Source: Chryseolinea lacunae
GTDB taxonomy: Bacteria > Bacteroidota > Bacteroidia > Cytophagales > Cyclobacteriaceae
Length of the DNA: 64,000 nt
Reading direction: 5' to 3'
Assembly: GCF_016735595.1 (NCBI RefSeq)
Contig: NZ_JAERRB010000006.1
Coordinates: 310,001-374,000, forward strand
The translations under genes were made by a program, and so were the position numbers. Below the pieces are notes generated by a model. The model had not been told where the DNA came from. It did no database searches and worked only from the letters and a program-made list of their open reading frames with translations. Shown here piece after piece: positions 1 to 64,000 of the stretch. Every line of letters starts with the position of its first letter. Positions within the stretch are counted from its first letter, which is position 1.

Positions 1-1752
1 TGTTGCCTGTGATGCTGTGAAGGGCGAATACGTCGGAAGTCCCAGACCGTAAGTAATATAATGTCTGTAGTTTGTCTTTCTTACGTCATACGACACCTGT
101 GTTGTTGTGATGATCGGAAGGTTGGAATTAAAATCTTCTTTGAAGTCAAAACGGAATGTTGCCGACGCCAGGAAATTCTGGAAGGTCTTGTGAAACGCAT
201 AGTTGTCGATTTCACCATTGGCATCGGGCGCAAAGTTCGAAATGTAGTTCTGCCCGTTGGTTTTGATCACGTTGTTGTTTTCGGACTGATTTTTATAGAT
301 CGTGATCTGTTCCTGGTGTTGATAGTTCAATCCATACTTCAGATCCAGATCAACAAACTTTGGAAATTTGTAGTTTAAGTTGAAGTTCTGAATAACATCA
401 ACCTTATTGTCTTTCACATTTGTGTTGCGTTGGTAGAACAGCGGGTTAAAGTGATTCACACCCACGGCATCACCATAGTAAGCTCCCACTTCGCCATCGG
501 GATCGGTGGCTTCAAAGTTTGCAAACGGACGCGCGTTGTTCACACTGAACATGATATTTCTGTCCAGGCTCTTCAGGGTGTTCTGCGTATACACCAGTTG
601 TGTTATGGTGCGAAAGGTCAATCCTTTGGCCAGCTCCAGACCTATGTTGGAAGAGAAGTTGCTTCTGGACACACCACCGTTTTCGACAATGTTACTTTCC
701 TGTTTGTTGTTGGAAACCGAAAACATGAAATCCACTTTATCTTTCCCGCCAGAGATAGACACGCTGTTGTTGTACGTGTTTGCCGGCTTGAAAAACATCG
801 CGAAATGATCATAGTACTGGAGATTCTTGTCATAGGGCTTATTAAGAACGCTTGTCGTGGTCAAGGGACTATATTGAACGTTCTCACTATACGTCAATGT
901 TTCAGGGCTAAACGCTAGCGGCTTTCCGGATGTACCAATAACGTTGTTCTCTCCATCGGTGGTAAAGGCGTGATATTTTGCTTTGCGTAGATCGCCGATG
1001 TTCAGGTACGTGTTGTTCGAGATACTGCTCGAAAAATCGATGTTTATTTTTCCGGTTTTTCCTTTCTTGGTAAACAACTGAATAACCCCATTGGCACCTT
1101 GTGCGCCATAGATGGTTGCCGCTGCTGCACCCTGAACCACTTCAATGCGATCAATCGAATTTAAGTCTATTGAGTTAAGGTTTGTGGAGGCAACTTGAAT
1201 ACCATCGATCAGAATGATCGGTGCCGTTCCCCGGTTAATGGTGTTGATCCCGCGCAAAACGATGTTCACATCGGCGCCAGGAGTTCCATTTGTGCTGCTG
1301 ATTTGAGCACCGGCAATTTTACCGATGAGGGCCTGGTCAACGGATGCACTAGGCGTCGCCGGCAAATCGCGGGCCGAAACGGCTTCCACCGAAATGCCCA
1401 GCTTGCGTTTGTCGGTGGCCACACCCACACCGGTCACCACCACTTCAGAAAGCTGTGTGATGTCTAACGACATTTGAATGTCGACGGTGGTTCGGTCGCC
1501 GATGGCAACGTCTGCACTTTTTAATCCGATAAAGGAGAAAACGAGTGTTCCTCCGGAGGCGGGTACGGATAGTGAATAATCACCATTTGCATCGGTTACG
1601 GCACCGGATGTGGTGCCTTTGATAATCACGTTCACACCGGGCAAGGACGATCCGTCCTCGGCGGATGTTACTTTTCCGGTCACGGTTCGCTCTTGCGCCA
1701 TTGCAAAAAATGCAAATGCGAGAGCGCACCACGTTAGTAGTAGTCTCTTCAT
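1..1752 (-). CDS. SusC/RagA-type TonB-dependent outer-membrane receptor, 3' end cut by window edge
   Basis: Start ATG at 1750-1752; the frame stays open for 584 codons to base 1, about half the usual SusC length, so the C-terminal barrel lies outside the window. Visible parts are a signal peptide ending AMAQ, a carboxypeptidase-like regulatory domain (about residues 21-100, with SLPGVNVIIKG), then a plug domain with LSEVVVTGVG, a DGIQ motif and GANGVIQLFTKKG, followed by the first barrel strands. SusC proteins import glycans or other large solutes across the outer membrane with a SusD lid and TonB energy. The SusD partner would be expected downstream, off the left edge. The N-terminal domain closely resembles that of the complete SusC at 3770-6925, suggesting paralogy. 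The substrate cannot be read from sequence. Confidence 0.9.
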   Translation of the reverse strand, partial: MKRLLLTWCALAFAFFAMAQERTVTGKVTSAEDGSSLPGVNVIIKGTTSGAVTDANGDYSLSVPASGGTLVFSFIGLKSADVAIGDRTTVDIQMSLDITQLSEVVVTGVGVATDKRKLGISVEAVSARDLPATPSASVDQALIGKIAGAQISSTNGTPGADVNIVLRGINTINRGTAPIILIDGIQVASTNLNSIDLNSIDRIEVVQGAAAATIYGAQGANGVIQLFTKKGKTGKINIDFSSSISNNTYLNIGDLRKAKYHAFTTDGENNVIGTSGKPLAFSPETLTYSENVQYSPLTTTSVLNKPYDKNLQYYDHFAMFFKPANTYNNSVSISGGKDKVDFMFSVSNNKQESNIVENGGVSRSNFSSNIGLELAKGLTFRTITQLVYTQNTLKSLDRNIMFSVNNARPFANFEATDPDGEVGAYYGDAVGVNHFNPLFYQRNTNVKDNKVDVIQNFNLNYKFPKFVDLDLKYGLNYQHQEQITIYKNQSENNNVIKTNGQNYISNFAPDANGEIDNYAFHKTFQNFLASATFRFDFKEDFNSNLPIITTTQVSYDVRKTNYRHYITYGLGLPTYSPFTASQAT

Positions 1753-2226
1753 AGGTTTAGGTTTAGGTTATGAATTCCAGACTGAAGGTAGGTTGACACT
1801 CTGACAAAGAAAACACCACACAACAGGCCAGTCGACAAGGCCATTCACCTCCGTCCCACAAAACCACCTCAGCACGTCGTTGATTTCGATTGCGGTACCT
1901 TCAACTTTTTTTCAGGGAAATGAAAAAAAAATCTCACGCCACGCCAATTTTGGACATTTTTTTTAAAAAACAGGGTCAATTTGTATCCACAGGATGTAAA
2001 AATTGAATGAATTCGTAATTCATGGCCCTCAAAAAAAGCCGTCGTACATAAAAAACGCCACATTCATATTCATAGAAGCGGCCCCGTTTTGGTGCAGCTT
2101 TTCTTTCAAAGTTTCCGAAGCCTAAGGTATCACCAATGCTACTGAGGAGAGATCACCGGAGCATTTCTCATAAAAAAGCCCCCTGAAATTTTCAGGAGGC
2201 TTTCTCTTATTTCTAAATCTTCCAGA
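1753..2226. other. AT-rich intergenic region between two SusC units
   Basis: This 474-base gap contains the terminator of the downstream-facing SusC-SusD operon (near 2172-2201) and must hold the promoter of the truncated SusC on the minus strand. It has long A and T runs around 1920-1970. I found no perfect TAnnTTTG -7 element here. A 64-residue open frame on the minus strand (1869-2063) is low in complexity and resembles nothing I know; I do not call it a gene. Confidence 0.5.
2172..2201 (-). terminator. Rho-independent terminator of the SusC-SusD operon
   Basis: Inverted repeat AGCCCCCTGAAA / TTTCAGGAGGCT (2177-2201) with a short loop. Read on the minus strand the hairpin is followed by a run of six T (2172-2176 region). 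It lies 26 bases past the SusD stop codon. Confidence 0.85.
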
Positions 2227-3756
2227 CTAGTTGTGCGTCAACAATGTGTTCACGTTCAGTTCTGAAGTTGGCATAGGCCAGATATAGTTGGGGTCTGTGG
2301 GATTCACGGCAGAGACAGTTCCTTTGCCCGGGATCGGCAAATTCAATCTCAGGCAATCCGAAGAACGCAGGCCTTCGCCCAAAAACTCTGCACGTCTTTC
2401 TTTCAACAGCGCGGTGATCATGGCGTCGGCATCGGCAAAGCTTCCAGCAGTGTAGGCAATACCTTTCGAACGGGTTCTTACGGCATTGAATAAATCCAGC
2501 GCTTGTGCATCTACGGAATTGGTTGATCTTATCCGGGCCTCTGCCAGGTTAAGCAACACTTCTGCATAACGCATGATCGGAGAGTTGTCGGTATAAGGCG
2601 AAGCTGTGGAATACTTGGTTAAGTAATAGGCAGAATCGACTTTCACCTTTGCCGCATTCAGAATGAGCACCTTTACGGTGAGCTTTCTGCGATCGTCAAC
2701 AACACTCAGGGTAGCCGTGTCGCCAAGGATGCCCTTGCGGTTAAGATAATATTCACCGTTGCCCAACTCCGTTTTTGTAACACCAGCAGACGCGGGCAAA
2801 TAATAGTAGCCCAGCTGATTTTGTGTTCCTGGAGCATCCAGCGCCGTGAACGGAAAGGAGAAAATGCTTTCTAAAGTAGATGCTGTTGGCGAGAAAGCTC
2901 CAGCAAAGCTATCCGACAGTTTGTACACATTGCCGGGAGCCGCAAAAGGAGCTGTGGCAGAAACAATTTTATTTGCTTCAGTGATAACCTTGTCCCATTC
3001 TTGCATGGCCAGATACACGCGAGTCTTAAAAGCGATCGCCGCATATTTGTTTGCACGATAGGTGAACGTTGTTGCGGGTGCAGGTGCAGCCAGGTTTTGT
3101 TCGGCAAAGTCCAGATCGCTTAAGATTTGTGCGTATACATCTTTCACCGAAGATCTTGCCAGGTCGTTTCCGGTAAAGTCCTGTTCAGCTTTCAAACGCA
3201 GGGGCACGCCGTCGTTGCCGCCCAGATTGTTCACATAGGGCTTTGCATACAGTTGAAGCAGATAATAGTAGGTCAACCCTCTCAGGAATCTTGCTTCTGC
3301 TTTATACTGTGTTACCGTAGCGGTAGCAAAGGCAGCCGGAAAAACCGGAGGCACAAACTTCGCAGCATTGTCATCAAGACCTTTCAGAAACACGTTGATC
3401 TGGTTCACGGCCTGATATGCAGCACGCCAGGTGTTGTTTACCTCGTTGGTAGATTCCACCAGCGTGTGGTTCCAGGTTTGCAAACCCGTTACACCGTTGG
3501 TCAGACGGTTGATAAATTCTTCTCCGCGAATATCGCTGTAGATAAGATATCGGCTACCGAGGAAGTCTCCATCTTTCACGGCGTCATACATGCCGTTCAC
3601 CTGTTGCTCAACACGCGAAGGCGTATCGAAAACGATGGCCGAAGGATAGAGCGTCTCGGGGACTGTGTCAAGCAAGTCGGTCTGACAGGAGAACAAGCCT
3701 CCGATCATCACCGTGCAAAAAGTAAGTATAGATAATTTGTTCGTTTTCATGGTCAT
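2227..3756 (-). CDS. SusD/RagB family nutrient-binding outer-membrane lipoprotein
   Basis: The 509-residue product starts with a type II signal peptide and lipobox LFSC (lipidated Cys at residue 24), as expected for a surface lipoprotein that caps a SusC channel. The N-terminal half carries the TPR-like helices of SusD (for example EARFLRGLTYYYLLQLYA) and the C-terminal part has RRAEFLGEGLRSSDCLRLN, the SusD family end motif. A second in-frame ATG lies two codons inside the first; either start keeps the signal peptide. It follows its SusC by 13 bases, so the two form one transcript ending at the hairpin near 2172-2201. No glycosidase or sigma/FecR gene accompanies the pair, so its ligand is unknown; peptides or other polymers are as possible as glycans. 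Confidence 0.93.
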   Translation of the reverse strand: MTMKTNKLSILTFCTVMIGGLFSCQTDLLDTVPETLYPSAIVFDTPSRVEQQVNGMYDAVKDGDFLGSRYLIYSDIRGEEFINRLTNGVTGLQTWNHTLVESTNEVNNTWRAAYQAVNQINVFLKGLDDNAAKFVPPVFPAAFATATVTQYKAEARFLRGLTYYYLLQLYAKPYVNNLGGNDGVPLRLKAEQDFTGNDLARSSVKDVYAQILSDLDFAEQNLAAPAPATTFTYRANKYAAIAFKTRVYLAMQEWDKVITEANKIVSATAPFAAPGNVYKLSDSFAGAFSPTASTLESIFSFPFTALDAPGTQNQLGYYYLPASAGVTKTELGNGEYYLNRKGILGDTATLSVVDDRRKLTVKVLILNAAKVKVDSAYYLTKYSTASPYTDNSPIMRYAEVLLNLAEARIRSTNSVDAQALDLFNAVRTRSKGIAYTAGSFADADAMITALLKERRAEFLGEGLRSSDCLRLNLPIPGKGTVSAVNPTDPNYIWPMPTSELNVNTLLTHN

Positions 3757-3769
3757 TAAGAATTATGAA

Positions 3770-6700
3770 TTAAAAACCAATGTTAATACCAACGGTGTAG
3801 GTACGTGCCTGACCAACAGAGTTCCGGTCGATACCCGGTGTGGTGTTTGCATTACCGTTTGCCGAGATCTCAGGGTCAATGCCTTTGTAGCCTGTGATCA
3901 GGAATGCATTTTGAACCTGTGCATAAATTCTGGCATTAGACATTTTCAATCTGCTCAGAAGGTCGCTGTTCAGCGAGTACCCCAGCGAGAGGTTACGCAC
4001 TCTCAGAAAATCGCCTTTCTCTATGTTCTCCGAGATGGGGAAAGAAGAACCATTCGATACGTTGTCGGTATACACTACGCGGGGAATTGAACCATTGGTG
4101 TGCTCTGGTGTCCAGCGATCGAGCACGTCTGTGCTGTTGTTCCAGAAACGCATGTCGCGCAAACCTGCTTTTGTTCCGTTGTAGATGTAGTTTCCACCCG
4201 AGAATTGCAGGAAGATTCCGAGATCAAAATTTTTGTATTTGAATGTGTTGTCAAGTCCGCCATACCACTTCGGCAGTGTGGGGCCATAAACAACGCCATC
4301 GGTTCCCTGGCTGGGCGCGCTGGTGGGTGTGCCATCCGAAACTTTTGTCCAACGTGAAGCGGCAGGAGAAGAGTGATCGTATTGCACGCGCGTGCCATCG
4401 GCTTTCACAAAAATGCGGCGACCGTTTTCAGGATTAACACCTTCCGTGGGCACAGCCAAAATGCTACCAATCGGCAGACCTACTTGTGTCACGTTTGCTG
4501 TTTCCAACGACGATGTTGCCGAGATGATTCTTGACTTATCCGAATCAAGCGACAACACTTTGTTGTTCATGGTTGTGATGTTTGCATTAACAACCCAGGT
4601 AAAACTTCCGCGCTCAAGAGCGGTTGCCTTCACACTGAATTCGACACCGCGGTTGCGCATCGCTCCGATGTTTGCATAAAGGTTGTTGCGTTCTGCAGCA
4701 ATCGTGCTGGGAATACCTTTCGAAGGTGACTGAGGCACCAGCAAAATCAAACCATCGACTTTGTTGTCATACCATACAAACTCACCTTGAATACGATCCT
4801 GGAACAATCCGAAATTAAAACCAAGGTCGGTTTTCTTGCTGGTTTCCCACGACAAGTTGGTTGCCGCTACTTGTGTGTAGGCAATGGTATAGGAAGTGCC
4901 ATACAAAACGGAGTTATACAAATCGAGCGACACAAAATCGTTTATACCCTGATTGTTACCCACAGATCCGTAGCTTCCTTTCAACTTGAAGAAATTGAAG
5001 ACGCTAGAGAACGAAGCATCTTTCCAGAACGATTCTTCCGACACGTTGTAGCCCACAGAACCGCCATAAAAGTTACCATACTTTTTGCCAGCCGCAAACG
5101 CCGAGAAACCATCGCGACGGAAGTTGAAGGTAGCAAAGTATTTCTTCTTGAAGTCGTAGTTCACACGACCGAAATAAGAAACGAGATAGTTTTCACCCTG
5201 GAAGTTGTTGTTCGGCACAATGTTCGCAAAGTTGCCCTGGAACGTGTCGAAGAAAATATCAGACGACGTGGTGCGTTGTGCACCCCAGCGGTTGATGTAG
5301 GTATATTGTTGCTCGCCCCCAACCAGGAAAGAGAAGTAGTGTGCATCGGCAATGTTAAAATCATATTGCGCTGTGTTTGCCCAGTTCCAGCGTTTGTTGG
5401 AACGGTTCGCATTAGAAACAACACCTTTTGCCGTAAAACCATCGCCGCTGACGGGCGATTGATATCCTTTGTCTTCAACAGAGAAATCGCTGATGCTATA
5501 GGTCGTTTTCAAATTCAAACCTTTGATCACCTCCCAGTTGGCATACACACTTCCCTGTACTTGAACACCGGTTGAATTAAAATAGTCGTTGTTCAAAATC
5601 ACAGCAGGGTTATAAAAACCAGACTGTTCGGTGTTGGCCATCTTGCCGATGTTTGCACCATCGAGGCTATACGTTCCGTCGTTCAGGTAGGCAGCAACGT
5701 TTGGCGCTGTCACCAAGGGAAGACGTCCCAAGCCACCGGTGTTGAATGCCTGACCGGGGATAGATCCTGTGTTCGGAGCGGAGTTAACACTTTTTGCATA
5801 CGAGAACGTGGTTCCGATGCGCAGTTTTTCAACCACTTTATGGTCAAGGTTCACACGTGCCACGGTGCGATCGAAGGTGTTGTTCTTCAACATACCTTCT
5901 TGTGCAGTGTAGCCTACCGAGGTGAAAAATGTTGTAGCGTCTGTTCCGCCCGAGAAGTTGATGTTGTGCGAGTGCGAGAAGCCCGTTTGATAAACCGCCT
6001 TATACCAATCGGTGTCAATCACGTTGCCGTTGGCATCGTTGCTCGGGAAGAAGGCATCGGCCTGCTTGTTATTTCTGCGGGCTTCATTTTTAATGGTCAT
6101 GTATTGATCGGCATTCAACAGATCGAACAAGCGCACGGGCTTGCTCCATCCTACCCAACCATCATAGTTTATTTTCGATTTGCCTTTTGAGCCACGCTTG
6201 GTGGTGATCAACAAAACGCCGGCGCTGGCGCGCGACCCGTAGATGGCGCTGGCCGAAGCGTCTTTCAATACTTCGATGCTCTCAATGTCGTTGGGATTCA
6301 GGTTACCCAGCGGGTTGTTGGCTGCCGAGTTTGTAGAGGTTGCCGCGTTGGCCGAGTTGTCGACCGTGAACGATGGCACACCGTCAATAACCACAAGGGG
6401 ATAAGAGCTGAGGTTGATGGAGTTCACACCACGAATACGGATAACGGGTGCGTTGTTCAACACACCGTTGGGTGTTGTCACGTTCACACCTGCCGCACGA
6501 CCTTGCAACGCCTGATCAAAACTTTGAACCGGCACTGCCGCTACGGCCGAGCCGTCGATGGAAGCGATAGATCCCGAAATTTCTTTTCTGCTTTGTGTGC
6601 CATAGCCCACCACCACAACTTCGCTGAGTTGAGAAATGTCCATGGGAAGTGCCATATCGACAACGCTTCTGTTTCCCACTTCAACTTCTTTCGTCTCCAA

Positions 6701-6925
6701 ACCAATGAAGGTAAACACGAGGGTGCTTCCTTCTGGTACGGAAAGGGTATAAACACCATCGCCGTTTGTAGACGTTCCAATGGTGGTTCCTTTAATGACT
6801 ACGTTAACACCGGGCAATGTACTTCCGTCCTCGACAGAAGTGACCCGACCTGACACTGTTCGCTCCTGCGCCCAAGCGGATGTGAAAAGGGCACACGAGA
6901 AGACAAAGAGTAGAATCTTCCTCAT
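3770..6925 (-). CDS. SusC/RagA-type TonB-dependent receptor (complete)
   Basis: A full-length SusC of 1051 residues. Signal peptide to about residue 19 (ending SAWAQ), CarboxypepD_reg domain about 21-100 (DGSTLPGVNVVIKG), plug about 110-230 (LSEVVVVGYGTQ, PLVVIDGVP, SIEVLKDASASAIYGSRAS) and a 22-strand-type barrel ending in an aromatic residue (VGINIGF), typical of an outer-membrane barrel. It pairs with the SusD just downstream. TonB-ExbBD-driven uptake is the known role of the family. The plug lacks an extra N-terminal STN domain, so it is not an obvious FecR-type signal transducer. Confidence 0.95.
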   Translation of the reverse strand: MRKILLFVFSCALFTSAWAQERTVSGRVTSVEDGSTLPGVNVVIKGTTIGTSTNGDGVYTLSVPEGSTLVFTFIGLETKEVEVGNRSVVDMALPMDISQLSEVVVVGYGTQSRKEISGSIASIDGSAVAAVPVQSFDQALQGRAAGVNVTTPNGVLNNAPVIRIRGVNSINLSSYPLVVIDGVPSFTVDNSANAATSTNSAANNPLGNLNPNDIESIEVLKDASASAIYGSRASAGVLLITTKRGSKGKSKINYDGWVGWSKPVRLFDLLNADQYMTIKNEARRNNKQADAFFPSNDANGNVIDTDWYKAVYQTGFSHSHNINFSGGTDATTFFTSVGYTAQEGMLKNNTFDRTVARVNLDHKVVEKLRIGTTFSYAKSVNSAPNTGSIPGQAFNTGGLGRLPLVTAPNVAAYLNDGTYSLDGANIGKMANTEQSGFYNPAVILNNDYFNSTGVQVQGSVYANWEVIKGLNLKTTYSISDFSVEDKGYQSPVSGDGFTAKGVVSNANRSNKRWNWANTAQYDFNIADAHYFSFLVGGEQQYTYINRWGAQRTTSSDIFFDTFQGNFANIVPNNNFQGENYLVSYFGRVNYDFKKKYFATFNFRRDGFSAFAAGKKYGNFYGGSVGYNVSEESFWKDASFSSVFNFFKLKGSYGSVGNNQGINDFVSLDLYNSVLYGTSYTIAYTQVAATNLSWETSKKTDLGFNFGLFQDRIQGEFVWYDNKVDGLILLVPQSPSKGIPSTIAAERNNLYANIGAMRNRGVEFSVKATALERGSFTWVVNANITTMNNKVLSLDSDKSRIISATSSLETANVTQVGLPIGSILAVPTEGVNPENGRRIFVKADGTRVQYDHSSPAASRWTKVSDGTPTSAPSQGTDGVVYGPTLPKWYGGLDNTFKYKNFDLGIFLQFSGGNYIYNGTKAGLRDMRFWNNSTDVLDRWTPEHTNGSIPRVVYTDNVSNGSSFPISENIEKGDFLRVRNLSLGYSLNSDLLSRLKMSNARIYAQVQNAFLITGYKGIDPEISANGNANTTPGIDRNSVGQARTYTVGINIGF

Positions 6926-7298
6926 GATAATTTGTTTAGGTTAATGAAATTTATTTGCGCGCAAAATAGGGGAGAAAACGTCAATTTAAAATACCACATT
7001 AAGTGGCATTCTTAATATTAACTACTGATTATCGCTTATTGGCGGAATTTTATTCCGAAACACGTAGGAATTGAACGATTTTTACGAATAAACAATGGCT
7101 GTTCTAACAGGTAAAAACCTTAAAAAAAACTTAAAATATTGATTGTCAGCCTTGCAATCGGTAACGGGGGAGGATTACCGAAAGGAGAGGATTTTTCTAC
7201 CTGATTTTTATGTCCTTGGCGTGAAAACCGGATGACCGGAAAACAAAAAAGGCATCGGATTTTTATCCGATGCCTTTTCAAAATATTGTCTTAAAAAA
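6926..7298. other. Intergenic region upstream of the SusC-SusD operon
   Basis: An AT-rich 373-base gap between divergently ended units: it holds the SusC promoter region (reading left) and the rpmA terminator at 7247-7278. A near-match to the -7 element (TATTTTG, one base short of TAnnTTTG) lies around 6963-6969 on the minus strand, roughly 40 bases before the SusC start. Small palindromes are CCAC-N5-GTGG at 6994-7006 and TTAATATTAA at 7012-7021; either could be an operator, but nothing in the window names a regulator. No coding sequence seen. Confidence 0.4.
7247..7278 (-). terminator. Strong hairpin terminator after rpmA
   Basis: GGCATCGGAT at 7251-7260 pairs perfectly with ATCCGATGCC at 7265-7274 around a TTTT loop, and the stem is flanked by A and T runs on both sides, so it can work in either direction. 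It sits 21 bases past the rpmA stop codon. Confidence 0.9.
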
Positions 7299-7562
7299 TT
7301 AAGCCACTGCTACCGGCTCCACCGATACAAATGACTTGCCTTCTCTCTTCTTTTTGAAGACTACCACACCGTTTGTCAGTGCAAAGAGTGTATGATCTTT
7401 GCCCATGCCAACGTTTTTGCTGGGGTGGTGTTTTGTGCCGCGCTGGCGAACGATGATGTTGCCGGCAATTACTTTCTGACCGCCAAAAACCTTAATGCCA
7501 AGGCGTTTGCTTTCTGATTCGCGGCCGTTCTTTACTTTACCTTCACCTTTTTTGTGTGCCAT
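7299..7562 (-). CDS. rpmA: 50S ribosomal protein L27
   Basis: The 87-residue product begins [16 protein letters not shown] and continues with [25 protein letters not shown] and [10 protein letters not shown], the highly conserved body of L27. L27 sits at the base of the central protuberance of the 50S subunit with its N-terminal tail reaching toward the peptidyl-transferase centre. It begins with MAHKK directly, so no N-terminal extension of the kind that needs protease trimming in Firmicutes is present. It lies 53 bases after rplU in the usual rplU-rpmA order and ends at a strong hairpin. Confidence 0.98.
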
Positions 7563-7615
7563 GGATGAATATCAGTTTATTCGTTATGGTTTGATTTTGT
7601 TGTGCAAGCCCGGAA

Positions 7616-7924
7616 TTAACCGATGCTTTCAATTTGCACTTTTGTGAATTGCTGACGGTGGCCGTTCTTCACGACATAGCCTTTGCGTCTTTTTTTCTTG
7701 AAGACAATAACTTTATTGCCTTTTACATGCTCCAGTATCTTTCCAGATACGGTAGCGCCATTCACAGTAGGGGCGCCAATATTGATCTGACCACCATTGT
7801 CAATCAGGAGAACTTTGTCAAAGCTCACGGATGAGCCTGCGTCGCCTTCTAACTTGGGGGCATAGATATATTGATCTTTGGCCACTTTGAACTGCTTACC
7901 GGCAATGTCTACAATTGCGTACAT
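7616..7924 (-). CDS. rplU: 50S ribosomal protein L21
   Basis: Product of 102 residues from the ATG at 7922-7924: MYAIVDIAGKQFKVAKDQYI at the start and the basic VFKKKRRKGYVVKNGHRQQ near the end, diagnostic of L21, which binds 23S rRNA. The open frame extends 29 codons further upstream, but the family starts at MYAIV and a perfect TAnnTTTG -7 element at 7950-7957 would place the transcript start inside that extension, so the short start is right. First gene of a two-gene ribosomal operon with rpmA. Confidence 0.97.
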   Translation of the reverse strand: MYAIVDIAGKQFKVAKDQYIYAPKLEGDAGSSVSFDKVLLIDNGGQINIGAPTVNGATVSGKILEHVKGNKVIVFKKKRRKGYVVKNGHRQQFTKVQIESIG

Positions 7925-7949
7925 AGCTGCGTTTTGAAAAATTGGACTG

Positions 7950-7957
7950 CAAAGGTA
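7950..7957 (-). promoter_or_regulatory. Candidate -7 element for rplU-rpmA
   Basis: Minus-strand TACCTTTG matches the Bacteroidota consensus TAnnTTTG exactly and lies 25 bases before the rplU start. A TTTG occurs further upstream at 7971-7974 but only 13 bases away, closer than the usual -33/-7 spacing. Confidence 0.5.
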
Positions 7958-8114
7958 GAAAAAGAATCCACAAATCAGAACCAGGGTTTCATTTATTTTG
8001 CCCATAAGCACCCCTGGAACCCTGAAAATTTTTTTGAAAAAAGTCTCGCCCTGAAATTATCTCGTGGAAGCCCACAACGAGTGGCTTTTAAGGGACTATT
8101 TCACAGCGCTTTAT

Positions 8115-8145
8115 CTATCCACAAAGCTTCAACAAGTTATCCACA
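8115..8145 (+). promoter_or_regulatory. Two DnaA-box-like sites upstream of nrdB
   Basis: TTATCCACA at 8137-8145 is an exact consensus DnaA box; CTATCCACA at 8115-8123 differs in the first base. Both face the same way and their starts are 22 bases apart, close to two helical turns. DnaA is known to regulate the E. coli nrdAB promoter through boxes in the same sort of place; that the same holds here is inference. Confidence 0.55.
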
Positions 8146-8342
8146 ATCGTTGATTCTGAAGCGCATTCCGTGTTTTGATTTTTAGAACCATTCTAGTTCA
8201 TTTGTACACTTGACGCTGACCGGGGCGGGTATTCAACTTCCTCTTCAAAGCACAACAAGATTTTAATGGAAAAATGAACGGGTGTTAGCTTTGGCTGGCG
8301 CCCTTTTGATATTTTGGTTTAACCCCCTAAAAACACTAGAGC

Positions 8343-9332
8343 ATGACCCAAGGAACCCTCGACGAACCCATCCTGAAGGAGAACAAAGACCGCTTTGTGC
8401 TCTTTCCCATCCGCCAACACGACATCTGGAAGTTCTATAAACAGGCCGAAGCCAGCTTCTGGACAGCCGAAGAAATAGACCTTAGTCAGGATCTGCGGGA
8501 TTGGGTTGCTCTAAATGATGGGGAGCGTCATTTCATCACACACGTGCTGGCTTTCTTCGCCGCCAGCGACGGCATTGTGAATGAAAACCTGGCCGAGCAC
8601 TTTATCTCCGAGGTTCAATATACAGAAGCGAAATTTTTCTACGGCTTCCAGATCACCATCGAAAATATTCACTCCGAAACCTACTCTTTGCTGATCGACA
8701 CCTATGTAAAAGATCCCAAAGAAAAGGACAAACTTTTCCACGCCATCGACACCATGGACTGTGTGAAGAAAAAAGCCGACTGGGCACTGCGCTGGATCAG
8801 TCAGGGTTCGTTCCAGGAGCGCCTCATCGCGTTTGCCGCGGTAGAAGGCATTTTCTTCTCCGGCTCATTCTGTTCCATCTTCTGGTTGAAAAAACGCGGC
8901 CTCATGCCCGGCCTCAGCTTCTCGAACGAACTGATCTCGCGCGACGAAGGTCTGCACTGCGACTTTGCCTGCCATTTGTATACCGACCACGTGGTGAACA
9001 AGCTGCCCGAGCAGACCGTGATCGACATTATTAAAGACGCTGTGGAGATCGAAAAAGAATTCGTGACCGATGCACTTCCCGTGAACCTCATTGGCATGAA
9101 CGCTGTTCAGATGCGTCAGTACATCGAATTTGTTGCCGATCGTTTATTGAATGAGCTGATTGGCAAAAAAGTCTATAATGCTACCAATCCTTTCGATTTT
9201 ATGGAGATGATTTCGCTGAGAGGCAAAACCAACTTCTTCGAGAAGCGTGTAGCAGAATATCAGAAAGCCGGTGTGATGAAAAGCATGGAAAAAGAAACCA
9301 CGCCCAAGTTTTCACTGAACGAAGATTTTTAA
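8343..9332 (+). CDS. nrdB: Ribonucleoside-diphosphate reductase class I small (beta/R2) subunit
   Basis: The 329-residue protein houses the di-iron/tyrosyl-radical cofactor of class I ribonucleotide reductase. Metal and radical residues are visible: Asp76 in [13 protein letters not shown], then ENIHSETY giving Glu107, His110 and the radical Tyr114, and further down [15 protein letters not shown] for the second metal-ligand set. The sequence is of the eukaryote-like R2 type common in Bacteroidota. The C-terminal end FSLNEDF is the acidic, aromatic tail that docks into NrdA. It is followed after 52 bases by nrdA, so both subunits are co-transcribed. Supplies dNTPs by reducing NDPs in the cytoplasm. 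Confidence 0.97.
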
Positions 9333-9384
9333 TATATTCAATCACTTTTTAAACTTTCTCTCACCCACAACCCTTATCCCCAAG

Positions 9385-11859
9385 ATGCTAGTATTAAAAC
9401 GTGACGGACACAGAGAATCAGTCAAATTTGATAAAATCACCGCCCGAATCGAAAAACTCTGTTATGGATTAGACCCCAAGTTCGTCAACCCTGTGGAATT
9501 GGCCATGAAGGTGATCAATGGCCTCTATGATGGTGTGTCTACGCAGGAGCTGGATAATCTTGCTGCCGAAATTGCAGCAACGATGACAACCCGGCACCCT
9601 GACTTCGCAAAGCTTGCTGCGCGTATTGCCGTTTCGAATCTGCATAAAGTAACCAGTAAGTCGTTCTCGAATACCATGAAACGGCTTTACACATACGTTG
9701 ATCCGAAGACCGGCGAAAACGCTCCCCTCATCTCCAAAGAAACCTGGAAGATCATTAAGGAGCATGCCGCCGAATTGGATGAAGCGATCCTTTACGACCG
9801 CGACTTCGCTTACGACTACTTCGGTTTCAAAACCCTGGAACGTTCTTACCTCATGAAGGTAGACGGAAAAGCCATCGAACGTCCTCAGCATTTGCTGATG
9901 CGTGTAGCGGTGGGCATCCACGGTGAAGACATTCCGGCAGCCATTGAAACCTACAACCTGTTGTCGGAAAAATGGTTTACCCATGCCACCCCAACCTTGT
10001 TCAACGCCGGCACACCCAAGCCCCAGTTGTCATCGTGCTTCCTCCTCACCATGAAGGACGACAGCATCGACGGCATCTACGACACGTTGAAACAATGCGC
10101 CAAGATTTCACAATCTGCCGGCGGCATCGGCCTCAGCATCCACAACGTGCGTGCAAAAGGTTCATACATCAAAGGCACCGGTGGAACTTCGAACGGCATT
10201 GTGCCCATGCTGCGAAACTTCGACATGACCGCGCGTTATGTTGATCAGGGCGGCGGAAAACGCAAAGGCAGCTTCGCCATCTATCTCGAACCCTGGCACG
10301 CCGACATTTTCGATTTCCTCGACCTGAAGAAAAACCACGGCAAGGAAGAAATGCGCGCACGCGACTTGTTCTTCGCCGTGTGGATTCCCGATCTGTTCAT
10401 GCAACGTGTAGAGAACAACGAAATGTGGTCGCTGTTCTGCCCTAACGAAGCTCCCGGATTGGCTGAAGTGTACGGAGAAGAGTTTGAACGCCTTTACGAG
10501 AAATACGAAAAAGAAGGCAAGTTCCGCAAGCAGATAAAAGCACAGGATCTGTGGTTCGAAATTCTGGAATCACAAATCGAAACCGGAACGCCTTATATTC
10601 TTTACAAAGATGCTGCGAACAAAAAGTCGAACCAGAAAAACCTGGGCACGATCAAGTCGAGCAACCTTTGCACCGAAATCATCGAGTACACATCGCCCGA
10701 CGAAGTGGCCGTGTGTAACCTCGCCTCCATTGCCCTCCCGAAGTTCATTACCGAAGAAGGCAAGTTCGATCATCAGAAGTTGTATGAAATCACCAAGGTG
10801 GCCACGCGCAACCTGAACAAGGTGATCGACATCAATTACTACCCTGTCATTGAAGCCCGCAACTCCAACATGCGCCACCGCCCCATCGGGTTGGGTGTGC
10901 AAGGTTTGGCCGATGCGTTCATCCTGCTGCGCATGCCGTTCGATTCGGAAGAAGCCCGCAGACTGAACGAAGACATCTTCGAAACCATCTACTTCGGTGC
11001 GATGGAAGCTTCGATGGAGTTGTCGAAACAACTTGGCCCTTACGAAACCTTCAAAGGTTCGCCCGTATCCAAAGGCATTTTCCAATTCGACATGTGGGGT
11101 GTAACGCCCAAGAGCAATCGTTGGGATTGGGAACGCCTGAAGCGCGATGTGAAACAACACGGTGTACGCAACTCGTTGTTGCTGGCACCGATGCCAACTG
11201 CATCCACATCACAAATTCTCGGCAACAACGAATGCTTCGAACCCTATACTTCTAACATCTACACACGCAGAACCCTTTCGGGTGAATTCATTATCGCCAA
11301 CAAGCATTTGATGAAAGACCTGATGAGCCTGGGCTTGTGGAGCGAGAACATGCGTCAGAAGCTTATCGCAGCAAACGGATCGGTTCAAAACATTCCTGAG
11401 ATTCCTCAAAACATCAAAGACATCTATAAAACGGTGTGGGAAATTTCTCAAAAGTCAATCATCGATATGTCGGCCGACCGCGGTGCATTCATTTGCCAGT
11501 CGCAAAGCCTGAACATACACATCACAAACCCGAACTTCGGCAAACTTACTTCCATGCACTTCTATGCCTGGAAGAAAGGTCTGAAGACCGGCATGTACTA
11601 CCTGCGTTCGACAGCCGCTGCCGATGCTATCAAGTTCACTCTCGACAAATCTGCAATCCAGGAGCCTTCGTTGAAAGAAGCTGCCGAGGTAACAGCCGAG
11701 TTGGTTGCCGAACCTGTGGCCGCCAGCCTGCAAGCTGCAGCCGATGCACATCAGCAAACCATTCGCTACGAAAGCGTATCGGACGACTACGATCAGAAGC
11801 GTGCCGACATGGCCTGCTCGCTCGATAATCCCGATGCCTGCGAAGCGTGCGGTAGCTAA
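9385..11859 (+). CDS. nrdA: Ribonucleoside-diphosphate reductase class I large (alpha/R1) subunit
   Basis: An 824-residue catalytic subunit. Residues 1-90 form an ATP-cone ([18 protein letters not shown]), the allosteric activity site. Catalytic residues are in place: redox Cys218 (SSCFL) with partner Cys444 (VCNLAS), and Asn427-Cys429-Glu431 in [26 protein letters not shown] is the conserved loop near the active site. The C-terminus carries the CxxC (Cys819/Cys822) that re-reduces the active site using thioredoxin or glutaredoxin. Downstream of nrdB in a two-gene operon closed by a hairpin at 11900-11926. Confidence 0.97.
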
Positions 11860-11899
11860 TGTTTACAAATGGACTAACGTCAAATACCCAATACTTAAA

Positions 11900-11926
11900 G
11901 GCCCTGACTTTGTCGGGGCCTTTTTG
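11900..11926 (+). terminator. Rho-independent terminator after nrdA
   Basis: GGCCCTGAC / GTCGGGGCC around a TTT loop, then TTTTTG. The stem is nearly the same as that of the terminator at 22260-22292 behind the 61-residue orphan gene. Confidence 0.9.
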
Positions 11927-11997
11927 TTTGTGCTCAGTTTTGTAACCACGCTAAACTTTGTTGCCCCGCACGTGACTTCCTATAAAATGTCGAAAAG

Positions 11998-12030
11998 CAA
12001 AAAGCCTTCCCCTGAGTGAAGAAGGCTTTT
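11998..12030. terminator. Bidirectional terminator between nrdA and the glutamate-synthase-like gene
   Basis: AAAAGCCTTC and GAAGGCTTTT flank a short internal sequence; A run on the left and T run on the right make it usable from both sides. It serves the minus-strand gene ending at 12056. Confidence 0.75.
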
Positions 12031-12055
12031 GTATGATAAATGATTGATCGCTGTC

Positions 12056-13636
12056 TTAGAACTTGTCGGCGTTGGCCGACTCGAACGACATTCTGTATCG
12101 CTCGGGGACCGGGCTGGCCAGCATGGCGCCTAGCGGAACGGAAGGATAGATCTCTTCAAAGGTGCGCACCTCGTCCATGAACACACGACGGTTGATCTGG
12201 TGGCGATTAAGCTTGTGCGGTTTGTCGATGCCCGACGCGCCCATCAGCTCCACAAAACTTTCGATGGTGTTTTTGTGAAAGTTTGCCACGCGCACTTTCT
12301 TGTCTTCGATCACCAACCCTTTCACGAGATCGGGTTCCTGTGTGGCCACACCGGTGGGGCAACTGTTTTTGTTACACTCCAGCGCTTGTATGCAGCCCAG
12401 GGCCATCATCATGGCGCGGGCGCTGTTGCACATGTCGGCGCCCAATGCCAACGCACGCAGCAATTGAAAGCCGGTTAGAATTTTTCCGGACGCGCCGATC
12501 TTCACGTGATGGCGGATGTTAAACCCTTTCAGCATGTTGTCGACAAAGGCAAGACCATCAAGCAGCGGCATGCCCACGAAGTTGGAGAATTCGGGAGGCG
12601 CCGCGCCCGTGCCCCCTTCGCCGCCATCTACCGTAATGAAGTCGGGATAGACGTCGAGTTCGACCATGGCTTTGCAGATGGAGATGAATTCGCTTTTCTT
12701 ACCCACACACAATTTAAATCCAACCGGTTTGCCGCCTGAGAGTGTGCGCAGGTGCTGCACAAATTTCACAAGCTCTTTTGGTGTGGAGAATGCGCTGTGA
12801 AAGGGGGGAGAAAAAACGGTGGTACCCGCCTTCACCAAACGAATGGCCGCAACCTCGGGTGTATTTTTTTTTGCCGGCAAAATGCCACCGTGACCTGGCT
12901 TGGCACCTTGCGACAATTTGATTTCGATCATCTTCACTTCGGCGCGCGTGGCATTTTTCTGGAACGCGGCATCCGAAAATTTTCCCTCCTCGTCGCGTGC
13001 GCCGAAATAGCCTGTTCCGATTTGCCAGATGATGTCGCCGCCTTGTTTGAGGTGATAGGGACTGAGTCCGCCTTCGCCGGTGTTGTGGGCAAAGCCTCCG
13101 ATTTTGGCGCCGGCGTTCAACGCCTCAATGGCATTGCTGCTGAGCGAACCAAAACTCATGGCCGACACGTTGAGAATGCTGGCTTCGTAGGGTTGCTTGC
13201 AATCTTTGTTGCCCACCGTCACGCGGGGATGATGATTGATGGTGTGAAAATCAAGCGGCACAATGGAATGGCTCATCCACTCATAACCTTCGGCATAGAC
13301 GTTGAGTTGCGTGCCGAAGGGTGTGGTGTCGACTTGCTTCTTGGCCCGCTGATAGATGACAGAGCGATCGTTGCGGTTGATGGGAAGCCCGTCAGTGTCT
13401 GACTCCACAAAATATTGTTGAATCTTGGGGCGAAGGTCTTCAAACACGTAGCGCAGCCTGCCCAGCAGCGGGAAGTTGCGCTTGATCGATTGTTTAGTTT
13501 GAACCATGTCGGAAATGCCCATAAAGATGAAGGGGCCGACAACAAAAAATGCAAAGAGTGCTTCGATCCAAAAATAAGACCACACCATAATCAGCAGCAC
13601 GGTGATGGTACTGGCAATGACAAAACCTTTTCTCAT
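12056..13636 (-). CDS. Membrane-anchored FMN-binding glutamate synthase family protein
   Basis: Product of 526 residues: one or two hydrophobic segments at residues 5-40, then the FMN/[3Fe-4S] domain of the glutamate synthase large subunit (GltB central-C region). Seen are VSAMSFGSLSSNAIEALN, the phosphate-binding TVDGGEGGTGAAP and the iron-sulfur cysteines in CIQALECNKNSCPTG (C-x5-C-x4-C). It lacks the N-terminal glutamine amidotransferase domain and the C-terminal GltB beta-helix of true glutamate synthase, as is usual for this stand-alone family, whose reaction is not well established. No GltD-like partner is adjacent. A perfect -7 element sits just upstream (13660-13667). Confidence 0.85.
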   Translation of the reverse strand: MRKGFVIASTITVLLIMVWSYFWIEALFAFFVVGPFIFMGISDMVQTKQSIKRNFPLLGRLRYVFEDLRPKIQQYFVESDTDGLPINRNDRSVIYQRAKKQVDTTPFGTQLNVYAEGYEWMSHSIVPLDFHTINHHPRVTVGNKDCKQPYEASILNVSAMSFGSLSSNAIEALNAGAKIGGFAHNTGEGGLSPYHLKQGGDIIWQIGTGYFGARDEEGKFSDAAFQKNATRAEVKMIEIKLSQGAKPGHGGILPAKKNTPEVAAIRLVKAGTTVFSPPFHSAFSTPKELVKFVQHLRTLSGGKPVGFKLCVGKKSEFISICKAMVELDVYPDFITVDGGEGGTGAAPPEFSNFVGMPLLDGLAFVDNMLKGFNIRHHVKIGASGKILTGFQLLRALALGADMCNSARAMMMALGCIQALECNKNSCPTGVATQEPDLVKGLVIEDKKVRVANFHKNTIESFVELMGASGIDKPHKLNRHQINRRVFMDEVRTFEEIYPSVPLGAMLASPVPERYRMSFESANADKF

Positions 13637-13659
13637 AGTAGTATCAGGACGACGATCAC

Positions 13660-13667
13660 CAAATATA
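13660..13667 (-). promoter_or_regulatory. Candidate -7 element for the glutamate-synthase-like gene
   Basis: Minus-strand TATATTTG is an exact TAnnTTTG and lies 23 bases before the start codon. No good -33 TTTG at the usual distance. Confidence 0.45.
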
Positions 13668-13775
13668 GCAAAATCATGATGGCGGCGAACACGATTTAGG
13701 ATGGACGAAATGTGGCCTTGCCATGTTCAGAATAGCAGGCCAGGAATTACCTTGTGATACTTTCGTGCAGACAAT

Positions 13776-14444
13776 ATGAACAACGTTCCCCACCTCATCG
13801 AACATTTGAATTTCGACACCACGTTTCTGGTGTTCGACCTGTTGGCCGTGTTCATGTTTGCCGCCTCGGGCGCGTTGGCGGCCATTCGCAAAAAGTATGA
13901 CTTCATCGGGGTGCTGATGCTGAGCTTTGTTTCGGGTTTGGGTGGTGGTTTAATCCGGGATGCCATCTTCATCCAGGCCGGCCCACCCAAGGCGGTCACC
14001 GATTCGAAATACCTGATCATCATTCTGGCGGCATTCCTGCTGGCCATGATTTTTCATGGGCGCATGCACCGGCTGAAGCGCACCATCATGATTGTGGATG
14101 CGCTGGGGCTTGGGGCCTATGGTGTTGTGGGGGCACAGGCAGCCTTGCAGGAAGGCCTGGTGCCATTGGCGGCCGTGCTGGTGGGTGTGTTCAATGCCAC
14201 GGGAGCGGGTCTCATACGCGACGTGCTGATCCGTGAAGAGCCTATCATTTTTAAGCCGGGCCAGTTCTATGCCGGCGCGGCCATTCTGGGATGCAGCGTT
14301 TTTGTGCTGATGGTTGTGTTGGGAAACTCCGATCACACGGTGGCGGCCATCGTGGCCACGCTCACAGCGTTTTCCGTGCGGATGCTGTCCATCTATTTTA
14401 ACTGGCAAACGCGCCCCATCCTGGATGAGGACGACCGCTCATGA
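13776..14444 (+). CDS. TRIC-family (UPF0126) membrane channel protein
   Basis: A 222-residue, highly hydrophobic protein with about seven membrane segments built as two similar three-helix repeats. Each repeat has a glycine-rich, RD-ending helix: GLGGGLIRD near residue 49 and ATGAGLIRD near 145, the signature of the trimeric intracellular cation channel family (older name UPF0126). Bacterial members form homotrimeric monovalent-cation channels; the physiological role in bacteria is unclear. Monocistronic or followed after 63 bases by the haem-binding-domain gene on the same strand. Confidence 0.88.
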   Translation: MNNVPHLIEHLNFDTTFLVFDLLAVFMFAASGALAAIRKKYDFIGVLMLSFVSGLGGGLIRDAIFIQAGPPKAVTDSKYLIIILAAFLLAMIFHGRMHRLKRTIMIVDALGLGAYGVVGAQAALQEGLVPLAAVLVGVFNATGAGLIRDVLIREEPIIFKPGQFYAGAAILGCSVFVLMVVLGNSDHTVAAIVATLTAFSVRMLSIYFNWQTRPILDEDDRS

Positions 14445-14507
14445 CCAACCCTTTTGTCTTTATCATTCAACCGCTTTCTTTGTAATTGAACCAACCCTAA
14501 TCCACCC

Positions 14508-14990
14508 ATGAGTCTTCCGAAAAAAATTGCGCTTGGCGTGCTGGCCCTTTTGGTAATCATCCAGTTGTTTCGCCCCGAGAAAAATGTGTCGACTGAAATT
14601 GTCACAGCCGACGACATCTCAAAAAAATATGCCATCACGGAAGACGTCCACCAGATCCTTATCAAAAAATGTTATGACTGCCACAGCAACAACACAATCT
14701 ATCCCTGGTACTATAACATTCAGCCTGTGGCCTGGTGGATGGCCCATCATGTGAACGATGGAAAACGCCATCTTAATTTCTCGACCTTCAAAACCTATTC
14801 CGATAAAAAAGCGGTTCACAAAATGGAAGAGCTGTCAGAAGCTGTGAACGACGGGTGGATGCCGCTGGATTCTTATCTGTGGATTCATAAGGAAGCCACA
14901 ATCACCGCGGCCGACCGCGACGCCATTAACGGATGGATCAAGGCGTTGCCCATTGTGTTTGAAAAGGAAGAAGACGAAGGCCAGCACTAG
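14508..14990 (+). CDS. Haem-binding domain-containing protein (single CxxCH)
   Basis: The 160-residue protein has an N-terminal membrane anchor (about residues 6-22) and a periplasmic domain with CYDCHSN near residue 55, a c-type haem attachment motif CxxCH. NNTIYPWYYNIQPVAWW and the WMPLDSYLWIH stretch match the small Bacteroidota haem-binding domain family (Haem_bd), often found near peroxidases or in c-type cytochrome contexts. Function unknown beyond a probable redox role. Its stop codon overlaps by a few bases the stop of the convergent outer-membrane protein gene. Confidence 0.85.
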   Translation: MSLPKKIALGVLALLVIIQLFRPEKNVSTEIVTADDISKKYAITEDVHQILIKKCYDCHSNNTIYPWYYNIQPVAWWMAHHVNDGKRHLNFSTFKTYSDKKAVHKMEELSEAVNDGWMPLDSYLWIHKEATITAADRDAINGWIKALPIVFEKEEDEGQH

Positions 14991-16822
14991 TTGTAGGAAA
15001 TGAACGATGGCGCGCGCACAAAGCTTCCGCTAAACTTGATGCGCAGGTTGCTCGACACACTCACGTTGAAGCTACTCATGTCTTGCACGGTGCGCGGGTA
15101 GTAGAAAAATTTCAGCTCGATGGTTCCAAACACCAGGTTTTCGTTTCGGGTGCGCACGCCCGTGCCGATGCCCAGGTAGGGTTTGTCATAGAACAAGATC
15201 CGGTTCTTCGAGGCGATCTCGGCCACATCGAGAAACAGGATGGGCGCAAACTTGAAGCCCAACAATTTCCACGGCGTGTAGAGCACCATCTGATAGCGTG
15301 CGTGAAGGCGTTTGGTGCCCAGCAAACTGTCGGCTCTGAAATTCTCGATCCCATAGGTGCCGTTGATGTCCAGCAAAATGTTGGTGCGCTGGTTGAAGAC
15401 ATACGTGAAGTCGGCGTCTATTTCGTTTCGGATCATAAACTTCTTGTGATACTTCAACTTCGAGAAGAGCTGGCCCGACACCAATATCGTTGCATCCTCC
15501 AGGCTCCCCTGATAGGGAAATCCCCCCACCCGCAGCGAGGTCGTGTAAAAGTTGCCGCCCTTATGCACAAACGATTTGTCCATGTCAAATCCAAGATAGG
15601 GACGGTTCAATCCCAGCAGGCTTTCCCATCCCACCAGAATAGACATGGTGTGTCCATAGGGAACGTCTTCGGTCCGGCCAAAACCGTAGACGTATTTTGT
15701 TTTGTAGAAGTCTTGCCGGAAGAAGGTGAAGGCGCCCAGAAAATACCGGCGGCTATTGTAGATCGGACTGGTTTCTTCAATGGGTTGGGTTGGCCGAAGT
15801 TTGAATGCCTGATCAAAAAAACGCGCGCTCACAAACCGCCGGCTCCGGTCGCTCATGTTATGGCTGGTACCGATGTTGTAGCCCAGCCAAACGTCGCTCA
15901 CGTTGTAGCGGTAATGTCGGAAAACCGTATCGACGGTATTGTAGAAATTTTGTGACCAGTTCTTGCTGAACTCCAGTCCGCCGGCAAGGCGCGAATAGGG
16001 CGACACCAGGGGCCGGTCGAGCCGGAGATACCACGCGTTTTCTTCTTCGTTGCCATAGCTGCTGCCGTCGTTCAGTTGCGTGTAGGCCACCGTTGCGTTC
16101 ACCAGGGTGCCTCCCACGCTGCTTTTCCGGTAATAGAATTCGCTGGCGTAGCGGGGGTCTCGCGATTGATCGTAGAGGCCGTCGTATTGTGTTCGCTGGC
16201 CGGCTCCAAACACGTTCACATCATAAACGCGGAACCTGAACTTGTTGGTGCCGCGCGGGCTGAAGCTTCCGCCCAGGCTAAACACGTCGCGTGTCACCAC
16301 CAGCACGTCTACGGAGTCTTGCGAGCCCTTCACGGGAATCACCTGTATGCGGGCCTCCAGCATGAAGTCCTGATCGCGCAAAAAGCGTTCGTTGTCGGCG
16401 AGCTTGTAGGGGTTGAGGGGTTTGTCTTCGTAGAAGAAGAGGTGATCGCGGATGAGCCATTCCTTCGAATTGTTGTGCAGGGCATTGGCGGCGCGGGCGG
16501 CGATGTTCTTGATGGTGCGCGTGGTGTCGGTGATGGTTTTTTCGAACCCGATGTGGTTCACGCGGATGCGGCGGATAATCTTTCCTTCGTAGGGCAGAAA
16601 GGGCTCCTCGCTTCGGATGTTGTCCACATCATCCTGCAGGGGCTTGCGCGTAACGCTCTTCATGATCTCCTTCGACAGGCGCGTGTCTTTCACGGCGTCG
16701 ATGATGTTGCGGGTGGTGTCTTTCTCGTTTTTTTCCTTTTCAGGTTTTTCCTGGGCAACGCCAACGGATAGGATGCCGGTGCACACTACTATTGTAACGA
16801 AAAAAAACTTTTGCCAAACCAT
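14987..16822 (-). CDS. Outer-membrane beta-barrel protein with POTRA-like N-terminus (Omp85-like)
   Basis: 611 residues with a signal peptide (ending VGVAQ), a charged linker rich in Lys/Glu (about 25-80), a POTRA-like stretch about 80-175 (GKIIRRIRVNHIGF ... RIQVIPVKGSQDSVDVLVVTRD) and a long C-terminal region of alternating amphipathic strands that looks like a barrel. The POTRA-plus-barrel layout resembles BamA/TamA relatives, but it has only one apparent POTRA repeat and I cannot see the Omp85 VRGF-type motif, so the assignment to that superfamily is tentative. The first residues after the linker probably remain periplasmic. The role could be outer-membrane protein or lipid handling. Confidence 0.7.
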   Translation of the reverse strand: MVWQKFFFVTIVVCTGILSVGVAQEKPEKEKNEKDTTRNIIDAVKDTRLSKEIMKSVTRKPLQDDVDNIRSEEPFLPYEGKIIRRIRVNHIGFEKTITDTTRTIKNIAARAANALHNNSKEWLIRDHLFFYEDKPLNPYKLADNERFLRDQDFMLEARIQVIPVKGSQDSVDVLVVTRDVFSLGGSFSPRGTNKFRFRVYDVNVFGAGQRTQYDGLYDQSRDPRYASEFYYRKSSVGGTLVNATVAYTQLNDGSSYGNEEENAWYLRLDRPLVSPYSRLAGGLEFSKNWSQNFYNTVDTVFRHYRYNVSDVWLGYNIGTSHNMSDRSRRFVSARFFDQAFKLRPTQPIEETSPIYNSRRYFLGAFTFFRQDFYKTKYVYGFGRTEDVPYGHTMSILVGWESLLGLNRPYLGFDMDKSFVHKGGNFYTTSLRVGGFPYQGSLEDATILVSGQLFSKLKYHKKFMIRNEIDADFTYVFNQRTNILLDINGTYGIENFRADSLLGTKRLHARYQMVLYTPWKLLGFKFAPILFLDVAEIASKNRILFYDKPYLGIGTGVRTRNENLVFGTIELKFFYYPRTVQDMSSFNVSVSSNLRIKFSGSFVRAPSFISYN

Positions 16823-16861
16823 CGCGCGTTGTGGGCCTAAGATAGAATACCTGTAATAAAA

Positions 16862-16884
16862 GAAAAACCCGGCTGCACCGGGTT
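16862..16884 (-). terminator. Terminator after the Nfu gene
   Basis: AACCCGG (16866-16872) pairs with CCGGGTT (16878-16884); on the minus strand the hairpin is followed by TTTTTCTTTT. It lies 29 bases past the stop codon of the Nfu gene. Confidence 0.85.
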
Positions 16885-16912
16885 CTGTTATACTATATTT
16901 TCGTTTTTCTTG

Positions 16913-17491
16913 TTACGCGAGCGCTTCTACGGATTGTATTTCGCCAGGCATCATGCGGGTGAACAGGTTTTCGATACCGGCCTTGAGGGTGATCATGGAC
17001 GAGGGGCACCCGCTGCACGAGCCTTGCAGTTTCACCTTCACAATGCCGTCTTTAAACGAATGGTAGGTGATGGCTCCACCGTCTTGCTCAACGGCCGGGC
17101 GGATGTATTCTTCCAGGATGGTCTTTATTTTCCGGATGGTGTCGGTTTCTTCCTCGGCGGCGGCGGTGTCGGTCTCGCTCACTTCAATGATGAACTTGCC
17201 GTCTTCCAGGAATTTTTTGATAAAGTCTTTCAGGGTACCCTGAATTTCGAGCCATTCCACGTCTTCGGTTTTTGTTACCGTCACAAAGTTGCTGGCAAAA
17301 AACACGCGGCCCACAAATGGGAAGGCAAACAGTTCTGTGGCCAGGGGCGAAATGGAAGCGCTTTGGGCGTCCGGGAAATCGAAGCTCATGGCTTCGGGCA
17401 CCAGCATTTCGTTTACCACAAATTTCAAGGAGTTGGGGTTGGGATTTGACTCCAGGTAGATATGAACATTTTTAGGGACGGCCTGTAGCAT
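16913..17491 (-). CDS. Nfu-type iron-sulfur cluster carrier (NifU C-terminal domain)
   Basis: Product of 192 residues with an Nfu N-terminal domain (about 8-95, starting IYLESNPNPNSLKFVVN) and a C-terminal NifU domain carrying CSGCPSS, the CxxC that holds a [4Fe-4S] cluster for transfer to client enzymes. The two domains are joined by an acidic Ala/Glu linker near residues 105-120. This architecture is like NFU1/NfuA-type carriers. A client in the same window could be QueG. Perfect -7 element at 17514-17521. Confidence 0.93.
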   Translation of the reverse strand: MLQAVPKNVHIYLESNPNPNSLKFVVNEMLVPEAMSFDFPDAQSASISPLATELFAFPFVGRVFFASNFVTVTKTEDVEWLEIQGTLKDFIKKFLEDGKFIIEVSETDTAAAEEETDTIRKIKTILEEYIRPAVEQDGGAITYHSFKDGIVKVKLQGSCSGCPSSMITLKAGIENLFTRMMPGEIQSVEALA

Positions 17492-17513
17492 ACTTTCAGA
17501 TTTAATTATCGAA

Positions 17514-17521
17514 CAAAATTA
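17514..17521 (-). promoter_or_regulatory. Candidate -7 element for the Nfu gene
   Basis: Minus-strand TAATTTTG, an exact TAnnTTTG, 22 bases before the start codon. A TTTG (17538-17541) lies 16 bases further upstream and could be the -33 partner. Confidence 0.5.
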
Positions 17522-17563
17522 AGGAATTTAAGTTCACCAAAACCCAGCGATGGGGGGCCGTTT

Positions 17564-18961
17564 TCAGGTCGTGGGCGGGGTTTCGGGTTCCAGCGCATTT
17601 TCCCACTTGCTGACCACCGCGGTGGCGATGCTGTTGCCGATCACGTTGGTGGCGCTCCGGCCCATGTCGAGCAGGGGGTCGATGCCCAGCAGCAGGGCCA
17701 ATCCCGCTTCCGGTATGTTGAACGTGGCCAGGGTTCCGGCAATGACCACCAGCGACGCGCGGGGCACGCCAGCAATGCCTTTGCTGGTCACCATCAACAC
17801 CAGCAGCATGCTGAGCTGTGTGCCCATGGGAAGGTGAATGCCATACGACTGGGCAATGAACAACGACGCGAAGGTCATGTACATCATGCTGCCGTCGAGG
17901 TTGAACGAATAGCCCAGGGGGAGCACGAAGCTCACAATTTTGTCTTTGCAGCCAAACTTCTCCAGTTCCTCCATGGTCTTGGGGAAGGCCGCTTCACTGC
18001 TTGACGTGCTGAACGCCAGCAACACAGGTTCTTTGATGCGTTTGATGAGGCTCAACACCCGCTTGCCGATGATGAGCAACCCGGCAAAAATGAGGAAGAA
18101 CCACAGGAGGGCAAGTCCGAAATAGAATTCGGTGAGAAAAAGCGAATACGTTTTCAAAACACTCAGGCCCTGCTTTGCAATCACTGCCGACATGGCGCCA
18201 AACACGGCCAGGGGCGCGAAGTTCATCACATAGTTGGTGACCTTCAAAATCACGTGGCCCGCAGCGTCGAAGAAGGTGATAATGATTTTGCCTTGCTCGC
18301 CAATGGCTGCCGTGGCAATGCCAAAGAAAACGGCGAACACCACAATCTGCAGGATCTCATTTTTCGCCATCGCGTCCACCACCGAACTCGGGAACGTGTG
18401 GTACAGAAAATCGCGAAGGCTGAAGCCGGTGCGGGTCACCACACTCTCGTCGGCATCGGGCAGAGGCAACTTCATGGCCACGCCGGGTTCAAAAATATTG
18501 ACGAGTATGAGGCCCAGCAAAAGGCTCAGCAGTGAGGCGCTCACAAACCACAACAATGTTTTTCCACCAATCCGGCCCACAGCGGTGATATCGCCAAGCT
18601 TGGCCACGCCCACAATGAGCGTGCAGAGCACGAGGGGTGCCACAATCATTTTGATGAGACGAAGAAAAACATCGGGAAGCAGCGAAAAGGGTTCTATTTT
18701 TTTCTCACGGGCCTGCAGCACTTCGCTGCGTGCTTTTGTTAACGATTCTTTCTCTGCGGTGAGACGCGACACGGAATTGCTATCGGCCGCCTGAAGGGCA
18801 TGCTTGGCGGCTTCAAGCTTCAACTCAATTTGAACGAGCTTGGTGTTCTCCTCGTCGATGTAGATTTTGTTGAGTGTGAAGCCGAGCGCTATTCCCGCAA
18901 CGAGTGCGACGATGATATAGAACGCGAGTCTATTTTTCTTTGCGGGTTTAATTTCAGCCAT
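17564..18961 (-). CDS. Dicarboxylate/amino acid:cation symporter (DAACS family) with periplasmic coiled-coil insert
   Basis: A 465-residue secondary transporter of the GltP/DctA type that imports glutamate/aspartate or C4-dicarboxylates with Na+ or H+. Family motifs are present: STSSSEAAFPKTME (re-entrant loop 1), SKGIAGVPRAS (loop 2) and NVIGNSIATAVV (substrate-binding last helix). Between the first and second membrane segments, residues about 36-90 form an extra charged, heptad-like helix (KLEAAKHALQAAD, LTAEKESLTKARSEV) not found in the classic E. coli proteins; this should lie in the periplasm. Substrate preference cannot be decided from sequence. Confidence 0.92.
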   Translation of the reverse strand: MAEIKPAKKNRLAFYIIVALVAGIALGFTLNKIYIDEENTKLVQIELKLEAAKHALQAADSNSVSRLTAEKESLTKARSEVLQAREKKIEPFSLLPDVFLRLIKMIVAPLVLCTLIVGVAKLGDITAVGRIGGKTLLWFVSASLLSLLLGLILVNIFEPGVAMKLPLPDADESVVTRTGFSLRDFLYHTFPSSVVDAMAKNEILQIVVFAVFFGIATAAIGEQGKIIITFFDAAGHVILKVTNYVMNFAPLAVFGAMSAVIAKQGLSVLKTYSLFLTEFYFGLALLWFFLIFAGLLIIGKRVLSLIKRIKEPVLLAFSTSSSEAAFPKTMEELEKFGCKDKIVSFVLPLGYSFNLDGSMMYMTFASLFIAQSYGIHLPMGTQLSMLLVLMVTSKGIAGVPRASLVVIAGTLATFNIPEAGLALLLGIDPLLDMGRSATNVIGNSIATAVVSKWENALEPETPPTT

Positions 18962-19234
18962 ATCCGGGAAACACGGTCTTTTAAATTGGCAGGCAATATA
19001 ATTGAAAAGGGCTGTAGTTTGCCAGATCCGTTTGGCGATACGCGCGGAAAACAGAAGTCCATCCCTTGTTTCATGGGCTGCCCCGTTTGTTTTACACGCT
19101 TTCCGCGTCCTAAATCAAAGCATTCGCTCAAACTTAACGCACACGATTCACGACGCGTTGTGGCAAAAAGTTTCTCATCAATTCTACCTCGACATCGCCG
19201 AGGCTTTCTGATTTTTTTTCTACGGAGTTTGTTC

Positions 19235-20308
19235 TTAGAGCTTGCCTGCTTTGTCGCGCATCAGGAAGTCGGCCAGCACCAGGGCTGCCATGGCTTCCAC
19301 AATGGGCACGGCGCGGGGCACCACACAGGGATCGTGACGGCCCTTGCCGCTCACCGTGGTTTCGTTTCCGTGTTTGTCTACGCTGGGTTGATCCTGCATG
19401 ATGGTGGCCACGGGTTTGAAGGCCACGTTGAAATAGATATCCTCACCGTTGCTGATGCCACCTTGAATGCCTCCCGAAAAATTTGTCTTTGTGCGAATGC
19501 GCGTGCCATCGTTATAGAACTCATCGTTGTGTTGTGAGCCGCGAAGTCTAACGCCTTCGAAGCCGCTGCCGTATTCAAAACCTTTCACGGCGTTGATGCC
19601 CAGCATGGCTTTGCCAAGTTCGGCATGCAGCTTGTCGAACACGGGCTCGCCCAATCCCACCGGGGTGTTCTTGATGACGCACGTCACCACACCGCCCACG
19701 GTGTCGCGATCCAGTCGCACCTGGTCGATGAAGTCGATCATGGTTTGCGCGGTGGCGGCATCAGGACAACGTACAATGTTATCTTCTGTTTTCGAGAGGT
19801 CAAGTGTTGTGTAGTGGGGTGCGACGATCTCTCCCACCTGCGACACGAATGCGTTGATTTCGATGTTGTGTTTCTTCAGCAGCAATTTTGCAATGGCACC
19901 GGCGGCCACACGTGCGGCGGTTTCGCGCGCCGAGCTTCGGCCACCACCACGATAGTCGCGGTTGCCATATTTTGCTTCATAGGTATAGTCGGCATGCGAG
20001 GGGCGAAAGGCTTCGGCAATGTGGCTGTAGTCTTTGCTGCGCTGATCCTGATTTTCGATCACCAGCGCAATGGGCGTGCCGGTGGTTTTTCCTTCGAACA
20101 TACCGCTGAGAATTTTGAACGTGTCGTCTTCCTTGCGTTGCGTGGTGATTTTGCTCTGCCCGGGTTTGCGCCGATCGAGTTCCAGTTGAATGAAAGATTC
20201 ATCCACCGTCAGACCTGCGGGACATCCGTCGATAACCACGCCGATAGCCGGCCCGTGCGATTCGCCAAAGGTTGATATTTTGAAAAGTGTTCCGTAGACG
20301 TTGCTCAT
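19235..20308 (-). CDS. aroC: Chorismate synthase
   Basis: 357 residues, the usual length. N-terminal [18 protein letters not shown] is the first signature, [23 protein letters not shown] the second (flavin/substrate-binding arginines) and the C-terminal [17 protein letters not shown] the third. The enzyme converts 5-enolpyruvylshikimate-3-phosphate to chorismate using reduced FMN, the last common step to Trp, Phe, Tyr and folate. It lies 36 bases downstream of batD on the same strand, probably transcribed with it. The 273 bases after it up to the symporter gene (18962-19234) show no gene I can support. Confidence 0.98.
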
Positions 20309-20344
20309 TGCGTTGGGGTTGCCGAAGAAATGCCGGCCCGATTT

Positions 20345-21814
20345 TTAAGTAGTTGGTTTTTTGAACACAAGATACGCGGTGGCACCTAACATCACCAAAA
20401 CAAACGCATTGAAGGCCCATTTCTGCCAGCGCGTGTCGGCCATGGTCTTCAGCGTGTTGTCGGCGTTGTCGATCTTGTTATAAAAATTTCCCAGGTCACT
20501 GGATTGTATCGCTTCGTTCTTTTTGCTTTCGCCGGCCACCGTCACAATCAGTTTCGATTTCAGCGTGTCGTATTTTTTTTCTTTTGGATTAAAAAACACC
20601 CACTGAAAATAGTCGCCCAACTTGTATTGTCCCGGCTCTTTGGGAATCATGAAATAGCTGAACGATTTGGTTCCGGTGATGCGGTTGTTCTGACGGGTGA
20701 TGTCCTGGCGAACGTTGGGTTCGTAGAACTCAAACTTGTCGTCGTTGTGTGTGGCCGGCTTTTCAATGGACGAGATGTTGCCTTCGCCAAAGATGTTGAA
20801 GTTATAGCCCGCGCTCTGGCCCGTTTCCAGGTCGGTGTGACGGATGCGTTCGTCAAGCCTGTAGTCGCCCACGGCCACCACGTCTTTGAGTGGATGCGGC
20901 GGAAGTTCTTTCACCACCACGCGCTTGGGTTTGGTGAAGAATTTTTTAAAATCTTCTTTCCGGTTCTGCCCGAAGAACGACGGGTTCTTGGCCACTTTAT
21001 ATTTGATCATCTCCAACCCCACACTGGGGAAATTGATGGTCTCGTTGTTCAACGGGAAATACACGGCCTGATACACTTTGTATTGCATGTAGTCGCGGCC
21101 GTTGATCTTCACGTTTTCGCCTTCAATGTTTTCGATGTTAAAATTTTCTTCCCAGCAGTTTGATGGTTTTATCTTTTTGAGGATGTCGACCAGCTGGCGG
21201 CCGGGCTCATAGAATTGCAGTGGGGCGCGGTTTTCCTGCGACACAAAAAACGACAGCGTGGTGGTGAAGCCTTCGCCCACATACACTTCGTCTTTGCTGG
21301 TGGTGAGGGCCAGGAAGGCATCTTCCTTGATGTCGACAAACTCGGTGTCGCCGCTGCCAAAGAAATCGTCGGAGGGGCGATCGAAAAATGTGCGGAAGGG
21401 ATCGCGCTGTTGCTGCTGTTGTTGCAACGGCGGTCCTACACGAACTTTCTTGCCGGGCACGTTCACCGGTTTGTCGTTCACTTTCATGGTGAACGATGGA
21501 ATGGTGAAGGTTCCTTGCTTGGTGGGCGCATAGGTCATGATAACACTCTGCGCCGACGACACTTGCCCGTTCACAATGTTAGTGGTGGACTGTGTGGACT
21601 GGCCTCGCTTGCGAAAACCGTCGATGTCCGGAAAATTGTCGTAGCTCTTGAGGCGGTCGTTTTGCACCGTGACGGTGATGGTCCACGATTGATTTTCACC
21701 AATCTCGTCGGGGCCCAGGGTGATCTGAACGCTTTGTGCCTGCGCTGCCGGGGCCAGGGCTGCCGACAGGAGCAGGAGGAGTATGGAGAGACGAAGAAAA
21801 AGAATCCAGCGCAT
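20345..21814 (-). CDS. BatD family protein (oxygen tolerance / Bat operon type)
   Basis: 489 residues: signal peptide (ending AQAQ), two to three immunoglobulin-like beta domains, a Gln-rich linker (LQQQQQQRDPF, near 150), a further beta domain and one C-terminal membrane helix (about 465-483), so most of it is periplasmic. The layout and the start VQITLGPDEIGENQSWTITVTV match BatD. In Bacteroidota BatD usually sits in a moxR-batABCDE operon; none of those genes is next to this copy, so it is an orphan paralogue or a split locus. A perfect -7 element is at 21841-21848. Confidence 0.88.
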   Translation of the reverse strand: MRWILFLRLSILLLLLSAALAPAAQAQSVQITLGPDEIGENQSWTITVTVQNDRLKSYDNFPDIDGFRKRGQSTQSTTNIVNGQVSSAQSVIMTYAPTKQGTFTIPSFTMKVNDKPVNVPGKKVRVGPPLQQQQQQRDPFRTFFDRPSDDFFGSGDTEFVDIKEDAFLALTTSKDEVYVGEGFTTTLSFFVSQENRAPLQFYEPGRQLVDILKKIKPSNCWEENFNIENIEGENVKINGRDYMQYKVYQAVYFPLNNETINFPSVGLEMIKYKVAKNPSFFGQNRKEDFKKFFTKPKRVVVKELPPHPLKDVVAVGDYRLDERIRHTDLETGQSAGYNFNIFGEGNISSIEKPATHNDDKFEFYEPNVRQDITRQNNRITGTKSFSYFMIPKEPGQYKLGDYFQWVFFNPKEKKYDTLKSKLIVTVAGESKKNEAIQSSDLGNFYNKIDNADNTLKTMADTRWQKWAFNAFVLVMLGATAYLVFKKPTT

Positions 21815-21840
21815 AGTTTTTCACCAAGGTCTAATCGCAC

Positions 21841-21848
21841 CAAAGTTA
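21841..21848 (-). promoter_or_regulatory. Candidate -7 element for the batD-aroC unit
   Basis: Minus-strand TAACTTTG (exact TAnnTTTG), 26 bases before the batD start codon. No good -33 element seen. Confidence 0.45.
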
Positions 21849-22049
21849 AGGGTTAACGTGCAACTGGCGTGAAAATTAAGGGGTAAATGGTGGATTTTTG
21901 GCTTATAAAAGGGCCTATTAACCGAAAAATACCCCACTTTCTCCCTTTATGTAACAAAGTTCATAATTCTGCTTTTGTATTTTTTGGACAATTTTTTAAC
22001 TTAACACTCGTTAGGAATATAAATTTTTTAAACTATTCAGATTTTTGCC

Positions 22050-22235
22050 ATGCTGAACTATGTTAAAACTGTGCTCACCAAAGTGAGTTTTAGCGCTCTT
22101 CTATTCGAAAAAGAGCTTCGTAAGGCCATCAATCTTTTGATTGGTGAAGAAGTAAACGAACTCAAACGCTGGTGCTACACTTCGTTTGGGAAAGAACACG
22201 AGGAAATACTCAACCGGTGTTTCGTGGTTGCTTAG
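22050..22235 (+). CDS. Small 61-residue protein of unknown function
   Basis: I do not recognise a named family. The protein starts MLNYVKTVLTKVSFSALLFEKELRKAI, then LLIGEEVNELKRWCYTSF, and ends RCFVVA: an amphipathic, helix-rich, slightly basic sequence with two cysteines and no membrane segment or signal peptide. Support for a real gene: clear ATG after an AT-rich leader, coding-like composition, and its own strong terminator 24 bases after the stop codon. It may be expressed at high level as a monocistronic small mRNA. Could be a small regulatory or stress protein; nothing in the sequence decides this. Confidence 0.65.
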   Translation: MLNYVKTVLTKVSFSALLFEKELRKAINLLIGEEVNELKRWCYTSFGKEHEEILNRCFVVA

Positions 22236-22259
22236 ACACAAACTTGATCTACATTAACT

Positions 22260-22292
22260 GGCCCCGACTTGTCGGGGCCTTTCTTTTTTTCA
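22260..22292 (+). terminator. Terminator after the 61-residue orphan
   Basis: GGCCCCGAC (22260-22268) and GTCGGGGCC (22271-22279) form a perfect stem with a tiny loop, then CTTTCTTTTTTT. Stem is nearly the same as the nrdA terminator. It also separates the orphan from convergent queG. Confidence 0.92.
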
Positions 22293-22310
22293 GACTATTT
22301 TTTTCAGGCA

Positions 22311-23243
22311 TCATTCTTCGGCATCGAGGAAGAGAATGTTGCGTTGCAGGCCTTTCAGTTTTGTGCGTTGCACGGCCGAGTCGCTGAAAAGTTTTTTAAA
22401 CACATCGTCGGTAATCTCGCGCCAGTCTTGTCGCGTCATGTGTTCGAGTTCGGGGGGAGGGTTGAAGCGTGGTTCGTGGTGAGGTTTCGAAAAACTGTTC
22501 CACGGGCAAACGTCCTGGCAGATGTCGCATCCAAAAATCCAGTTGTCGAACTTGCCTTTCACATCGTTTGGAATTTCTCCTTTGAGCTCGATGGTGAAAT
22601 AGGAAATGCACTTGCTGCCATCTACCACATAGGGTTGCGGAATGGCGTCGGTGGGGCAAGCGTCCATGCAGGCAGTGCAGGTGCCGCAGTAGTCTTTGAT
22701 GCCTTCGTCGGTGTCGAGTTCGAGATCGATGATGAGCTCGGCCAGGAAAAAAAAACTTCCGTGGCTTCGGTTCAGCAACAAGCTGTTCTTGCCGATCCAG
22801 CCCAGCCCGCCGCGCTGTGCCCACGCGCGTTCCATCACCGGCGCAGAGTCTACGAAGGCGCGACCCTGCACGTCGCCAATCTCTTCCTGGATCATGTCGA
22901 GAAATGTCTTCAGCTTTTCTTTCACCACCGTGTGGTAGTCTTCGCCATAGGCATATTTCGCAATTTTCAGTTCGCTTGTGGCGGCGAGGTCTTTTGCGGG
23001 CGCGTAGTTATAGATGAGGCTCACCACCGATTTTGCACCGGGCACCAGCAGCGTGGGGTCCAGTCGTTTGTCGAAGTGATTTTCGAGATAGCTCATCTTG
23101 CCATGATAGCCGCGCTTCAGCCATTCTTCAACGCGCGGAGCTTCGTCTTTCAAAAATTCGGCTTTCGAAATGCCACAGAACGAAAAACCCAGGGCGGTGG
23201 CCGTGGCTTTCACAAAGGCTGTTCGTTTTGTTTGCTGAATCAC
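22311..23243 (-). CDS. queG: Epoxyqueuosine reductase
   Basis: Product of 310 residues. Two [4Fe-4S] motifs are visible: [12 protein letters not shown] and [11 protein letters not shown], the ferredoxin-like part of QueG; the N-terminal cobalamin-binding part has [20 protein letters not shown] with the catalytic-site DSAPVMER. The enzyme carries out the last step of queuosine biosynthesis, reducing epoxyqueuosine to queuosine in tRNA with GUN anticodons, needing cobalamin and two Fe-S clusters. Monocistronic; no other que gene nearby. Confidence 0.96.
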
Positions 23244-23292
23244 AACCCGAAAGTACTAAGGCCTTTCTGCATATTGATCACGTCATCATCAA

Positions 23293-23329
23293 AGAAAAAA
23301 AACGCGTAGCTCAGGTTGGGCTACGCGTT
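23293..23329 (-). terminator. Terminator after the nucleotidyltransferase gene
   Basis: AACGCGTAGC (23301-23310) pairs with GCTACGCGTT (23320-23329); on the minus strand an eight-T run follows (23293-23300). Confidence 0.92.
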
Positions 23330-23353
23330 CGTTTCAAAATCTCACAGAGCCGA

Positions 23354-24271
23354 CTACCAAAGCTTTTCAGGATAGGCGCCAAACGCCACCTGCATCTTCA
23401 GTTTTTGCGACACTTCTTCTTTGTCTTCTTTATAAGTCACCCCAAACCAGTTGTCGCTGCCCGAAAGCACGCGCACTTTGCCTTTGCCGTGGCGGATCAT
23501 TTCGGTGACGATGAGGGGAATGTAGAATTCAGACTTCAGGTTGCCGCCGTTGTTTTTCAGAAAGTCTTCGAACAGACTTTGCGCAAACGGGAAGATGTTG
23601 GGTTGAAAGCCCCAGAAGTTCATAGACGTGGGGATGTCGGGACTCAGTTCGCGGTCGCCTTCTTTTTCTTTGGAGATGATCTTGCCGTTTTCTTTCACGA
23701 TGGTGACGCGCTCGATCACGTTCTTCAAAAATCCTTCGGCGTCGCGTTCGCCACAGCCACGCGACACGCTGCCGTGTTCGGACAACACTTTTTCGAGCGT
23801 GTAGCCCACCATGGCATGCTCGCCAAAGGTGTCTTTGGCAAAAAAGTTGGCGATCGATTCAAACGACTCCTTGCCATAAAAATCGTCGGCGTTGATAGCC
23901 ACAAAGGGTTCGCTGATCACGTCTTTGGCGCACAGCAAGGCGTGGCCGGTTCCCCAGGGTTTGGTGCGTTCGGGGTTCTGGTATTGGGCGGGAACAAACT
24001 TGTCGAGCGACTGCACCACGAACTCCACCTCCACTTTGCCCTGGAGTTTGGGAAGAAATTTTTCTTTTACCGTGTCTAGTATTTCATCGCGCACGATAAA
24101 CACTATCTTCGTAAAGCCCGCCCGTACGGCGTCGAAAAGGGAATAATCCATGATTGTTTCGCCGTGAGGACCAAATCCGTCTATCTGTTTGATGCCACCA
24201 TAGCGGCTGCCAATGCCAGCAGCCATGACCAATAAAGCGAGTTTTTTTTGTGGATTATTTGGTGTGTCCAT
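23354..24271 (-). CDS. Sugar-phosphate nucleotidyltransferase (NTP_transferase fold)
   Basis: Product of 305 residues with the Rossmann-like nucleotidyltransferase core: AAGIGSRYGG at residues 18-27 is the NTP-binding loop (G-x-G-x-R), followed by the K-Q pair in IKQIDGFG, FVAINADDFYG (metal-binding Asp) near 125 and SVSRG near 172. This group makes NDP-sugars from sugar-1-phosphates. The exact sugar and nucleotide are not decided by sequence; in Bacteroidota such genes often sit beside a sugar-kinase-like phosphotransferase and a permease, and here the permease is divergent. A LacI-like palindrome (24307-24322) lies 36 bases before the start and may control both genes. Confidence 0.85.
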   Translation of the reverse strand: MDTPNNPQKKLALLVMAAGIGSRYGGIKQIDGFGPHGETIMDYSLFDAVRAGFTKIVFIVRDEILDTVKEKFLPKLQGKVEVEFVVQSLDKFVPAQYQNPERTKPWGTGHALLCAKDVISEPFVAINADDFYGKESFESIANFFAKDTFGEHAMVGYTLEKVLSEHGSVSRGCGERDAEGFLKNVIERVTIVKENGKIISKEKEGDRELSPDIPTSMNFWGFQPNIFPFAQSLFEDFLKNNGGNLKSEFYIPLIVTEMIRHGKGKVRVLSGSDNWFGVTYKEDKEEVSQKLKMQVAFGAYPEKLW

Positions 24272-24306
24272 TGTGTTTTAGTTTATTTCAGGATTGTAAG
24301 TTAAAT

Positions 24307-24322
24307 GTGTTTGCGCAAACAC
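24307..24322. promoter_or_regulatory. 16-base perfect palindrome, LacI-family-like operator
   Basis: GTGTTTGCGCAAACAC reads the same on both strands, with the central CG typical of LacI/PurR-family operators. It lies in the divergent gap between the nucleotidyltransferase (minus) and the sugar permease (plus). No LacI-type regulator gene is present in the window, so the regulator would be encoded elsewhere. Confidence 0.6.
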
Positions 24323-24516
24323 TCTTGAATTTTATCGTTTTCGCAAAGGGATGCGGGAAATTGAAGAAACCAGCGGGAGATCGTGTGATGCTACGCATGC
24401 CTGGGTTATAAAGCGCAAAAATATAGTTTTAACTCCATAGTGAAGCCTTTGAGAGGAGTGACTCTTTAAGAATAAATAAAAAAGAACAACGCCTGAACCA
24501 CCTTTAAACCTTACCC

Positions 24517-25776
24517 ATGAGTACACAGAAGTCTTACACCCTGCCCATGATCATTATCGGGGCGCTATTTTTTGTTTTTGGATTTGCGACATGGGTAAAT
24601 GGAACCCTTATTCCGTATTTTAAAATCGCCTGCGAGCTCGACACCGACTTGCAATCCTTCCTGGTAGCCAGTGCGTTCTTCATTGCCTACTTCGTGATGG
24701 CACGGCCGTCGTCGTATGTGTTGAATGTGACGGGCTACAAAAAAGGTATGGCACTGGGTCTTGTGATCATGGCACTTGGCGCCATCGTGTTTGTGCCCGC
24801 AGCAAACGCTCGCAATTTCAATATGTTCCTGGGCGGCTTGTTCGTTATCGGCACTGGTCTTGCGCTGCTTCAGACCGCCTCCAATCCCTATGTCTCCATT
24901 ATTGGGCCCATCGAAAGTGCTGCGTCACGCATCAGCATCATGGGCATTTGCAATAAAGTGGCAGGCATTGTGGCCGGACTTATTTTTGGCTACATCGCGC
25001 TGAACGATGTCGACGCGCTCGAAAAAAGCCTGGCGTCGCTTGATGCGGCTTCCAAAGCGGCAAGCCTCGACGAACTGGCCAGCCGCGTTATTGTGCCATA
25101 CATCATCATTGCCGTGGTGCTTGTTCTGTTCGCCATCGCGATTTTGTTCTCGGGTCTGCCCGACCTCAAAGAGGAAAGCAACGAAGAAGGCGCAGCAACT
25201 ACCCCTTCCAACAAGACCAGTGCATTTCAGTTTCCCCACCTGATGTTGGGTGTTCTTGCCATATTCCTGTATGTGGGCGTTGAAGTGATGGCCGGCGACA
25301 CCATCATTAGCTATGGCAAGTCGTTGAACATTCCGCTTTCGACGGCACGTTTCTTCACACAAGGCACGCTGGCCTTTATGCTCATCGGATACATCGTCGG
25401 CATTTTCACAATTCCTAAACTTATCTCCCAAGCCAAGGCCCTTGCCATCTGCTCTGTGCTGGGTGTGATCTTCACGATCCTGGTAGTGGTCACTAACGGC
25501 TATGTTTCAGTGGCATTTCTGGCCGCCCTGGGTCTTGCCAACTCCCTGATGTGGCCGGCCATTTTCCCCCTGGCCATTGATGGCCTTGGAAAATTTGTGC
25601 GTGTGGGCTCCGCCTTCCTGGTGATGGCGATTGCCGGCGGTGCCGTGCTGCCGTTGGTCTATGGAAAGCTGCTGGAAGTGGTGGGTTCTCAAAACGGATA
25701 CCTGATGATGTTGCCTTGCTATTTGTTCATCCTCTACTATGCCACGAAAGGCTATAAGGTTGGCAAAACGGCTTAA
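24517..25776 (+). CDS. Sugar MFS permease (FucP/GluP-like)
   Basis: A 419-residue protein with 12 predicted membrane segments and a charged central loop (about 222-240). The motif IGTGLALLQTASNPYVSIIGP in helix 4-5 and NSLMWPAIFPLAIDGLG near 355 are characteristic of the fucose/glucose-galactose permease group, proton symporters of monosaccharides in the inner membrane. Substrate (fucose, glucose, galactose, N-acetylglucosamine) is not decided by sequence. Divergent from the nucleotidyltransferase across a palindromic operator; terminator at 25815-25842. Confidence 0.9.
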   Translation: MSTQKSYTLPMIIIGALFFVFGFATWVNGTLIPYFKIACELDTDLQSFLVASAFFIAYFVMARPSSYVLNVTGYKKGMALGLVIMALGAIVFVPAANARNFNMFLGGLFVIGTGLALLQTASNPYVSIIGPIESAASRISIMGICNKVAGIVAGLIFGYIALNDVDALEKSLASLDAASKAASLDELASRVIVPYIIIAVVLVLFAIAILFSGLPDLKEESNEEGAATTPSNKTSAFQFPHLMLGVLAIFLYVGVEVMAGDTIISYGKSLNIPLSTARFFTQGTLAFMLIGYIVGIFTIPKLISQAKALAICSVLGVIFTILVVVTNGYVSVAFLAALGLANSLMWPAIFPLAIDGLGKFVRVGSAFLVMAIAGGAVLPLVYGKLLEVVGSQNGYLMMLPCYLFILYYATKGYKVGKTA

Positions 25777-25814
25777 CGAAAGGATACGTCAGCCAGTCAT
25801 AAAAGATTATAAAG

Positions 25815-25842
25815 TCCCTCCCCCACCGGGAGGGATTTTTTT
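25815..25842 (+). terminator. Terminator after the sugar permease
   Basis: TCCCTCCC / GGGAGGGA stem with a short loop and a seven-T run directly after. Confidence 0.93.
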
Positions 25843-25865
25843 ATTTTCATTTTTTTGAAAGTTTC

Positions 25866-25892
25866 TGTCCACCCGGCGGATTTTGGTTCGTC
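25866..25892 (+). promoter_or_regulatory. Candidate ECF42-type promoter of the DGPF-SnoaL-sigma operon
   Basis: TGTCCA at 25866-25871 and CGTC at 25889-25892 are separated by 17 bases. The known ECF42 promoter pattern, as I recall it from the Streptomyces literature, is TGTCGA in the -35 region and CG(A/T)C in the -10 region; the match is 5/6 and 4/4. It lies 33 bases before the first start codon of an operon encoding an ECF42-like sigma factor, as expected for self-activation. Confidence 0.55.
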
Positions 25893-25924
25893 ATAGGCTA
25901 AATTATGTTCAACCAAAACCTTTT

Positions 25925-26272
25925 ATGACAATGGAAAAGTACATGTTCATTTTTCTCGGTGGTGATGTGAGTCACCTTTCGCCCGAAGCACAACAGGCCC
26001 ACATGGAGAAGTGGTTTGCCTGGGTACAGAAACTTCAGGATCAAAAGCGCTACGTTTCGGGCGAGGCCTTGACGCCCGAGGGGAAAACCATTGCGGGCCC
26101 AAAGAAAACCGTGACCGACGGTCCGTTTGCCGAGAGCAAGGAAGTGGTGGGCGGCTACTTCGTAGTGCTGGCCAAAGACATGAGCGAAGCACAGCAAATC
26201 GCCATGGAATATCCCGACTTTGTGTATGACGGTGTGATCGAGATTCGCCCGGTTATAAAATTCGACATGTAG
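25925..26272 (+). CDS. YciI/DGPF-domain protein of an ECF42 module
   Basis: 115 residues from the ATG at 25925 (a second ATG at 25931 is equally possible; the upstream open frame to 25883 runs through the putative promoter and is not used). The sequence KYMFIFLGGD ... TDGPFAESKEVVGGYFVV contains the DGPF motif that names the family, a ferredoxin-like alpha/beta fold of the YCII superfamily. Such proteins are the hallmark partners of ECF42 sigma factors; their own biochemical role is unknown. Two bases separate its stop from the next start, so it is first in a three-gene operon. Confidence 0.88.
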   Translation: MTMEKYMFIFLGGDVSHLSPEAQQAHMEKWFAWVQKLQDQKRYVSGEALTPEGKTIAGPKKTVTDGPFAESKEVVGGYFVVLAKDMSEAQQIAMEYPDFVYDGVIEIRPVIKFDM

Positions 26273-26274
26273 CC

Positions 26275-26706
26275 GTGAAGTGTTTGATGATGATGCTGGT
26301 GGCGCTCGTCGCGACGGCGTGCGCCACCACCGATGCAAGTCACGAACAGTATGAAGCGCTTACGCGAAAAATGTTCGATGCATTCAATCGCCACGACTGG
26401 AAGGTCATGTCGGAATGCTATAGCGACTCCGCATCGTTTCTCGATCCTTCATTTGGGAAGAAGTATGTGAGGCAACGCCGGTCGGACATTGCGGAGAAGT
26501 ATGCCGGCATGCAGCAAATGTTTCCCGACCTGCACGACTCCGTTGAAGCGGTGCACGTGTCGGGTCATACAGCCGTGGTTCAGTTTGTGGCCACCGGGTC
26601 GTCGGGCGATAGTGTTTTGTTCAGGCTGCCCATCATTTCCGTGCTCACGTTTGAAGGCGACCACATCGTGAAAGATGCGACCTACTACGATCTGGAAATT
26701 CAATAA
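26275..26706 (+). CDS. SnoaL/NTF2-like putative lipoprotein
   Basis: Product of 143 residues. A GTG at 26275-26277 is the first start, two bases after the previous stop; ATG at 26287 is an alternative. The N-terminus has a short hydrophobic stretch and lipobox VATAC, then an NTF2-like cone fold: KMFDAFNRHDWKVMSECYSDSASFLDPSF and VHVSGHTAVVQFVATGSS are typical of SnoaL-like domains. Members bind small hydrophobic ligands or act as enzymes; no catalytic residue can be assigned here. Middle gene of the ECF42 operon; a secreted lipoprotein in this position is unusual and might sense a signal outside the cytoplasm. Confidence 0.75.
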   Translation: MKCLMMMLVALVATACATTDASHEQYEALTRKMFDAFNRHDWKVMSECYSDSASFLDPSFGKKYVRQRRSDIAEKYAGMQQMFPDLHDSVEAVHVSGHTAVVQFVATGSSGDSVLFRLPIISVLTFEGDHIVKDATYYDLEIQ

Positions 26707-26714
26707 CTTTATGA

Positions 26715-27992
26715 ATGCCCGAGCCTGAAGAGCAACGCGTTCAACAACTGGTCGGCCATCTTTTTCGCCACGAAGCGGGAAAGATGGCCGCGGTGTTGAC
26801 ACGCCTGTTGGGCTTTGGCGGGCTTGACCTTGCCGAAGACATTGTGCAAGACACGTTGCTCAAAGCGATGTCGGTGTGGCGATTCAAAGGCATTCCCGAA
26901 AATCCTTCGGCCTGGCTCTACACGGTGGCGAAACGCAAAGCCATCGACACGCTGCGACAGCAGCAGCTTCACAATCTGCATCACTCCGAAATCAGCGTGG
27001 CCCTCAAGTCGGAATGGACGCTGGCGCCCACAGTGAACCACCTCTTCCTCGACAACGAGATTGAAGACAGTCAGCTGCGAATGATTTTTGCATGTTGTCA
27101 TCCTTCCATTCCGTTTGAGGCACAGCTAGCCCTCACGTTAAAAACCCTGTGCGGTCTCAGCGTGGGCGAGATTGCAAACAGCTTTCTCACAAACGAGGAA
27201 ACCATCACAAAACGATTGTATCGCGCCCGCGAAAAAATAAGGGAAGAGCGCATCAGCCTGGAAGCGCCCGTGCCGGCAAACCTGCCCGGCCGCCTCGACG
27301 CCGTGTTGCAAAGTCTCTACTTGTTATTTAACGAAGGCTACAACTCCTCGCATCCCGATCAATTGATTCGCCACGACTTGTGTGCGGAAGCAATGCGGCT
27401 TTGTTTGCTGCTGGTGAACAATGCGATGACCCGCGCACCCGAAACCAGCGCGCTGCTGGCGCTCATGTGTTTTCAGGCATCGCGTGCCGATGCGCGACTA
27501 CGCGACGATGGAAATATCATTCTGTTGAAAGACCAGGATCGTTCGCAGTGGAACAAGGCGTTGATCGAAAAAGGAAAATTTTATCTGGAGCAGGCGGCCG
27601 AAGGCGAACGCTTCACGGAATACCACATCGAAGCCGCCATTGCGGGATGTCATTCGCGCGCCGCGAGTTTCGCTGAAACCGCGTGGGACGACATAGAACA
27701 CTTGTATACACTCTTGCTGAACATGAAAGACAGTCCCATCATCGCCTTGAACCGCGCCATTGCCATTCGCTACAGCGTGTCGCCGGCGGCGGGGCTTGAA
27801 GCGCTGTTGGCGATTAACGCACTGTCACAACATTATTTATATCACGCCGCACTGGGCGATGTGTATGTTGAGTTGAAAGAATTCGAAGCTGCCCGCAGTT
27901 GCTATGCGTTGGCCAAGACCTTGACACCTTCGATGGCGGAGAAAAAATTATTGCAATTAAAAATCGATACGTTAACCTCTACCACTGTCTAG
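26715..27992 (+). CDS. ECF RNA polymerase sigma factor, ECF42 type with long C-terminal TPR-like extension
   Basis: 425 residues, more than twice the usual ECF length. Sigma-2 about 10-90 (GGLDLAEDIVQDTLLKAMSVWRF, SAWLYTVAKRKAIDTLR), sigma-4 about 130-185 (LKTLCGLSVGEIANSFLTNEETITKRLYRAREKI). After that about 240 residues of helices with YLLFNEGYNSS, RADARLRDDGNIILLKDQDRSQWNK and a closing TPR-like run (YHAALGDVYVELKEFEAARSCYALAK), the layout of ECF42. No anti-sigma gene is adjacent; in this group the C-terminal extension is thought to replace it. Its 3' end overlaps convergent nadR by 21 bases. Confidence 0.92.
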   Translation: MPEPEEQRVQQLVGHLFRHEAGKMAAVLTRLLGFGGLDLAEDIVQDTLLKAMSVWRFKGIPENPSAWLYTVAKRKAIDTLRQQQLHNLHHSEISVALKSEWTLAPTVNHLFLDNEIEDSQLRMIFACCHPSIPFEAQLALTLKTLCGLSVGEIANSFLTNEETITKRLYRAREKIREERISLEAPVPANLPGRLDAVLQSLYLLFNEGYNSSHPDQLIRHDLCAEAMRLCLLLVNNAMTRAPETSALLALMCFQASRADARLRDDGNIILLKDQDRSQWNKALIEKGKFYLEQAAEGERFTEYHIEAAIAGCHSRAASFAETAWDDIEHLYTLLLNMKDSPIIALNRAIAIRYSVSPAAGLEALLAINALSQHYLYHAALGDVYVELKEFEAARSCYALAKTLTPSMAEKKLLQLKIDTLTSTTV

Positions 27993-28946
27993 CATTGCAT
28001 CGACAGCCTTGCGAACCACCGCTTCGCGTTGTTCGTAGCTTCCGCGCACATCGATGAACGGAATGTTGCGTTGCTCCAGCGCGGCTCTGAAAACGTGAAG
28101 CATTTTTTCGCGATGGTCGCCAAGATCGCGCAGGCCGTCGGCTATCCATGGCACATCAATGTCCATGAGAAAATAAAGATCGTACGTGACCTTGTGTTCC
28201 AGTTCATGAACAATTTCAGGCACGGCGTTCAGGTAATGACGCGAATAGATTTGTGTGGTGATGGCGTCGGTGTCGCAGAAAAGAAGTTTGTTGGCGGTCT
28301 GTGTCTTTTCGATCACGCGATTGTATTGTGCATGGCCGATGGCCGCGATGTCGTCTAACGTAAAATCGTTTGATGTGAGGAGTTCGCGCGCCACTTCGGG
28401 CACAAACTCGGTGTGGTAGTGTGCGGCCATGCGTTGGGCCATGGTGGATTTGCCCGTGCTTTCGGGGCCGAAGAAACAAATCTTTTTCACAAAGTATGGA
28501 CGAACCACAGCGGGTATGTGTTCCCAGTAGCGAAACGGCTGCTGCCGGATCTTTGTGGCCGACACGGGCACTTGGCTTCTTGACGGATCGAACGCCACGT
28601 GCGTAGCCCCGAGATGATGTGCAAACGGTTCACCATAGGCTTCGGAGCTAAACAGGATGTGAATGGGCGGATAGGTTTGTTTCATCACCGGCGCCCACAA
28701 GGCGGTGCGCGCATCCAACGCCAGCGATTCGTTGTCGAAGTTGTCTGTTATTTTTTCGACGCGTATTTTTTTATCCGTGAACGTTGCTTTGATCCAATGG
28801 AAACGCAATTCAGCATCGATCGGGTCGTGTTCGGTGAAACTCATCGAAACAATGAGCTCGTCGCATTGGGCTGCCGCAAAGTTGATGAGGGCAATGTGCC
28901 CGTTGTGCAGCGGCATAAACTTTCCGATAACGAGGCCCCGCTTCAT
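27972..28946 (-). CDS. nadR: NadR: NMN adenylyltransferase fused to ribosylnicotinamide kinase-type ATPase
   Basis: Product of 324 residues with two domains. Residues 1-150 are a nucleotidylyltransferase (GKFMPLHNGHIALI with the HxGH motif; later SATKIRQQPF) making NAD from NMN and ATP. Residues 155-324 are a P-loop kinase domain (Walker A GPESTGKST near 165, FVPEVARE, DTDAITTQIYS) that phosphorylates nicotinamide riboside to NMN. No DNA-binding helix-turn-helix of the enterobacterial NadR is present. Three bases separate it from pnuC upstream, so transport and salvage are coupled. Confidence 0.95.
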   Translation of the reverse strand: MKRGLVIGKFMPLHNGHIALINFAAAQCDELIVSMSFTEHDPIDAELRFHWIKATFTDKKIRVEKITDNFDNESLALDARTALWAPVMKQTYPPIHILFSSEAYGEPFAHHLGATHVAFDPSRSQVPVSATKIRQQPFRYWEHIPAVVRPYFVKKICFFGPESTGKSTMAQRMAAHYHTEFVPEVARELLTSNDFTLDDIAAIGHAQYNRVIEKTQTANKLLFCDTDAITTQIYSRHYLNAVPEIVHELEHKVTYDLYFLMDIDVPWIADGLRDLGDHREKMLHVFRAALEQRNIPFIDVRGSYEQREAVVRKAVDAMLDSGRG

Positions 28947-28949
28947 CGG

Positions 28950-29621
28950 CTATGTGGTTGTTTTTGCAGCGGCCAGCAATTTGTATTCGCGCATCCAGTT
29001 CCACAAGCCAAAGCCGGCCAGGGCGGTGAACACAAAATACATGAGGCTATAAAACATGATGTCTTTCACAAAATACAAATACGTGGCAATGATGTCGACA
29101 ATGATCCACACGATCCAGCTTTCCACTTTTTTCTGAATCATGAAGAAGGTGGTGACGATGCTCATCACGAGGATGAACGAATCGACATACGGAAACGCAC
29201 TGGGCAACGCGAACACCAGGGGAAACCATTCGTGAAGTCGTGCGGCCATAGTGCCCAGGGCCGCGGTGCCCAACACACCCACCACACACAACACCACAAA
29301 TTGCTTGCGGCCCAGAAAGCTCACCTGCAGCTCACGTTTACGATCTTCTTCACCCGGTTTGGGATTGGCCCATCGCCACCATCCCAAAATGTTGGTCACA
29401 AAAAAGAACACCTGCAAAAACATGTCGGGATAGAGCTGCACCTGGTAATACAGAAAAAACGACAGGGCCACGTTCACAATGCCCACGGGCCAGCTCAATA
29501 GGTTGGCTTTTGCCGACAGCCACACGGCCACCAATCCCGACACCACGCCAAAGAATTCGAGATAGCTCAGCGGGTAGCCCAGCACGGTAAAAAAAATATT
29601 TTGGATGTCGAAGAAGTTCAT
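28950..29621 (-). CDS. pnuC: Nicotinamide riboside transporter PnuC
   Basis: Product of 223 residues with about seven membrane segments. YPLSYLEFFGVVSGLVAVWLSAK and WPVGIVNVALSFFLYYQVQLYPDMFLQVFFF are the conserved PnuC start, and WIVWIIVDIIATYLYF is the last conserved helix with the tryptophan-rich pore. PnuC lets nicotinamide riboside diffuse in and is driven by phosphorylation by NadR, encoded immediately downstream. Confidence 0.96.
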   Translation of the reverse strand: MNFFDIQNIFFTVLGYPLSYLEFFGVVSGLVAVWLSAKANLLSWPVGIVNVALSFFLYYQVQLYPDMFLQVFFFVTNILGWWRWANPKPGEEDRKRELQVSFLGRKQFVVLCVVGVLGTAALGTMAARLHEWFPLVFALPSAFPYVDSFILVMSIVTTFFMIQKKVESWIVWIIVDIIATYLYFVKDIMFYSLMYFVFTALAGFGLWNWMREYKLLAAAKTTT

Positions 29622-29683
29622 CGGGATTCAAACATAAAAGAATGTGAAGGGGTGTGCAAGGGTGGTGCACCATTTTCGTGTCG

Positions 29684-31126
29684 TCACAGTTTGATGCAAA
29701 CGTTTTTCACTTCCACAAAAAATTTGAGGGCGTCCCATCCGCCTTCGCGGCCCATGCCCGATTGTTTCATGCCGCCAAACGGTGTTCGCAGGTCGCGAAA
29801 GAGCCAGCAGTTCACCCACAGGATGCCGCTCTTCACGGCGGCTGAAACACGGTGGGCACGTTTCAGGTTTTCGGTCCAGAGGGTAGCCGACAAACCATAG
29901 GGTGTGGCGTTGGCATAGGCGATGGCTTCTTCTTCGGTGTCGAAGGACATGATGGTGACCACGGGGCCAAAAATTTCTTCCTGGTTGGTGCGGCATTGCT
30001 GATCGAGCCCCACAATCACCGTGGGTTCCACAAAGTAGCCCCCGGCACAACGCCCGCTCAGTTTCACTTCGCGACCGCCGGCGAGAATCTTGCCGCCTTC
30101 ATGTTGGGCGAGCGCGATGTAGGAGAGCACCTTCTGTTTGTGACCCTCCGAAACCAGCGCGCCTAACACAGTTTTGTCTTCCAGCGGATCGCCAACAGTC
30201 AACGCTTTGGTGCGCTTCACAAATTCGTCGACAAATTTTTCATAGAGAGATCGCTCCACTAAAATTCGTGAGCCACACAAACAAATTTCTCCCTGGTTCG
30301 AAAACGACGATTGCAGCGACGTGCTCACGGCCTTTTCGAAATCGCAGTCTGCAAAAACGATGTTGGGATTTTTTCCACCCAATTCAAGTGAAAGTTTTTT
30401 GAACAACGGCGCGGCGGTCTCGGCAATTTTTCGTCCCGTCACCGTGCCGCCGGTGAAGGAGATGACGGCCACATCGGGATGCTCGATGATGGCTTGTCCT
30501 GCTTTTGCGCCAAGACCATGCACAATGTTCAACACGCCGGCAGGCAACCCGGCGGCTATACACAACTTTGAAAACAGGAAGGCTGTCATCGGCGTAAGCT
30601 CCGAAGGTTTGCCCACCACGGTGCATCCCGCCGCGAGGGCGGGTGCAATTTTCCACGTGAACAAATAGAGCGGAAGGTTCCAGGGCGATATACAGCCGGC
30701 CACACCAATGGGCGAATGCACGGTGTAGTTGATGGCTTCTGCATCGGTGCTGTGGGTTTCGGTTGCGCTGTGAAGAATGGCGGTAGCAAAAAAACGGATG
30801 TTGGCCGACGCGCGGGGAATGTCGAGGCGACGTGCAAGGCTCACGGGTTTGCCATTGTCGATGCTTTCGGCAAGTGCCAGCGCCTCAAGGTCGCGGTCGA
30901 TGAGGTCGGCCAGCTTCAGCAAAATGGCCGAACGCTCCTGCGCCGGGCGAACCGACCATTGTGCGAAAGCATTCTTTGCTGCCGCTGCGGCTTTTGCTAC
31001 ATCGGCTTCGTCAGAGTCGGGAATGAGGCTATATACTTTTCCTTCGGCGGGATTGTAGTTGTCGAGAAAGTTGCCGCGAGCGGGCGCCACGAGTTCGCCG
31101 TTGATATAGTTGAGAATTTTTTCCAT
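29684..31126 (-). CDS. Aldehyde dehydrogenase, 2-aminomuconate/2-hydroxymuconate semialdehyde dehydrogenase type
   Basis: 480 residues. General motifs: Glu in LELGGKN, catalytic Cys in FSNQGEICLCGSR, Rossmann FTGGTVTGRKIAE. The end motif RDLRTPFGGMKQSGMGREGGWDAL is characteristic of the muconate-semialdehyde branch (AMSDH, HMSD). Given the kynurenine genes directly opposite, the likely substrate is 2-aminomuconate 6-semialdehyde, oxidised with NAD+ to 2-aminomuconate in the degradative branch. Eight bases after the SDR gene, 62 bases before pnuC, all on the same strand. Confidence 0.85.
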   Translation of the reverse strand: MEKILNYINGELVAPARGNFLDNYNPAEGKVYSLIPDSDEADVAKAAAAAKNAFAQWSVRPAQERSAILLKLADLIDRDLEALALAESIDNGKPVSLARRLDIPRASANIRFFATAILHSATETHSTDAEAINYTVHSPIGVAGCISPWNLPLYLFTWKIAPALAAGCTVVGKPSELTPMTAFLFSKLCIAAGLPAGVLNIVHGLGAKAGQAIIEHPDVAVISFTGGTVTGRKIAETAAPLFKKLSLELGGKNPNIVFADCDFEKAVSTSLQSSFSNQGEICLCGSRILVERSLYEKFVDEFVKRTKALTVGDPLEDKTVLGALVSEGHKQKVLSYIALAQHEGGKILAGGREVKLSGRCAGGYFVEPTVIVGLDQQCRTNQEEIFGPVVTIMSFDTEEEAIAYANATPYGLSATLWTENLKRAHRVSAAVKSGILWVNCWLFRDLRTPFGGMKQSGMGREGGWDALKFFVEVKNVCIKL

Positions 31127-31134
31127 GATGTTGT

Positions 31135-31920
31135 TTAAAGGCTTCCGGTTCTGCCACCATCCACGGGCACGTTGATGCCGTTGATGTAGCTGGCCGCAGG
31201 GGTTGCCAGGAAGGCTACGGCGTTGGCAATTTCGTTTGGTTCGGAGATTCTCCCTGCAGGAACTTCGGCGGCCATTTCCTTTTTTGCCTCGTCGTAGGTC
31301 TTGCCGGTTTTTTCGGCGCGTGCCTTTATGATCGACTCCAGCCGCGCGGTCATGGACGCGCCGGGAAGCACGTTGTTGACGGTGATGCCGAAGGGTGCGA
31401 GTTCGACCGACAGGGTTTTGGACCAGTTGGCTACCGCGCCGCGAACGGTGTTGGAAACGCCCAACCCACGGATGGGAATTTTAACCGACGTGGATATGAT
31501 GTTGATGATTCGTCCATAGCCCGCCGCTTTCATGCCCGGCGCAAATGCCTTGACCAGGATGTGGTTGCAAAGCAAGTGACTTGAGAATGCCTTTGTGAAA
31601 TCATCGGTTTCGGCCAGCAGGGCATCGCCTGCCGGAGGACCGCCGGTGTTGTTCACTAAAATGTGTACGGTATTTTTTGAAGCAAAGGCTTCCACTTTTG
31701 TTTTGAGTTCATCGGGCTTCGAAAAATCGGCAACGATATAGCCGTGTTGCTGCCCACTGGCTGTTGACAATTGACTTACTGTAGATTTCAACGCTTCTTC
31801 GTTGCGTGCCACCAGCGTGATGCCGGCCCCCAGCAACGCCAGCTCGATGGCCGATGCTTTGCCGATGCCTTGGGTGCTGCCGCATACCACGGCGCTTTTA
31901 CCTTTTAAATCCAGATTCAT
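31135..31920 (-). CDS. SDR-family oxidoreductase lacking the canonical YxxxK
   Basis: Product of 261 residues with a good Rossmann N-terminus (GSTQGIG at 14-20, NNTGG at 90-94) and a C-terminus typical of FabG-like proteins (GRISEPNEIANAVAFLATPAASYINGINVPVDGG). The serine region IISTSVK is present (Ser143-Ser145), but where SDRs carry the catalytic Tyr-x3-Lys this protein has VSNTVRGAV (residues 155-163), so both Tyr and Lys are missing. It might bind substrate or NAD(P) without standard oxidoreduction, or use another mechanism. First gene of the leftward SDR-ALDH-pnuC-nadR run and divergent from the kynurenine genes. Confidence 0.85.
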   Translation of the reverse strand: MNLDLKGKSAVVCGSTQGIGKASAIELALLGAGITLVARNEEALKSTVSQLSTASGQQHGYIVADFSKPDELKTKVEAFASKNTVHILVNNTGGPPAGDALLAETDDFTKAFSSHLLCNHILVKAFAPGMKAAGYGRIINIISTSVKIPIRGLGVSNTVRGAVANWSKTLSVELAPFGITVNNVLPGASMTARLESIIKARAEKTGKTYDEAKKEMAAEVPAGRISEPNEIANAVAFLATPAASYINGINVPVDGGRTGSL

Positions 31921-32029
31921 AGTGTGTTGTCGCTCGCACGAAATTTCTTAGTAATTTTAATGAATAAAGGGCAGGTCTGAAAACTGTTTTTTTCAGCACC
32001 TTGTTCTTCACCTAACCAACCCCGGAGCT

Positions 32030-32560
32030 ATGGCTGTTCGCAGACCTTTCAACCTCAAAGCATGGATCGATACCAACCGCGACTTGTTGAAGCCGCCCGT
32101 CGGAAACAAAAATCTGTATGCCGATGCCGGCGACTACATCGTCATGATTGTGGGCGGCCCCAACGCACGTAAAGATTTTCACTTCAACGAAACCGAAGAG
32201 TTGTTCTATCAACTGGAGGGCGACATCACGGTGACCATCCAGGAAGATGGCAAAGCCGTGCCCCTGTCTATCAAGGCCGGCGACATGTTTTTGCTGCCGG
32301 CGCGCGTGCCCCATCAGCCGGTGCGTCCCGCGGGTTCTATCGGGTTGGTGATCGAAGTGAAACGCGAAGACCCCAACACACTCGACGGCCTGCAATGGTA
32401 CTGCGAAAACTGCAACAATCTTTTGCACGAATACCGTTTTCATCTCGACAACATCGAAAAAGATTTTCTTCCCCGCTTCCGCGACTTCTATGGTTCTATA
32501 GATTTGCGCACCTGCAAAAAGTGTGGCACCGTGATGGAAGCCGATGCTCGTTTTGTGTAA
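32030..32560 (+). CDS. 3-hydroxyanthranilate 3,4-dioxygenase
   Basis: The 176-residue cupin enzyme opens the ring of 3-hydroxyanthranilate to 2-amino-3-carboxymuconate semialdehyde (ACMS), the precursor of quinolinate. Fe(II) ligands are visible in HFNETEELFYQLEGD and VPHQPVRP. The C-terminal two CxxC pairs (WYCENCN and TCKKCG) form the rubredoxin-like metal site seen in bacterial HAAO. ACMS either cyclises spontaneously to quinolinate (NAD de novo) or goes to degradation. First of three plus-strand kynurenine genes. Confidence 0.95.
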   Translation: MAVRRPFNLKAWIDTNRDLLKPPVGNKNLYADAGDYIVMIVGGPNARKDFHFNETEELFYQLEGDITVTIQEDGKAVPLSIKAGDMFLLPARVPHQPVRPAGSIGLVIEVKREDPNTLDGLQWYCENCNNLLHEYRFHLDNIEKDFLPRFRDFYGSIDLRTCKKCGTVMEADARFV

Positions 32561-32566
32561 GTTGAA

Positions 32567-33847
32567 ATGAAAGAACGCATGGCCTTTGAAAACTCGCATC
32601 AATTCGCAAAGTCTCTTGATCGTCAGGATTCGCTGAAATCGTTTCGCAGCAAATTTCATATTCCACCTGTGAAGGGCAAACCGTCGCTCTATTTCACCGG
32701 CAACTCGCTGGGCCTTCAACCCAAATCAACCAAACGCTTTGTTACCGAAGAGCTTGACGATTGGGCACAGCTTGGCGTGGAAGGCCATGTGCACTCCCGT
32801 CGGCCGTGGATGTATCATCACAAGCTCACCAAAAAATATCTTGCCGCTGTGGTGGGCGCGAAGCCGGGCGAAGTGGTGGCCATGAACCAGCTCACGGTGA
32901 ATCTTCATTTGATGCTGGTGTCGTTTTTCAAGCCTACACCCCAGCGCTATAAAATTCTGACCGAAAGTGGCGCCTTCTCTTCTGACCAATATGCCTTCGA
33001 GTCGCAGTTGAAATTTCATGGACTTGATCCAAACGATGCACTCATAGAGTTGTCGCCGCGCGCCGGCGAGTTTGCGCTGCGCACAGAAGATATCCTCAGC
33101 GCCATCGAAACACACGGGCAGGAACTGGCGCTCGTCATTTTTGGCGGCGTGCAATATTATACCGGTCAGTTCTTTGACATCGCCGGCATCACCAAGGCTG
33201 CAAAAAAAGTCGGCGCCACCGTGGGCTTCGACCTGGCGCATGCCGTGGGCAACGTTCCGCTGTCGCTGCACAAACACGATGTTGACTTTGCCGTGTGGTG
33301 CAGCTACAAATATCTCAACGCCGGTCCCGGCGCCATTGCCGGCGCGTTTGTTCACGAACGTCATGCAAAATCGTTTGACGGTCCCCGGTTTGCCGGATGG
33401 TGGGGGCATGTGGAGAAAGAAAGATTCCAGATGCGCAAAGGGTTCAAGCCCATGGAAGGCATCGACGGATGGCAGCTCTCCAACATTCCGATTCTGCAAA
33501 GTGCGGCCCTGTTGGTTTCACTCGAAATTTTTAATGAAGCCGGCATGAAAGCCGTGCGCGTGAAGAGCATCTTGCTGACCAGCTACCTTGAATTTTTGTT
33601 GAAGGATATAGACCCCGACGGAAAATATTTCACCATCATCACACCGTCGGCTATCGAAGCACGCGGCGCGCAACTTTCGTTGTTGATGCTGCGCGATGGG
33701 AAAAAGATTTTTAATGCGCTCACCAAAGCCGGTGCCATTGTGGACTGGCGCGAGCCAAACGTGATTCGCCTGGCCCCTGCACCGCTCTACAATTCCTTTG
33801 ACGATGTATATCAGTTAGGTCTTTTGTTCAAGAAAGCACTGAAGTGA
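32567..33847 (+). CDS. kynU: Kynureninase
   Basis: 426 residues, PLP-dependent aspartate-aminotransferase fold. PLP lysine in WCSYKYLNAGPG, Asp of VGFDLAHAVGN contacts the cofactor pyridine, and YFTGNSLGLQPK starts the family pattern. It cleaves (3-hydroxy)kynurenine to (3-hydroxy)anthranilate and alanine. Starts six bases after the dioxygenase; ATG at 32567 and ATG at 32579 are both in frame. The stop TGA overlaps the GTG start of the next gene. Confidence 0.97.
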   Translation: MKERMAFENSHQFAKSLDRQDSLKSFRSKFHIPPVKGKPSLYFTGNSLGLQPKSTKRFVTEELDDWAQLGVEGHVHSRRPWMYHHKLTKKYLAAVVGAKPGEVVAMNQLTVNLHLMLVSFFKPTPQRYKILTESGAFSSDQYAFESQLKFHGLDPNDALIELSPRAGEFALRTEDILSAIETHGQELALVIFGGVQYYTGQFFDIAGITKAAKKVGATVGFDLAHAVGNVPLSLHKHDVDFAVWCSYKYLNAGPGAIAGAFVHERHAKSFDGPRFAGWWGHVEKERFQMRKGFKPMEGIDGWQLSNIPILQSAALLVSLEIFNEAGMKAVRVKSILLTSYLEFLLKDIDPDGKYFTIITPSAIEARGAQLSLLMLRDGKKIFNALTKAGAIVDWREPNVIRLAPAPLYNSFDDVYQLGLLFKKALK

Positions 33848-35184
33848 AAACGGACAAACACATTGCCATTGCCGGTGCCGGCCCCGTGGGATCGTTGCTG
33901 GCCTTATATCTGGCCAAACGCGGCTATCGTGTTGACGTGTTTGAGCGCCGCCCCGACCTGCGCGCCGAAACATTGCAAGCCGGACGTTCCATCAACCTGG
34001 CGTTGAGCACACGCGGCATTCGCGCACTCGACGAAGTGGGTCTTGGCGATGCGTTGAGACGCGTGGCTATTCCAATGCACGGGCGTGTGATGCACAGTGT
34101 GCAGGGACAAATTTCCTCCCTACCCTATGGCAAGCAAGGACAGTTCATCAACTCCATCTCGCGAAGCGGCCTCAATGTTGTGTTGATAAACGGCGCCGAA
34201 GCGCAAGGCGTGAATTTTCATTTCAACCAGCGTGTGGCACACGTCGATCTGCAAAAAACAACGCTGACGTTGCAGCAGAACGGCGGTGAAAAAAAATTGG
34301 CTTTCGATGCAATCATCGGAGCCGACGGCGCTTTCTCGGCGGTGCGCGCGGCGTTGCAGTTCACCGACCGTGTTGATTATTCACAAGACTATATCGATCA
34401 CGGCTACAAGGAACTGCACATTCCCGCCGGGCCGAACGGAAGTTTTCTGCTGGAGAAAAATGCATTGCACATCTGGCCGCGCGAAAGTTTCATGATGATC
34501 GCGCTGCCCAATCCCGACGGAAGTTTCACGTGCACGTTGTTCTTTCCGTTTGAAGGCGCAACGTCGTTCGCTTCGCTAAAGACAAACGAAGACATCGTTG
34601 CCTTTTTTAAAAACACATTTCCCGATGCAGTGGCGTTGATGCCCGACCTGTTGCACGACTATCAAACCAATCCCACCTCGTCGCTGGTCACCATGAAGTG
34701 TTATCCCTGGGTGAAGAACAAAACGCTGGTGATTGGCGATGCCGCACACGCCGTTGTGCCGTTCTACGGACAAGGCATGAACGCGGGCTTCGAAGACTGT
34801 CGCGTGCTGAACGAACTGCTCGACACACATCACGACGATTGGGATGTTGTGCTGCCCATGTTTCAATCGCAACGCAAGCAAGACACCGACGCCATTGCGC
34901 AGCTCGCGCTGGATAACTTCATCGAGATGCGCGACCTGGTGGCTGACGCCGATTTTCTGCTTCGTAAAAAAATTGAAGCCAGGCTACACGAGCTCTATCC
35001 CGAACAATGGATTCCCCAATACTCCATGGTCACCTTTCACGACACCATTCGCTATTCGGAAGCGCAGGCGTTGGGTCGAAAACAAAAAAGAATAATGGAC
35101 GATGTGATGAAGTTGCCCCACCTGGCCACTACCTGGCAGTCTTTAGATTTTCAACAGCTTGTTCGTCGAATGCAGGAAGCTTGA
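33844..35184 (+). CDS. kmo: Kynurenine 3-monooxygenase
   Basis: Product of 446 residues, FAD-dependent aromatic hydroxylase: GAGPVGSLLALYLAKRG with the FAD dinucleotide fold at residues 11-27, and the second FAD motif IGDAAHAVVPFYGQGMNAG near 299. It hydroxylates kynurenine with NADPH and O2. The start is GTG at 33844, four bases overlapping kynU, so the pair is translationally coupled. It lacks the C-terminal membrane anchor of eukaryotic KMO. Its last 56 bases overlap the convergent mltF-like gene. Confidence 0.96.
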   Translation: MKTDKHIAIAGAGPVGSLLALYLAKRGYRVDVFERRPDLRAETLQAGRSINLALSTRGIRALDEVGLGDALRRVAIPMHGRVMHSVQGQISSLPYGKQGQFINSISRSGLNVVLINGAEAQGVNFHFNQRVAHVDLQKTTLTLQQNGGEKKLAFDAIIGADGAFSAVRAALQFTDRVDYSQDYIDHGYKELHIPAGPNGSFLLEKNALHIWPRESFMMIALPNPDGSFTCTLFFPFEGATSFASLKTNEDIVAFFKNTFPDAVALMPDLLHDYQTNPTSSLVTMKCYPWVKNKTLVIGDAAHAVVPFYGQGMNAGFEDCRVLNELLDTHHDDWDVVLPMFQSQRKQDTDAIAQLALDNFIEMRDLVADADFLLRKKIEARLHELYPEQWIPQYSMVTFHDTIRYSEAQALGRKQKRIMDDVMKLPHLATTWQSLDFQQLVRRMQEA

Positions 35185-36610
35185 TGTGGTATTTGTATTG
35201 TTCAAAACGATCGAGCACATCTTTCACGTAGTTCACCGGCTCTTCACATTTACAGTAGCCAGCATTGGTCACCGGGTCGCGATAATATTTCGGTTCCGAT
35301 TTTTTTAGCAGGAAATATTCAACGTTCTCATCCCATACGTTGGGATCCTTCTTGTATTTCCGGCAAAGCTTCCGCGCATCGATGATGTGCGCGAGACCGG
35401 CGTTGTAGGAAGCCAGCACAAACTTTAATCGTTCGGCGGGGTCAGACACGCTTTTCATCCAATACTTGTCGAGATATTTCAGGTAGTTCACACCGGCGTG
35501 AATGCTTTGCTGCGGGTCACTCAGATCTTTTGCGCCAAAACGTTTCGCTGTGGCCGGCATAAGCTGCATCAGTCCTTTTGCCCCCGCCCACGATTCGCTG
35601 TGCAACGTGAATTTCGATTCCTGATAGACCACCGACGCCAGCAGGCGCCAATCCCAACCCAGGCTCTCCGCACCCACCTTAATCATTTCATCATAGGGCG
35701 AAAGCTTGTTGCCCCCAAACGAAGAGTAGTCGCTGTTCATCCGCACCAGCGACGTGCGCGGGCTTTTGAAATAGCGATTGTAGATTACCATGAAGGTTGC
35801 ATCGGCCTTGATTTTTCCGAGCCACGTGTCTATTTCTTTCACCAGTTCGGGAGAGTTGGAGCGCACCGCCCACGCAATTTGTTGTGGCACACTCAGCACG
35901 GTGTTCACATCGAGGTTTGGATAGTAGGCCGAGTTGACGCGTGCCATGGTGTGATCGGCCACGGTGTAGTCAATTTCTCCCAACGCCACTTTTCGAATCA
36001 GCGATTCGCTTTCGGCGGTGATGGTGTCTTCTTTAATGATGATGTCGCCACCCAGTTCTTCCGACAAATTTTTGAGGCGAATCTCATAGCTGGTGCCTTT
36101 GATCACATGTACTTCTTTTCCGATGAGGTCGGCCGGGTTGCGTATCATGTTTTCTTCAAGCTGATTCAGCATGAGTCGTTTCCAATTGCTGGGCTTGCGT
36201 TGCACCAGCACCTGATAGGTATTGAAATGTGGTCGTGTGAAGGTTACCTGCTTGCGCCGCGCCTTGTTGATGGTGAGTGGAAACGCAATGATGTCGCCTT
36301 CGCCTTTGTTCAACTGTTGAATGGCGGGCTCCACACCGGATGTTACTTTTATTTTTAGCGTTACGTTGAGATGTTTTGCCAGCAACTGCAGCAATTCATA
36401 CTCATAGCCCATGGGATGACCTTTGTAAATAAAATAGCTGATGGAGTTGTTGTCGACAAGCGCGTTGATGTAGCCGCGTTTGCGAATGGCATCGAGATCG
36501 ATGTTTACTTCAGGGCCGGAAAAAAAGTCGCGCTTCTGTTGTTCATGACATGAAGAACAGACTGCAAAGAGAAGCAAAGCAGACAGAAAAAACCGACGGG
36601 CCCCAACCAT
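35129..36610 (-). CDS. MltF-like lytic transglycosylase lipoprotein (SBP_3 + SLT domains)
   Basis: Product of 493 residues. Lipobox CSSC near residue 21, a periplasmic solute-binding (SBP_bac_3) domain about 40-270 (IRKRGYINALVDNN to FMVIYNRYF), then a goose-type-like SLT transglycosylase domain about 300-410 with catalytic Glu in VYQESKFTLHSESWAGAKGLMQLMPATAKRFG and YNAGLAHI. This is the architecture of MltF, which cleaves peptidoglycan at the outer membrane; the N-terminal domain binds muropeptides and regulates it. The last 18 codons overlap antisense kmo. Confidence 0.93.
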   Translation of the reverse strand: MVGARRFFLSALLLFAVCSSCHEQQKRDFFSGPEVNIDLDAIRKRGYINALVDNNSISYFIYKGHPMGYEYELLQLLAKHLNVTLKIKVTSGVEPAIQQLNKGEGDIIAFPLTINKARRKQVTFTRPHFNTYQVLVQRKPSNWKRLMLNQLEENMIRNPADLIGKEVHVIKGTSYEIRLKNLSEELGGDIIIKEDTITAESESLIRKVALGEIDYTVADHTMARVNSAYYPNLDVNTVLSVPQQIAWAVRSNSPELVKEIDTWLGKIKADATFMVIYNRYFKSPRTSLVRMNSDYSSFGGNKLSPYDEMIKVGAESLGWDWRLLASVVYQESKFTLHSESWAGAKGLMQLMPATAKRFGAKDLSDPQQSIHAGVNYLKYLDKYWMKSVSDPAERLKFVLASYNAGLAHIIDARKLCRKYKKDPNVWDENVEYFLLKKSEPKYYRDPVTNAGYCKCEEPVNYVKDVLDRFEQYKYHIKLPAFDEQAVENLKTAR

Positions 36611-36701
36611 AGGACCTTGAACTTACTACATTCTGCCGGATATTAAAAGCGGGCTCACTGAACTCTGGCGACACGAACGTAAGGTAGAATCCCGAAAAGC
36701 C

Positions 36702-37520
36702 CTAAAACACGCTGGAAACCTCAATCGGATAGTCCGTTATTAAAATATCGATGTAACTTTTTTCTACATAGTTCCGGTAAAAATCCGGTGTCAAAAGGGC
36801 GCCTTTGTGTTTTGTGAATTCGCTAACGTCTTTCATGTTGGGCACGTGCAATGCACGAAGTTTTGTTACCAAAGCCGCCGGTGTTGTGTCAGTTGTGTAG
36901 GCCACCAGATTTTTTGTTGGAATGGAAAGTGCTTCAATGGCCAGCCAATCTTTTTCGTCGCGCACCAAACACGAGATAAGAACCTGTTGTGACGCGTCGT
37001 AAACTTTCTTTGTGTTTTCAATCTTGAACGTGAGCACAATGGTTTTGTCGAGCAACGATGCTTTGCTCACAGCGGCGATGGCTTCGACCCACACATCGGT
37101 CTTTATGTCGAGCATCATGACGATGTTTGCCTGCGCGGCATATGTCAAAAAATCGTCGAAGGTGAGCAGACGTTGGTTGGTGATGTTGCCTTTTGCGTCT
37201 TTCAAAAACAGCGAAGCCAGGTATGTATCCGTGAGCGCTGCGATCTTGCCGGTGCCCGTGGTGGTGCGGTCCACCGTTTCGTCGTGAAGTATATAGAGTT
37301 TGCCGCTTTCGCTCTTGCGGATGTCAAGTTCCAGCACCACGGGTTTGAGCTTGCTTTGGCTTTCGGTGTGTTTGAAAAGGGGCAACGAGTTTTCTGCAAA
37401 CGCGTCATAGAATCCGCCGCGATGGCCGCAGATCCAGAGTTTCCGGGTGTCGGTTTTCCATTGGGCCATGGCGTGAAGGCTAAACAGCGTGAGCATGAAC
37501 AAGAGCAGGTTGCGTTTCAT
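36702..37520 (-). CDS. Glycerophosphodiester phosphodiesterase-like protein
   Basis: Product of 272 residues from the ATG at 37518-37520 with signal peptide MKRNLLLFMLTLFSLHAMAQ. The GHRGG motif of the GDPD TIM-barrel is present near residue 32, ENSLPLF follows as the usual PENT equivalent (proline and threonine are replaced), then LELDIRKSESGKLYILHDETVDRTT gives the acidic and metal-binding residues, and the C-terminus runs to ILITDYPIEV, the standard end. Releases alcohols from glycerophosphodiesters in the periplasm. The start codon lies only six bases beyond the T run of the upstream gene's terminator (37527-37561). Confidence 0.88.
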   Translation of the reverse strand: MKRNLLLFMLTLFSLHAMAQWKTDTRKLWICGHRGGFYDAFAENSLPLFKHTESQSKLKPVVLELDIRKSESGKLYILHDETVDRTTTGTGKIAALTDTYLASLFLKDAKGNITNQRLLTFDDFLTYAAQANIVMMLDIKTDVWVEAIAAVSKASLLDKTIVLTFKIENTKKVYDASQQVLISCLVRDEKDWLAIEALSIPTKNLVAYTTDTTPAALVTKLRALHVPNMKDVSEFTKHKGALLTPDFYRNYVEKSYIDILITDYPIEVSSVF

Positions 37521-37526
37521 ACCGTT

Positions 37527-37561
37527 AAAAAAAAAGAAGCACCCCGTTGTCGAGGTGCTTC
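37527..37561 (-). terminator. Terminator between the Oar-like receptor and the GDPD gene
   Basis: GAAGCACC (37536-37543) pairs with GGTGCTTC (37554-37561); nine T follow on the minus strand. It ends the Oar-like transcript and almost touches the GDPD start, leaving no room for a separate promoter and ribosome-binding leader in between. Confidence 0.9.
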
Positions 37562-37584
37562 TGTTTGTTATTGTGAATAGTGTA

Positions 37585-40500
37585 TTAGTTAAAGATGTAG
37601 CGGATGCCCACCTGTGCCTGCCATACGTTGTCAAGCGTTGCGCTCTTGATGAACGAATCTTTGATGAGAACAACGTCGTTGTCGCCGTTCACTTTGATGG
37701 CCTGGGTTGCCAGTTTGTATACTGGAGTTCCGTCGGCGTTCAGGTGATCGATCGAGATCGGGTTGGCGTTGGTTGTGGCATAGCCCAATCCCCATTTGTT
37801 GTTCAACAGGTTGGCTACGTTCAGGATGTCCAAACGAAGTTGAAGCGTGTTCTTCTTTTCTTTCTCTCCGACCTTGATGTAGAAGTCCTGAACCAATGTG
37901 AAGTCGAAGCGGGTCAACCAGGGATACACGCCGCCGTTTCTTTCGGCATACTGTCCACGACGGGTTTTCAGATAGCTGTTGCCTTCGATGTAAGAATCAT
38001 AGGCAGCTTGCTGCTCGGCTTCCGTGAAATTTTTGGTGATCTTGTTGCCGGCGATGTCGGTGAAGGTTGTAGAGAACGGTGCGAACGCGAAGTCTGTACC
38101 TCTGTTGGGCACATAGATCAAGTCGTTGGTTGTTTGACCGTCGCCGTTCAACTCGCTGCCGTAGGTATACGAAATCTTTCCAGGGTTACCAGTCGACGAG
38201 TTTCCGCCGCTATACGACACCATACCCAACGACACCATGGTTGATCCACCAAACTTTTCGCCGTAGTTGATGCGGTAGTTTGCAAAGCCCACGATGCGAT
38301 GACGCAGATCGTTGTTGGCATAGGCAGCACCCAGATAGTTCTGACCCAACACGGTGGCGGTGTTTGCTTCCACGGTGCTGCTCACCGACTGCATGTCTTT
38401 TGCCTGACCATAGGTGTAGGCCAACATTCCGCCAAATCCTTTGGCTGCAGGTTTTTCAAGTTTACCGGTGATGGTATAGGAGTAGCCTTCTTTTGTATTT
38501 TTCAACACAAACACGTTGGTCACGGCAGTGTTGTAGTAGCGCGCTGCGTTAACACCTGCGCCCGTCACGCCCGATGCGGGGAAACGTGGACGACCGTCGG
38601 CACCCGGGAAGGTGCGGTCCGGACCTTTCAGGTTGGCGTCGATGTAGCGAAGACCTTGGATGGTTTTGTTGTAGATCACTTCGGCCGTTCCAATCAAACC
38701 CCAGGGGAGTTTTTGATCTACGGCGATGTTGCTCTTCCACACCATGGGATACTTCAGATTAGGGTCCGTTGCATTAACAACGTAAGGAGGAAGTTTCGTG
38801 ATGTCGGTGGTAGTGGTGGGAATAAACTCTTTAGGGTCAACTCTGAACGGATATGCTGTTGTTGCTGTAACGTTCAACACGGCAGTGTTCACACCGTTGT
38901 TACCCAACTGGTTCGACACCAATACCTGGGGAATACGCGACACGAAAATGCCGGTACCTCCACGAATCTGTGTCGTCTTCTCGCCAGTCACGTCATAGTT
39001 GAAGCCGATGCGAGGCGACAGCAACACGCGGGCTTTCGGGAATGCACCGGTGCTTACTTTATAGTCAGCACCATTTTCGTCTTTAAACGTCAACGCTTCC
39101 ACTACGGGGTTGTTAAAGTCAGTCGCGGTGGCGTTGTCATACTTGAACAGATCGCCGCGTACACCCGCTGTGATTTTCAGTTTGGGTGTGGCTTGCCATT
39201 CGTCTTGCACATAGAAGCTGTAGGTAGAAACCTTCAACACCTGCAGAGGCTCGGCGCCACCAGGCAACAACGAATAGCGGAGATTATAGCGTGCCACGGT
39301 CACCGGCGAAACGGCGCTTGGGTTGGGCGACAAGGCATCGTTCACAGCCGTTTTGAAATCGGCGATGGAGTTATACACATACACACCGTTCGACGAAGGG
39401 AAGAACACGTTGTTCGACTTGTAGTACTCATATGCAATACCGGCCGTGAGCGTGTGCTTGCCGGCAAAGTAAGTGAGGTTGTCGGTGATGTTGAGCGTTG
39501 AATAGTTCAGCTTGTTGCTGGGTGTGAACGGATCGAAACCAACTGAAGTATACGTGCTTCCGCCCGCACCCAAAATGTCGATGGTGGGGAACATGTCGGC
39601 CTTGTAGCGTCTGTCTTCAATTTGTTTGTTGAACGTAGCGATCAGGTTGTTGGCAAATTTGCTGGCAAACGTCGAGTTCCACTCCGCGGCGATGGAACGG
39701 GTGTTGTCTTTAATAACATAGCCCGTGTTCTGTGCCGAGATGGCGTTGGCAATGTTTGTGCGGTTTCCGTTTCCGGCCGTGTTGCTGCTATTGCTGTTGC
39801 TGATGATCGCGTCCGACTCGGAGTCGTGATGCGAATAGCGAACCGACACTTTGTTGTGATTGTCGATGTTGTAGTCCAGACGCAACAGTCCTTTGGTGCT
39901 CTTGATCTCGTTGTTGAAGTTGTCGATGGCTCCGAGGTCGCGACCGAATTTTTCCAGCATAAAGGCTTTGAGGTCGTTCATGTCGGCGGTGGTCACACGC
40001 GATTTGTTACCCGTGGCGCCCGGTCCGTCCGTTACCCAATCCAACGCAGGTTGTGAGCTTTTGAATTGCTCCATGTTGGCAAAGAAGAACAATTTGTTTT
40101 TGATGATGGGACCGCCCACACGGAAACCCACGGTGCTTTCTTTCAAGCTCACGGGAGGAAGATCGTTGCCGTCGGCTTTCTTGCCGGTCATGTTGTTCTT
40201 GCTGTTGCGGAAGAGATAATACACCGAACCCGACACGTCGTTTGTGCCCGAGCGGGTCACGGCGTTGATGCCGGCACCGGCAAAACCTGATTGACGCACG
40301 TCGAACGGTGCAACGTTCAATTGCACTTCGTCAAGGGCATCCAACGAAACAGCTGAAGTTCCTGTGCGGCCACCGGCTTGCGCGGAGCTACCCAAACCAA
40401 AACCGTTGTTGAATACCGAACCGTCGATGGTGAAGTTGTTGAAGCGACTGTCCTGACCGGCAAAAGAGCGGCCGTTGCCATACGCATTGTATTTCACGAT

Positions 40501-40962
40501 GTCGTTCACGCTACGACCAATGGTGGGGAGGCTGTTCAGATTTTCTCGTGTGAACGATGCTGCAGCACCCGTGCGATCGGAGCTGAAGATGTCGTTGCGT
40601 CCGGCAGACACCACCACTTCTTCAAGTTGTGTGCTTTCGTCTACCAGCTTCACGCTCACGTCGGCAGCCACACCCAGGCTAAGGTAAATGTTATCGACGC
40701 TCTGTTCTTTGTATCCTACAAAAGTGTATTTAACAGAATAAGGTCCACCCACGCGCATGCCGGGCAGTGTGTAGCGGCCATCGGCCAGGGTCGTTGTTCC
40801 ATACGAAGTTCCCGAAGGCGTGTGAACGGCAATGACCGTGGCACCGGGTAGCGCCTCGCCATTGGCATCCGTGACAATCCCCGACATGGAAGACGTCGTT
40901 ACCTGCGACCAGGCTCCAAGCGAGACCAGCAGCAAGGCCATTAACAGTAAAGTTTTTCTCAT
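37585..40962 (-). CDS. Oar-like TonB-dependent receptor with carboxypeptidase regulatory domain
   Basis: Product of 1125 residues. Signal peptide (ending AWSQ), CarboxypepD_reg about 25-105 ([17 protein letters not shown]), plug-like part with [20 protein letters not shown] and [18 protein letters not shown], then a long barrel ending [12 protein letters not shown]. The GTS-rich plug and length resemble Oar of Myxococcus and the large Bacteroidota adhesion/TonB-receptor group, rather than SusC. No SusD follows, which fits. Role: uptake or surface adhesion, not settled by sequence. Monocistronic: own -7 candidate (40998-41005) and terminator. Confidence 0.9.
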
Positions 40963-40997
40963 ACGTTTGATTTAGATTAGATTTAGTTAGAGCGGAA

Positions 40998-41005
40998 CAA
41001 AAATA
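40998..41005 (-). promoter_or_regulatory. Candidate -7 element for the Oar-like receptor
   Basis: Minus-strand TATTTTTG, an exact TAnnTTTG, 35 bases before the start codon. Confidence 0.4.
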
Positions 41006-41166
41006 CCCGAATGGTAACACTTAACCTTTAAAGCACTTTTAATTCTTTCCACAAATTGTTTACAATAAGGTAACAATGATTCAGGTGCCACTCATAAAAA
41101 TTGTCCTAATTGTTTGATAAAGAATATTTTATTTGCCCATTATCGACTCCTAAACCGAACGGAAAC

Positions 41167-43734
41167 ATGCTGAGATCTTTTCTTCTTACCTTTTTTCTTA
41201 CATCGATTGCAATTTATACGAGTGGTCAACCCGACCTCTCCTACTACCTTCCGGAGGGCGTAACCTACGACCCGGCCATCCCCACACCCAAATCCATCAT
41301 CGGCCACGAGGTGGGCGAATGGCACGTGACCCACGACCGGCTTGTCAATTATATGTATGCGCTCGACAAAGCGTCAGACCGCGTGACACTGGAAGTGACG
41401 GGCCATACCTACGAAGGCCGCCCGCTGTTGCTGCTCACCATCACCTCGCCCAAAAATCATCAGAACCTGGAGGCCATCCGAAGCCAGCACGTTCAGCTGG
41501 CCGACCCCGCAAAATCGTCGTCGCTCGACACCAAGAACATGCCGGCCGTGTTCTACATCGGCTTCAGCATCCATGGCAACGAGGCCAGCGGCGTGAATGC
41601 CGGATTGCTCGCCGCCTATCATTTTGCTGCGGCCAAAGGCAAAGACATCGAATCGTATCTGGACAACACCATCATTTTGTTTGACCCCAGCTACAACCCC
41701 GACGGCATGCAGCGCTTCAGCAGCTGGGTGAACTCGCGCAAGAGCCAGGTCATCAGCACCGACCCCAACGACACCGAACACAACGAAGCCTGGCCCGGCG
41801 GCCGCTTCAACCACTATTGGTTCGATCTGAATCGCGACTGGCTTGTGGCCCAACATCCCGAGTCGCAGGCGCGCGTGAAAAGTTTTCAGAAATGGAAACC
41901 CAACGTGCTCACGGACCACCATGAGATGGGCACCAACGCCACATTCTTTTTTCAACCCGGCGTGCCCTCACGCATGCACCCGCTCACACCCGAAAAAAAT
42001 CTGGAGCTGACCAAACGCATCGGCGAGTTTCACGCAAAAGCGCTCGATGAGATCGGCTCGTTCTATTATACACAAGAAGGCTACGACGATTTCTATTATG
42101 GCAAAGGCTCCACGTTTCCCGATGTGCAGGGATCGATCGGCATTTTGTTTGAACAGGCCAGCTCGCGCGGCCACTCACAGGAAAGCATCAACGGTGTGCT
42201 CACGTTTCCCTTCACGGTGCGCAATCAATTTACAACGGCCCTCAGTTCGTTGAAGGCCGTGAACACCTTGCGCGAAGACTTGCTGAACTATCAGCGCCAA
42301 TTTTTTAAAGATGCCGTTGCCGAAGCTGCAAAAGATCCGGTGAAAGCCTACCTCTTCGGATCTTCGAAAGATCCGGTGCGCGCATTCTATCTCGCCGAAA
42401 TCATTGCACGACAAAATGTAGATATCTACAAAGTCGGTTCCAATCAAACGGTGAATGGAAAAACATATGTGGCCGCGTCAAGCTATGTGGTGCCCATGAA
42501 CCAGGCACAGTATAAGCTCATCAAAGGCATGTTCGAAAAACGCTCCACGTTCAAAGACAGTTTGTTCTACGACATCTCCAGCTGGACCTTGCCCCTGGCA
42601 TTTGGTCTTGACTATGAAGAGCTGAAAGCCACACCGGCCTTTGGCGAAAAACTTACCACACCAAAAATGCCCGAGGGAAAACGCGTGGGCGGCAAGAGTG
42701 AATATGCATATGTGTTTGAGTCGTATGGCTATTATGCACCGCGCGCCATCTATCGCATCCTCAGCCATGGCCTGCGTTTGAAAGTTGCCAGCGATCCGTT
42801 CTATAGCACCGACGGCCGCAAGTTCGACCGTGGCGCGTTGTTGCTGGAAGTGGGCAGCCAGGAAAAGAATGCCGACCAGATTGAGTTTATCGTGAACGAA
42901 ATTGTCTCGAAAGACGGCATCGATGTGTATGCCTTCAACACCGGCCTCGACTATAAAGGTGTGAGCCTGGGCAGCGGTTCGTTTCTCCCCTTGAAGAAGC
43001 CCGTCATCGGCATGCTGGTAGGCGATGGCATATCGCCCACCGATGTCGGCGAAGTGTGGCACATGCTAGACACGCGTTTTCAAATTCCCGTGTCGCTCAT
43101 TCCTGTGAATGTGTTTGACCGGACAAACCTGAATAAATACAACACTCTCATCCTGCCTCCAACCGTTTCAACACCTGCGCTCAGCGAAGCGACAAAAGAA
43201 AAACTGAAAGCGTGGACACAAGCCGGTGGCGTGATCATTGGCCTGGAAAATTCTGTGACCTGGCTCACCAACATCGGTCTTGGCCGGTTTGATATGAAAA
43301 AAGAAGACGAGAAAAAAGATGCCGTCATCAAACCGCGTCCGTATGGCGACATCGATGAATATACCGGCGCGCAGGAAACCAGCGGCGCCATCTTCGAAGC
43401 CACGGTAGACCTCACGCATCCGTTGCTCTATGGCTACACCAATGCCCGCATCCCGATTTTCAAGTCGAACAATCTTTTTATGGAGAAAGCGAAAAATGCA
43501 TATGGCAATCCCGTAGTGTTCACGGCCTCCCCGCTGATCAGCGGCTACATTTCGAAACAGAACTATGGCAAGGTGAAAGAAAGCGCCGTGGCGGGTGTCA
43601 CGGCCTATGGACAAGGACGTGTGGTGGGCTTCACCGACAACCTGTGTTTCCGAGCGTTCTGGCTGGGTTCGAACAAGATGTTGATGAATGCCATTTATTA
43701 TGGACCACTCATCAGCAACACCTCTTCACGTTAA
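41167..43734 (+). CDS. M14-family zinc carboxypeptidase with C-terminal amidotransferase-like domain
   Basis: 855 residues from ATG at 41167 (signal peptide TSIAIYTSGQ); the frame opens 19 codons earlier but that start lacks a signal sequence. Zinc ligands His/Glu in SIHGNEASG, further motif FDPSYNPDGMQRF, FDLNRDWLVAQHPESQ with the third His, TDHHEMGTNATFFFQPG, and Glu in LFEQASSRGHSQES as the catalytic acid of carboxypeptidase A type. The part after about residue 580 has a class I amidotransferase-like fold (GMLVGDGISPTDVGEVWHML, GLENSVTWL), as in other long bacterial M14 proteins. Probably secreted or periplasmic peptide hydrolysis. Confidence 0.9.
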   Translation: MLRSFLLTFFLTSIAIYTSGQPDLSYYLPEGVTYDPAIPTPKSIIGHEVGEWHVTHDRLVNYMYALDKASDRVTLEVTGHTYEGRPLLLLTITSPKNHQNLEAIRSQHVQLADPAKSSSLDTKNMPAVFYIGFSIHGNEASGVNAGLLAAYHFAAAKGKDIESYLDNTIILFDPSYNPDGMQRFSSWVNSRKSQVISTDPNDTEHNEAWPGGRFNHYWFDLNRDWLVAQHPESQARVKSFQKWKPNVLTDHHEMGTNATFFFQPGVPSRMHPLTPEKNLELTKRIGEFHAKALDEIGSFYYTQEGYDDFYYGKGSTFPDVQGSIGILFEQASSRGHSQESINGVLTFPFTVRNQFTTALSSLKAVNTLREDLLNYQRQFFKDAVAEAAKDPVKAYLFGSSKDPVRAFYLAEIIARQNVDIYKVGSNQTVNGKTYVAASSYVVPMNQAQYKLIKGMFEKRSTFKDSLFYDISSWTLPLAFGLDYEELKATPAFGEKLTTPKMPEGKRVGGKSEYAYVFESYGYYAPRAIYRILSHGLRLKVASDPFYSTDGRKFDRGALLLEVGSQEKNADQIEFIVNEIVSKDGIDVYAFNTGLDYKGVSLGSGSFLPLKKPVIGMLVGDGISPTDVGEVWHMLDTRFQIPVSLIPVNVFDRTNLNKYNTLILPPTVSTPALSEATKEKLKAWTQAGGVIIGLENSVTWLTNIGLGRFDMKKEDEKKDAVIKPRPYGDIDEYTGAQETSGAIFEATVDLTHPLLYGYTNARIPIFKSNNLFMEKAKNAYGNPVVFTASPLISGYISKQNYGKVKESAVAGVTAYGQGRVVGFTDNLCFRAFWLGSNKMLMNAIYYGPLISNTSSR

Positions 43735-43774
43735 CAGTTCAATAGAAACGAAACGATTGGCTAACTCAACCACC

Positions 43775-44599
43775 ATGAAAATTCACTTCACCCTTTTCGC
43801 ATGGCTTATTATGGCAACAACCTTTGCACAGTCGGTTAAGGTGATGACCTACAACATCCGGCTCGACACACCGGTCGACAGCGTGAATCAATGGCCCAAG
43901 CGCGCGCACAAGGTGTATGACCTCATAAAAAAATACGACCCCGACGTGCTGGGTGTGCAAGAGGCCATTCATCATCAGCTGATGGGTATCGTTGAAAATG
44001 TTCCGGCCTATGGCTATGTGGGCGTGGGTCGCGACGATGGAAAAACAAAAGGCGAATATTCGGCTTTGCTCTATAAGAAAGACAAGTTCGAGGTGATTGA
44101 TCACAACACCTTCTGGCTTTCGGAAACACCCGACGTGGCCGGCAGCAAAAGCTGGGATGCCGCCATCACGCGTGTGGCCAGCTGGGCCATTCTGAAAGAC
44201 AAGAAGACAAAGAAAGAATTCCTGGTGATCAACACACACTTCGATCACATCGGCAAAGAGGCCAGAAAAAACAGCGCCGCGCTGCTGAAAAAGAAAGCTG
44301 CGGCCTTGCGGAAAAATCTGCCCGTGATTCTCACCGGCGATTTCAACTGCACACGCGAAGAACCTCCCTTTGCCGTGATGGCCGACCCAACAGACATCAG
44401 CCTGCTCGACACGGCACCAAAAGAAGCTCCCGGAACATTCTGCGGATTCAAAGTAGGCGCCATGAAGTGCAACCCCATCGACTACATTTTCTACACCAAA
44501 CCGTGGACGCCATCGGGCTACAAAGCCATTGACGACAACGACGGGAAATATTATCCCTCCGACCACCTGCCGGTTGTGGTGACGCTGACATTGAAGTAA
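43775..44599 (+). CDS. Endonuclease/exonuclease/phosphatase family protein (secreted)
   Basis: 274 residues from ATG at 43775 with signal peptide ending TFAQ; the frame is open further upstream, inside the M14 gene, but no signal sequence would result. EEP motifs in order: MTYNIRLDTP, LGVQEA (metal Glu), THFDHIGKEARKNSA, ILTGDFNC (Asp/Asn), DYIFYT, and PSDHLPVVVTL (catalytic Asp-His). Secreted members are phosphodiesterases such as nucleases or lipid phosphatases. It starts 40 bases after the M14 gene on the same strand, likely the same transcript. Terminator at 44616. Confidence 0.9.
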   Translation: MKIHFTLFAWLIMATTFAQSVKVMTYNIRLDTPVDSVNQWPKRAHKVYDLIKKYDPDVLGVQEAIHHQLMGIVENVPAYGYVGVGRDDGKTKGEYSALLYKKDKFEVIDHNTFWLSETPDVAGSKSWDAAITRVASWAILKDKKTKKEFLVINTHFDHIGKEARKNSAALLKKKAAALRKNLPVILTGDFNCTREEPPFAVMADPTDISLLDTAPKEAPGTFCGFKVGAMKCNPIDYIFYTKPWTPSGYKAIDDNDGKYYPSDHLPVVVTLTLK

Positions 44600-44615
44600 G
44601 CGTTCTTACCAGAAG

Positions 44616-44660
44616 AAGCGGCTCGCGTTGTTAAACATCGCGAGCCGCTTTTATTTTTTC
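44616..44660 (+). terminator. Terminator after the EEP gene
   Basis: AAGCGGCTCGCG (44616-44627) pairs perfectly with CGCGAGCCGCTT (44639-44650), then TTATTTTTT. The stop codon of the convergent AGCS gene directly abuts the stem. Confidence 0.92.
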
Positions 44661-46051
44661 CCGTGCAGTGCACCAAAATATTTTGCAGCTTCCTTCTTCA
44701 CCGCCGGTGCCAACGCAAATGCCGAAAGCATGGTGGGCACGGCCATGAGCGCAAATGCAATGTCGATCATGTTCAACACAATGTCGAGCGACACCACGGC
44801 GCCAACCACAATGGTGAAGATATAGAAGTAGTCGTACCACTGGCTTTTGTTTTCACCTATCATAAAGGCCAATGCCTTTCGGCCGTAATAGCTATAGGAG
44901 AAGAGCGCGCTGATAGCAAACACCGAAGCACAAACAAGCAACACCACCTCGCCACCATAGGGCATGGCTTCGCGATAGGCCATCGACGTGAGCGTGATGC
45001 CCGATGCCCCTGTGGTCTTCCACACGCCCGTGGTGAGTATGGCCATGGCCGTCAGCGAGCACGAGATGATGGTGTCGATGACGGGACTCAGCATCGACAG
45101 CAAACCTTCGCGCACGGGCGCGGTGCTCTTCGATGCGCCCATGGCCATGGGCGCCGTGCCAATGCCCGCTTCATTCGAAAACGTGGCGCGGCGAACACCC
45201 AGCATGATGAGCCCACCCAACACGCCCCCGAGAAAAGGATTCCCGTGAAAATGTTCGGCTGCAAAGGCATCGGTGAAAATAAGTTTGAAATAGTAGGGCA
45301 CCACATCGGCATGCACCACCAGAATGACCACGACAGAAATAAAATGCAACACAATCATCAACGGTACCATGCTTCCCGCCCATGTGCCAATGCGCTGGAT
45401 GCCGCCTATAATGACCACCGACACCAGCACGGCAACCACGATGCCAATGACAAGCTTCTGCACACTAAGTGTCACGCCGCCAATCGCCACAAACGTTTCG
45501 TGCACACCGGCAAGTGGCAACCCGATGTCGACCAGAGCCTGCGTGAGCTGGTTGGCCGAAAAGATGGGCAACGCGCCAATCATGCAGCACACACAGAACA
45601 GGGTCGCCATAGGCTTCCACTTTTTTCCGAGGCCTTCGCGAATCACATACATGGGCCCACCCTGCACTTCGCCGGTCGAATCTTTGCCACGATAGAGGCT
45701 GGCCAGTGTGCTCGTGAAAAAATTTGTCGACATCCCCACCAGCGACGTCATCCACATCCAGAACAAAGCACCCGGTCCGCCCAACGCAATGGCCGCAGCC
45801 ACTCCTGACAAATTACCCATCCCTACCGTTGACGCGAGCGCGGTTGACAACGCCTTGTAGGCACTGATCTGCCCCGGCGCGTTTTTATCTTCGTCTTTGC
45901 CGGCCAGAATGCGCACCGCGTGAAAAAAATATCTGTATTGAATAAACCCCGAATAAAACAGGAAGAACAATCCTCCACCGAGAATGAGAAACAGCACCGG
46001 CCACCAGATGTAGCTTGCTGCAGTAGATAAAAACTCCTGAAATGAATTCAA
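44651..46051 (-). CDS. Alanine/glycine:cation symporter family (AGCS)
   Basis: Product of 466 residues with about 11 membrane helices. Family motifs: GMGNLSGVAAAIALGGPGALFWMW, LYRGKDSTGEVQGGPMYVIREGL, FSNEAGIGTAPMAMGAS. Members import alanine or glycine with Na+ or H+. The C-terminus ends ALAPAVKKEAAKYFGALHGKK, a cationic cytoplasmic tail. Convergent with the EEP gene; upstream is a C10-protease unit with its own terminator. Confidence 0.94.
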   Translation of the reverse strand: MNSFQEFLSTAASYIWWPVLFLILGGGLFFLFYSGFIQYRYFFHAVRILAGKDEDKNAPGQISAYKALSTALASTVGMGNLSGVAAAIALGGPGALFWMWMTSLVGMSTNFFTSTLASLYRGKDSTGEVQGGPMYVIREGLGKKWKPMATLFCVCCMIGALPIFSANQLTQALVDIGLPLAGVHETFVAIGGVTLSVQKLVIGIVVAVLVSVVIIGGIQRIGTWAGSMVPLMIVLHFISVVVILVVHADVVPYYFKLIFTDAFAAEHFHGNPFLGGVLGGLIMLGVRRATFSNEAGIGTAPMAMGASKSTAPVREGLLSMLSPVIDTIISCSLTAMAILTTGVWKTTGASGITLTSMAYREAMPYGGEVVLLVCASVFAISALFSYSYYGRKALAFMIGENKSQWYDYFYIFTIVVGAVVSLDIVLNMIDIAFALMAVPTMLSAFALAPAVKKEAAKYFGALHGKK

Positions 46052-46098
46052 GAAGAGTGGGTTTTAGTGAACATCAATAACGCAAAATCCCCAGCATT

Positions 46099-46126
46099 AA
46101 AAAAGTCGCCCCGTTCGTGGAGCGAC
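46099..46126 (-). terminator. Terminator after the C10 protease
   Basis: GTCGC (46105-46109) and GCGAC (46122-46126) form the stem with inner partial pairing; six T follow on the minus strand (46099-46104). Confidence 0.7.
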
Positions 46127-46165
46127 CTTTCATATCTGATGTGCAAACAATCTGTGTTGTGGCTG

Positions 46166-47377
46166 CTATGGATGAATGTTGGTGACCATGATGTCGTTGG
46201 TATTAAAAGACATGCTTCCCGGATTGAAATTGGACGTACCAAAATATCCATTGAATACGCCCGACCATCCCCAGTTCACATGAATGGCTTTTGATACACC
46301 CACATACGTTGAAATCCACTCGCCGGGTGTGTTGGGGTCGGGTCCGCAGGTGTAGTAATGTTGTTCGGAGAAACCGTCTACCACCCAGCAATGTCCGCCG
46401 CTTGGACCGGAGCCTCCCATCACCACAGGGCGATCATTGGCCAGATCGAATCTCACCGTATTGTAGTTATAGCTCGCATAGTTTGGTGTCGGATAACCAA
46501 AGTTGGCGAACGTGCCCGGAATAGCTGTGCCAAAGGCACCCGATGCTGTGCACGAATAGCTCATGTTCAAATTGGCAGGCAGTCCCAGATCGCGCATCAA
46601 CCGCGAGGTTTCCGCGCTTCCGCTCCCGAGTGGCATCGCGCCCCAGGTATAGGTTGTGGGAAATTGCCAATAGCGCATCACCTGTGCCATGGCCGTGGCC
46701 ACACACCCGGTGAGCACACGCCCGTTGCCGGTTCCGCCACATCCCCAGTTGGCCAGCAGGTTGTTGTAGCCTGCTGTTTGGTCCCATGTGGAAAGTACAA
46801 GCGGATCTACACTCACGGTTTGATAAAATTGCGTGTCACCATTGTTGCAATCGCCCACCTGGCCGTAGACAATGCGACCGTTTTTTGAACGCGTTCGCTT
46901 GGGCGTTTCAGTATACGACTTCCACAGTCGCTTCACTGCCGGGTCCTGTTTTACATGCGCGCTGCGAAGTTGACGCACGGTGTTGCCGATGCCATCGAGC
47001 CATTCTTTCAATCCTTCCGGCATGAGCGTGTCCGTTCGGAACGTCGACGCATCCGAGTGTGCCAGCACCGGCGACAGTCGGTTGTCGGCCGAGAGAATTA
47101 CAAAGCCGCCGCCTTCATAGTTCACCACATACGCCGCAGGCAATGTGCCTCCGCGTTTCAACGTTTCCGCACGTTTGATTTTTTGCCGCGCCGTGCGCCC
47201 GTTTCCGCTTATCACGTTGGGTGTTTGCACGGATGCAAAGGCTATGGCTTCGTCAATCGACACCATGTTCTCATCGGGAAGTTCCGACGGTGGCACAACA
47301 TTGTCTCCTGCGTCTCTACAGGAAAATACACAAGCGATCAGAAAAAGGAAGGGAAGAATTTTTTGTTGAATTTTCAT
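46166..47377 (-). CDS. C10-family cysteine protease (streptopain-like) lipoprotein
   Basis: Product of 403 residues with lipobox CVFSC near residue 20, an inhibitor-like prodomain about 35-165 (MVSIDEAIAFASVQTP ... YVVNYEGGGFVILSADNRLSPVLAHSD), and a papain-fold protease domain. Nucleophile Cys in GRVLTGCVATAMAQVMRYW and catalytic His in GGHCWVVDGF, followed by WVNWGW-like IHVNWGWSG, are all in place. This is the streptopain/interpain group of Bacteroidota; normally secreted and self-activated by removing the propeptide. A hairpin terminator (47406-47453) stands right before the gene. Confidence 0.93.
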   Translation of the reverse strand: MKIQQKILPFLFLIACVFSCRDAGDNVVPPSELPDENMVSIDEAIAFASVQTPNVISGNGRTARQKIKRAETLKRGGTLPAAYVVNYEGGGFVILSADNRLSPVLAHSDASTFRTDTLMPEGLKEWLDGIGNTVRQLRSAHVKQDPAVKRLWKSYTETPKRTRSKNGRIVYGQVGDCNNGDTQFYQTVSVDPLVLSTWDQTAGYNNLLANWGCGGTGNGRVLTGCVATAMAQVMRYWQFPTTYTWGAMPLGSGSAETSRLMRDLGLPANLNMSYSCTASGAFGTAIPGTFANFGYPTPNYASYNYNTVRFDLANDRPVVMGGSGPSGGHCWVVDGFSEQHYYTCGPDPNTPGEWISTYVGVSKAIHVNWGWSGVFNGYFGTSNFNPGSMSFNTNDIMVTNIHP

Positions 47378-47405
47378 AACGTGTAGGATTTTGGTTTATG
47401 AATAG

Positions 47406-47453
47406 AAACAAAAAAGCCCGTTCACACCGATGCATAACATCAGTGTGAAGGGC
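47406..47453 (-). terminator. Terminator-like hairpin just upstream of the C10 protease
   Basis: GCCC-G-TTCACAC (47416-47427) pairs with GTGTGAAGGGC (47443-47453) with one bulged base; six T (47410-47415) follow on the minus strand. It lies 28 bases before the C10 start and about 130 bases past the DUF1569 stop codon. Confidence 0.75.
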
Positions 47454-47586
47454 TCCTACATTCAAATACGAAAAAATTCCGATCGAAAAAAAACCGGTCG
47501 GATGAAGTAAACATTAATTCGCGATGTATTCCATCCGAGCGGCGTTAACCTTCCGGTCTCACAGGTGAGTGGATTGATTTTCCCTC

Positions 47587-48033
47587 CTATCGATTGAATT
47601 GCCGAAGATGATGATCGATGTGCTTGAAGGCATGATAGCCGAGTTGTTCCGTGGTTATCGTTCCGAAAAATGGGTGCACGAAGTTGCGCGCCGGCGATTG
47701 TGCGTTTTCTTCCAACAACGTTTTCCATTTCTTTTTCTCGGCTGCCAGGTCGCCATGTCGTTCCTTCACCAGGAGCTTTGGGCTGGTGGGCGCATTGTGG
47801 CCCATAGGTTTGTCGTCTTTCAGAGATTGCTTCAATGCAAGCCTTCCAAACAGGTAGCCAATAAATGCGCGTTTGATCGGCAGTGTGCCCATCACCATTT
47901 CTTCCCACAACGCGCAATGTTTCGCCATCTGATAAACACTCATCTTGCCCCATTGCGCCGTGTCGTTTTCCGAAAGCGAATCGATGCGGCGAATCAGTTC
48001 GTCGCGCGTGGGTTTGTCGAATACGGTTTTCAT
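47587..48033 (-). CDS. DUF1569 (DinB-like) protein
   Basis: 148 residues from ATG at 48031-48033 (MKTVFDKPTRDELIRRIDSL). The frame runs on upstream for 54 codons but that part translates to what looks like an older repeat or gene relic, so the short start is preferred. Motifs: WGKMSVYQMAKHCALWEEMVMG and HPFFGTITTEQLGYHAFKHIDHHLRQF, with His residues at positions used for metal binding in the DinB/DfsB four-helix fold. Function unknown. Between it and the C10 gene there is a terminator hairpin. Confidence 0.85.
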   Translation of the reverse strand: MKTVFDKPTRDELIRRIDSLSENDTAQWGKMSVYQMAKHCALWEEMVMGTLPIKRAFIGYLFGRLALKQSLKDDKPMGHNAPTSPKLLVKERHGDLAAEKKKWKTLLEENAQSPARNFVHPFFGTITTEQLGYHAFKHIDHHLRQFNR

Positions 48034-48240
48034 ATTTTGAATTGGTGGTTTAAGCGTTGTTTCAGATTTGTGAAGCGCAGTGGTGTACTGCCTCGAAACC
48101 CATCGCCCATCACACGCTCCAGATCCGCCCCGACAGGAATCAAATCTCGACACTCCTTCCATTGAAGAAGACCAACCCTTGAGCAAGCCTTCCACGGAAG
48201 CGTTGTCGCTAACGTAAAATCAATAATACTTCTCGCAGGA
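48034..48240 (-). pseudogene. Possible relic of a gene tail upstream of DUF1569
   Basis: In frame with DUF1569 the minus strand encodes a stop-free stretch from about 48213, with GLLKGWSSSMEGVSRF then DSCRGGSGACDG. From memory, such strings occur at the C-terminal ends of GIY-YIG-type proteins in Bacteroidota, which carry a variable, repetitive tail. No catalytic domain remains here and a stop codon precedes the stretch, so at most a fragment is left. Alternatively it is a repeat element. Low confidence. Confidence 0.3.
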
Positions 48241-48247
48241 ATCTACT

Positions 48248-49129
48248 TTATTTTTTCCGGTTGGCCAGATACACACCACCCACAATGGCGGCCATGCCAA
48301 TAAAATGTCCGCCCTGAAGTTGTTCGCCGTCAAACATGCCCCACATCACCCCCACAATGGGAATGAGGTAGGTAACGGAACTGGCAAACATGGGCGTGCT
48401 GATCTTTACCAACTGATTGAACAAGATCGTGGCCACCGCGGTGCTCATCAAACCCAACACAGCAATAAATCCAAACGACCTCCACGCACCGTCAACCGTG
48501 GTCAGCTTGTGCACCACGTCGGTGAACCCCAGTAGATAGATAAACGCCAGGGGCCCGATCATCATGAGCGACACGCTTGTGATGGTGATGGAACGCACGT
48601 CGAGAATTTTGAATTTGATGAGGTTGAGGTTTGATCCATAGAAAAAACAGGCCAGCACAATCAGCAACGCAAAGGCATTGAAGCCGGTGATGGTTGCTCC
48701 CGAACGCGACAAGCTCAGCAGCACCGTCCCCGCAAACCCGAGGATGATGCCCACAATGGTGAGCAGCTTGAATTGCTGCCGGAAAAGAATGGCTCCGATC
48801 AACATTGTGAAAATGGGCGTGAGGGTGTTGAGCACGCTGGCCATGGAACTGGGCATGCGCGTTTGCGCGAGCGCGAAAAGAAACGACGGAATAAAAATTC
48901 CCATCATGCCCGACGCAAACAACTTCTCATAGTCGTCGCGCTTCAATTCTTTCAGGTGCGTTAGACCCACCGGAAGGAGAAACAATGACGCAAAGGCTAC
49001 ACGCAAAGCACCCACCTCGTCGGCATCGAACGCTTTGAGGCCTTGTTTGATGAGAATGAAAGACGTGCCCCAGATGAGCGCAAGCAATCCTAATAGAATA
49101 AAAGCTTTTGTGCGTGGATTACTATTCAT
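48248..49129 (-). CDS. EamA/DMT-family transporter
   Basis: 293 residues from ATG at 49127-49129; ten membrane segments in two EamA repeats (LLGLLALIWGTSFILIKQGLKAF in repeat 1, VLGLMSTAVATILFNQLVKISTP and YLIPIVGVMWGMFDGEQLQ in repeat 2). Members export metabolites or amino acids; substrate not assignable. An earlier in-frame start at 49168 would add 13 residues without known use. Confidence 0.92.
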   Translation of the reverse strand: MNSNPRTKAFILLGLLALIWGTSFILIKQGLKAFDADEVGALRVAFASLFLLPVGLTHLKELKRDDYEKLFASGMMGIFIPSFLFALAQTRMPSSMASVLNTLTPIFTMLIGAILFRQQFKLLTIVGIILGFAGTVLLSLSRSGATITGFNAFALLIVLACFFYGSNLNLIKFKILDVRSITITSVSLMMIGPLAFIYLLGFTDVVHKLTTVDGAWRSFGFIAVLGLMSTAVATILFNQLVKISTPMFASSVTYLIPIVGVMWGMFDGEQLQGGHFIGMAAIVGGVYLANRKK

Positions 49130-49220
49130 AAGAAGGTGTTGGGAAACAAATGAATACAAAAACAACATCCCGACGCAAAAAAATTCGGGTTCACAAACGC
49201 AAAACCGTGGTTGGTCTTTT

Positions 49221-50213
49221 TTATGCCAGGGTCAGTGACGAATAGTATTCGGTCACTTCGTCGAGGATGGCCATGATTTCCGTTTCTGTTTCTACTTCCA
49301 CGAGTCGCGTGCGAAAAGGTTTGAAATCGGGAACACCTTTAAAGTAACTGGAATAGTGACGGCGCATTTCGAAGATGCCCAGCCGGTCGCCCTTCCACCG
49401 CACCGAAAACTCGAGGTGTTTTTTTGTGGCGCGCACGCGTTCGGCCATGTCGGGTGCCTGCAGCTTTTCGCCGTGGCGGAAATAGTGTTTTATCTCGTTG
49501 AATATCCACGGATAGCCAATGGCGGCGCGACCAATCATGATGCCGTCCACCCCATAGCGGTTCCGGTATTCCAGCGCTTTCTCCGGGGTGTCCACATCGC
49601 CGTTGCCGAAGATGGGGATGTTCATGCGGGGATTGTTTTTGATGGCGGCAATGAGTGTCCAGTCGGCTTCGCCTTTATACATCTGCACGCGGGTGCGGCC
49701 GTGCACGGTGAGGGCCTTGATGCCGATGTCTTGCAAACGCTCGGCCACCTCCACAATGTTTTTGGTTTTATCGTCCCAGCCCAGGCGTGTTTTCACAGTC
49801 ACGGGCAGGTGCGTGCATTTCACTATTTCGGCCGTCATAGACACCATCTTGGGGATGTCTTGCAGCAACGCGGCGCCGGCGCCGCGGCAGGCCACGGCTT
49901 TCACGGGGCAACCGTAGTTGATGTCGATGAGGTCGGGGTTGGCGGCCGTGGCAATCTCGGCCGAGCCCACCATGTTGCCGATGTCGCCGCCAAACAGCTG
50001 GATGCCGATGGGGCGCTCGTATTCAAAGATGTCGAGTTTTTGCCGGCTTTTGGCCGCATCGCGGATGAGGCCTTCGCTGGAAATGAACTCGGTATACATC
50101 AGGTCGGCCCCACCTTCCTTGCACACGGCACGAAACGGCGGGTCGCTCACATCCTCCATGGGCGCCAGCAACAGAGGAAATTCGCCCAACTCTATTTGAC
50201 CTATTTTTACCAT
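49221..50213 (-). CDS. dusB: tRNA-dihydrouridine synthase B
   Basis: Product of 330 residues from ATG at 50211-50213; the extended frame to 50312 would cover the divergent promoter region. TIM-barrel FMN enzyme: LAPMEDVSDPPFRAVC (start), YTEFISSEGLIRD, DINYGCPVKAVACRGAGAALLQD with the active-site Cys, VHGRTRVQMYKGEADW and NGDVDTPEKAL (FMN phosphate loop). Reduces uridine 17 (and neighbours) in tRNA with NADPH. Divergent from the CPBP gene, whose start lies 32 bases away. Confidence 0.95.
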   Translation of the reverse strand: MVKIGQIELGEFPLLLAPMEDVSDPPFRAVCKEGGADLMYTEFISSEGLIRDAAKSRQKLDIFEYERPIGIQLFGGDIGNMVGSAEIATAANPDLIDINYGCPVKAVACRGAGAALLQDIPKMVSMTAEIVKCTHLPVTVKTRLGWDDKTKNIVEVAERLQDIGIKALTVHGRTRVQMYKGEADWTLIAAIKNNPRMNIPIFGNGDVDTPEKALEYRNRYGVDGIMIGRAAIGYPWIFNEIKHYFRHGEKLQAPDMAERVRATKKHLEFSVRWKGDRLGIFEMRRHYSSYFKGVPDFKPFRTRLVEVETETEIMAILDEVTEYYSSLTLA

Positions 50214-50229
50214 CTTTGGCGCAAAGATA
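50211..50229. promoter_or_regulatory. Palindromic divergent -7 region between dusB and the CPBP gene
   Basis: ATCTTTG-GCG-CAAAGAT (50212-50228) is an inverted repeat. It contains an exact minus-strand TATCTTTG (50222-50229) and a one-mismatch plus-strand CATCTTTG (50211-50218). Transcript starts would be close to both ATG codons, giving dusB a leader of only a few bases. A regulator binding the palindrome is an alternative. Confidence 0.45.
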
Positions 50230-50244
50230 ATGAGGAATTTGTCA

Positions 50245-51219
50245 ATGTCAGACCACCGTAATCTAGTTTCAGACCGCTCACCTTTTCTATCGTTTGTGCT
50301 CATCCTGATCACGGTTTTTATCGGGTTTGTGGTGGTGGGTCCGCTGCTCGGCTTTGCCGTGGGTTCGCAGATTTACGACGGCAACTTGCTGAACGACCTG
50401 CAAACCGGTTCCGACAACCCCGGTTTCTTCCTGGCGGGCATGGTGGTGCAGGGCATTGCGGCGTTTGTGGGTCTCGTTGTTTTTCCGGTGATGCACATCC
50501 GTTTTCTGGAACACAAATCGCTTTCACCATTTTTTCCTGACCAACCTAAACTCGGACAAATTCTGCTGGCCGTTGTTTTTCTTGGCGTCGCCTTTCTTGT
50601 GGCCATATCTCCCATTTCGGAATGGAACAGCGTCATGCATTTTCCCGAGTCGATGAAAGCCTTCGAAACGTGGGCCCGCGAGAAAGAAGACATGGCGGCA
50701 AAAATCACGGAATCGCTAACGCATTTCAGTTCGCTGTCGGACGTGATGCTGGCATTGTTGGTCATCGCGGTGCTGCCCGGCGTGGGCGAGGAGCTGGTGT
50801 TTCGCGGCATGATTCAACGCGAACTGTGGCGCAGCTCACAAAATATTCACCTGGCCATCTGGACGTCTGCGTTCATCTTCAGCGCCATTCACATTCAGTT
50901 CTTTGGATTTTTTCCACGTCTCTTGCTGGGCGCGTTGTTTGGATATGTATACTATTGGTCCGACAACCTGTGGGTGCCCATCTTCGCCCACTTCGTGAAC
51001 AATGCCATGGGCGTGGTGGGCATTTATATGAGCCAGCAAAAGTTAACGGAACTGAACATGGAAGACAACACCGCCGCGCCCTGGCCGCTTGTGCTGGTGG
51101 GCGTAGTGGCCACTGCGGGCCTGTCGTATTTCATCTGGAACCATTACCGGCAAAACCCGCCAAACGTAAAAGATTTTTCAGGGTCTTCCGTCTTACCCCA
51201 TCAGGACCCTTTAGTTTAA
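50245..51219 (+). CDS. CPBP-family intramembrane metalloprotease (CAAX/Abi)
   Basis: 324 residues from ATG at 50245 (preceded by AGGA nine bases upstream; ATG at 50230 also in frame). Seven or eight membrane segments. Active-site motifs of the family: EELVFRGMIQREL (double Glu and Arg), then FSAIHIQFFGFFPRLLLGALFG and FAHFVNNAMG with the His residues. Members are Abi/CAAX proteases; cellular role here unknown. Ends 44 bases before cdsA, on the same strand. Confidence 0.9.
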   Translation: MSDHRNLVSDRSPFLSFVLILITVFIGFVVVGPLLGFAVGSQIYDGNLLNDLQTGSDNPGFFLAGMVVQGIAAFVGLVVFPVMHIRFLEHKSLSPFFPDQPKLGQILLAVVFLGVAFLVAISPISEWNSVMHFPESMKAFETWAREKEDMAAKITESLTHFSSLSDVMLALLVIAVLPGVGEELVFRGMIQRELWRSSQNIHLAIWTSAFIFSAIHIQFFGFFPRLLLGALFGYVYYWSDNLWVPIFAHFVNNAMGVVGIYMSQQKLTELNMEDNTAAPWPLVLVGVVATAGLSYFIWNHYRQNPPNVKDFSGSSVLPHQDPLV

Positions 51220-51263
51220 CGTTTGTAATTTGCACATTTGCCAACTTTAGCTTTACCTCAACC

Positions 51264-52100
51264 GTGACCAACTCGCTTTCGAAATACAACAACCTCACTC
51301 AACGCATCATCGCAGGCGTGCTCGGTTCGGCCGGCATCATCACGGCAGTGTGTCTGAACGAATGGACCTATTGCGCTGTGTTCTTCATCATCTGCCTGTT
51401 CTCACTGCTGGAGTTCTACAAGCTGGCCGGACTGGATGGCCTCGTGCCTCAAAAGACATTTGGCACGTTTTGCGGCGTAGCCATTTTTCTGCTTTCGTTC
51501 TTTATTGAAAAAGGCGATGTGTCGTATCGTTTCTATTTTCTCATTTTCCCGATCGTGTCGTGTGTCTACATGATCAAGCTCTATAAAAAATTCGAGCGCA
51601 AGCCGTTCACCAACATTGCCTTCACGTTTCTGGGAATATTTTATGTAGCCGTACCGTTTGCGTTGCTCAACGTGGCGGCATTCGAAAACGGAACCTACAA
51701 CTACCAGATCATCTTTGGCTGTCTTTTCATTTTGTGGGCCAGCGACACCGGTGCCTACTTCGCAGGAACATTTTTTGGCAAGCGAAAACTTTTCGAACGC
51801 ATCTCGCCCAAAAAATCGTGGGAAGGATTTTTTGGCGGCGCCCTGCTCGCCCTCATCTTTGCCTATGGCGTGTCGCGCTATTTCGAAACACTCACGTTAA
51901 CCCAGTGGATGATTGTGGGTGTCATCATCATTGTGGGCGGAACCTTTGGAGACCTGGTGGAGTCGCTTCTGAAACGCAGCATCGAAATCAAAGACTCCGG
52001 CACGGCCATTCCCGGCCACGGCGGCTTCCTCGACCGCTTCGATGGTCTGCTCATTTCGGCTCCCTTCATTGTTGCCTTCCTGGAGATCTCGCACGCCTGA
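51264..52100 (+). CDS. cdsA: Phosphatidate cytidylyltransferase (CDP-diglyceride synthase)
   Basis: 278 residues starting at GTG 51264. The frame stays open far upstream because it reads through the CPBP gene in another phase; the family begins near NLTQRIIAGVLGS, and no ATG lies between, so GTG is the likely start. Eight hydrophobic segments and the signature SPKKSWEGFFGG ... LKRSIEIKDSGTAIPGHGGFLDRFDG are clear. Makes CDP-diacylglycerol, precursor of all phospholipids here, feeding Psd encoded 1.8 kb further on. Confidence 0.94.
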   Translation: MTNSLSKYNNLTQRIIAGVLGSAGIITAVCLNEWTYCAVFFIICLFSLLEFYKLAGLDGLVPQKTFGTFCGVAIFLLSFFIEKGDVSYRFYFLIFPIVSCVYMIKLYKKFERKPFTNIAFTFLGIFYVAVPFALLNVAAFENGTYNYQIIFGCLFILWASDTGAYFAGTFFGKRKLFERISPKKSWEGFFGGALLALIFAYGVSRYFETLTLTQWMIVGVIIIVGGTFGDLVESLLKRSIEIKDSGTAIPGHGGFLDRFDGLLISAPFIVAFLEISHA

Positions 52101-52489
52101 AGCGAATACTAAAAACAAAGACCTTGGTTCTTCCCTTGGCGGGGATGGCGAATCGGGTACTACATCTATCCTCCCCAAAAAAAATCAGCTCGGACCTGTC
52201 AAAATTATCCATGATCCGGCATGCTCCTCAACCGAATTTCGTTTGACATTTTCGATGTATTGCAAAAGAAAATTCAGCCTGTCATCATTACGCAAAATCT
52301 TATAAGTCGATGCTTCCAACCGCGAGCCTTTTTCCAGGCTAAAAGATCGGTGTGAAATGAATTTAATTAACTTTGCAACCGTTTTCGAGAAGGATTTTTG
52401 ATTCCCCCGTTCATAAATCAACGAAATGAGGAAAGGCCTCACTAAAAATTATCCTAACTTCTGCATTCTAAACGTTCACCCCATTCATT
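52101..52489. other. Leader region of the glutamate dehydrogenase gene
   Basis: 389 bases without a gene I can support. A short minus-strand open frame (52185-52442) has no recognisable features. A TAACTTTG (exact -7 element) at 52368-52375 suggests the gdh promoter, giving a leader of about 110 bases. No riboswitch-like structure recognised. Confidence 0.45.
52368..52375 (+). promoter_or_regulatory. Candidate -7 element for gdh
   Basis: TAACTTTG followed by C matches the Bacteroidota -7 element. The same nine bases TAACTTTGC occur at 53797-53805 between gdh and psd. The -33 TTTG is not clear. Confidence 0.4.
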
Positions 52490-53764
52490 ATGGCATACAT
52501 TGAACCGGCACCGCTGAAAGACAAAGAGAATCCTTTTGAAGCGATGATGTCACGCTTCCAGGTGGCTTCACAACTCCTGGGCCTCGAAGAAGAAATCTAT
52601 AACGTATTGAAAAATCCCGCCCGCCAGGTCATCGTTTCCCTGCCGGTGACAATGGACGACGGTACCATTAAGGTGTTTGAAGGCTATCGCGTGATCCACT
52701 CCACCATTCTTGGTCCATCCAAAGGCGGCATCCGGTTCGACCCCGCCGTGAACCTCGATGAAGTGAAGGCCCTGGCGGCATGGATGACGTGGAAGTGCGC
52801 CGTCGTAGACATCCCCTATGGCGGTGCCAAAGGAGGTGTGACCTGCAACCCGCGCGAGATGTCGTCGGGAGAAATTGAGCGCCTCATGCGCGCCTACACC
52901 CAGGCCATGGCCAGCGTGTTTGGCCCCGACAAAGATATTCCCGCCCCCGACATGGGCACCGGTCCCCGCGAAATGGCCTGGCTCATGGACCAGTATTCGC
53001 GCATCCAGGGCATGACCACACACGCTGTGGTGACGGGCAAGCCGCTGGTGATGGGCGGATCGCTGGGCCGCACCGAAGCAACCGGACGTGGTGTGATGGT
53101 TTCGGCCATGGCGGCGATGGAGAAAATGAAAATCAATCCCTACAAAGCCACCTGCGCTGTGCAGGGTTTTGGAAACGTGGGCTCGTGGGCAGCACGCCTC
53201 CTGCACGAACGCGGCCTGCTGGTGCAGTCGGTCAGCGATTTGTCGGGTGCCTACTACAACGAAAAAGGAATCGACATCGCCAAGGCCATCGAATACCGCG
53301 ACTCCAAGAAGGGATCGCTCGACGGTTTTGAAGGTGCCGAAAAAATAAGCAACACCGACCTCCTCACCCTGCCCGTGGACCTGCTGGTGCCGGCGGCAAC
53401 CGAAGATGTAATCACCAGCTCCAACGCGCCCAACATCAAAGCCAAGCTCATCGTGGAAGGTGCCAACGGCCCCACGTCGTCGCGTGCCGACAACATCATC
53501 AATGAAAAAGGCATTGTGGTGGTGCCCGACATCCTGGCCAACGCCGGGGGTGTGACGGTTTCGTATTTTGAGTGGGTTCAGAACCGCCTGGGCTACAAGT
53601 GGACGGCCGACCGCGTGAACCGCCGCTCGGACCGGATCATGAAAGATGCCTTCACCAACGTGTATAAGACGGCACAGGAATACAAAGTGCCCCTGCGCAT
53701 CGCGGCCTACATGGTGGCCATCGACAAAGTGTCGAAAACCTATAAGTTCCGCGGCGGATACTAA
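52490..53764 (+). CDS. Glutamate dehydrogenase (Glu/Leu/Phe/Val dehydrogenase family)
   Basis: Product of 424 residues. Catalytic Lys in PYGGAKGGVTCNPREMS (active-site GGAKGG), DIPAPDMGTGPREMAW, Rossmann VQGFGNVGSWAARLLHERG and NGPTSSRADNIINEKGIVVVPDILANAGGVTVSYFEW. It interconverts glutamate with 2-oxoglutarate and ammonia; cofactor choice (NAD or NADP) is not certain from sequence, though the length and start resemble the NAD-type of Bacteroidota. Monocistronic, with a long leader and a terminator. Confidence 0.95.
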   Translation: MAYIEPAPLKDKENPFEAMMSRFQVASQLLGLEEEIYNVLKNPARQVIVSLPVTMDDGTIKVFEGYRVIHSTILGPSKGGIRFDPAVNLDEVKALAAWMTWKCAVVDIPYGGAKGGVTCNPREMSSGEIERLMRAYTQAMASVFGPDKDIPAPDMGTGPREMAWLMDQYSRIQGMTTHAVVTGKPLVMGGSLGRTEATGRGVMVSAMAAMEKMKINPYKATCAVQGFGNVGSWAARLLHERGLLVQSVSDLSGAYYNEKGIDIAKAIEYRDSKKGSLDGFEGAEKISNTDLLTLPVDLLVPAATEDVITSSNAPNIKAKLIVEGANGPTSSRADNIINEKGIVVVPDILANAGGVTVSYFEWVQNRLGYKWTADRVNRRSDRIMKDAFTNVYKTAQEYKVPLRIAAYMVAIDKVSKTYKFRGGY

Positions 53765-53796
53765 ACCGCGTGCTGGGCATTTATCCAATTTACCCG

Positions 53797-53804
53797 TAAC
53801 TTTG
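53797..53804 (+). promoter_or_regulatory. Candidate -7 element for psd, abutting the gdh terminator
   Basis: TAACTTTG, exact -7 match. The predicted transcript start would fall inside the hairpin that begins at 53806, so terminator and promoter overlap. Confidence 0.35.
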
Positions 53805-53805
53805 C

Positions 53806-53840
53806 GAGCAGGCTTTTTTGAAAAAGCTTGCTCTTTTTTT
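53806..53840 (+). terminator. Terminator after gdh
   Basis: GAGCAGGCTTTTTT (53806-53819) pairs with AAAAAGCTTGCTC (53821-53833) with one mismatch; T run to 53840. Confidence 0.88.
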
Positions 53841-53867
53841 ATCTGAAAAATTAAACACATCAGACCC

Positions 53868-54527
53868 ATGACGATACACCGCGAAGGCCGTACGCTTCTT
53901 TTTGTTTTATTATTGGTTCTCTTTGCCCTCAACTGGGCCGTGGCGCGTTTCCTCCCCGGAAACACCCTGGTTCAAAATTCGGTGATCGTTGTGAGCGTGG
54001 TGTTCTATCTCATCATCCTTCAGTTTTTTCGCGTTCCCATTTTCACAGTTCAAAAAAATGACAACCAGGTTCTGGCCCCGGCCGACGGCAAGGTGGTGGT
54101 GATCGAAGAAACTGAAGAAACCGAATACCTGAAAGGCCGACGCAAACAGATTTCTATTTTCATGTCGCCCATCAACGTGCACGTTAATCGCATGCCGCTG
54201 GGTGGTGTGATCAGCTTTTTCAAATATCATCCCGGCAAATACCTGGTGGCCTGGCATCCTAAATCCAGCACAGAAAACGAACGCACCACGGTAGTGGTGA
54301 AGACCAAAGACGGTGTGGAGGTTTTGTTCCGTCAGATTGCCGGTGCACTGGCCCGCCGCATCAAGTGGTATGTAAAAGAAAATCAACAGTTGCAGCAAGG
54401 CGAAGAATTTGGTTTCATAAAATTCGGCTCACGAGTCGACATCTTCCTGCCGCTCGACGCCAAGGTGAACGTGAAGATCGGCGAGGTGACCAAGGGTGGA
54501 CGCACCGTGCTGGCCGAACTCAAATAA
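53868..54527 (+). CDS. psd: Phosphatidylserine decarboxylase family protein
   Basis: The 219-residue product has two N-terminal membrane helices (about 10-55), APADGKVVVIEE, MSPINVHVNRMPLGGVI and the C-terminal FIKFGSRVDIFLP. The Gly-Ser pair in this last motif is the self-cleavage site that makes the pyruvoyl cofactor. Short Psd of the Bacteroidota/archaeal type. Makes phosphatidylethanolamine from phosphatidylserine; CdsA upstream makes the precursor. Confidence 0.93.
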   Translation: MTIHREGRTLLFVLLLVLFALNWAVARFLPGNTLVQNSVIVVSVVFYLIILQFFRVPIFTVQKNDNQVLAPADGKVVVIEETEETEYLKGRRKQISIFMSPINVHVNRMPLGGVISFFKYHPGKYLVAWHPKSSTENERTTVVVKTKDGVEVLFRQIAGALARRIKWYVKENQQLQQGEEFGFIKFGSRVDIFLPLDAKVNVKIGEVTKGGRTVLAELK

Positions 54528-54775
54528 ACACCACACCAGCCTTTCTCACGGATGTAAGAAGTGGACCGTTACTGTAGCAAAGTGGCACAATTTCCATTGT
54601 AGTTTTACCGTTGTATCGAGGCATCACAGACGGTGTCTATGGCAAAACATTTCACAAGAACTTAATGTAACATCCTAACAGTCGTTTATCATCATATTCT
54701 CGCTACTTTTAGGGTCAATTATTTCCTAACCTCCACCAATAAAAAACTTCAACAACAAAAAGATCAATACTGCGC

Positions 54776-55888
54776 ATGAGACCTGCAACCAGCATCCGAT
54801 TTTCAGCTAACCGAGCCGACTTTTTCTCGACGTTGAATCATCGTGTCAACGACTATTTCAAAAGCAACAACATCAGTCGCTATGCAAACGCCGAAATGAA
54901 ATTCAAGACGGTGTTCATGTATGTTCTCTTCTTCGCGCCCTACATCCTGCTGATGACACAAACCGTGACACAAGGGTGGGCCATGTGGCTGCTGACGTTG
55001 GTCATGGGCACAGGCGTTGCCGGCATCGGTCTTTCGGTGATGCACGACGCCAACCACGGGGCCTACTCCAACAAGAGCTGGGTGAACAACCTGATAGGCT
55101 ACTCGCTCAACGTGATGGGCGCTGGCGCATTCAACTGGAAAGTGCAACACAACGTACTTCACCATACCTACACCAACATTCACGACGTGGATGAAGACAT
55201 CAGCCCCCGCGGCATCCTGCGCATGTCGCCCCACGGCAACTGGAAAGCCATCCACAAATTTCAACATCTCTATGCGTGGTTCTTCTACGGCCTGATGACG
55301 TTCGTGTGGGTGATTCACAAAGATTTCGCACGCCTGATCCGCTATCAAAAAGACGGCATGGTGAAAAAACAAAAAGCCAACCTCGCGGCCGAGTGGGCCA
55401 TTCTCATTGCCACAAAACTTATCTATGTGGGCTACATCCTGGTGCTGCCCATGCTGGTGCTCGACATCACGTTTGGCCAGTGGTTCATCGGTTTCTTCTC
55501 CATGCACTATGTAGCCGGATTTATACTCGCCGTGATTTTTCAACCCGCACACGTCATCGACGGATCCGAGTATCCGCTTCCTGACGCGGAAGGCAAAATG
55601 GAAAATTCGTGGGCCATCCATCAGCTCCACACCACCACCAACTTTGCCAACAAGAGCCGCTGGTTCTCGTGGTATGTGGGTGGTTTGAATTTTCAGGTAG
55701 AACATCACCTTTTCCCCAACGTTTGCCACGTGCACTATCGCAAGATTTCGAGCATTGTGAAGCAGACCGCCGAAGAATTTGATTTGCCCTATAAGGCAGA
55801 GCCTACTTTTAGCGGCGCCCTGATGGGTCACGCCAAACTGCTGAAAGAACTGGGTAAGCGCCCGGCCATGCAGGTAGCCCAGGCGTGA
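54776..55888 (+). CDS. Acyl-CoA/acyl-lipid desaturase (front-end desaturase type)
   Basis: Product of 370 residues, four membrane helices, three histidine boxes: HDANHG, HNVLHH and the downstream QVEHHLF. The Q-x-x-H-H third box is typical of front-end (delta-5/delta-6) desaturases, here without the usual N-terminal cytochrome b5 domain. Introduces cis double bonds in fatty acids using O2 and two di-iron sites. The 248-base upstream gap holds a one-mismatch -7 element TACTTTTA near 54704-54711 and nothing else supportable. Confidence 0.9.
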   Translation: MRPATSIRFSANRADFFSTLNHRVNDYFKSNNISRYANAEMKFKTVFMYVLFFAPYILLMTQTVTQGWAMWLLTLVMGTGVAGIGLSVMHDANHGAYSNKSWVNNLIGYSLNVMGAGAFNWKVQHNVLHHTYTNIHDVDEDISPRGILRMSPHGNWKAIHKFQHLYAWFFYGLMTFVWVIHKDFARLIRYQKDGMVKKQKANLAAEWAILIATKLIYVGYILVLPMLVLDITFGQWFIGFFSMHYVAGFILAVIFQPAHVIDGSEYPLPDAEGKMENSWAIHQLHTTTNFANKSRWFSWYVGGLNFQVEHHLFPNVCHVHYRKISSIVKQTAEEFDLPYKAEPTFSGALMGHAKLLKELGKRPAMQVAQA

Positions 55889-55898
55889 TCTGAACAGT

Positions 55899-57830
55899 CT
55901 ATAGGAATCTCAATCCAATTTTTGCGCCCCACCACATCTTCAGGTTCATGTCGTTGCTGTAGGTGTGGTCGTAGATAAAGCTGGGCGTGTAGTTTGTGAA
56001 CAGCGTGGGGTATTCCTTGTAGGTAGTGTCGGTCAAGTAGCCGTTCAGCGTTATGCCAGCCACCAACGCCACTTTTTTTATCGGCTCCAGCTCCACGCCA
56101 ACAAAAACTTTGTTGATCATATTCACCTTCTCGAAGCTGTTGCCCTGCACAACCTGGTTGGCCGTTAAGTCAACATTCAAACTGATCCAGCGATTGAGGC
56201 GCGGGGCCGTGCCCACACCATAGCCAAACATCCACAGGGTTTTGTCGCCTTCGAAGGTGTCGGGCTTTGCGCCCGCCGTGAAGATGTTATAGAACCGGTG
56301 CACGCCCGTGCGAAAGGCCACGTTGGTATAAAAGATCTCATCGGCCGAGACTTCTATTTTGTGATAGCCCTTCAGCACAAAGCTGAAAAACCCAATGGGC
56401 ACACCCTTGATGCTGTCGGAAATGTTTATCAAGCCCACTTGTGTTCCCTGAATGCGCGTGGCATAGTTGAGCAGGCCCGACACTTGTGCGCCCTTCATGC
56501 GGGTAGCCGCCACGTTTATCATCCCCGATACCTGCGCTCCCTTTGTTTCGTGTGTTGCAAAATTCAGGATGCCGCTCAATTGCGCACCGTTCATTTTGCC
56601 CGCCGTGAAATTCAAAAGACCGGCAGCCTGCACGCCCTGAACATCCTGTGTTGCCAAATTAAAAAGTCCGGCAGCGTGCGGACCTTTCTGTTCTCCCAAT
56701 GTAAGGTTCCCCAACCCCGCCAGGTGCACCCCGCGCGACTGGTGGTGTGTGATGTTGAATAGCCCCGCGGCCGAAATTTTTCCCGACGAATTCCAGTCGG
56801 CGTTCACAAGACCCGCCAGCTGCACACCTTTCACACTGTCGCGCACCACGTTGAACAGCCCGCTCATTTGCCACCCCTTTGAATGCCCGCCCACAAGATT
56901 GAACATCCCGGCCATCTGCACCCCTTGCACGTCGCCGCGGTCGAGGTTGAACATGCCCGCCATTTCAAACTTGCGAACGCCCAGCGCATAGCCGCCAAAG
57001 ATGTTGAAGGAATAGTCGTTCACCACGTTGGCGCTCAGCTTGTGGTTTGTGCCGATGAAGGGCACCAGCGAGAGTTGTCGTTTGCGATAGAGTGTGTCGC
57101 GGATGTTGTCGGTGTTCACCGACTTGGGGGCGAGTATTTTTGTTTTCCAGAAACGCCTGATCTTTTCGCGCACGCTGTCGGCCAGTGTCAGAATTTTTTC
57201 TTCGTTGAAGCGGATCGGGATTTTCAGCAAACCGTTTTCGTCGGCGCCCACCGTCACGAGTGTGTCGGTATAGTTTAATTTGTTCACCGCCAGAATAACA
57301 TCGGCGGGCGGTTTGTCGATCTTGATTTCGAAGTAGCCATACGAATCCGTGACGGTAGACGACAGCGACACCGGGTCATAGACACTCACGTTCTTCAACC
57401 TTTCTCCGGTGGCTTCGTCTACAATATAGCCCGAATAGAGTTTGGGCTCTTTGCGCTGCGACGTAGTGGCTCTTGTTAGAATGATGTATTTGCCCTTGGT
57501 TTTATACTGCACCGTGCCCGCAAAAAGCTGATCCAGAATTTCGCGAACCGTTTTTTTCGTGAACGAGGCCGTCACCATTTTGCTGGCATTCACCAGGGCG
57601 GCGTTGTAGGAAAAAATGAAGTCGCCTTGTTTGGAGATTTTCCGCAGGGCCACGTCCAGCGGTTCGTTCTCGAAGGTGATGCTGATCACTTTTTCGAGCA
57701 GCGGCGGCGATTCGTCTTTGGCCTCCACCATGCCGGCGGCCACACAAAGCAAAAGCAGCCACACGCCACAAACCGCTCCGGAAATTCTAAGGCGCCACAC
57801 AACCCGTACCCTCCAGCACAATTTGTCCAC
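55899..57830 (-). CDS. STN domain + CarboxypepD_reg + LA_2272-like surface repeat protein
   Basis: 643 residues. Signal/anchor segment about 15-33, an STN (secretin/TonB N-terminus) domain about 45-118 (VISITFENEPLDVALRKISKQ, VTASFTKKTVREILDQLF), a CarboxypepD_reg domain about 131-215, then 11-13 repeats of 16-21 residues between about 283 and 485 of the type GVQLAGLFN, followed by a C-terminal barrel-like part (about 490-643). Repeats of this kind occur in the LA_2272 surface-repeat family. STN domains normally sit at the N-terminus of TonB receptors that signal to FecR. The start overlaps the 3' end of fecR by 44 bases; the next in-frame Met (residue 34) would lose the signal peptide. Confidence 0.85.
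   Translation of the reverse strand: MDKLCWRVRVVWRLRISGAVCGVWLLLLCVAAGMVEAKDESPPLLEKVISITFENEPLDVALRKISKQGDFIFSYNAALVNASKMVTASFTKKTVREILDQLFAGTVQYKTKGKYIILTRATTSQRKEPKLYSGYIVDEATGERLKNVSVYDPVSLSSTVTDSYGYFEIKIDKPPADVILAVNKLNYTDTLVTVGADENGLLKIPIRFNEEKILTLADSVREKIRRFWKTKILAPKSVNTDNIRDTLYRKRQLSLVPFIGTNHKLSANVVNDYSFNIFGGYALGVRKFEMAGMFNLDRGDVQGVQMAGMFNLVGGHSKGWQMSGLFNVVRDSVKGVQLAGLVNADWNSSGKISAAGLFNITHHQSRGVHLAGLGNLTLGEQKGPHAAGLFNLATQDVQGVQAAGLLNFTAGKMNGAQLSGILNFATHETKGAQVSGMINVAATRMKGAQVSGLLNYATRIQGTQVGLINISDSIKGVPIGFFSFVLKGYHKIEVSADEIFYTNVAFRTGVHRFYNIFTAGAKPDTFEGDKTLWMFGYGVGTAPRLNRWISLNVDLTANQVVQGNSFEKVNMINKVFVGVELEPIKKVALVAGITLNGYLTDTTYKEYPTLFTNYTPSFIYDHTYSNDMNLKMWWGAKIGLRFL
56376..56984 (-). 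repeat. Tandem short coding repeats in the STN protein
   Basis: These bases encode the 11-13 repeats (for example GVQMAGMFN, GWQMSGLFN, GAQLSGILN, GAQVSGMIN), each 16-21 residues with the pattern G-x-Q-[hydrophobic]-[AS]-G-[hydrophobic]2-N. Spacing is close to regular, as for a stacked beta repeat; the repeats are diverged at DNA level. Confidence 0.75.
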
Positions 57831-58797
57831 CCGAATCCGTTACGGTGAGGTTCAATGTTTCTTTCATTACCTCCACAATCTGTTCCAGGCTCTCGTTGTT
57901 AAACGAAACCGTGAGCCTGCACTTGGCCACGTTGCCACGCAACACTATCTTTTTGTCGTACACGTCGTTCAACGCTTCCACCACGCTTTTCAGATCGGTG
58001 TTGCTGAAGCTGAAGAATTTTGTTTTGTAGGACAACACGTTAGCTTCGGGCTGATCGATGGTGAAGGTTTTTGTCTTCTTATTGTAGATACCCTTGCCGT
58101 TGGCGCGCAGGTAAACACCCGAATCTTTTTCGGAATAGAACATCACTTCGCCTTGTTCCACCACCACCTCAATGATGTCGGAATCAGGATAGGCCTTCAC
58201 GTTAAACGCCGTGCCGATGTCGCGAATGAAGATGTCGGAAATCTGCACGAGGAACGTTTTGTTGTCTTCGTGCTGAATGTTGAAGTAAGCTTCTCCCTTC
58301 AGTTTCACCAGGTGCACTTTCTTCTTCTTGTCGTAGGAATAGGTGAGCTTGGTTTCGCGGTTCAGAAACACATCGCTGCCGTCGGGCAGGGTGTCGGCTT
58401 CGGTGGTTTTGTTGGTGGCCACCTCCAGCGGCGGCACCGTGGATGGATTGAGCATGCGGTAGGCAAACAGCCCCACGCCCAGAATCACCAGCACGCTGGC
58501 GGCGACGCGCCACGCCCGCGACATGAAGAATGGATTGGGTTGGGCGGAGAGGGTGCGCACCTTCGCGCCGTCTTTCATGGACGACTTCAGTTTTTTCCAG
58601 GCGGCGTCTGTGTCGTAGGTTTGAATTTCTTTTACGGCAGCCGCCTTCGTGAAAATGGTGCGAAGCTGGTCGAGGTATTTTTTGTTTTGCTCGTCAGCCT
58701 TCACCCACGACTCCACAAAGGCAGTCTCCTCTACACTGGCTTCTCCCGCCAGATATTTTCCAATCAGGTCGTCGATATGGTTCAGGTTCGTGCTCAA
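57787..58797 (-). CDS. FecR-family anti-sigma factor
   Basis: Product of 336 residues: cytoplasmic N-terminal domain about 1-90 (IDDLIGKYLAGEASVEETAFVESWV), a membrane helix about 95-113 (VAASVLVILGVGLFAYRML), then the periplasmic FecR domain with LPDGSDVFLNRETKLTY and FNIQHEDNKTFLVQISDIFIRDIGTAFNVKAYP, and the C-terminal DUF4974 (SFSNTDLKSVVEALNDVYDKKIVL). FecR receives the signal from an outer-membrane STN domain and controls the sigma factor encoded just upstream. Four bases separate it from the sigma gene. Confidence 0.93.
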   Translation of the reverse strand: MSTNLNHIDDLIGKYLAGEASVEETAFVESWVKADEQNKKYLDQLRTIFTKAAAVKEIQTYDTDAAWKKLKSSMKDGAKVRTLSAQPNPFFMSRAWRVAASVLVILGVGLFAYRMLNPSTVPPLEVATNKTTEADTLPDGSDVFLNRETKLTYSYDKKKKVHLVKLKGEAYFNIQHEDNKTFLVQISDIFIRDIGTAFNVKAYPDSDIIEVVVEQGEVMFYSEKDSGVYLRANGKGIYNKKTKTFTIDQPEANVLSYKTKFFSFSNTDLKSVVEALNDVYDKKIVLRGNVAKCRLTVSFNNESLEQIVEVMKETLNLTVTDSGGQIVLEGTGCVAP

Positions 58798-58801
58798 GGC
58801 C

Positions 58802-59380
58802 TTAGTTTAAAAATCCGTTCATCAGCACGATCAGCAACGGAAGGTAATCCTTCAGCTGTTCGCGCATAATTTTTAATGCTTTTCCCATTTGGTTTTCCAC
58901 CGTCTTGATCGATATGTTCAGCTGCTCGGCGATTTCGGCATACTTCAGTTCTTCGAAGCGGCTTAGCTTGAACACTAGCCGGCATTGTTCCGGCAGCTTG
59001 TCCATGGCGGTATATATTCTTGTTTCCAGTTCAGAAGCCATCACGGTGCGGGCCACCGATTCCACACTGCGGTCGGCCACGGCCAGTTCGAGGGCCACGT
59101 GTTGTTGTTTTATTTTTTCGTGCTTCAGCACATTGAGGCTGGCATTGCGCACCATGGCATAGAGATAGGGCCTCACGCCGGTGTGGATGGAAAGATCCTC
59201 GCGCTTTTCCCAAACATTCAGAAAGGTGGACTGAACAATCTCCTCAGCCTCGTCGCGGTCCTGGACGAAGGTGTGGGCGTAATTGCAGAGGGGTTGATAA
59301 AAAGTTCTAAATAACATCTCAAAGGCAGTTATATCTCCTGATTTCAGCGTTTCAACAAGCTGGTCTACCGATACTTCCAC
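58802..59380 (-). CDS. ECF RNA polymerase sigma-70 factor (Bacteroidota FecI-like)
   Basis: Product of 192 residues. Sigma-2 about 20-85 (FYQPLCNYAHTFVQDRDEAEEIVQSTFLNVWEKRE), sigma-4 about 125-175 (LPEQCRLVFKLSRFEELKYAEIAEQLNISIKTVENQMGKALKI). This is the Bacteroidota-expanded ECF group that always goes with a FecR. It starts the sigma-FecR-STN operon. No sigma-dependent promoter could be located with certainty in the 144-base gap upstream. Confidence 0.95.
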   Translation of the reverse strand: MEVSVDQLVETLKSGDITAFEMLFRTFYQPLCNYAHTFVQDRDEAEEIVQSTFLNVWEKREDLSIHTGVRPYLYAMVRNASLNVLKHEKIKQQHVALELAVADRSVESVARTVMASELETRIYTAMDKLPEQCRLVFKLSRFEELKYAEIAEQLNISIKTVENQMGKALKIMREQLKDYLPLLIVLMNGFLN

Positions 59381-59524
59381 TGCTTTTGGTTAAGTGTTAA
59401 CAGCGAAATTTACGGCTTTGCGGCTTTGGGGTTATGACAATCGGGAAAAGTTTTACCCCTATGGCTGAAAAAAGATTTATTCAGAAAGCTTTCCAGAGGG
59501 CATTTCAAACTGCAAATCGATGGC

Positions 59525-60124
59525 CTACAGGGGTTCTGCCACCCAAAACGATCCCTGGGCGCGGATGGTGACCATGCCGGTGCGGGCACATTCAAACGCT
59601 TCGTGCGCCGTGGCCTGAAGCCCCTGCAGGTGCAACACCTGCGACGATGTGCTCTTGCGGACCTTCAGAAGTGTGCCGGCGGTGATCCATTTTTCAAAAT
59701 AGCCCGAGGATATGATCGACCACTTGAGATTTTCTTCGATGATGCTGACCCGCAACGCGCCTCTGAATTTCTCCACCCCATCAAATGTGTCTTCTGTGGC
59801 CACGGCCAGCAGGTTCACATCGGTTTGTGCATCGCTATTCAAAAATTGCAGCCCGCATTGCAAAAACGACTCGCCCGCAGCAAGGGTCACGACCTCTACC
59901 GGAGCCTGGCTCGACAGCATGAACGACGCCCGCTCGGTTTGCTCGGCATGGGCTAGCACCACGTCCAGTTTGATTCCCCACGACAGCACATCTTCCAGAA
60001 TATTTCCGGCAGCCAACACCAGTGGCGCCCACTCCAGCAACGGGCCGGCAAGGGGAAACGGAAGCGGGTCCAGAATGAACAAGGCCGGCTCCTGGCCTTC
60101 TCTCACAAAATGATGCGATGACAT
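59525..60124 (-). CDS. Thiamine-pyrophosphokinase-like protein
   Basis: Product of 199 residues starting MSSHHFVREGQEPALF. The first 110 residues resemble the alpha/beta nucleotide-binding domain of thiamine pyrophosphokinase-like proteins of Bacteroidota (AGNILEDVLSWGIKLDVVLAHAEQ where the usual D-G-D motifs are degenerate), the rest is an all-beta domain that would bind thiamine in the true enzyme (LHLQGLQATAHEAF, VTIRAQGSFWV). The usual acidic catalytic residues are not obvious (the position of GD-x-D-S has LAHAEQ), so activity is doubtful. Divergent from the DUF4254 operon. Confidence 0.55.
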   Translation of the reverse strand: MSSHHFVREGQEPALFILDPLPFPLAGPLLEWAPLVLAAGNILEDVLSWGIKLDVVLAHAEQTERASFMLSSQAPVEVVTLAAGESFLQCGLQFLNSDAQTDVNLLAVATEDTFDGVEKFRGALRVSIIEENLKWSIISSGYFEKWITAGTLLKVRKSTSSQVLHLQGLQATAHEAFECARTGMVTIRAQGSFWVAEPL

Positions 60125-60245
60125 GCAGTTAGTGGCTGGGATTTGTTTTTAAATGCGTTTCTCTTCCTAACTTCATGGCGGCGATTACCTTATTAGTAAC
60201 CGCGCTCAATGCCAAATTAATTAAATTGCGCACTAATTGCTCACT

Positions 60246-60860
60246 ATGTTAACGGCCCACGACAGCTATACAATTTTTCAACGCAGCATCGACGACTACC
60301 ACATAACAGACCATGTAGACACGCCCATCAAAAATCCATATCCCACGGGAAGTTTTGAGGCCCTGCTCTACGCCAAAAACTGGATCGACACAGTGCAATG
60401 GCATTTCGAAGACATCATCCGTCTTCCCGACATCAATCCGGTAGACGGCATTGCGCTGAAAAGAAGGATTGATAAATCAAACCAGGACCGCACCGATCTT
60501 GTTGAGAAAATAGACGATTATTTTCTCGAACAGTTCAACGCGGTGGTGCCAAAACCAGGCGCACGCATCAATTCAGAAACCCCTGCCTGGTTGCTGGACC
60601 GCATGAGCATCCTGATGTTGAAAATTTTCCACATGAAAGAGCAAACCGAACGGAAAGATGCCAGTGCCGACCACATTGCAAAATGCACGGCAAAACTCAA
60701 CGTGTTGCTCGAACAGCAACACGACATGGCGCTGGCCTTCGACGAACTGATGGAAGACATTGGTTCCGGCGCACGCCGTTTCAAAGTGTATCGCCAGATG
60801 AAAATGTATAACGACGCGTCCCTTAACCCGATGTTGTACGCGAACAAACCTGTTTCCTAA
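60246..60860 (+). CDS. DUF4254 family protein
   Basis: 204 residues from ATG at 60246; an in-frame TTG at 60237 could also start it. The sequence YTIFQRSIDDYHITD ... FEALLYAKNWIDTVQWHFEDIIRLPDINPVDGIALKRRIDKSNQDRTDLVEKID matches DUF4254, a helical, all-alpha protein found in Bacteroidota next to GT9 glycosyltransferases. Function unknown; its position suggests a role in lipopolysaccharide or surface-glycan synthesis. First gene of a four-gene operon; 20 bases from the next start. Confidence 0.85.
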   Translation: MLTAHDSYTIFQRSIDDYHITDHVDTPIKNPYPTGSFEALLYAKNWIDTVQWHFEDIIRLPDINPVDGIALKRRIDKSNQDRTDLVEKIDDYFLEQFNAVVPKPGARINSETPAWLLDRMSILMLKIFHMKEQTERKDASADHIAKCTAKLNVLLEQQHDMALAFDELMEDIGSGARRFKVYRQMKMYNDASLNPMLYANKPVS

Positions 60861-60880
60861 AAAAACGCAGCTTCAAAGAC

Positions 60881-61936
60881 GTGGCACTAAAAAAAATATT
60901 GATCCTACGCTTTTCCGCCATGGGCGATGTGGTGCTCCTGGTGCCCGTTGTGCGCGCCCTGGTGAACGCCTATCCCGACGTTGAAGTGACGGTGGTGACC
61001 CGTCCCAAATTTGCGTCGTTCTTCACCGACATCGAGCGCGTGGTTCCCTTCCCGGCCGATGTCGACTATACCTACACCGGCATCTTTGGCATGCGCGAAC
61101 TGTTCAAGAAGCTGCTGCGCAAAGGCACCTACGACCTGGTGGTGGACATGCACGATCACATGCGCACCATTTTGCTGCGCAGCCTTTTCAAAATCTTTGG
61201 ACAGCGCGTGGTGGTGTTTGAAAAAGGACGACCGGAAAAACACACGTTCACCCAAAAAGAAAACAAACGCACCGAGCCGTTGCCCCACACCGTGGAACGC
61301 TATCGCATGGCCTTCGAAAAAGCAGGCTATCCGTTTGCCATTGGCGCCGCACCCTACATGGTGTTGAAAGACAGCACACGCGAGCAGGTCGCGGAGTGGC
61401 TCACCAAAAACAACCTGGTAAAGAAAGAACGCTGGATCGGCATCGCGCCGTTTGCCGCCCACACCTCCAAAATCTGGCCGCTGCAAAACTACAGCCCGTT
61501 GATGGAGCAATTGATCAAACAAGGACCCGTGAAATTTTTTCTGTTTGGCGGAGGCGAGAAAGAAGTGGCCTTCTTTGATTCGCTGCTCAAAAAATTTCCC
61601 GAACACGTGGTCATTGCCGCGGGCCAGCTAAAACTGAAACAGGAGCTTGCGCTCATGCAGCACCTCGACGGCATGCTGTGTGTAGATTCGTCGAACATGC
61701 ACCTGGCCGCGCTCATGGGAATACCGCTGCTCTCCATCTGGGGTGGCACACATCCCGACGTGGGCTTCGGACCTTTCCGCAAGGGCGAAGAAAGCATCGT
61801 GCAAATTAGCCGCGAAGAACTTCCGTGCAGGCCGTGTTCCGTATACGGAAAAGAAAAATGTTTCCGGGGCGACTTTGCCTGTCTGAACCGCATCACTCCC
61901 GAGTTGGTGGCCGGCAGGCTTGAACATATCAAGTGA
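60881..61936 (+). CDS. Glycosyltransferase family 9 (heptosyltransferase-like)
   Basis: Product of 351 residues starting with GTG at 60881. GT-B fold: LILRFSAMGDVVLLVPVVRAL at the start, PFAAHTSKIWPLQNYSPLM near 190 (C-terminal domain start), and DSSNMHLAALMGIPLLSIWGGTHPDVG (nucleotide-sugar binding). Family 9 transfers heptose or other sugars to lipid A core. The acceptor cannot be decided. Its TGA overlaps the GTG start of the following GNAT gene. Confidence 0.92.
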   Translation: MALKKILILRFSAMGDVVLLVPVVRALVNAYPDVEVTVVTRPKFASFFTDIERVVPFPADVDYTYTGIFGMRELFKKLLRKGTYDLVVDMHDHMRTILLRSLFKIFGQRVVVFEKGRPEKHTFTQKENKRTEPLPHTVERYRMAFEKAGYPFAIGAAPYMVLKDSTREQVAEWLTKNNLVKKERWIGIAPFAAHTSKIWPLQNYSPLMEQLIKQGPVKFFLFGGGEKEVAFFDSLLKKFPEHVVIAAGQLKLKQELALMQHLDGMLCVDSSNMHLAALMGIPLLSIWGGTHPDVGFGPFRKGEESIVQISREELPCRPCSVYGKEKCFRGDFACLNRITPELVAGRLEHIK

Positions 61937-62439
61937 CCGCCGTTCTCGAAACACCTCGGTTGCTGCTGCGCGAATTTTCGGAAGCCGATGCTGTCGGGAT
62001 GTTTGCACTAAACAACGACCCGTTGGTGATTCAATACACCGGCGATCCTCCCTTCGCGTCTGAAGAGGCAACCCGCACATTCATTCAACACTATTCCAAC
62101 TACAAAACAGCTGGCTATGGCCGATGGACCACGCTGCTGAAACCTTCCATGGCCTACATAGGCTGGTGTGGATTGAGCTACAATGTAGCGACGGATGAAA
62201 CCGACCTGGGTTTTCGCTTTTCGCAACGGTATTGGAACCAGGGGTTTGCCACCGAAGCGGCAAAAGCTTGCCTTGACTATGGCTTCAATACGCTGAGGCT
62301 CCGGAAAATTATTGGGCGCGCCATGAAAGAAAACCGCGCGTCGATCCGGGTGCTGGAAAAAATCGGGATGACCTTTGAAAAAGAATTTGAAGCACACGGG
62401 GCATCCTGTGTGAAATATTTTCGTACACCACAACCATGA
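61933..62439 (+). CDS. GNAT-family N-acetyltransferase (RimJ/RimL-like)
   Basis: Product of 168 residues starting at GTG 61933, overlapping by four bases the GT9 stop. PRLLLREFSEADAVGMF, FRFSQRYWNQGFATEAAKACLDYGF (acetyl-CoA pyrophosphate loop, RxxGx-type: QRYWNQGFATEA) and ASIRVLEKIGMTFEKEFE are standard for this group. Substrate may be a sugar, protein N-terminus or metabolite. Overlap with both neighbours implies tight co-translation. Confidence 0.9.
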   Translation: MTAVLETPRLLLREFSEADAVGMFALNNDPLVIQYTGDPPFASEEATRTFIQHYSNYKTAGYGRWTTLLKPSMAYIGWCGLSYNVATDETDLGFRFSQRYWNQGFATEAAKACLDYGFNTLRLRKIIGRAMKENRASIRVLEKIGMTFEKEFEAHGASCVKYFRTPQP

Positions 62440-63056
62440 AGAACAACACAATAGACACCGTGATCTTTGATCTGGGCGGTGTGCTCATCGACTGGAACCC
62501 ACGCTACCTCTACCGGAAAATCTTCAAGACCGAAGACGAAATCGACTGGTTCCTGGGCAACGTCTGCACCGCCGACTGGAACGACAAACAGGACGGCGGC
62601 CGTTCGTTCCGCGAAGCCACCGATGAACTGCTGGCCCTGCATCCCCAATTTGCCGAACCCATCAACGCCTGGTATGATCGCTGGCAGGAAACCATTCAAG
62701 GTTCACTGCCTGGCACCGTCGACATTCTGAAAGAAATCAAAACTGCCTCGAAACATCGGCTTTATGCGCTCACCAACTGGTCGGCCGAGTCGTTCCCATG
62801 GGCACTCGACAATTTCGAATTCCTCCATTGGTTTGAAGGCATTGTGGTGTCGGGTGTGGAAAAAACACGGAAGCCTTTTCCCGAGTTCTACCAGATTCTT
62901 TTCGATCGCTACAACGTGGACCCCGCACGCGCCATCTTCATCGACGACAATCACAAAAACATTGTTGGGGCAAATGCGATCGGTCTTCCCACCATCCATT
63001 TCCACTCGCCCGAGCAGCTTCGTTCCGAATTGAAAAGCCTGGGCGTTTTATCGTGA
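62436..63056 (+). CDS. HAD-superfamily hydrolase (phosphatase type)
   Basis: Product of 206 residues starting at ATG 62436, its ATGA overlapping the GNAT stop. HAD motifs: DLGGVLIDW (nucleophile Asp), ALTNWSAESF (motif II Thr/Asn), Lys of TRKPFPEFYQILFDRY, and FIDDNHKNIVGANAIGLPTI (motif IV). Probably a small-molecule phosphatase such as a sugar-phosphate or nucleotide phosphatase. Last gene of the DUF4254-GT9-GNAT-HAD operon; ends at a bidirectional hairpin. Confidence 0.92.
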   Translation: MKNNTIDTVIFDLGGVLIDWNPRYLYRKIFKTEDEIDWFLGNVCTADWNDKQDGGRSFREATDELLALHPQFAEPINAWYDRWQETIQGSLPGTVDILKEIKTASKHRLYALTNWSAESFPWALDNFEFLHWFEGIVVSGVEKTRKPFPEFYQILFDRYNVDPARAIFIDDNHKNIVGANAIGLPTIHFHSPEQLRSELKSLGVLS

Positions 63057-63071
63057 AAAACTTTTCCAAAA

Positions 63072-63110
63072 AAAATACGGTGCCTGCATATGCGGGCACC
63101 GTATTTTCTT
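63072..63110. terminator. Bidirectional terminator between HAD operon and rocD
   Basis: AAAATACGGTGCC (63072-63084) pairs perfectly with GGCACCGTATTTT (63095-63107), flanked by A and T runs. It closes both convergent units. Confidence 0.92.
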
Positions 63111-63141
63111 GATAGATCAGGATGATTCAGTTCCTTGATTT

Positions 63142-64000
63142 TTATTTCGTGGCGTTCAGCACGCACTTCTCAATGATATCGCAGCATTCGTGAATTTGCT
63201 CTTCGGTGATCACCAACGGGGGAGCCAGGCGAATGATGTTGCCGTGTGTGGGTTTTGCCAGCAGGCCGTTGCGCATCAGTTCTTCACAAAGGTTCCAGGC
63301 GGTGTCGCTTTCGGGCGAATCGTTAATAACAATCGCGTTCAACAATCCTTTGCCTCTCACTTTGGTGATGAGCGTTGTCTTCTTCATCAACTCGGTCATG
63401 CGGGTTCTGAACACCACGCCGAGGCGATGCGCATTTTCGGCAAGCTTCTCGTCTTCCACCACTTGCAGCGCTTCCATGCACACCACGGCGGCCAGCGGGT
63501 TGCCGCCAAAGGTTGAGCCATGTTCGCCGGGTTTGATCACCAGCATAATTTCATCGTCGGCCAACACGAGCGAGACGGGCAACACGCCCCCCGACAACGC
63601 CTTTCCGAGAATGAGCAAATCGGGACGCACGCCTTCGTGATCGGACGCCAGCATTTCGCCTGTGCGGGCAATGCCGGTTTGAATTTCGTCCATCATCAGC
63701 AGCACGTTGTTTTTGTGACAGAGGGTTTCGGCCGCCTTCAGGTAGCCTTCGGCTGGAACATAAACGCCGGCTTCACCCTGAATGGGTTCGATCCACAACG
63801 CGCAAACGTTAGGGTTGGCCAACGCCTTTTCAAGGGCAGCCACGTTGTCGTAGTCAACCACCTCAAAGCCCGGCATGAACGGACCAAAGCCCGCACGCGC
63901 CGACGGATCGGACGATGCCGAAATGATGGTGGTGGTGCGGCCGTGAAAATTCTGGCGCGCCGCCACAATCACGGCCTGATCGGTCGGGATTCCTTTTTTT
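63142..64000 (-). CDS. rocD: Ornithine--oxo-acid transaminase (ornithine aminotransferase), 5' end cut by window edge
   Basis: 285 residues visible; the frame runs open to base 64000 (the apparent first Met at 63972 is an internal GTG). PLP enzyme of class III aminotransferases: upstream IPTDQAVIVAARQNFHGRTTTIIS, MMDEIQTGIARTG (Asp holding the cofactor), LILGKALSGGVLPVS (PLP Lys) and HGSTFGGNPLAAVVCMEAL. These match ornithine aminotransferase, which makes glutamate semialdehyde from ornithine and 2-oxoglutarate. Confidence 0.93.
   Translation of the reverse strand, partial: KKGIPTDQAVIVAARQNFHGRTTTIISASSDPSARAGFGPFMPGFEVVDYDNVAALEKALANPNVCALWIEPIQGEAGVYVPAEGYLKAAETLCHKNNVLLMMDEIQTGIARTGEMLASDHEGVRPDLLILGKALSGGVLPVSLVLADDEIMLVIKPGEHGSTFGGNPLAAVVCMEALQVVEDEKLAENAHRLGVVFRTRMTELMKKTTLITKVRGKGLLNAIVINDSPESDTAWNLCEELMRNGLLAKPTHGNIIRLAPPLVITEEQIHECCDIIEKCVLNATK

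Follow-up and report, generated by a model that had tools for sequence, protein, structure and literature searches.

A three-gene operon encoding a FecI-type ECF sigma factor, a FecR anti-sigma regulator and a probably exported protein, in which an STN domain is joined to LA_2272-type repeats, was found in the window, the 64,000-nucleotide stretch of Chryseolinea lacunae DNA analysed here. It is fairly likely that these genes form a cell-surface-signalling circuit with the LA_2272-repeat protein, rather than a TonB receptor, as the transducer, the STN domain acting on FecR and the sigma factor on promoters that carry a common element. This promoter-like element, present upstream of the sigma gene and of a shared set of surface genes, is new in this analysis. 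The features are listed in Table 1.

Table 1. Features of the sigma-fecR-STN-LA_2272 operon, in window coordinates
Feature	Position	Strand	Basis
Promoter-like element TAGGGGTA-N13-TTGTC, 55 nt upstream of the sigma start codon	59436..59461	-	Clade conservation
FecI-type ECF sigma factor, 192 aa, GTG start	58802..59380	-	TIGR02985; Sigma70_r2 and r4_2
fecR, membrane anti-sigma regulator, 336 aa, TTG start	57787..58797	-	PF04773 and PF16344
FecR C-terminal STN-like domain, residues 262-327, predicted STN contact site	57817..58014	-	PF16344, profiles
STN-CarboxypepD_reg-LA_2272-repeat gene, longest ORF 643 aa	55899..57830	-	ORF, Pfam, NF047436
STN domain, residues 51-120	57471..57680	-	PF07660, FecR_C below cut-off, low-confidence AF2 model, family profile
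CarboxypepD_reg-like domain, residues 133-213	57192..57434	-	PF13715 (CarbopepD_reg_2), 34.1 bits, cut-off 32.2
Twelve LA_2272-type repeats, approximately residues 287-470	56421..56972	-	NF047436, lag-16 self-identity
C-terminal domain, residues 486-643, ending ...WWGAKIGLRFL	55902..56375	-	Kept alongside the repeats in STN-less paralogues

Operon and domain composition

The sigma factor scored 179.8 bits against TIGR02985 (cut-off 126.4), and FecR matched both PF04773 (52.1 bits) and FecR_C, PF16344 (47.9 bits), above cut-off. Like FecI-FecR cell-surface signalling systems, the operon combines a FecI-type ECF sigma factor, an adjoining FecR with a periplasmic FecR_C domain, and an STN-bearing exported protein, export being judged by eye from a signal-peptide-like start; its transducer, however, is not a TonB-dependent receptor (TBDR) with plug and barrel. 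A Pfam scan of the 643-aa protein gave no match at E ≤ 1 to Plug or TonB_dep_Rec, nor to TonB_C or TolA. No TBDR was present within the 5.9 kb examined downstream of the STN-LA_2272 gene, and the neighbouring gene (54776-55888) lies on the opposite strand in convergent orientation. The ORFs, the profiles and this downstream region thus confirmed the gene order given in a preliminary description of the locus, namely sigma, fecR and an STN-repeat gene with no adjoining TBDR. The value of 44 bases given there for the fecR-STN overlap holds for the longest ORF, but the likely extent is smaller. An in-frame GTG lies 14 nt inside the end of fecR (57800), and a start at exactly the equivalent place was found in 21 of 63 loci (the window plus L044-L105, L044 being a repeat of L048), being the earliest start in L048; the gene therefore probably starts at GTG 57800 and overlaps fecR by 14 nt.

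The fusion of STN to CarboxypepD_reg and the series of 11-13 LA_2272-like repeats of the GVQLAGLFN type, both proposed earlier, were borne out by family profiles. PF07660 (STN) matched residues 72-120 with 30.2 bits (cut-off 28.4), and FecR_C matched residues 51-117 below its cut-off; PF13715 also exceeded its cut-off. When the STN family profile was compared with the PDB, the best match was the N domain of the secretin PilQ (3e-4), and the PupA signalling domain was matched at E = 0.12. The repeats scored 46 bits against LA_2272_repeat (NF047436; cut-off 25), placing the protein in this repeat family, and only 23.5 bits against the VC2662 family (NF047437), far under the cut-off of 140. Twelve G..N units were counted at positions 292-466 with a 16-residue step and one step of 14. 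Over residues 271-490, self-identity reached 34% and 33% at lags 16 and 32, respectively, and was 2-10% at every other lag between 8 and 39. Anchoring succeeded for 26 of 73 proteins, and among these the unit counts, both odd and even, varied; a unit could equal one strand or a hairpin, and these counts are not decisive between a barrel and a solenoid.

Structure prediction with AF2 on a three-sequence input gave poor models (mean pLDDT 40.7 over the full-length protein, 41.9 over residues 245-643); a Foldseek search with the latter model returned no match at E ≤ 0.001. For the STN region, ten-residue blocks from 41 to 120 had pLDDT of 39 to 78, and this low-confidence model showed the order strand-helix-strand-helix-strand. 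A hydrophobic or aromatic C-terminus is typical of outer-membrane proteins, and 48 of 75 STN proteins, as well as 21 of 34 STN-less LA_2272 proteins, ended in F. The STN-LA_2272 protein is probably exported and located in the outer membrane.

Promoter-like element and the genes behind it

In its full form the element reads ATAGGGGTAA-n12-TTGTCnTA, with AGGGGTAA and TTGTC as its two boxes, and is predicted to be the target site of this sigma factor, which would be autoregulated. Within the window's clade the block was kept upstream of the sigma gene in 24 of 26 members by alignment and in 23 by a lenient pattern, several of the 23 having TTTC or TTTTC in place of TTGTC. Across 71 loci the lenient pattern preceded sigma in only 26, including these 23; elsewhere the element often preceded fecR, LA_2272 or TBDR genes, or was not found. 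In 81 loci, [AG]GGGGTA-N13-TT[GT]TC occurred in 52 copies, whereas the reversed pattern gave 0 and shuffles gave 0.4. With a looser pattern, in a count that takes in L044 and L045 too, 54 of 63 copies were located at the starts of sigma (30), fecR (10), LA_2272 (9) and TBDR (5) genes.

The genome contained six exact copies, of which one was in the window and none at the other 18 sigma-FecR loci. Allowing one mismatch raised the number to nine, against eight control matches, and the three extra sites were discarded as noise. Whole-genome scans of 8 relatives gave 35 exact copies versus 6 control matches, whereas 12 family genomes with no detected STN-LA_2272 relative gave 1 copy, not at a gene start, versus 4 controls. 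Among the copies read, 25 of 36 were situated 8-60 nt upstream of an ATG opening an ORF of 200 or more aa (336 of 4000 random positions under the same rule); with an in-frame stop just upstream as an added requirement, 18 of 36 copies qualified compared with 37 of 4000. 

The six genome copies precede this operon, two genes for DUF2807 proteins, an STN-less TBDR gene followed by a DUF4249 gene, a gene for a small OMP-like protein, and a short ORF/monooxygenase. In relatives, the element was found before the same gene classes and before genes for STN-less LA_2272 proteins; two of 13 copies in further genomes had no sensible target, and one of the 36 copies preceded a cyclase-like gene. Unlinked TBDRs of four genomes (G093, G104, G140 and G015) carried the element, and that of G067, 63% identical, did not. 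As judged by eye, the start of the element-linked TBDRs comes in two or more sequence types. In this genome the element-linked TBDR is C4, which is unlinked to the sigma operon and distinct from C8 (L111), the best match to the relatives' 781-aa TBDR; C8 showed 40% identity and was rejected as its counterpart, being without the element. Judging from these upstream sequences, the output of the sigma factor is predicted to be a set of surface proteins and not the STN-repeat protein alone. A TonB receptor would belong to the system, because an unlinked STN-less TBDR shares the element of the sigma gene.

Transducer slot, conservation and alternative readings

Nineteen FecR genes were found in the genome. 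In seventeen cases the gene immediately downstream matched an STN or FecR_C profile, and in an eighteenth (L181) it had an STN-like start, seen by eye only. Of these 18 following genes, 15 were receptor-sized (867-1236 aa; L183 was the one Pfam-scanned as a receptor) and three were short, at 643 aa (the window), 400 aa and 271 aa, the last matching only our own STN profile and not Pfam. Since 18 of 19 fecR genes precede STN-type genes, 15 of them receptor-sized, the sequence data support the view that the STN-LA_2272 gene occupies the signal-transducer slot of the sigma-FecR operon.

The search of other genomes for the sigma-FecR-STN-repeat triplet suggested earlier revealed a conserved arrangement. 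In all 60 fetched family loci, and in 11 of the 12 taken from other families, fecR lay directly upstream of the STN-LA_2272 gene; sigma preceded fecR in 58 and 10, respectively, and STN was detected by our own profile in 59 of the 60. This receptor-free version was present in at least 60 of 148 sampled family genomes (59 fetched loci with detected STN, plus the window). Relatives at E ≤ 1e-15, not all carrying STN, occurred in 78 of the 148, the window's genome included; together with complete STN-LA_2272 proteins in other families of the class, this rules out a system confined to the genus. One STN-LA_2272 gene (L157) was an orphan, accompanied by neither sigma nor FecR.

A TBDR of approximately 780 aa came after the STN-LA_2272 gene in 26 of the 60 family loci and in 5 of the 12 from other families, and the six of the 26 that were Pfam-scanned were all without STN. 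In the other 34 family loci no same-strand TBDR was found within the stretch fetched, which in two was less than 1 kb of downstream sequence; one of the 34 had a TBDR on the other strand and one a 200-aa piece. The lack of a TonB receptor was therefore not upheld as a property of the system. The loci read did not show an adjacent receptor in close relatives with the STN-repeat gene absent from the operon. The idea of a receptor-free sensor stood as regards the transducer slot, held by the STN-LA_2272 gene, but not as regards the whole operon family, given the 26 operons with a TBDR and the one unlinked element-linked TBDR here; "receptor-free" describes the sensor slot and not the system, because the STN-less TBDR is likely an output of the circuit.

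These TBDRs could instead be the real sensors, with the STN-LA_2272 protein as an obligatory partner carrying the STN domain of classical receptors. Their place within many operons, the element shared by the unlinked STN-less TBDRs, and L183, an 867-aa TBDR of the same genome with an STN-like start behind its own FecR (by our own profile; Pfam STN E 0.088), agree with such a division of labour. Nevertheless, we consider it unlikely: 34 of 60 family loci have no same-strand TBDR in the stretch fetched, and the two or more sequence types at the start of the element-linked TBDRs would be odd in a fixed partner.

It is quite improbable that the STN-LA_2272 protein is output only, its STN fold serving structure or assembly while FecR is controlled otherwise. 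STN is also a building block of secretins, and a purely structural STN is conceivable because PilQ was the best PDB match, PupA reaching only E = 0.12; STN-less LA_2272 paralogues lie behind the same element, and the orphan gene of L157 points the same way. Against this, fecR directly precedes the STN-LA_2272 gene in all 60 family loci, in the place that receptor-sized STN-type genes hold at 15 of 19 fecR genes. 

On the side of the favoured circuit, the FecR C-terminal family profile matched the anti-sigma factor structure 4m0n (1.8e-8) and PupR 6ovk (0.0034), and the profiles of STN and of the FecR C-terminal domain were related (hhalign 97.5%). In a tree, FecRs paired with STN-LA_2272 clustered, with 4 label changes against a shuffled mean of 16.8 (0 of 500 shuffles as low). 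We infer that the STN domain contacts the FecR C-terminal domain.

That the element is read by another regulator or is an RNA leader, the grouped genes lying outside this sigma's regulon, is highly improbable: its attribution to sigma rests on position and distribution, and in many loci it does not precede sigma, but it is frequent in circuit genomes and nearly absent from the 12 without the circuit, has no copy at the 18 other sigma-FecR loci, and consists of two boxes at a fixed N13 spacing, a short distance upstream of start codons.

In the favoured circuit, with the LA_2272-repeat protein as transducer, a surface event (a ligand or a change of outer-membrane state) would be felt by the repeat and C-terminal part of the protein and relayed by the CarboxypepD_reg linker to the STN domain in the periplasm. 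This domain would contact the STN-like C-terminal domain of FecR, which, by analogy with FecA, FoxA and PupB, would change its hold on the FecI-type sigma factor. Promoters of the form ATAGGGGTAA-n12-TTGTCnTA would then be used by the sigma factor to transcribe the operon itself as well as unlinked genes, the products being further LA_2272 proteins, CarboxypepD_reg-Plug TonB receptors that have no STN, DUF2807 (GIN-domain) proteins and small OMP-like proteins. More tentatively, and as a possibility that falls somewhat short of probable, this may be a lineage-wide circuit of Bacteroidota in which sensing has moved from the TonB receptor to a separate, repeat-built outer-membrane protein, for signalling not concerned with nutrients: surface state or occupancy would be reported via the detached STN domain to the anti-sigma factor, which would govern a recurring surface-remodelling set made up of these same kinds of protein.

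Comparison with known systems

Receptor-based control of uptake is the main role known for FecI-FecR signalling. The present operon resembles FecIRA, FoxA-FoxR and PupB-PupR in having a FecI-type sigma factor, a FecR with an STN-like C-terminus and an adjoining gene for an STN-bearing exported protein. It differs in that the STN partner has no plug or TonB receptor barrel and that the receptor, where present, is without STN and resembles an output. The LA_2272 family (NF047436) shares the 16-residue repeats of the GVQLAGLFN type above cut-off; unlike in the LA_2272 and VC2662 (NF047437) families, the repeats here are joined to STN and CarboxypepD_reg. No paper on an STN-LA_2272 protein was found in the literature searched; the wording "STN and carboxypeptidase regulatory-like" reportedly occurs in one paper (PMC12893687).

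The circuit, its promoter-like signature and the recurring surface proteins together suggest, for the first time, a testable function for both the LA_2272 repeats and these DUF2807 proteins. The element would allow targets of a Bacteroidota FecI-type sigma factor to be predicted from sequence alone, and its occurrence before other genes suggests which cell-surface proteins the sigma switch turns on. The Leptospira FecR/ECF pair LIC_12756/12757, for which no TonB receptor is reported to have the N-terminal extension (PMC12155086), poses the same question.

For FoxA and FoxR, the signalling domain and the anti-sigma factor are predicted to meet via STN domains (PMC11637429). STN domains of Bacteroidota SusC proteins are said to signal to anti-sigma factors, with the NTE preceding STN (PMC7782687). 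Both STN and CarboxypepD_reg (NTE) domains are shared with these ECF-sigma/anti-sigma SusC systems; here, however, there is no SusC barrel or SusD, and STN precedes CarboxypepD_reg. In the literature passages covered, VreA was the one receptor-free exception. It belongs to PUMA3 (VreA-VreI-VreR) of Pseudomonas aeruginosa, a cell-surface-signalling system whose STN-bearing component has no receptor beta-barrel (PMC2729926), and to that extent it is a precedent for the STN-LA_2272 protein. VreA is small and bilobal with a TolA/TonB-like C-terminal domain, and the protein described here is not a transducer of this type; found in another phylum, it combines its STN domain with CarboxypepD_reg, twelve LA_2272 repeats and an OMP-like C-terminal domain.

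The operon and its relatives

Coordinates in the window and the copies of a promoter-like two-box sequence (the element) are listed in the table. The TIGR02985 match indicated a Bacteroidota-type sigma factor. In the 643-residue protein, the STN and CarboxypepD_reg-like domains each scored above the Pfam cut-off, and the LA_2272 repeats reached 46 bits, where 25 is the cut-off. Twelve G..N units were counted at a 16-residue step, in agreement with the 11–13 LA_2272-like repeats of the preliminary description; the 44-base overlap with fecR proposed there was replaced by a likely start at a GTG 14 nt inside fecR.

Operon genes and copies of the promoter-like element
Feature	Position or context	Strand	Basis
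ECF sigma gene	58802-59380	minus	ORF reading and TIGR02985 (179.8 bits)
fecR	57787-58797	minus	both FecR and FecR_C domains
Gene for 643-residue protein	55899-57830	minus	STN, CarboxypepD_reg-like domain and LA_2272 repeats
Promoter-like element	59436-59461		conserved block, sole copy in window
Element copy, window's genome	5' of sigma-fecR-STN-LA_2272 operon (the copy at 59436-59461)		
Element copies (two), window's genome	5' of two DUF2807 proteins		
Element copy, window's genome	5' of 794-aa CarboxypepD_reg-Plug receptor without STN, then DUF4249		
Element copy, window's genome	5' of protein just below OMP_b-brl cut-off (27.9 vs 28.7 bits)		
Element copy, window's genome	5' of small ORF and monooxygenase-like gene		

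Relatives were detected in 78 of the 148 genomes of the family, the window's own included, and the two matches with names were Chryseolinea serpens, at 68% identity, and a MAG of Chryseolinea, at 59%. Sixty of the remaining 77 genomes contributed one locus each; the 17 omitted had weaker or partial matches. The suggested search for the sigma-FecR-STN-repeat triplet recovered it widely: fecR was directly 5' of the STN-LA_2272 gene in 60/60 loci, the sigma gene directly before fecR in 58/60, and STN was present in 59/60 by a profile built in this study, distinct from Pfam STN. A second LA_2272 protein without STN then followed in 19/60.

The earlier claim that the system has no TonB-dependent receptor held for the operon in the window, which has no receptor gene in the 5.9 kb on its 3' side and a convergent gene next to it, but not for the family, since a same-strand receptor of >700 aa followed in 26/60 loci. 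Pfam scanning of six of these 26 receptors revealed CarboxypepD_reg in all six and Plug above the cut-off in four and slightly below it in two, with no STN at E <= 0.001. Three operon receptors (L084:6626-9061, L090:2454-4916 and L105:2509-5055) have a long N-terminal stretch ahead of the signal peptide, their longest ORFs being 811–848 aa.

Of 395 genomes across the phylum, 97 had a profile match at E <= 1e-20, in many cases solely via the STN of ordinary receptors or via STN-less repeats. Twelve STN-LA_2272 loci from other families contained fecR (11), sigma (10) and a receptor (5). Eight further loci, five from family f24 (L160-L164) and three from other families, encoded LA_2272 proteins without STN, and the fetched stretch showed no neighbouring sigma or FecR gene. 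In L162-L164 the gene is flanked on one side by a peptidyl-prolyl-isomerase-like gene and on the other by two conserved small genes (named by eye), with neither sigma nor FecR beside it. An orphan STN-CarboxypepD_reg-LA_2272 gene was seen in genome G457 (L157:5112-6875), sigma and fecR being absent from the 12 kb fetched.

Transducer position and kinship of FecR and STN

At a FecR_C threshold of E <= 0.01, 19 FecR genes were detected in the window's genome. The gene after fecR was receptor-sized (867–1236 aa) at 15, encoded a short STN-type protein at three (643 aa in the window, 400 aa in L112 and 271 aa in L178), and was of neither kind at one. Because 18/19 fecR genes are thus followed, the STN-LA_2272 gene occupies the transducer's place. 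An STN or FecR_C profile match was found in 17 of the 18 following genes, that of L178 and L183 being clear only with our own STN profile, and L181 has an STN-like start by eye only.

The second short-protein sigma-FecR operon (L112:4578-5780; C1:62000-73000) encodes a 400-aa protein with FecR_C above and STN just below Pfam cut-offs and a weak OMP-barrel match. The third (L178:2073-2888; C11:123800-131000) encodes a 271-aa protein matching our STN profile and no Pfam family at E 0.1. No receptor lies beside either operon.

In a tree of 90 FecRs, the LA_2272-linked ones cluster, a single clade not being implied (4 label changes against a shuffled mean of 16.8; 0/500 as low). Within the window's 26-member clade, a receptor was in the operon in 10/15 members of the sister branch and 0/9 of the window's own branch; loss or unlinking of the receptor in the latter would therefore be the simpler reading. 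Two cysteines near the FecR C-terminus (57787-58047 in the window) were present in 58/63 LA_2272-linked FecRs, but are not diagnostic of this linkage because several receptor-linked FecRs of the window's genome also have them.

A profile of 26 STN domains matched PilQ secretin N domains (3e-4), FecR-like anti-sigma factors (0.06) and the PupA signalling domain (0.12), and a profile of FecR ends matched anti-sigma 4m0n (1.8e-8) and PupR (0.0034); the two profiles matched each other at 97.5%. This similarity, a matter of profiles and not of binding, agrees with a model, as excerpted from PMC11637429, in which receptor signalling domain and anti-sigma factor meet via STN-like domains.

The promoter-like element and its predicted regulon

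Alignment upstream of sigma in 24/26 clade members gave a single strongly conserved block, TAGGGGTAA-n-TTGTC, with a TTTC-like second box in part of the sister branch; by a lenient pattern, the element was 5' of sigma in 23/26. Forty-seven sites, counted after exclusion of two copies without target, yielded the consensus ATAGGGGTAA-n12-TTGTCnTA. Two boxes at fixed spacing are as expected of an ECF promoter, which we infer the element to be.

The exact element occurred six times in the window's genome, at none of the other 18 sigma-FecR loci; a flexible-gap search gave these six, against two for the reversed control. In eight relatives the exact form was counted 35 times, and control matches 6 times. 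Genes were read behind 36 copies (30 of these 35 and the six of the window's genome) and assigned by BLAST linkage, with Pfam checks for window-genome members only: receptor type 10 (two short), sigma 8, DUF2807 type with lipoprotein-like start 5, other DUF2807 type 5, OMP-like 3, monooxygenase-like 2, and small ORF, STN-less LA_2272 and cyclase-like protein 1 each. Of these copies, 25/36 were 8–60 nt before the ATG of an ORF of ≥200 codons; random positions scored 336/4000 by the identical criterion. A further demand for an in-frame stop just before brought the counts to 18/36 and 37/4000. Receptors unlinked from the operon have the element in G093, G104, G140 and G015, and that of G067 lacks it. 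Twelve genomes of the family in which no STN-LA_2272 relative was detected had one copy, not at a gene start, against 4 control matches.

Over 81 loci, the N13 form gave 52 copies (reversed pattern 0, shuffles mean 0.4). A looser pattern, for which L044 and L045 were counted too, gave 63, with 54 at gene starts: sigma 30, fecR 10, LA_2272 9 and receptor 5. Unclassified ORFs followed six copies, and the last three preceded nothing. Three more genomes of the family and five from other families together had 13 copies of a slightly looser pattern against 3 controls: 11 preceded sigma (3), fecR (2), LA_2272 (4), receptor (1) or OMP (1) genes, the last resembling by eye the OMP-like protein of the window's genome, and two had no sensible target. 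Ten of the 13 are in operon loci already fetched and are not independent of the 63; of the other three, only the OMP copy makes sense.

In L059, L063, L068 and L077, an exported, barrel-like protein (by eye) of 201–217 aa in the same region has its own element copy and does not match the 225-aa OMP family. Small ORFs of ~50–59 aa with a similar ..EERL.KR..KS.. stretch (by eye) lie behind the element in L190 and L199; a monooxygenase-like gene then follows in L190, and at equal distance in L219.

Proposed circuit and comparison with known systems

Most likely, the LA_2272 protein is an outer-membrane sensor feeding FecR and sigma. Proteins inserted by the Bam machinery typically end in F or another hydrophobic residue, as do those of this type: F ends 48/75 STN-LA_2272 proteins. 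The exported, repeat-built protein would sit in the outer membrane and signal through its STN to FecR and on to the sigma factor, which would drive a surface-protein regulon including its own operon. The signal may, as a guess, be surface contact or envelope state; this would suit because a DUF2807 protein of Porphyromonas gingivalis is linked, in the excerpted text of PMC10949514, to attachment and biofilm.

Among less probable readings, the strongest is a split transducer, in which the STN-LA_2272 protein would work together with an STN-less receptor. The STN-LA_2272 protein might instead be no more than an output of the circuit, as the element before some STN-less LA_2272 genes would suggest; the place of the STN-LA_2272 gene directly after fecR speaks against this. 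Least probably, another regulator reads the element, a view that would fit the 45/71 loci in which no copy was found 5' of sigma, but not the near absence of the element from the 12 genomes without a detected relative.

The sensor circuit shares sigma, FecR and STN with FecI-FecR signalling, but lacks the TonB receptor that serves there as transducer. Among the systems compared, VreA of PUMA3, as excerpted from PMC2729926, comes closest; this receptor component without a barrel differs from the STN-LA_2272 protein in its C-terminal part. The circuit would be FecI-FecR signalling in an altered form, with a transducer that is not a TonB receptor.
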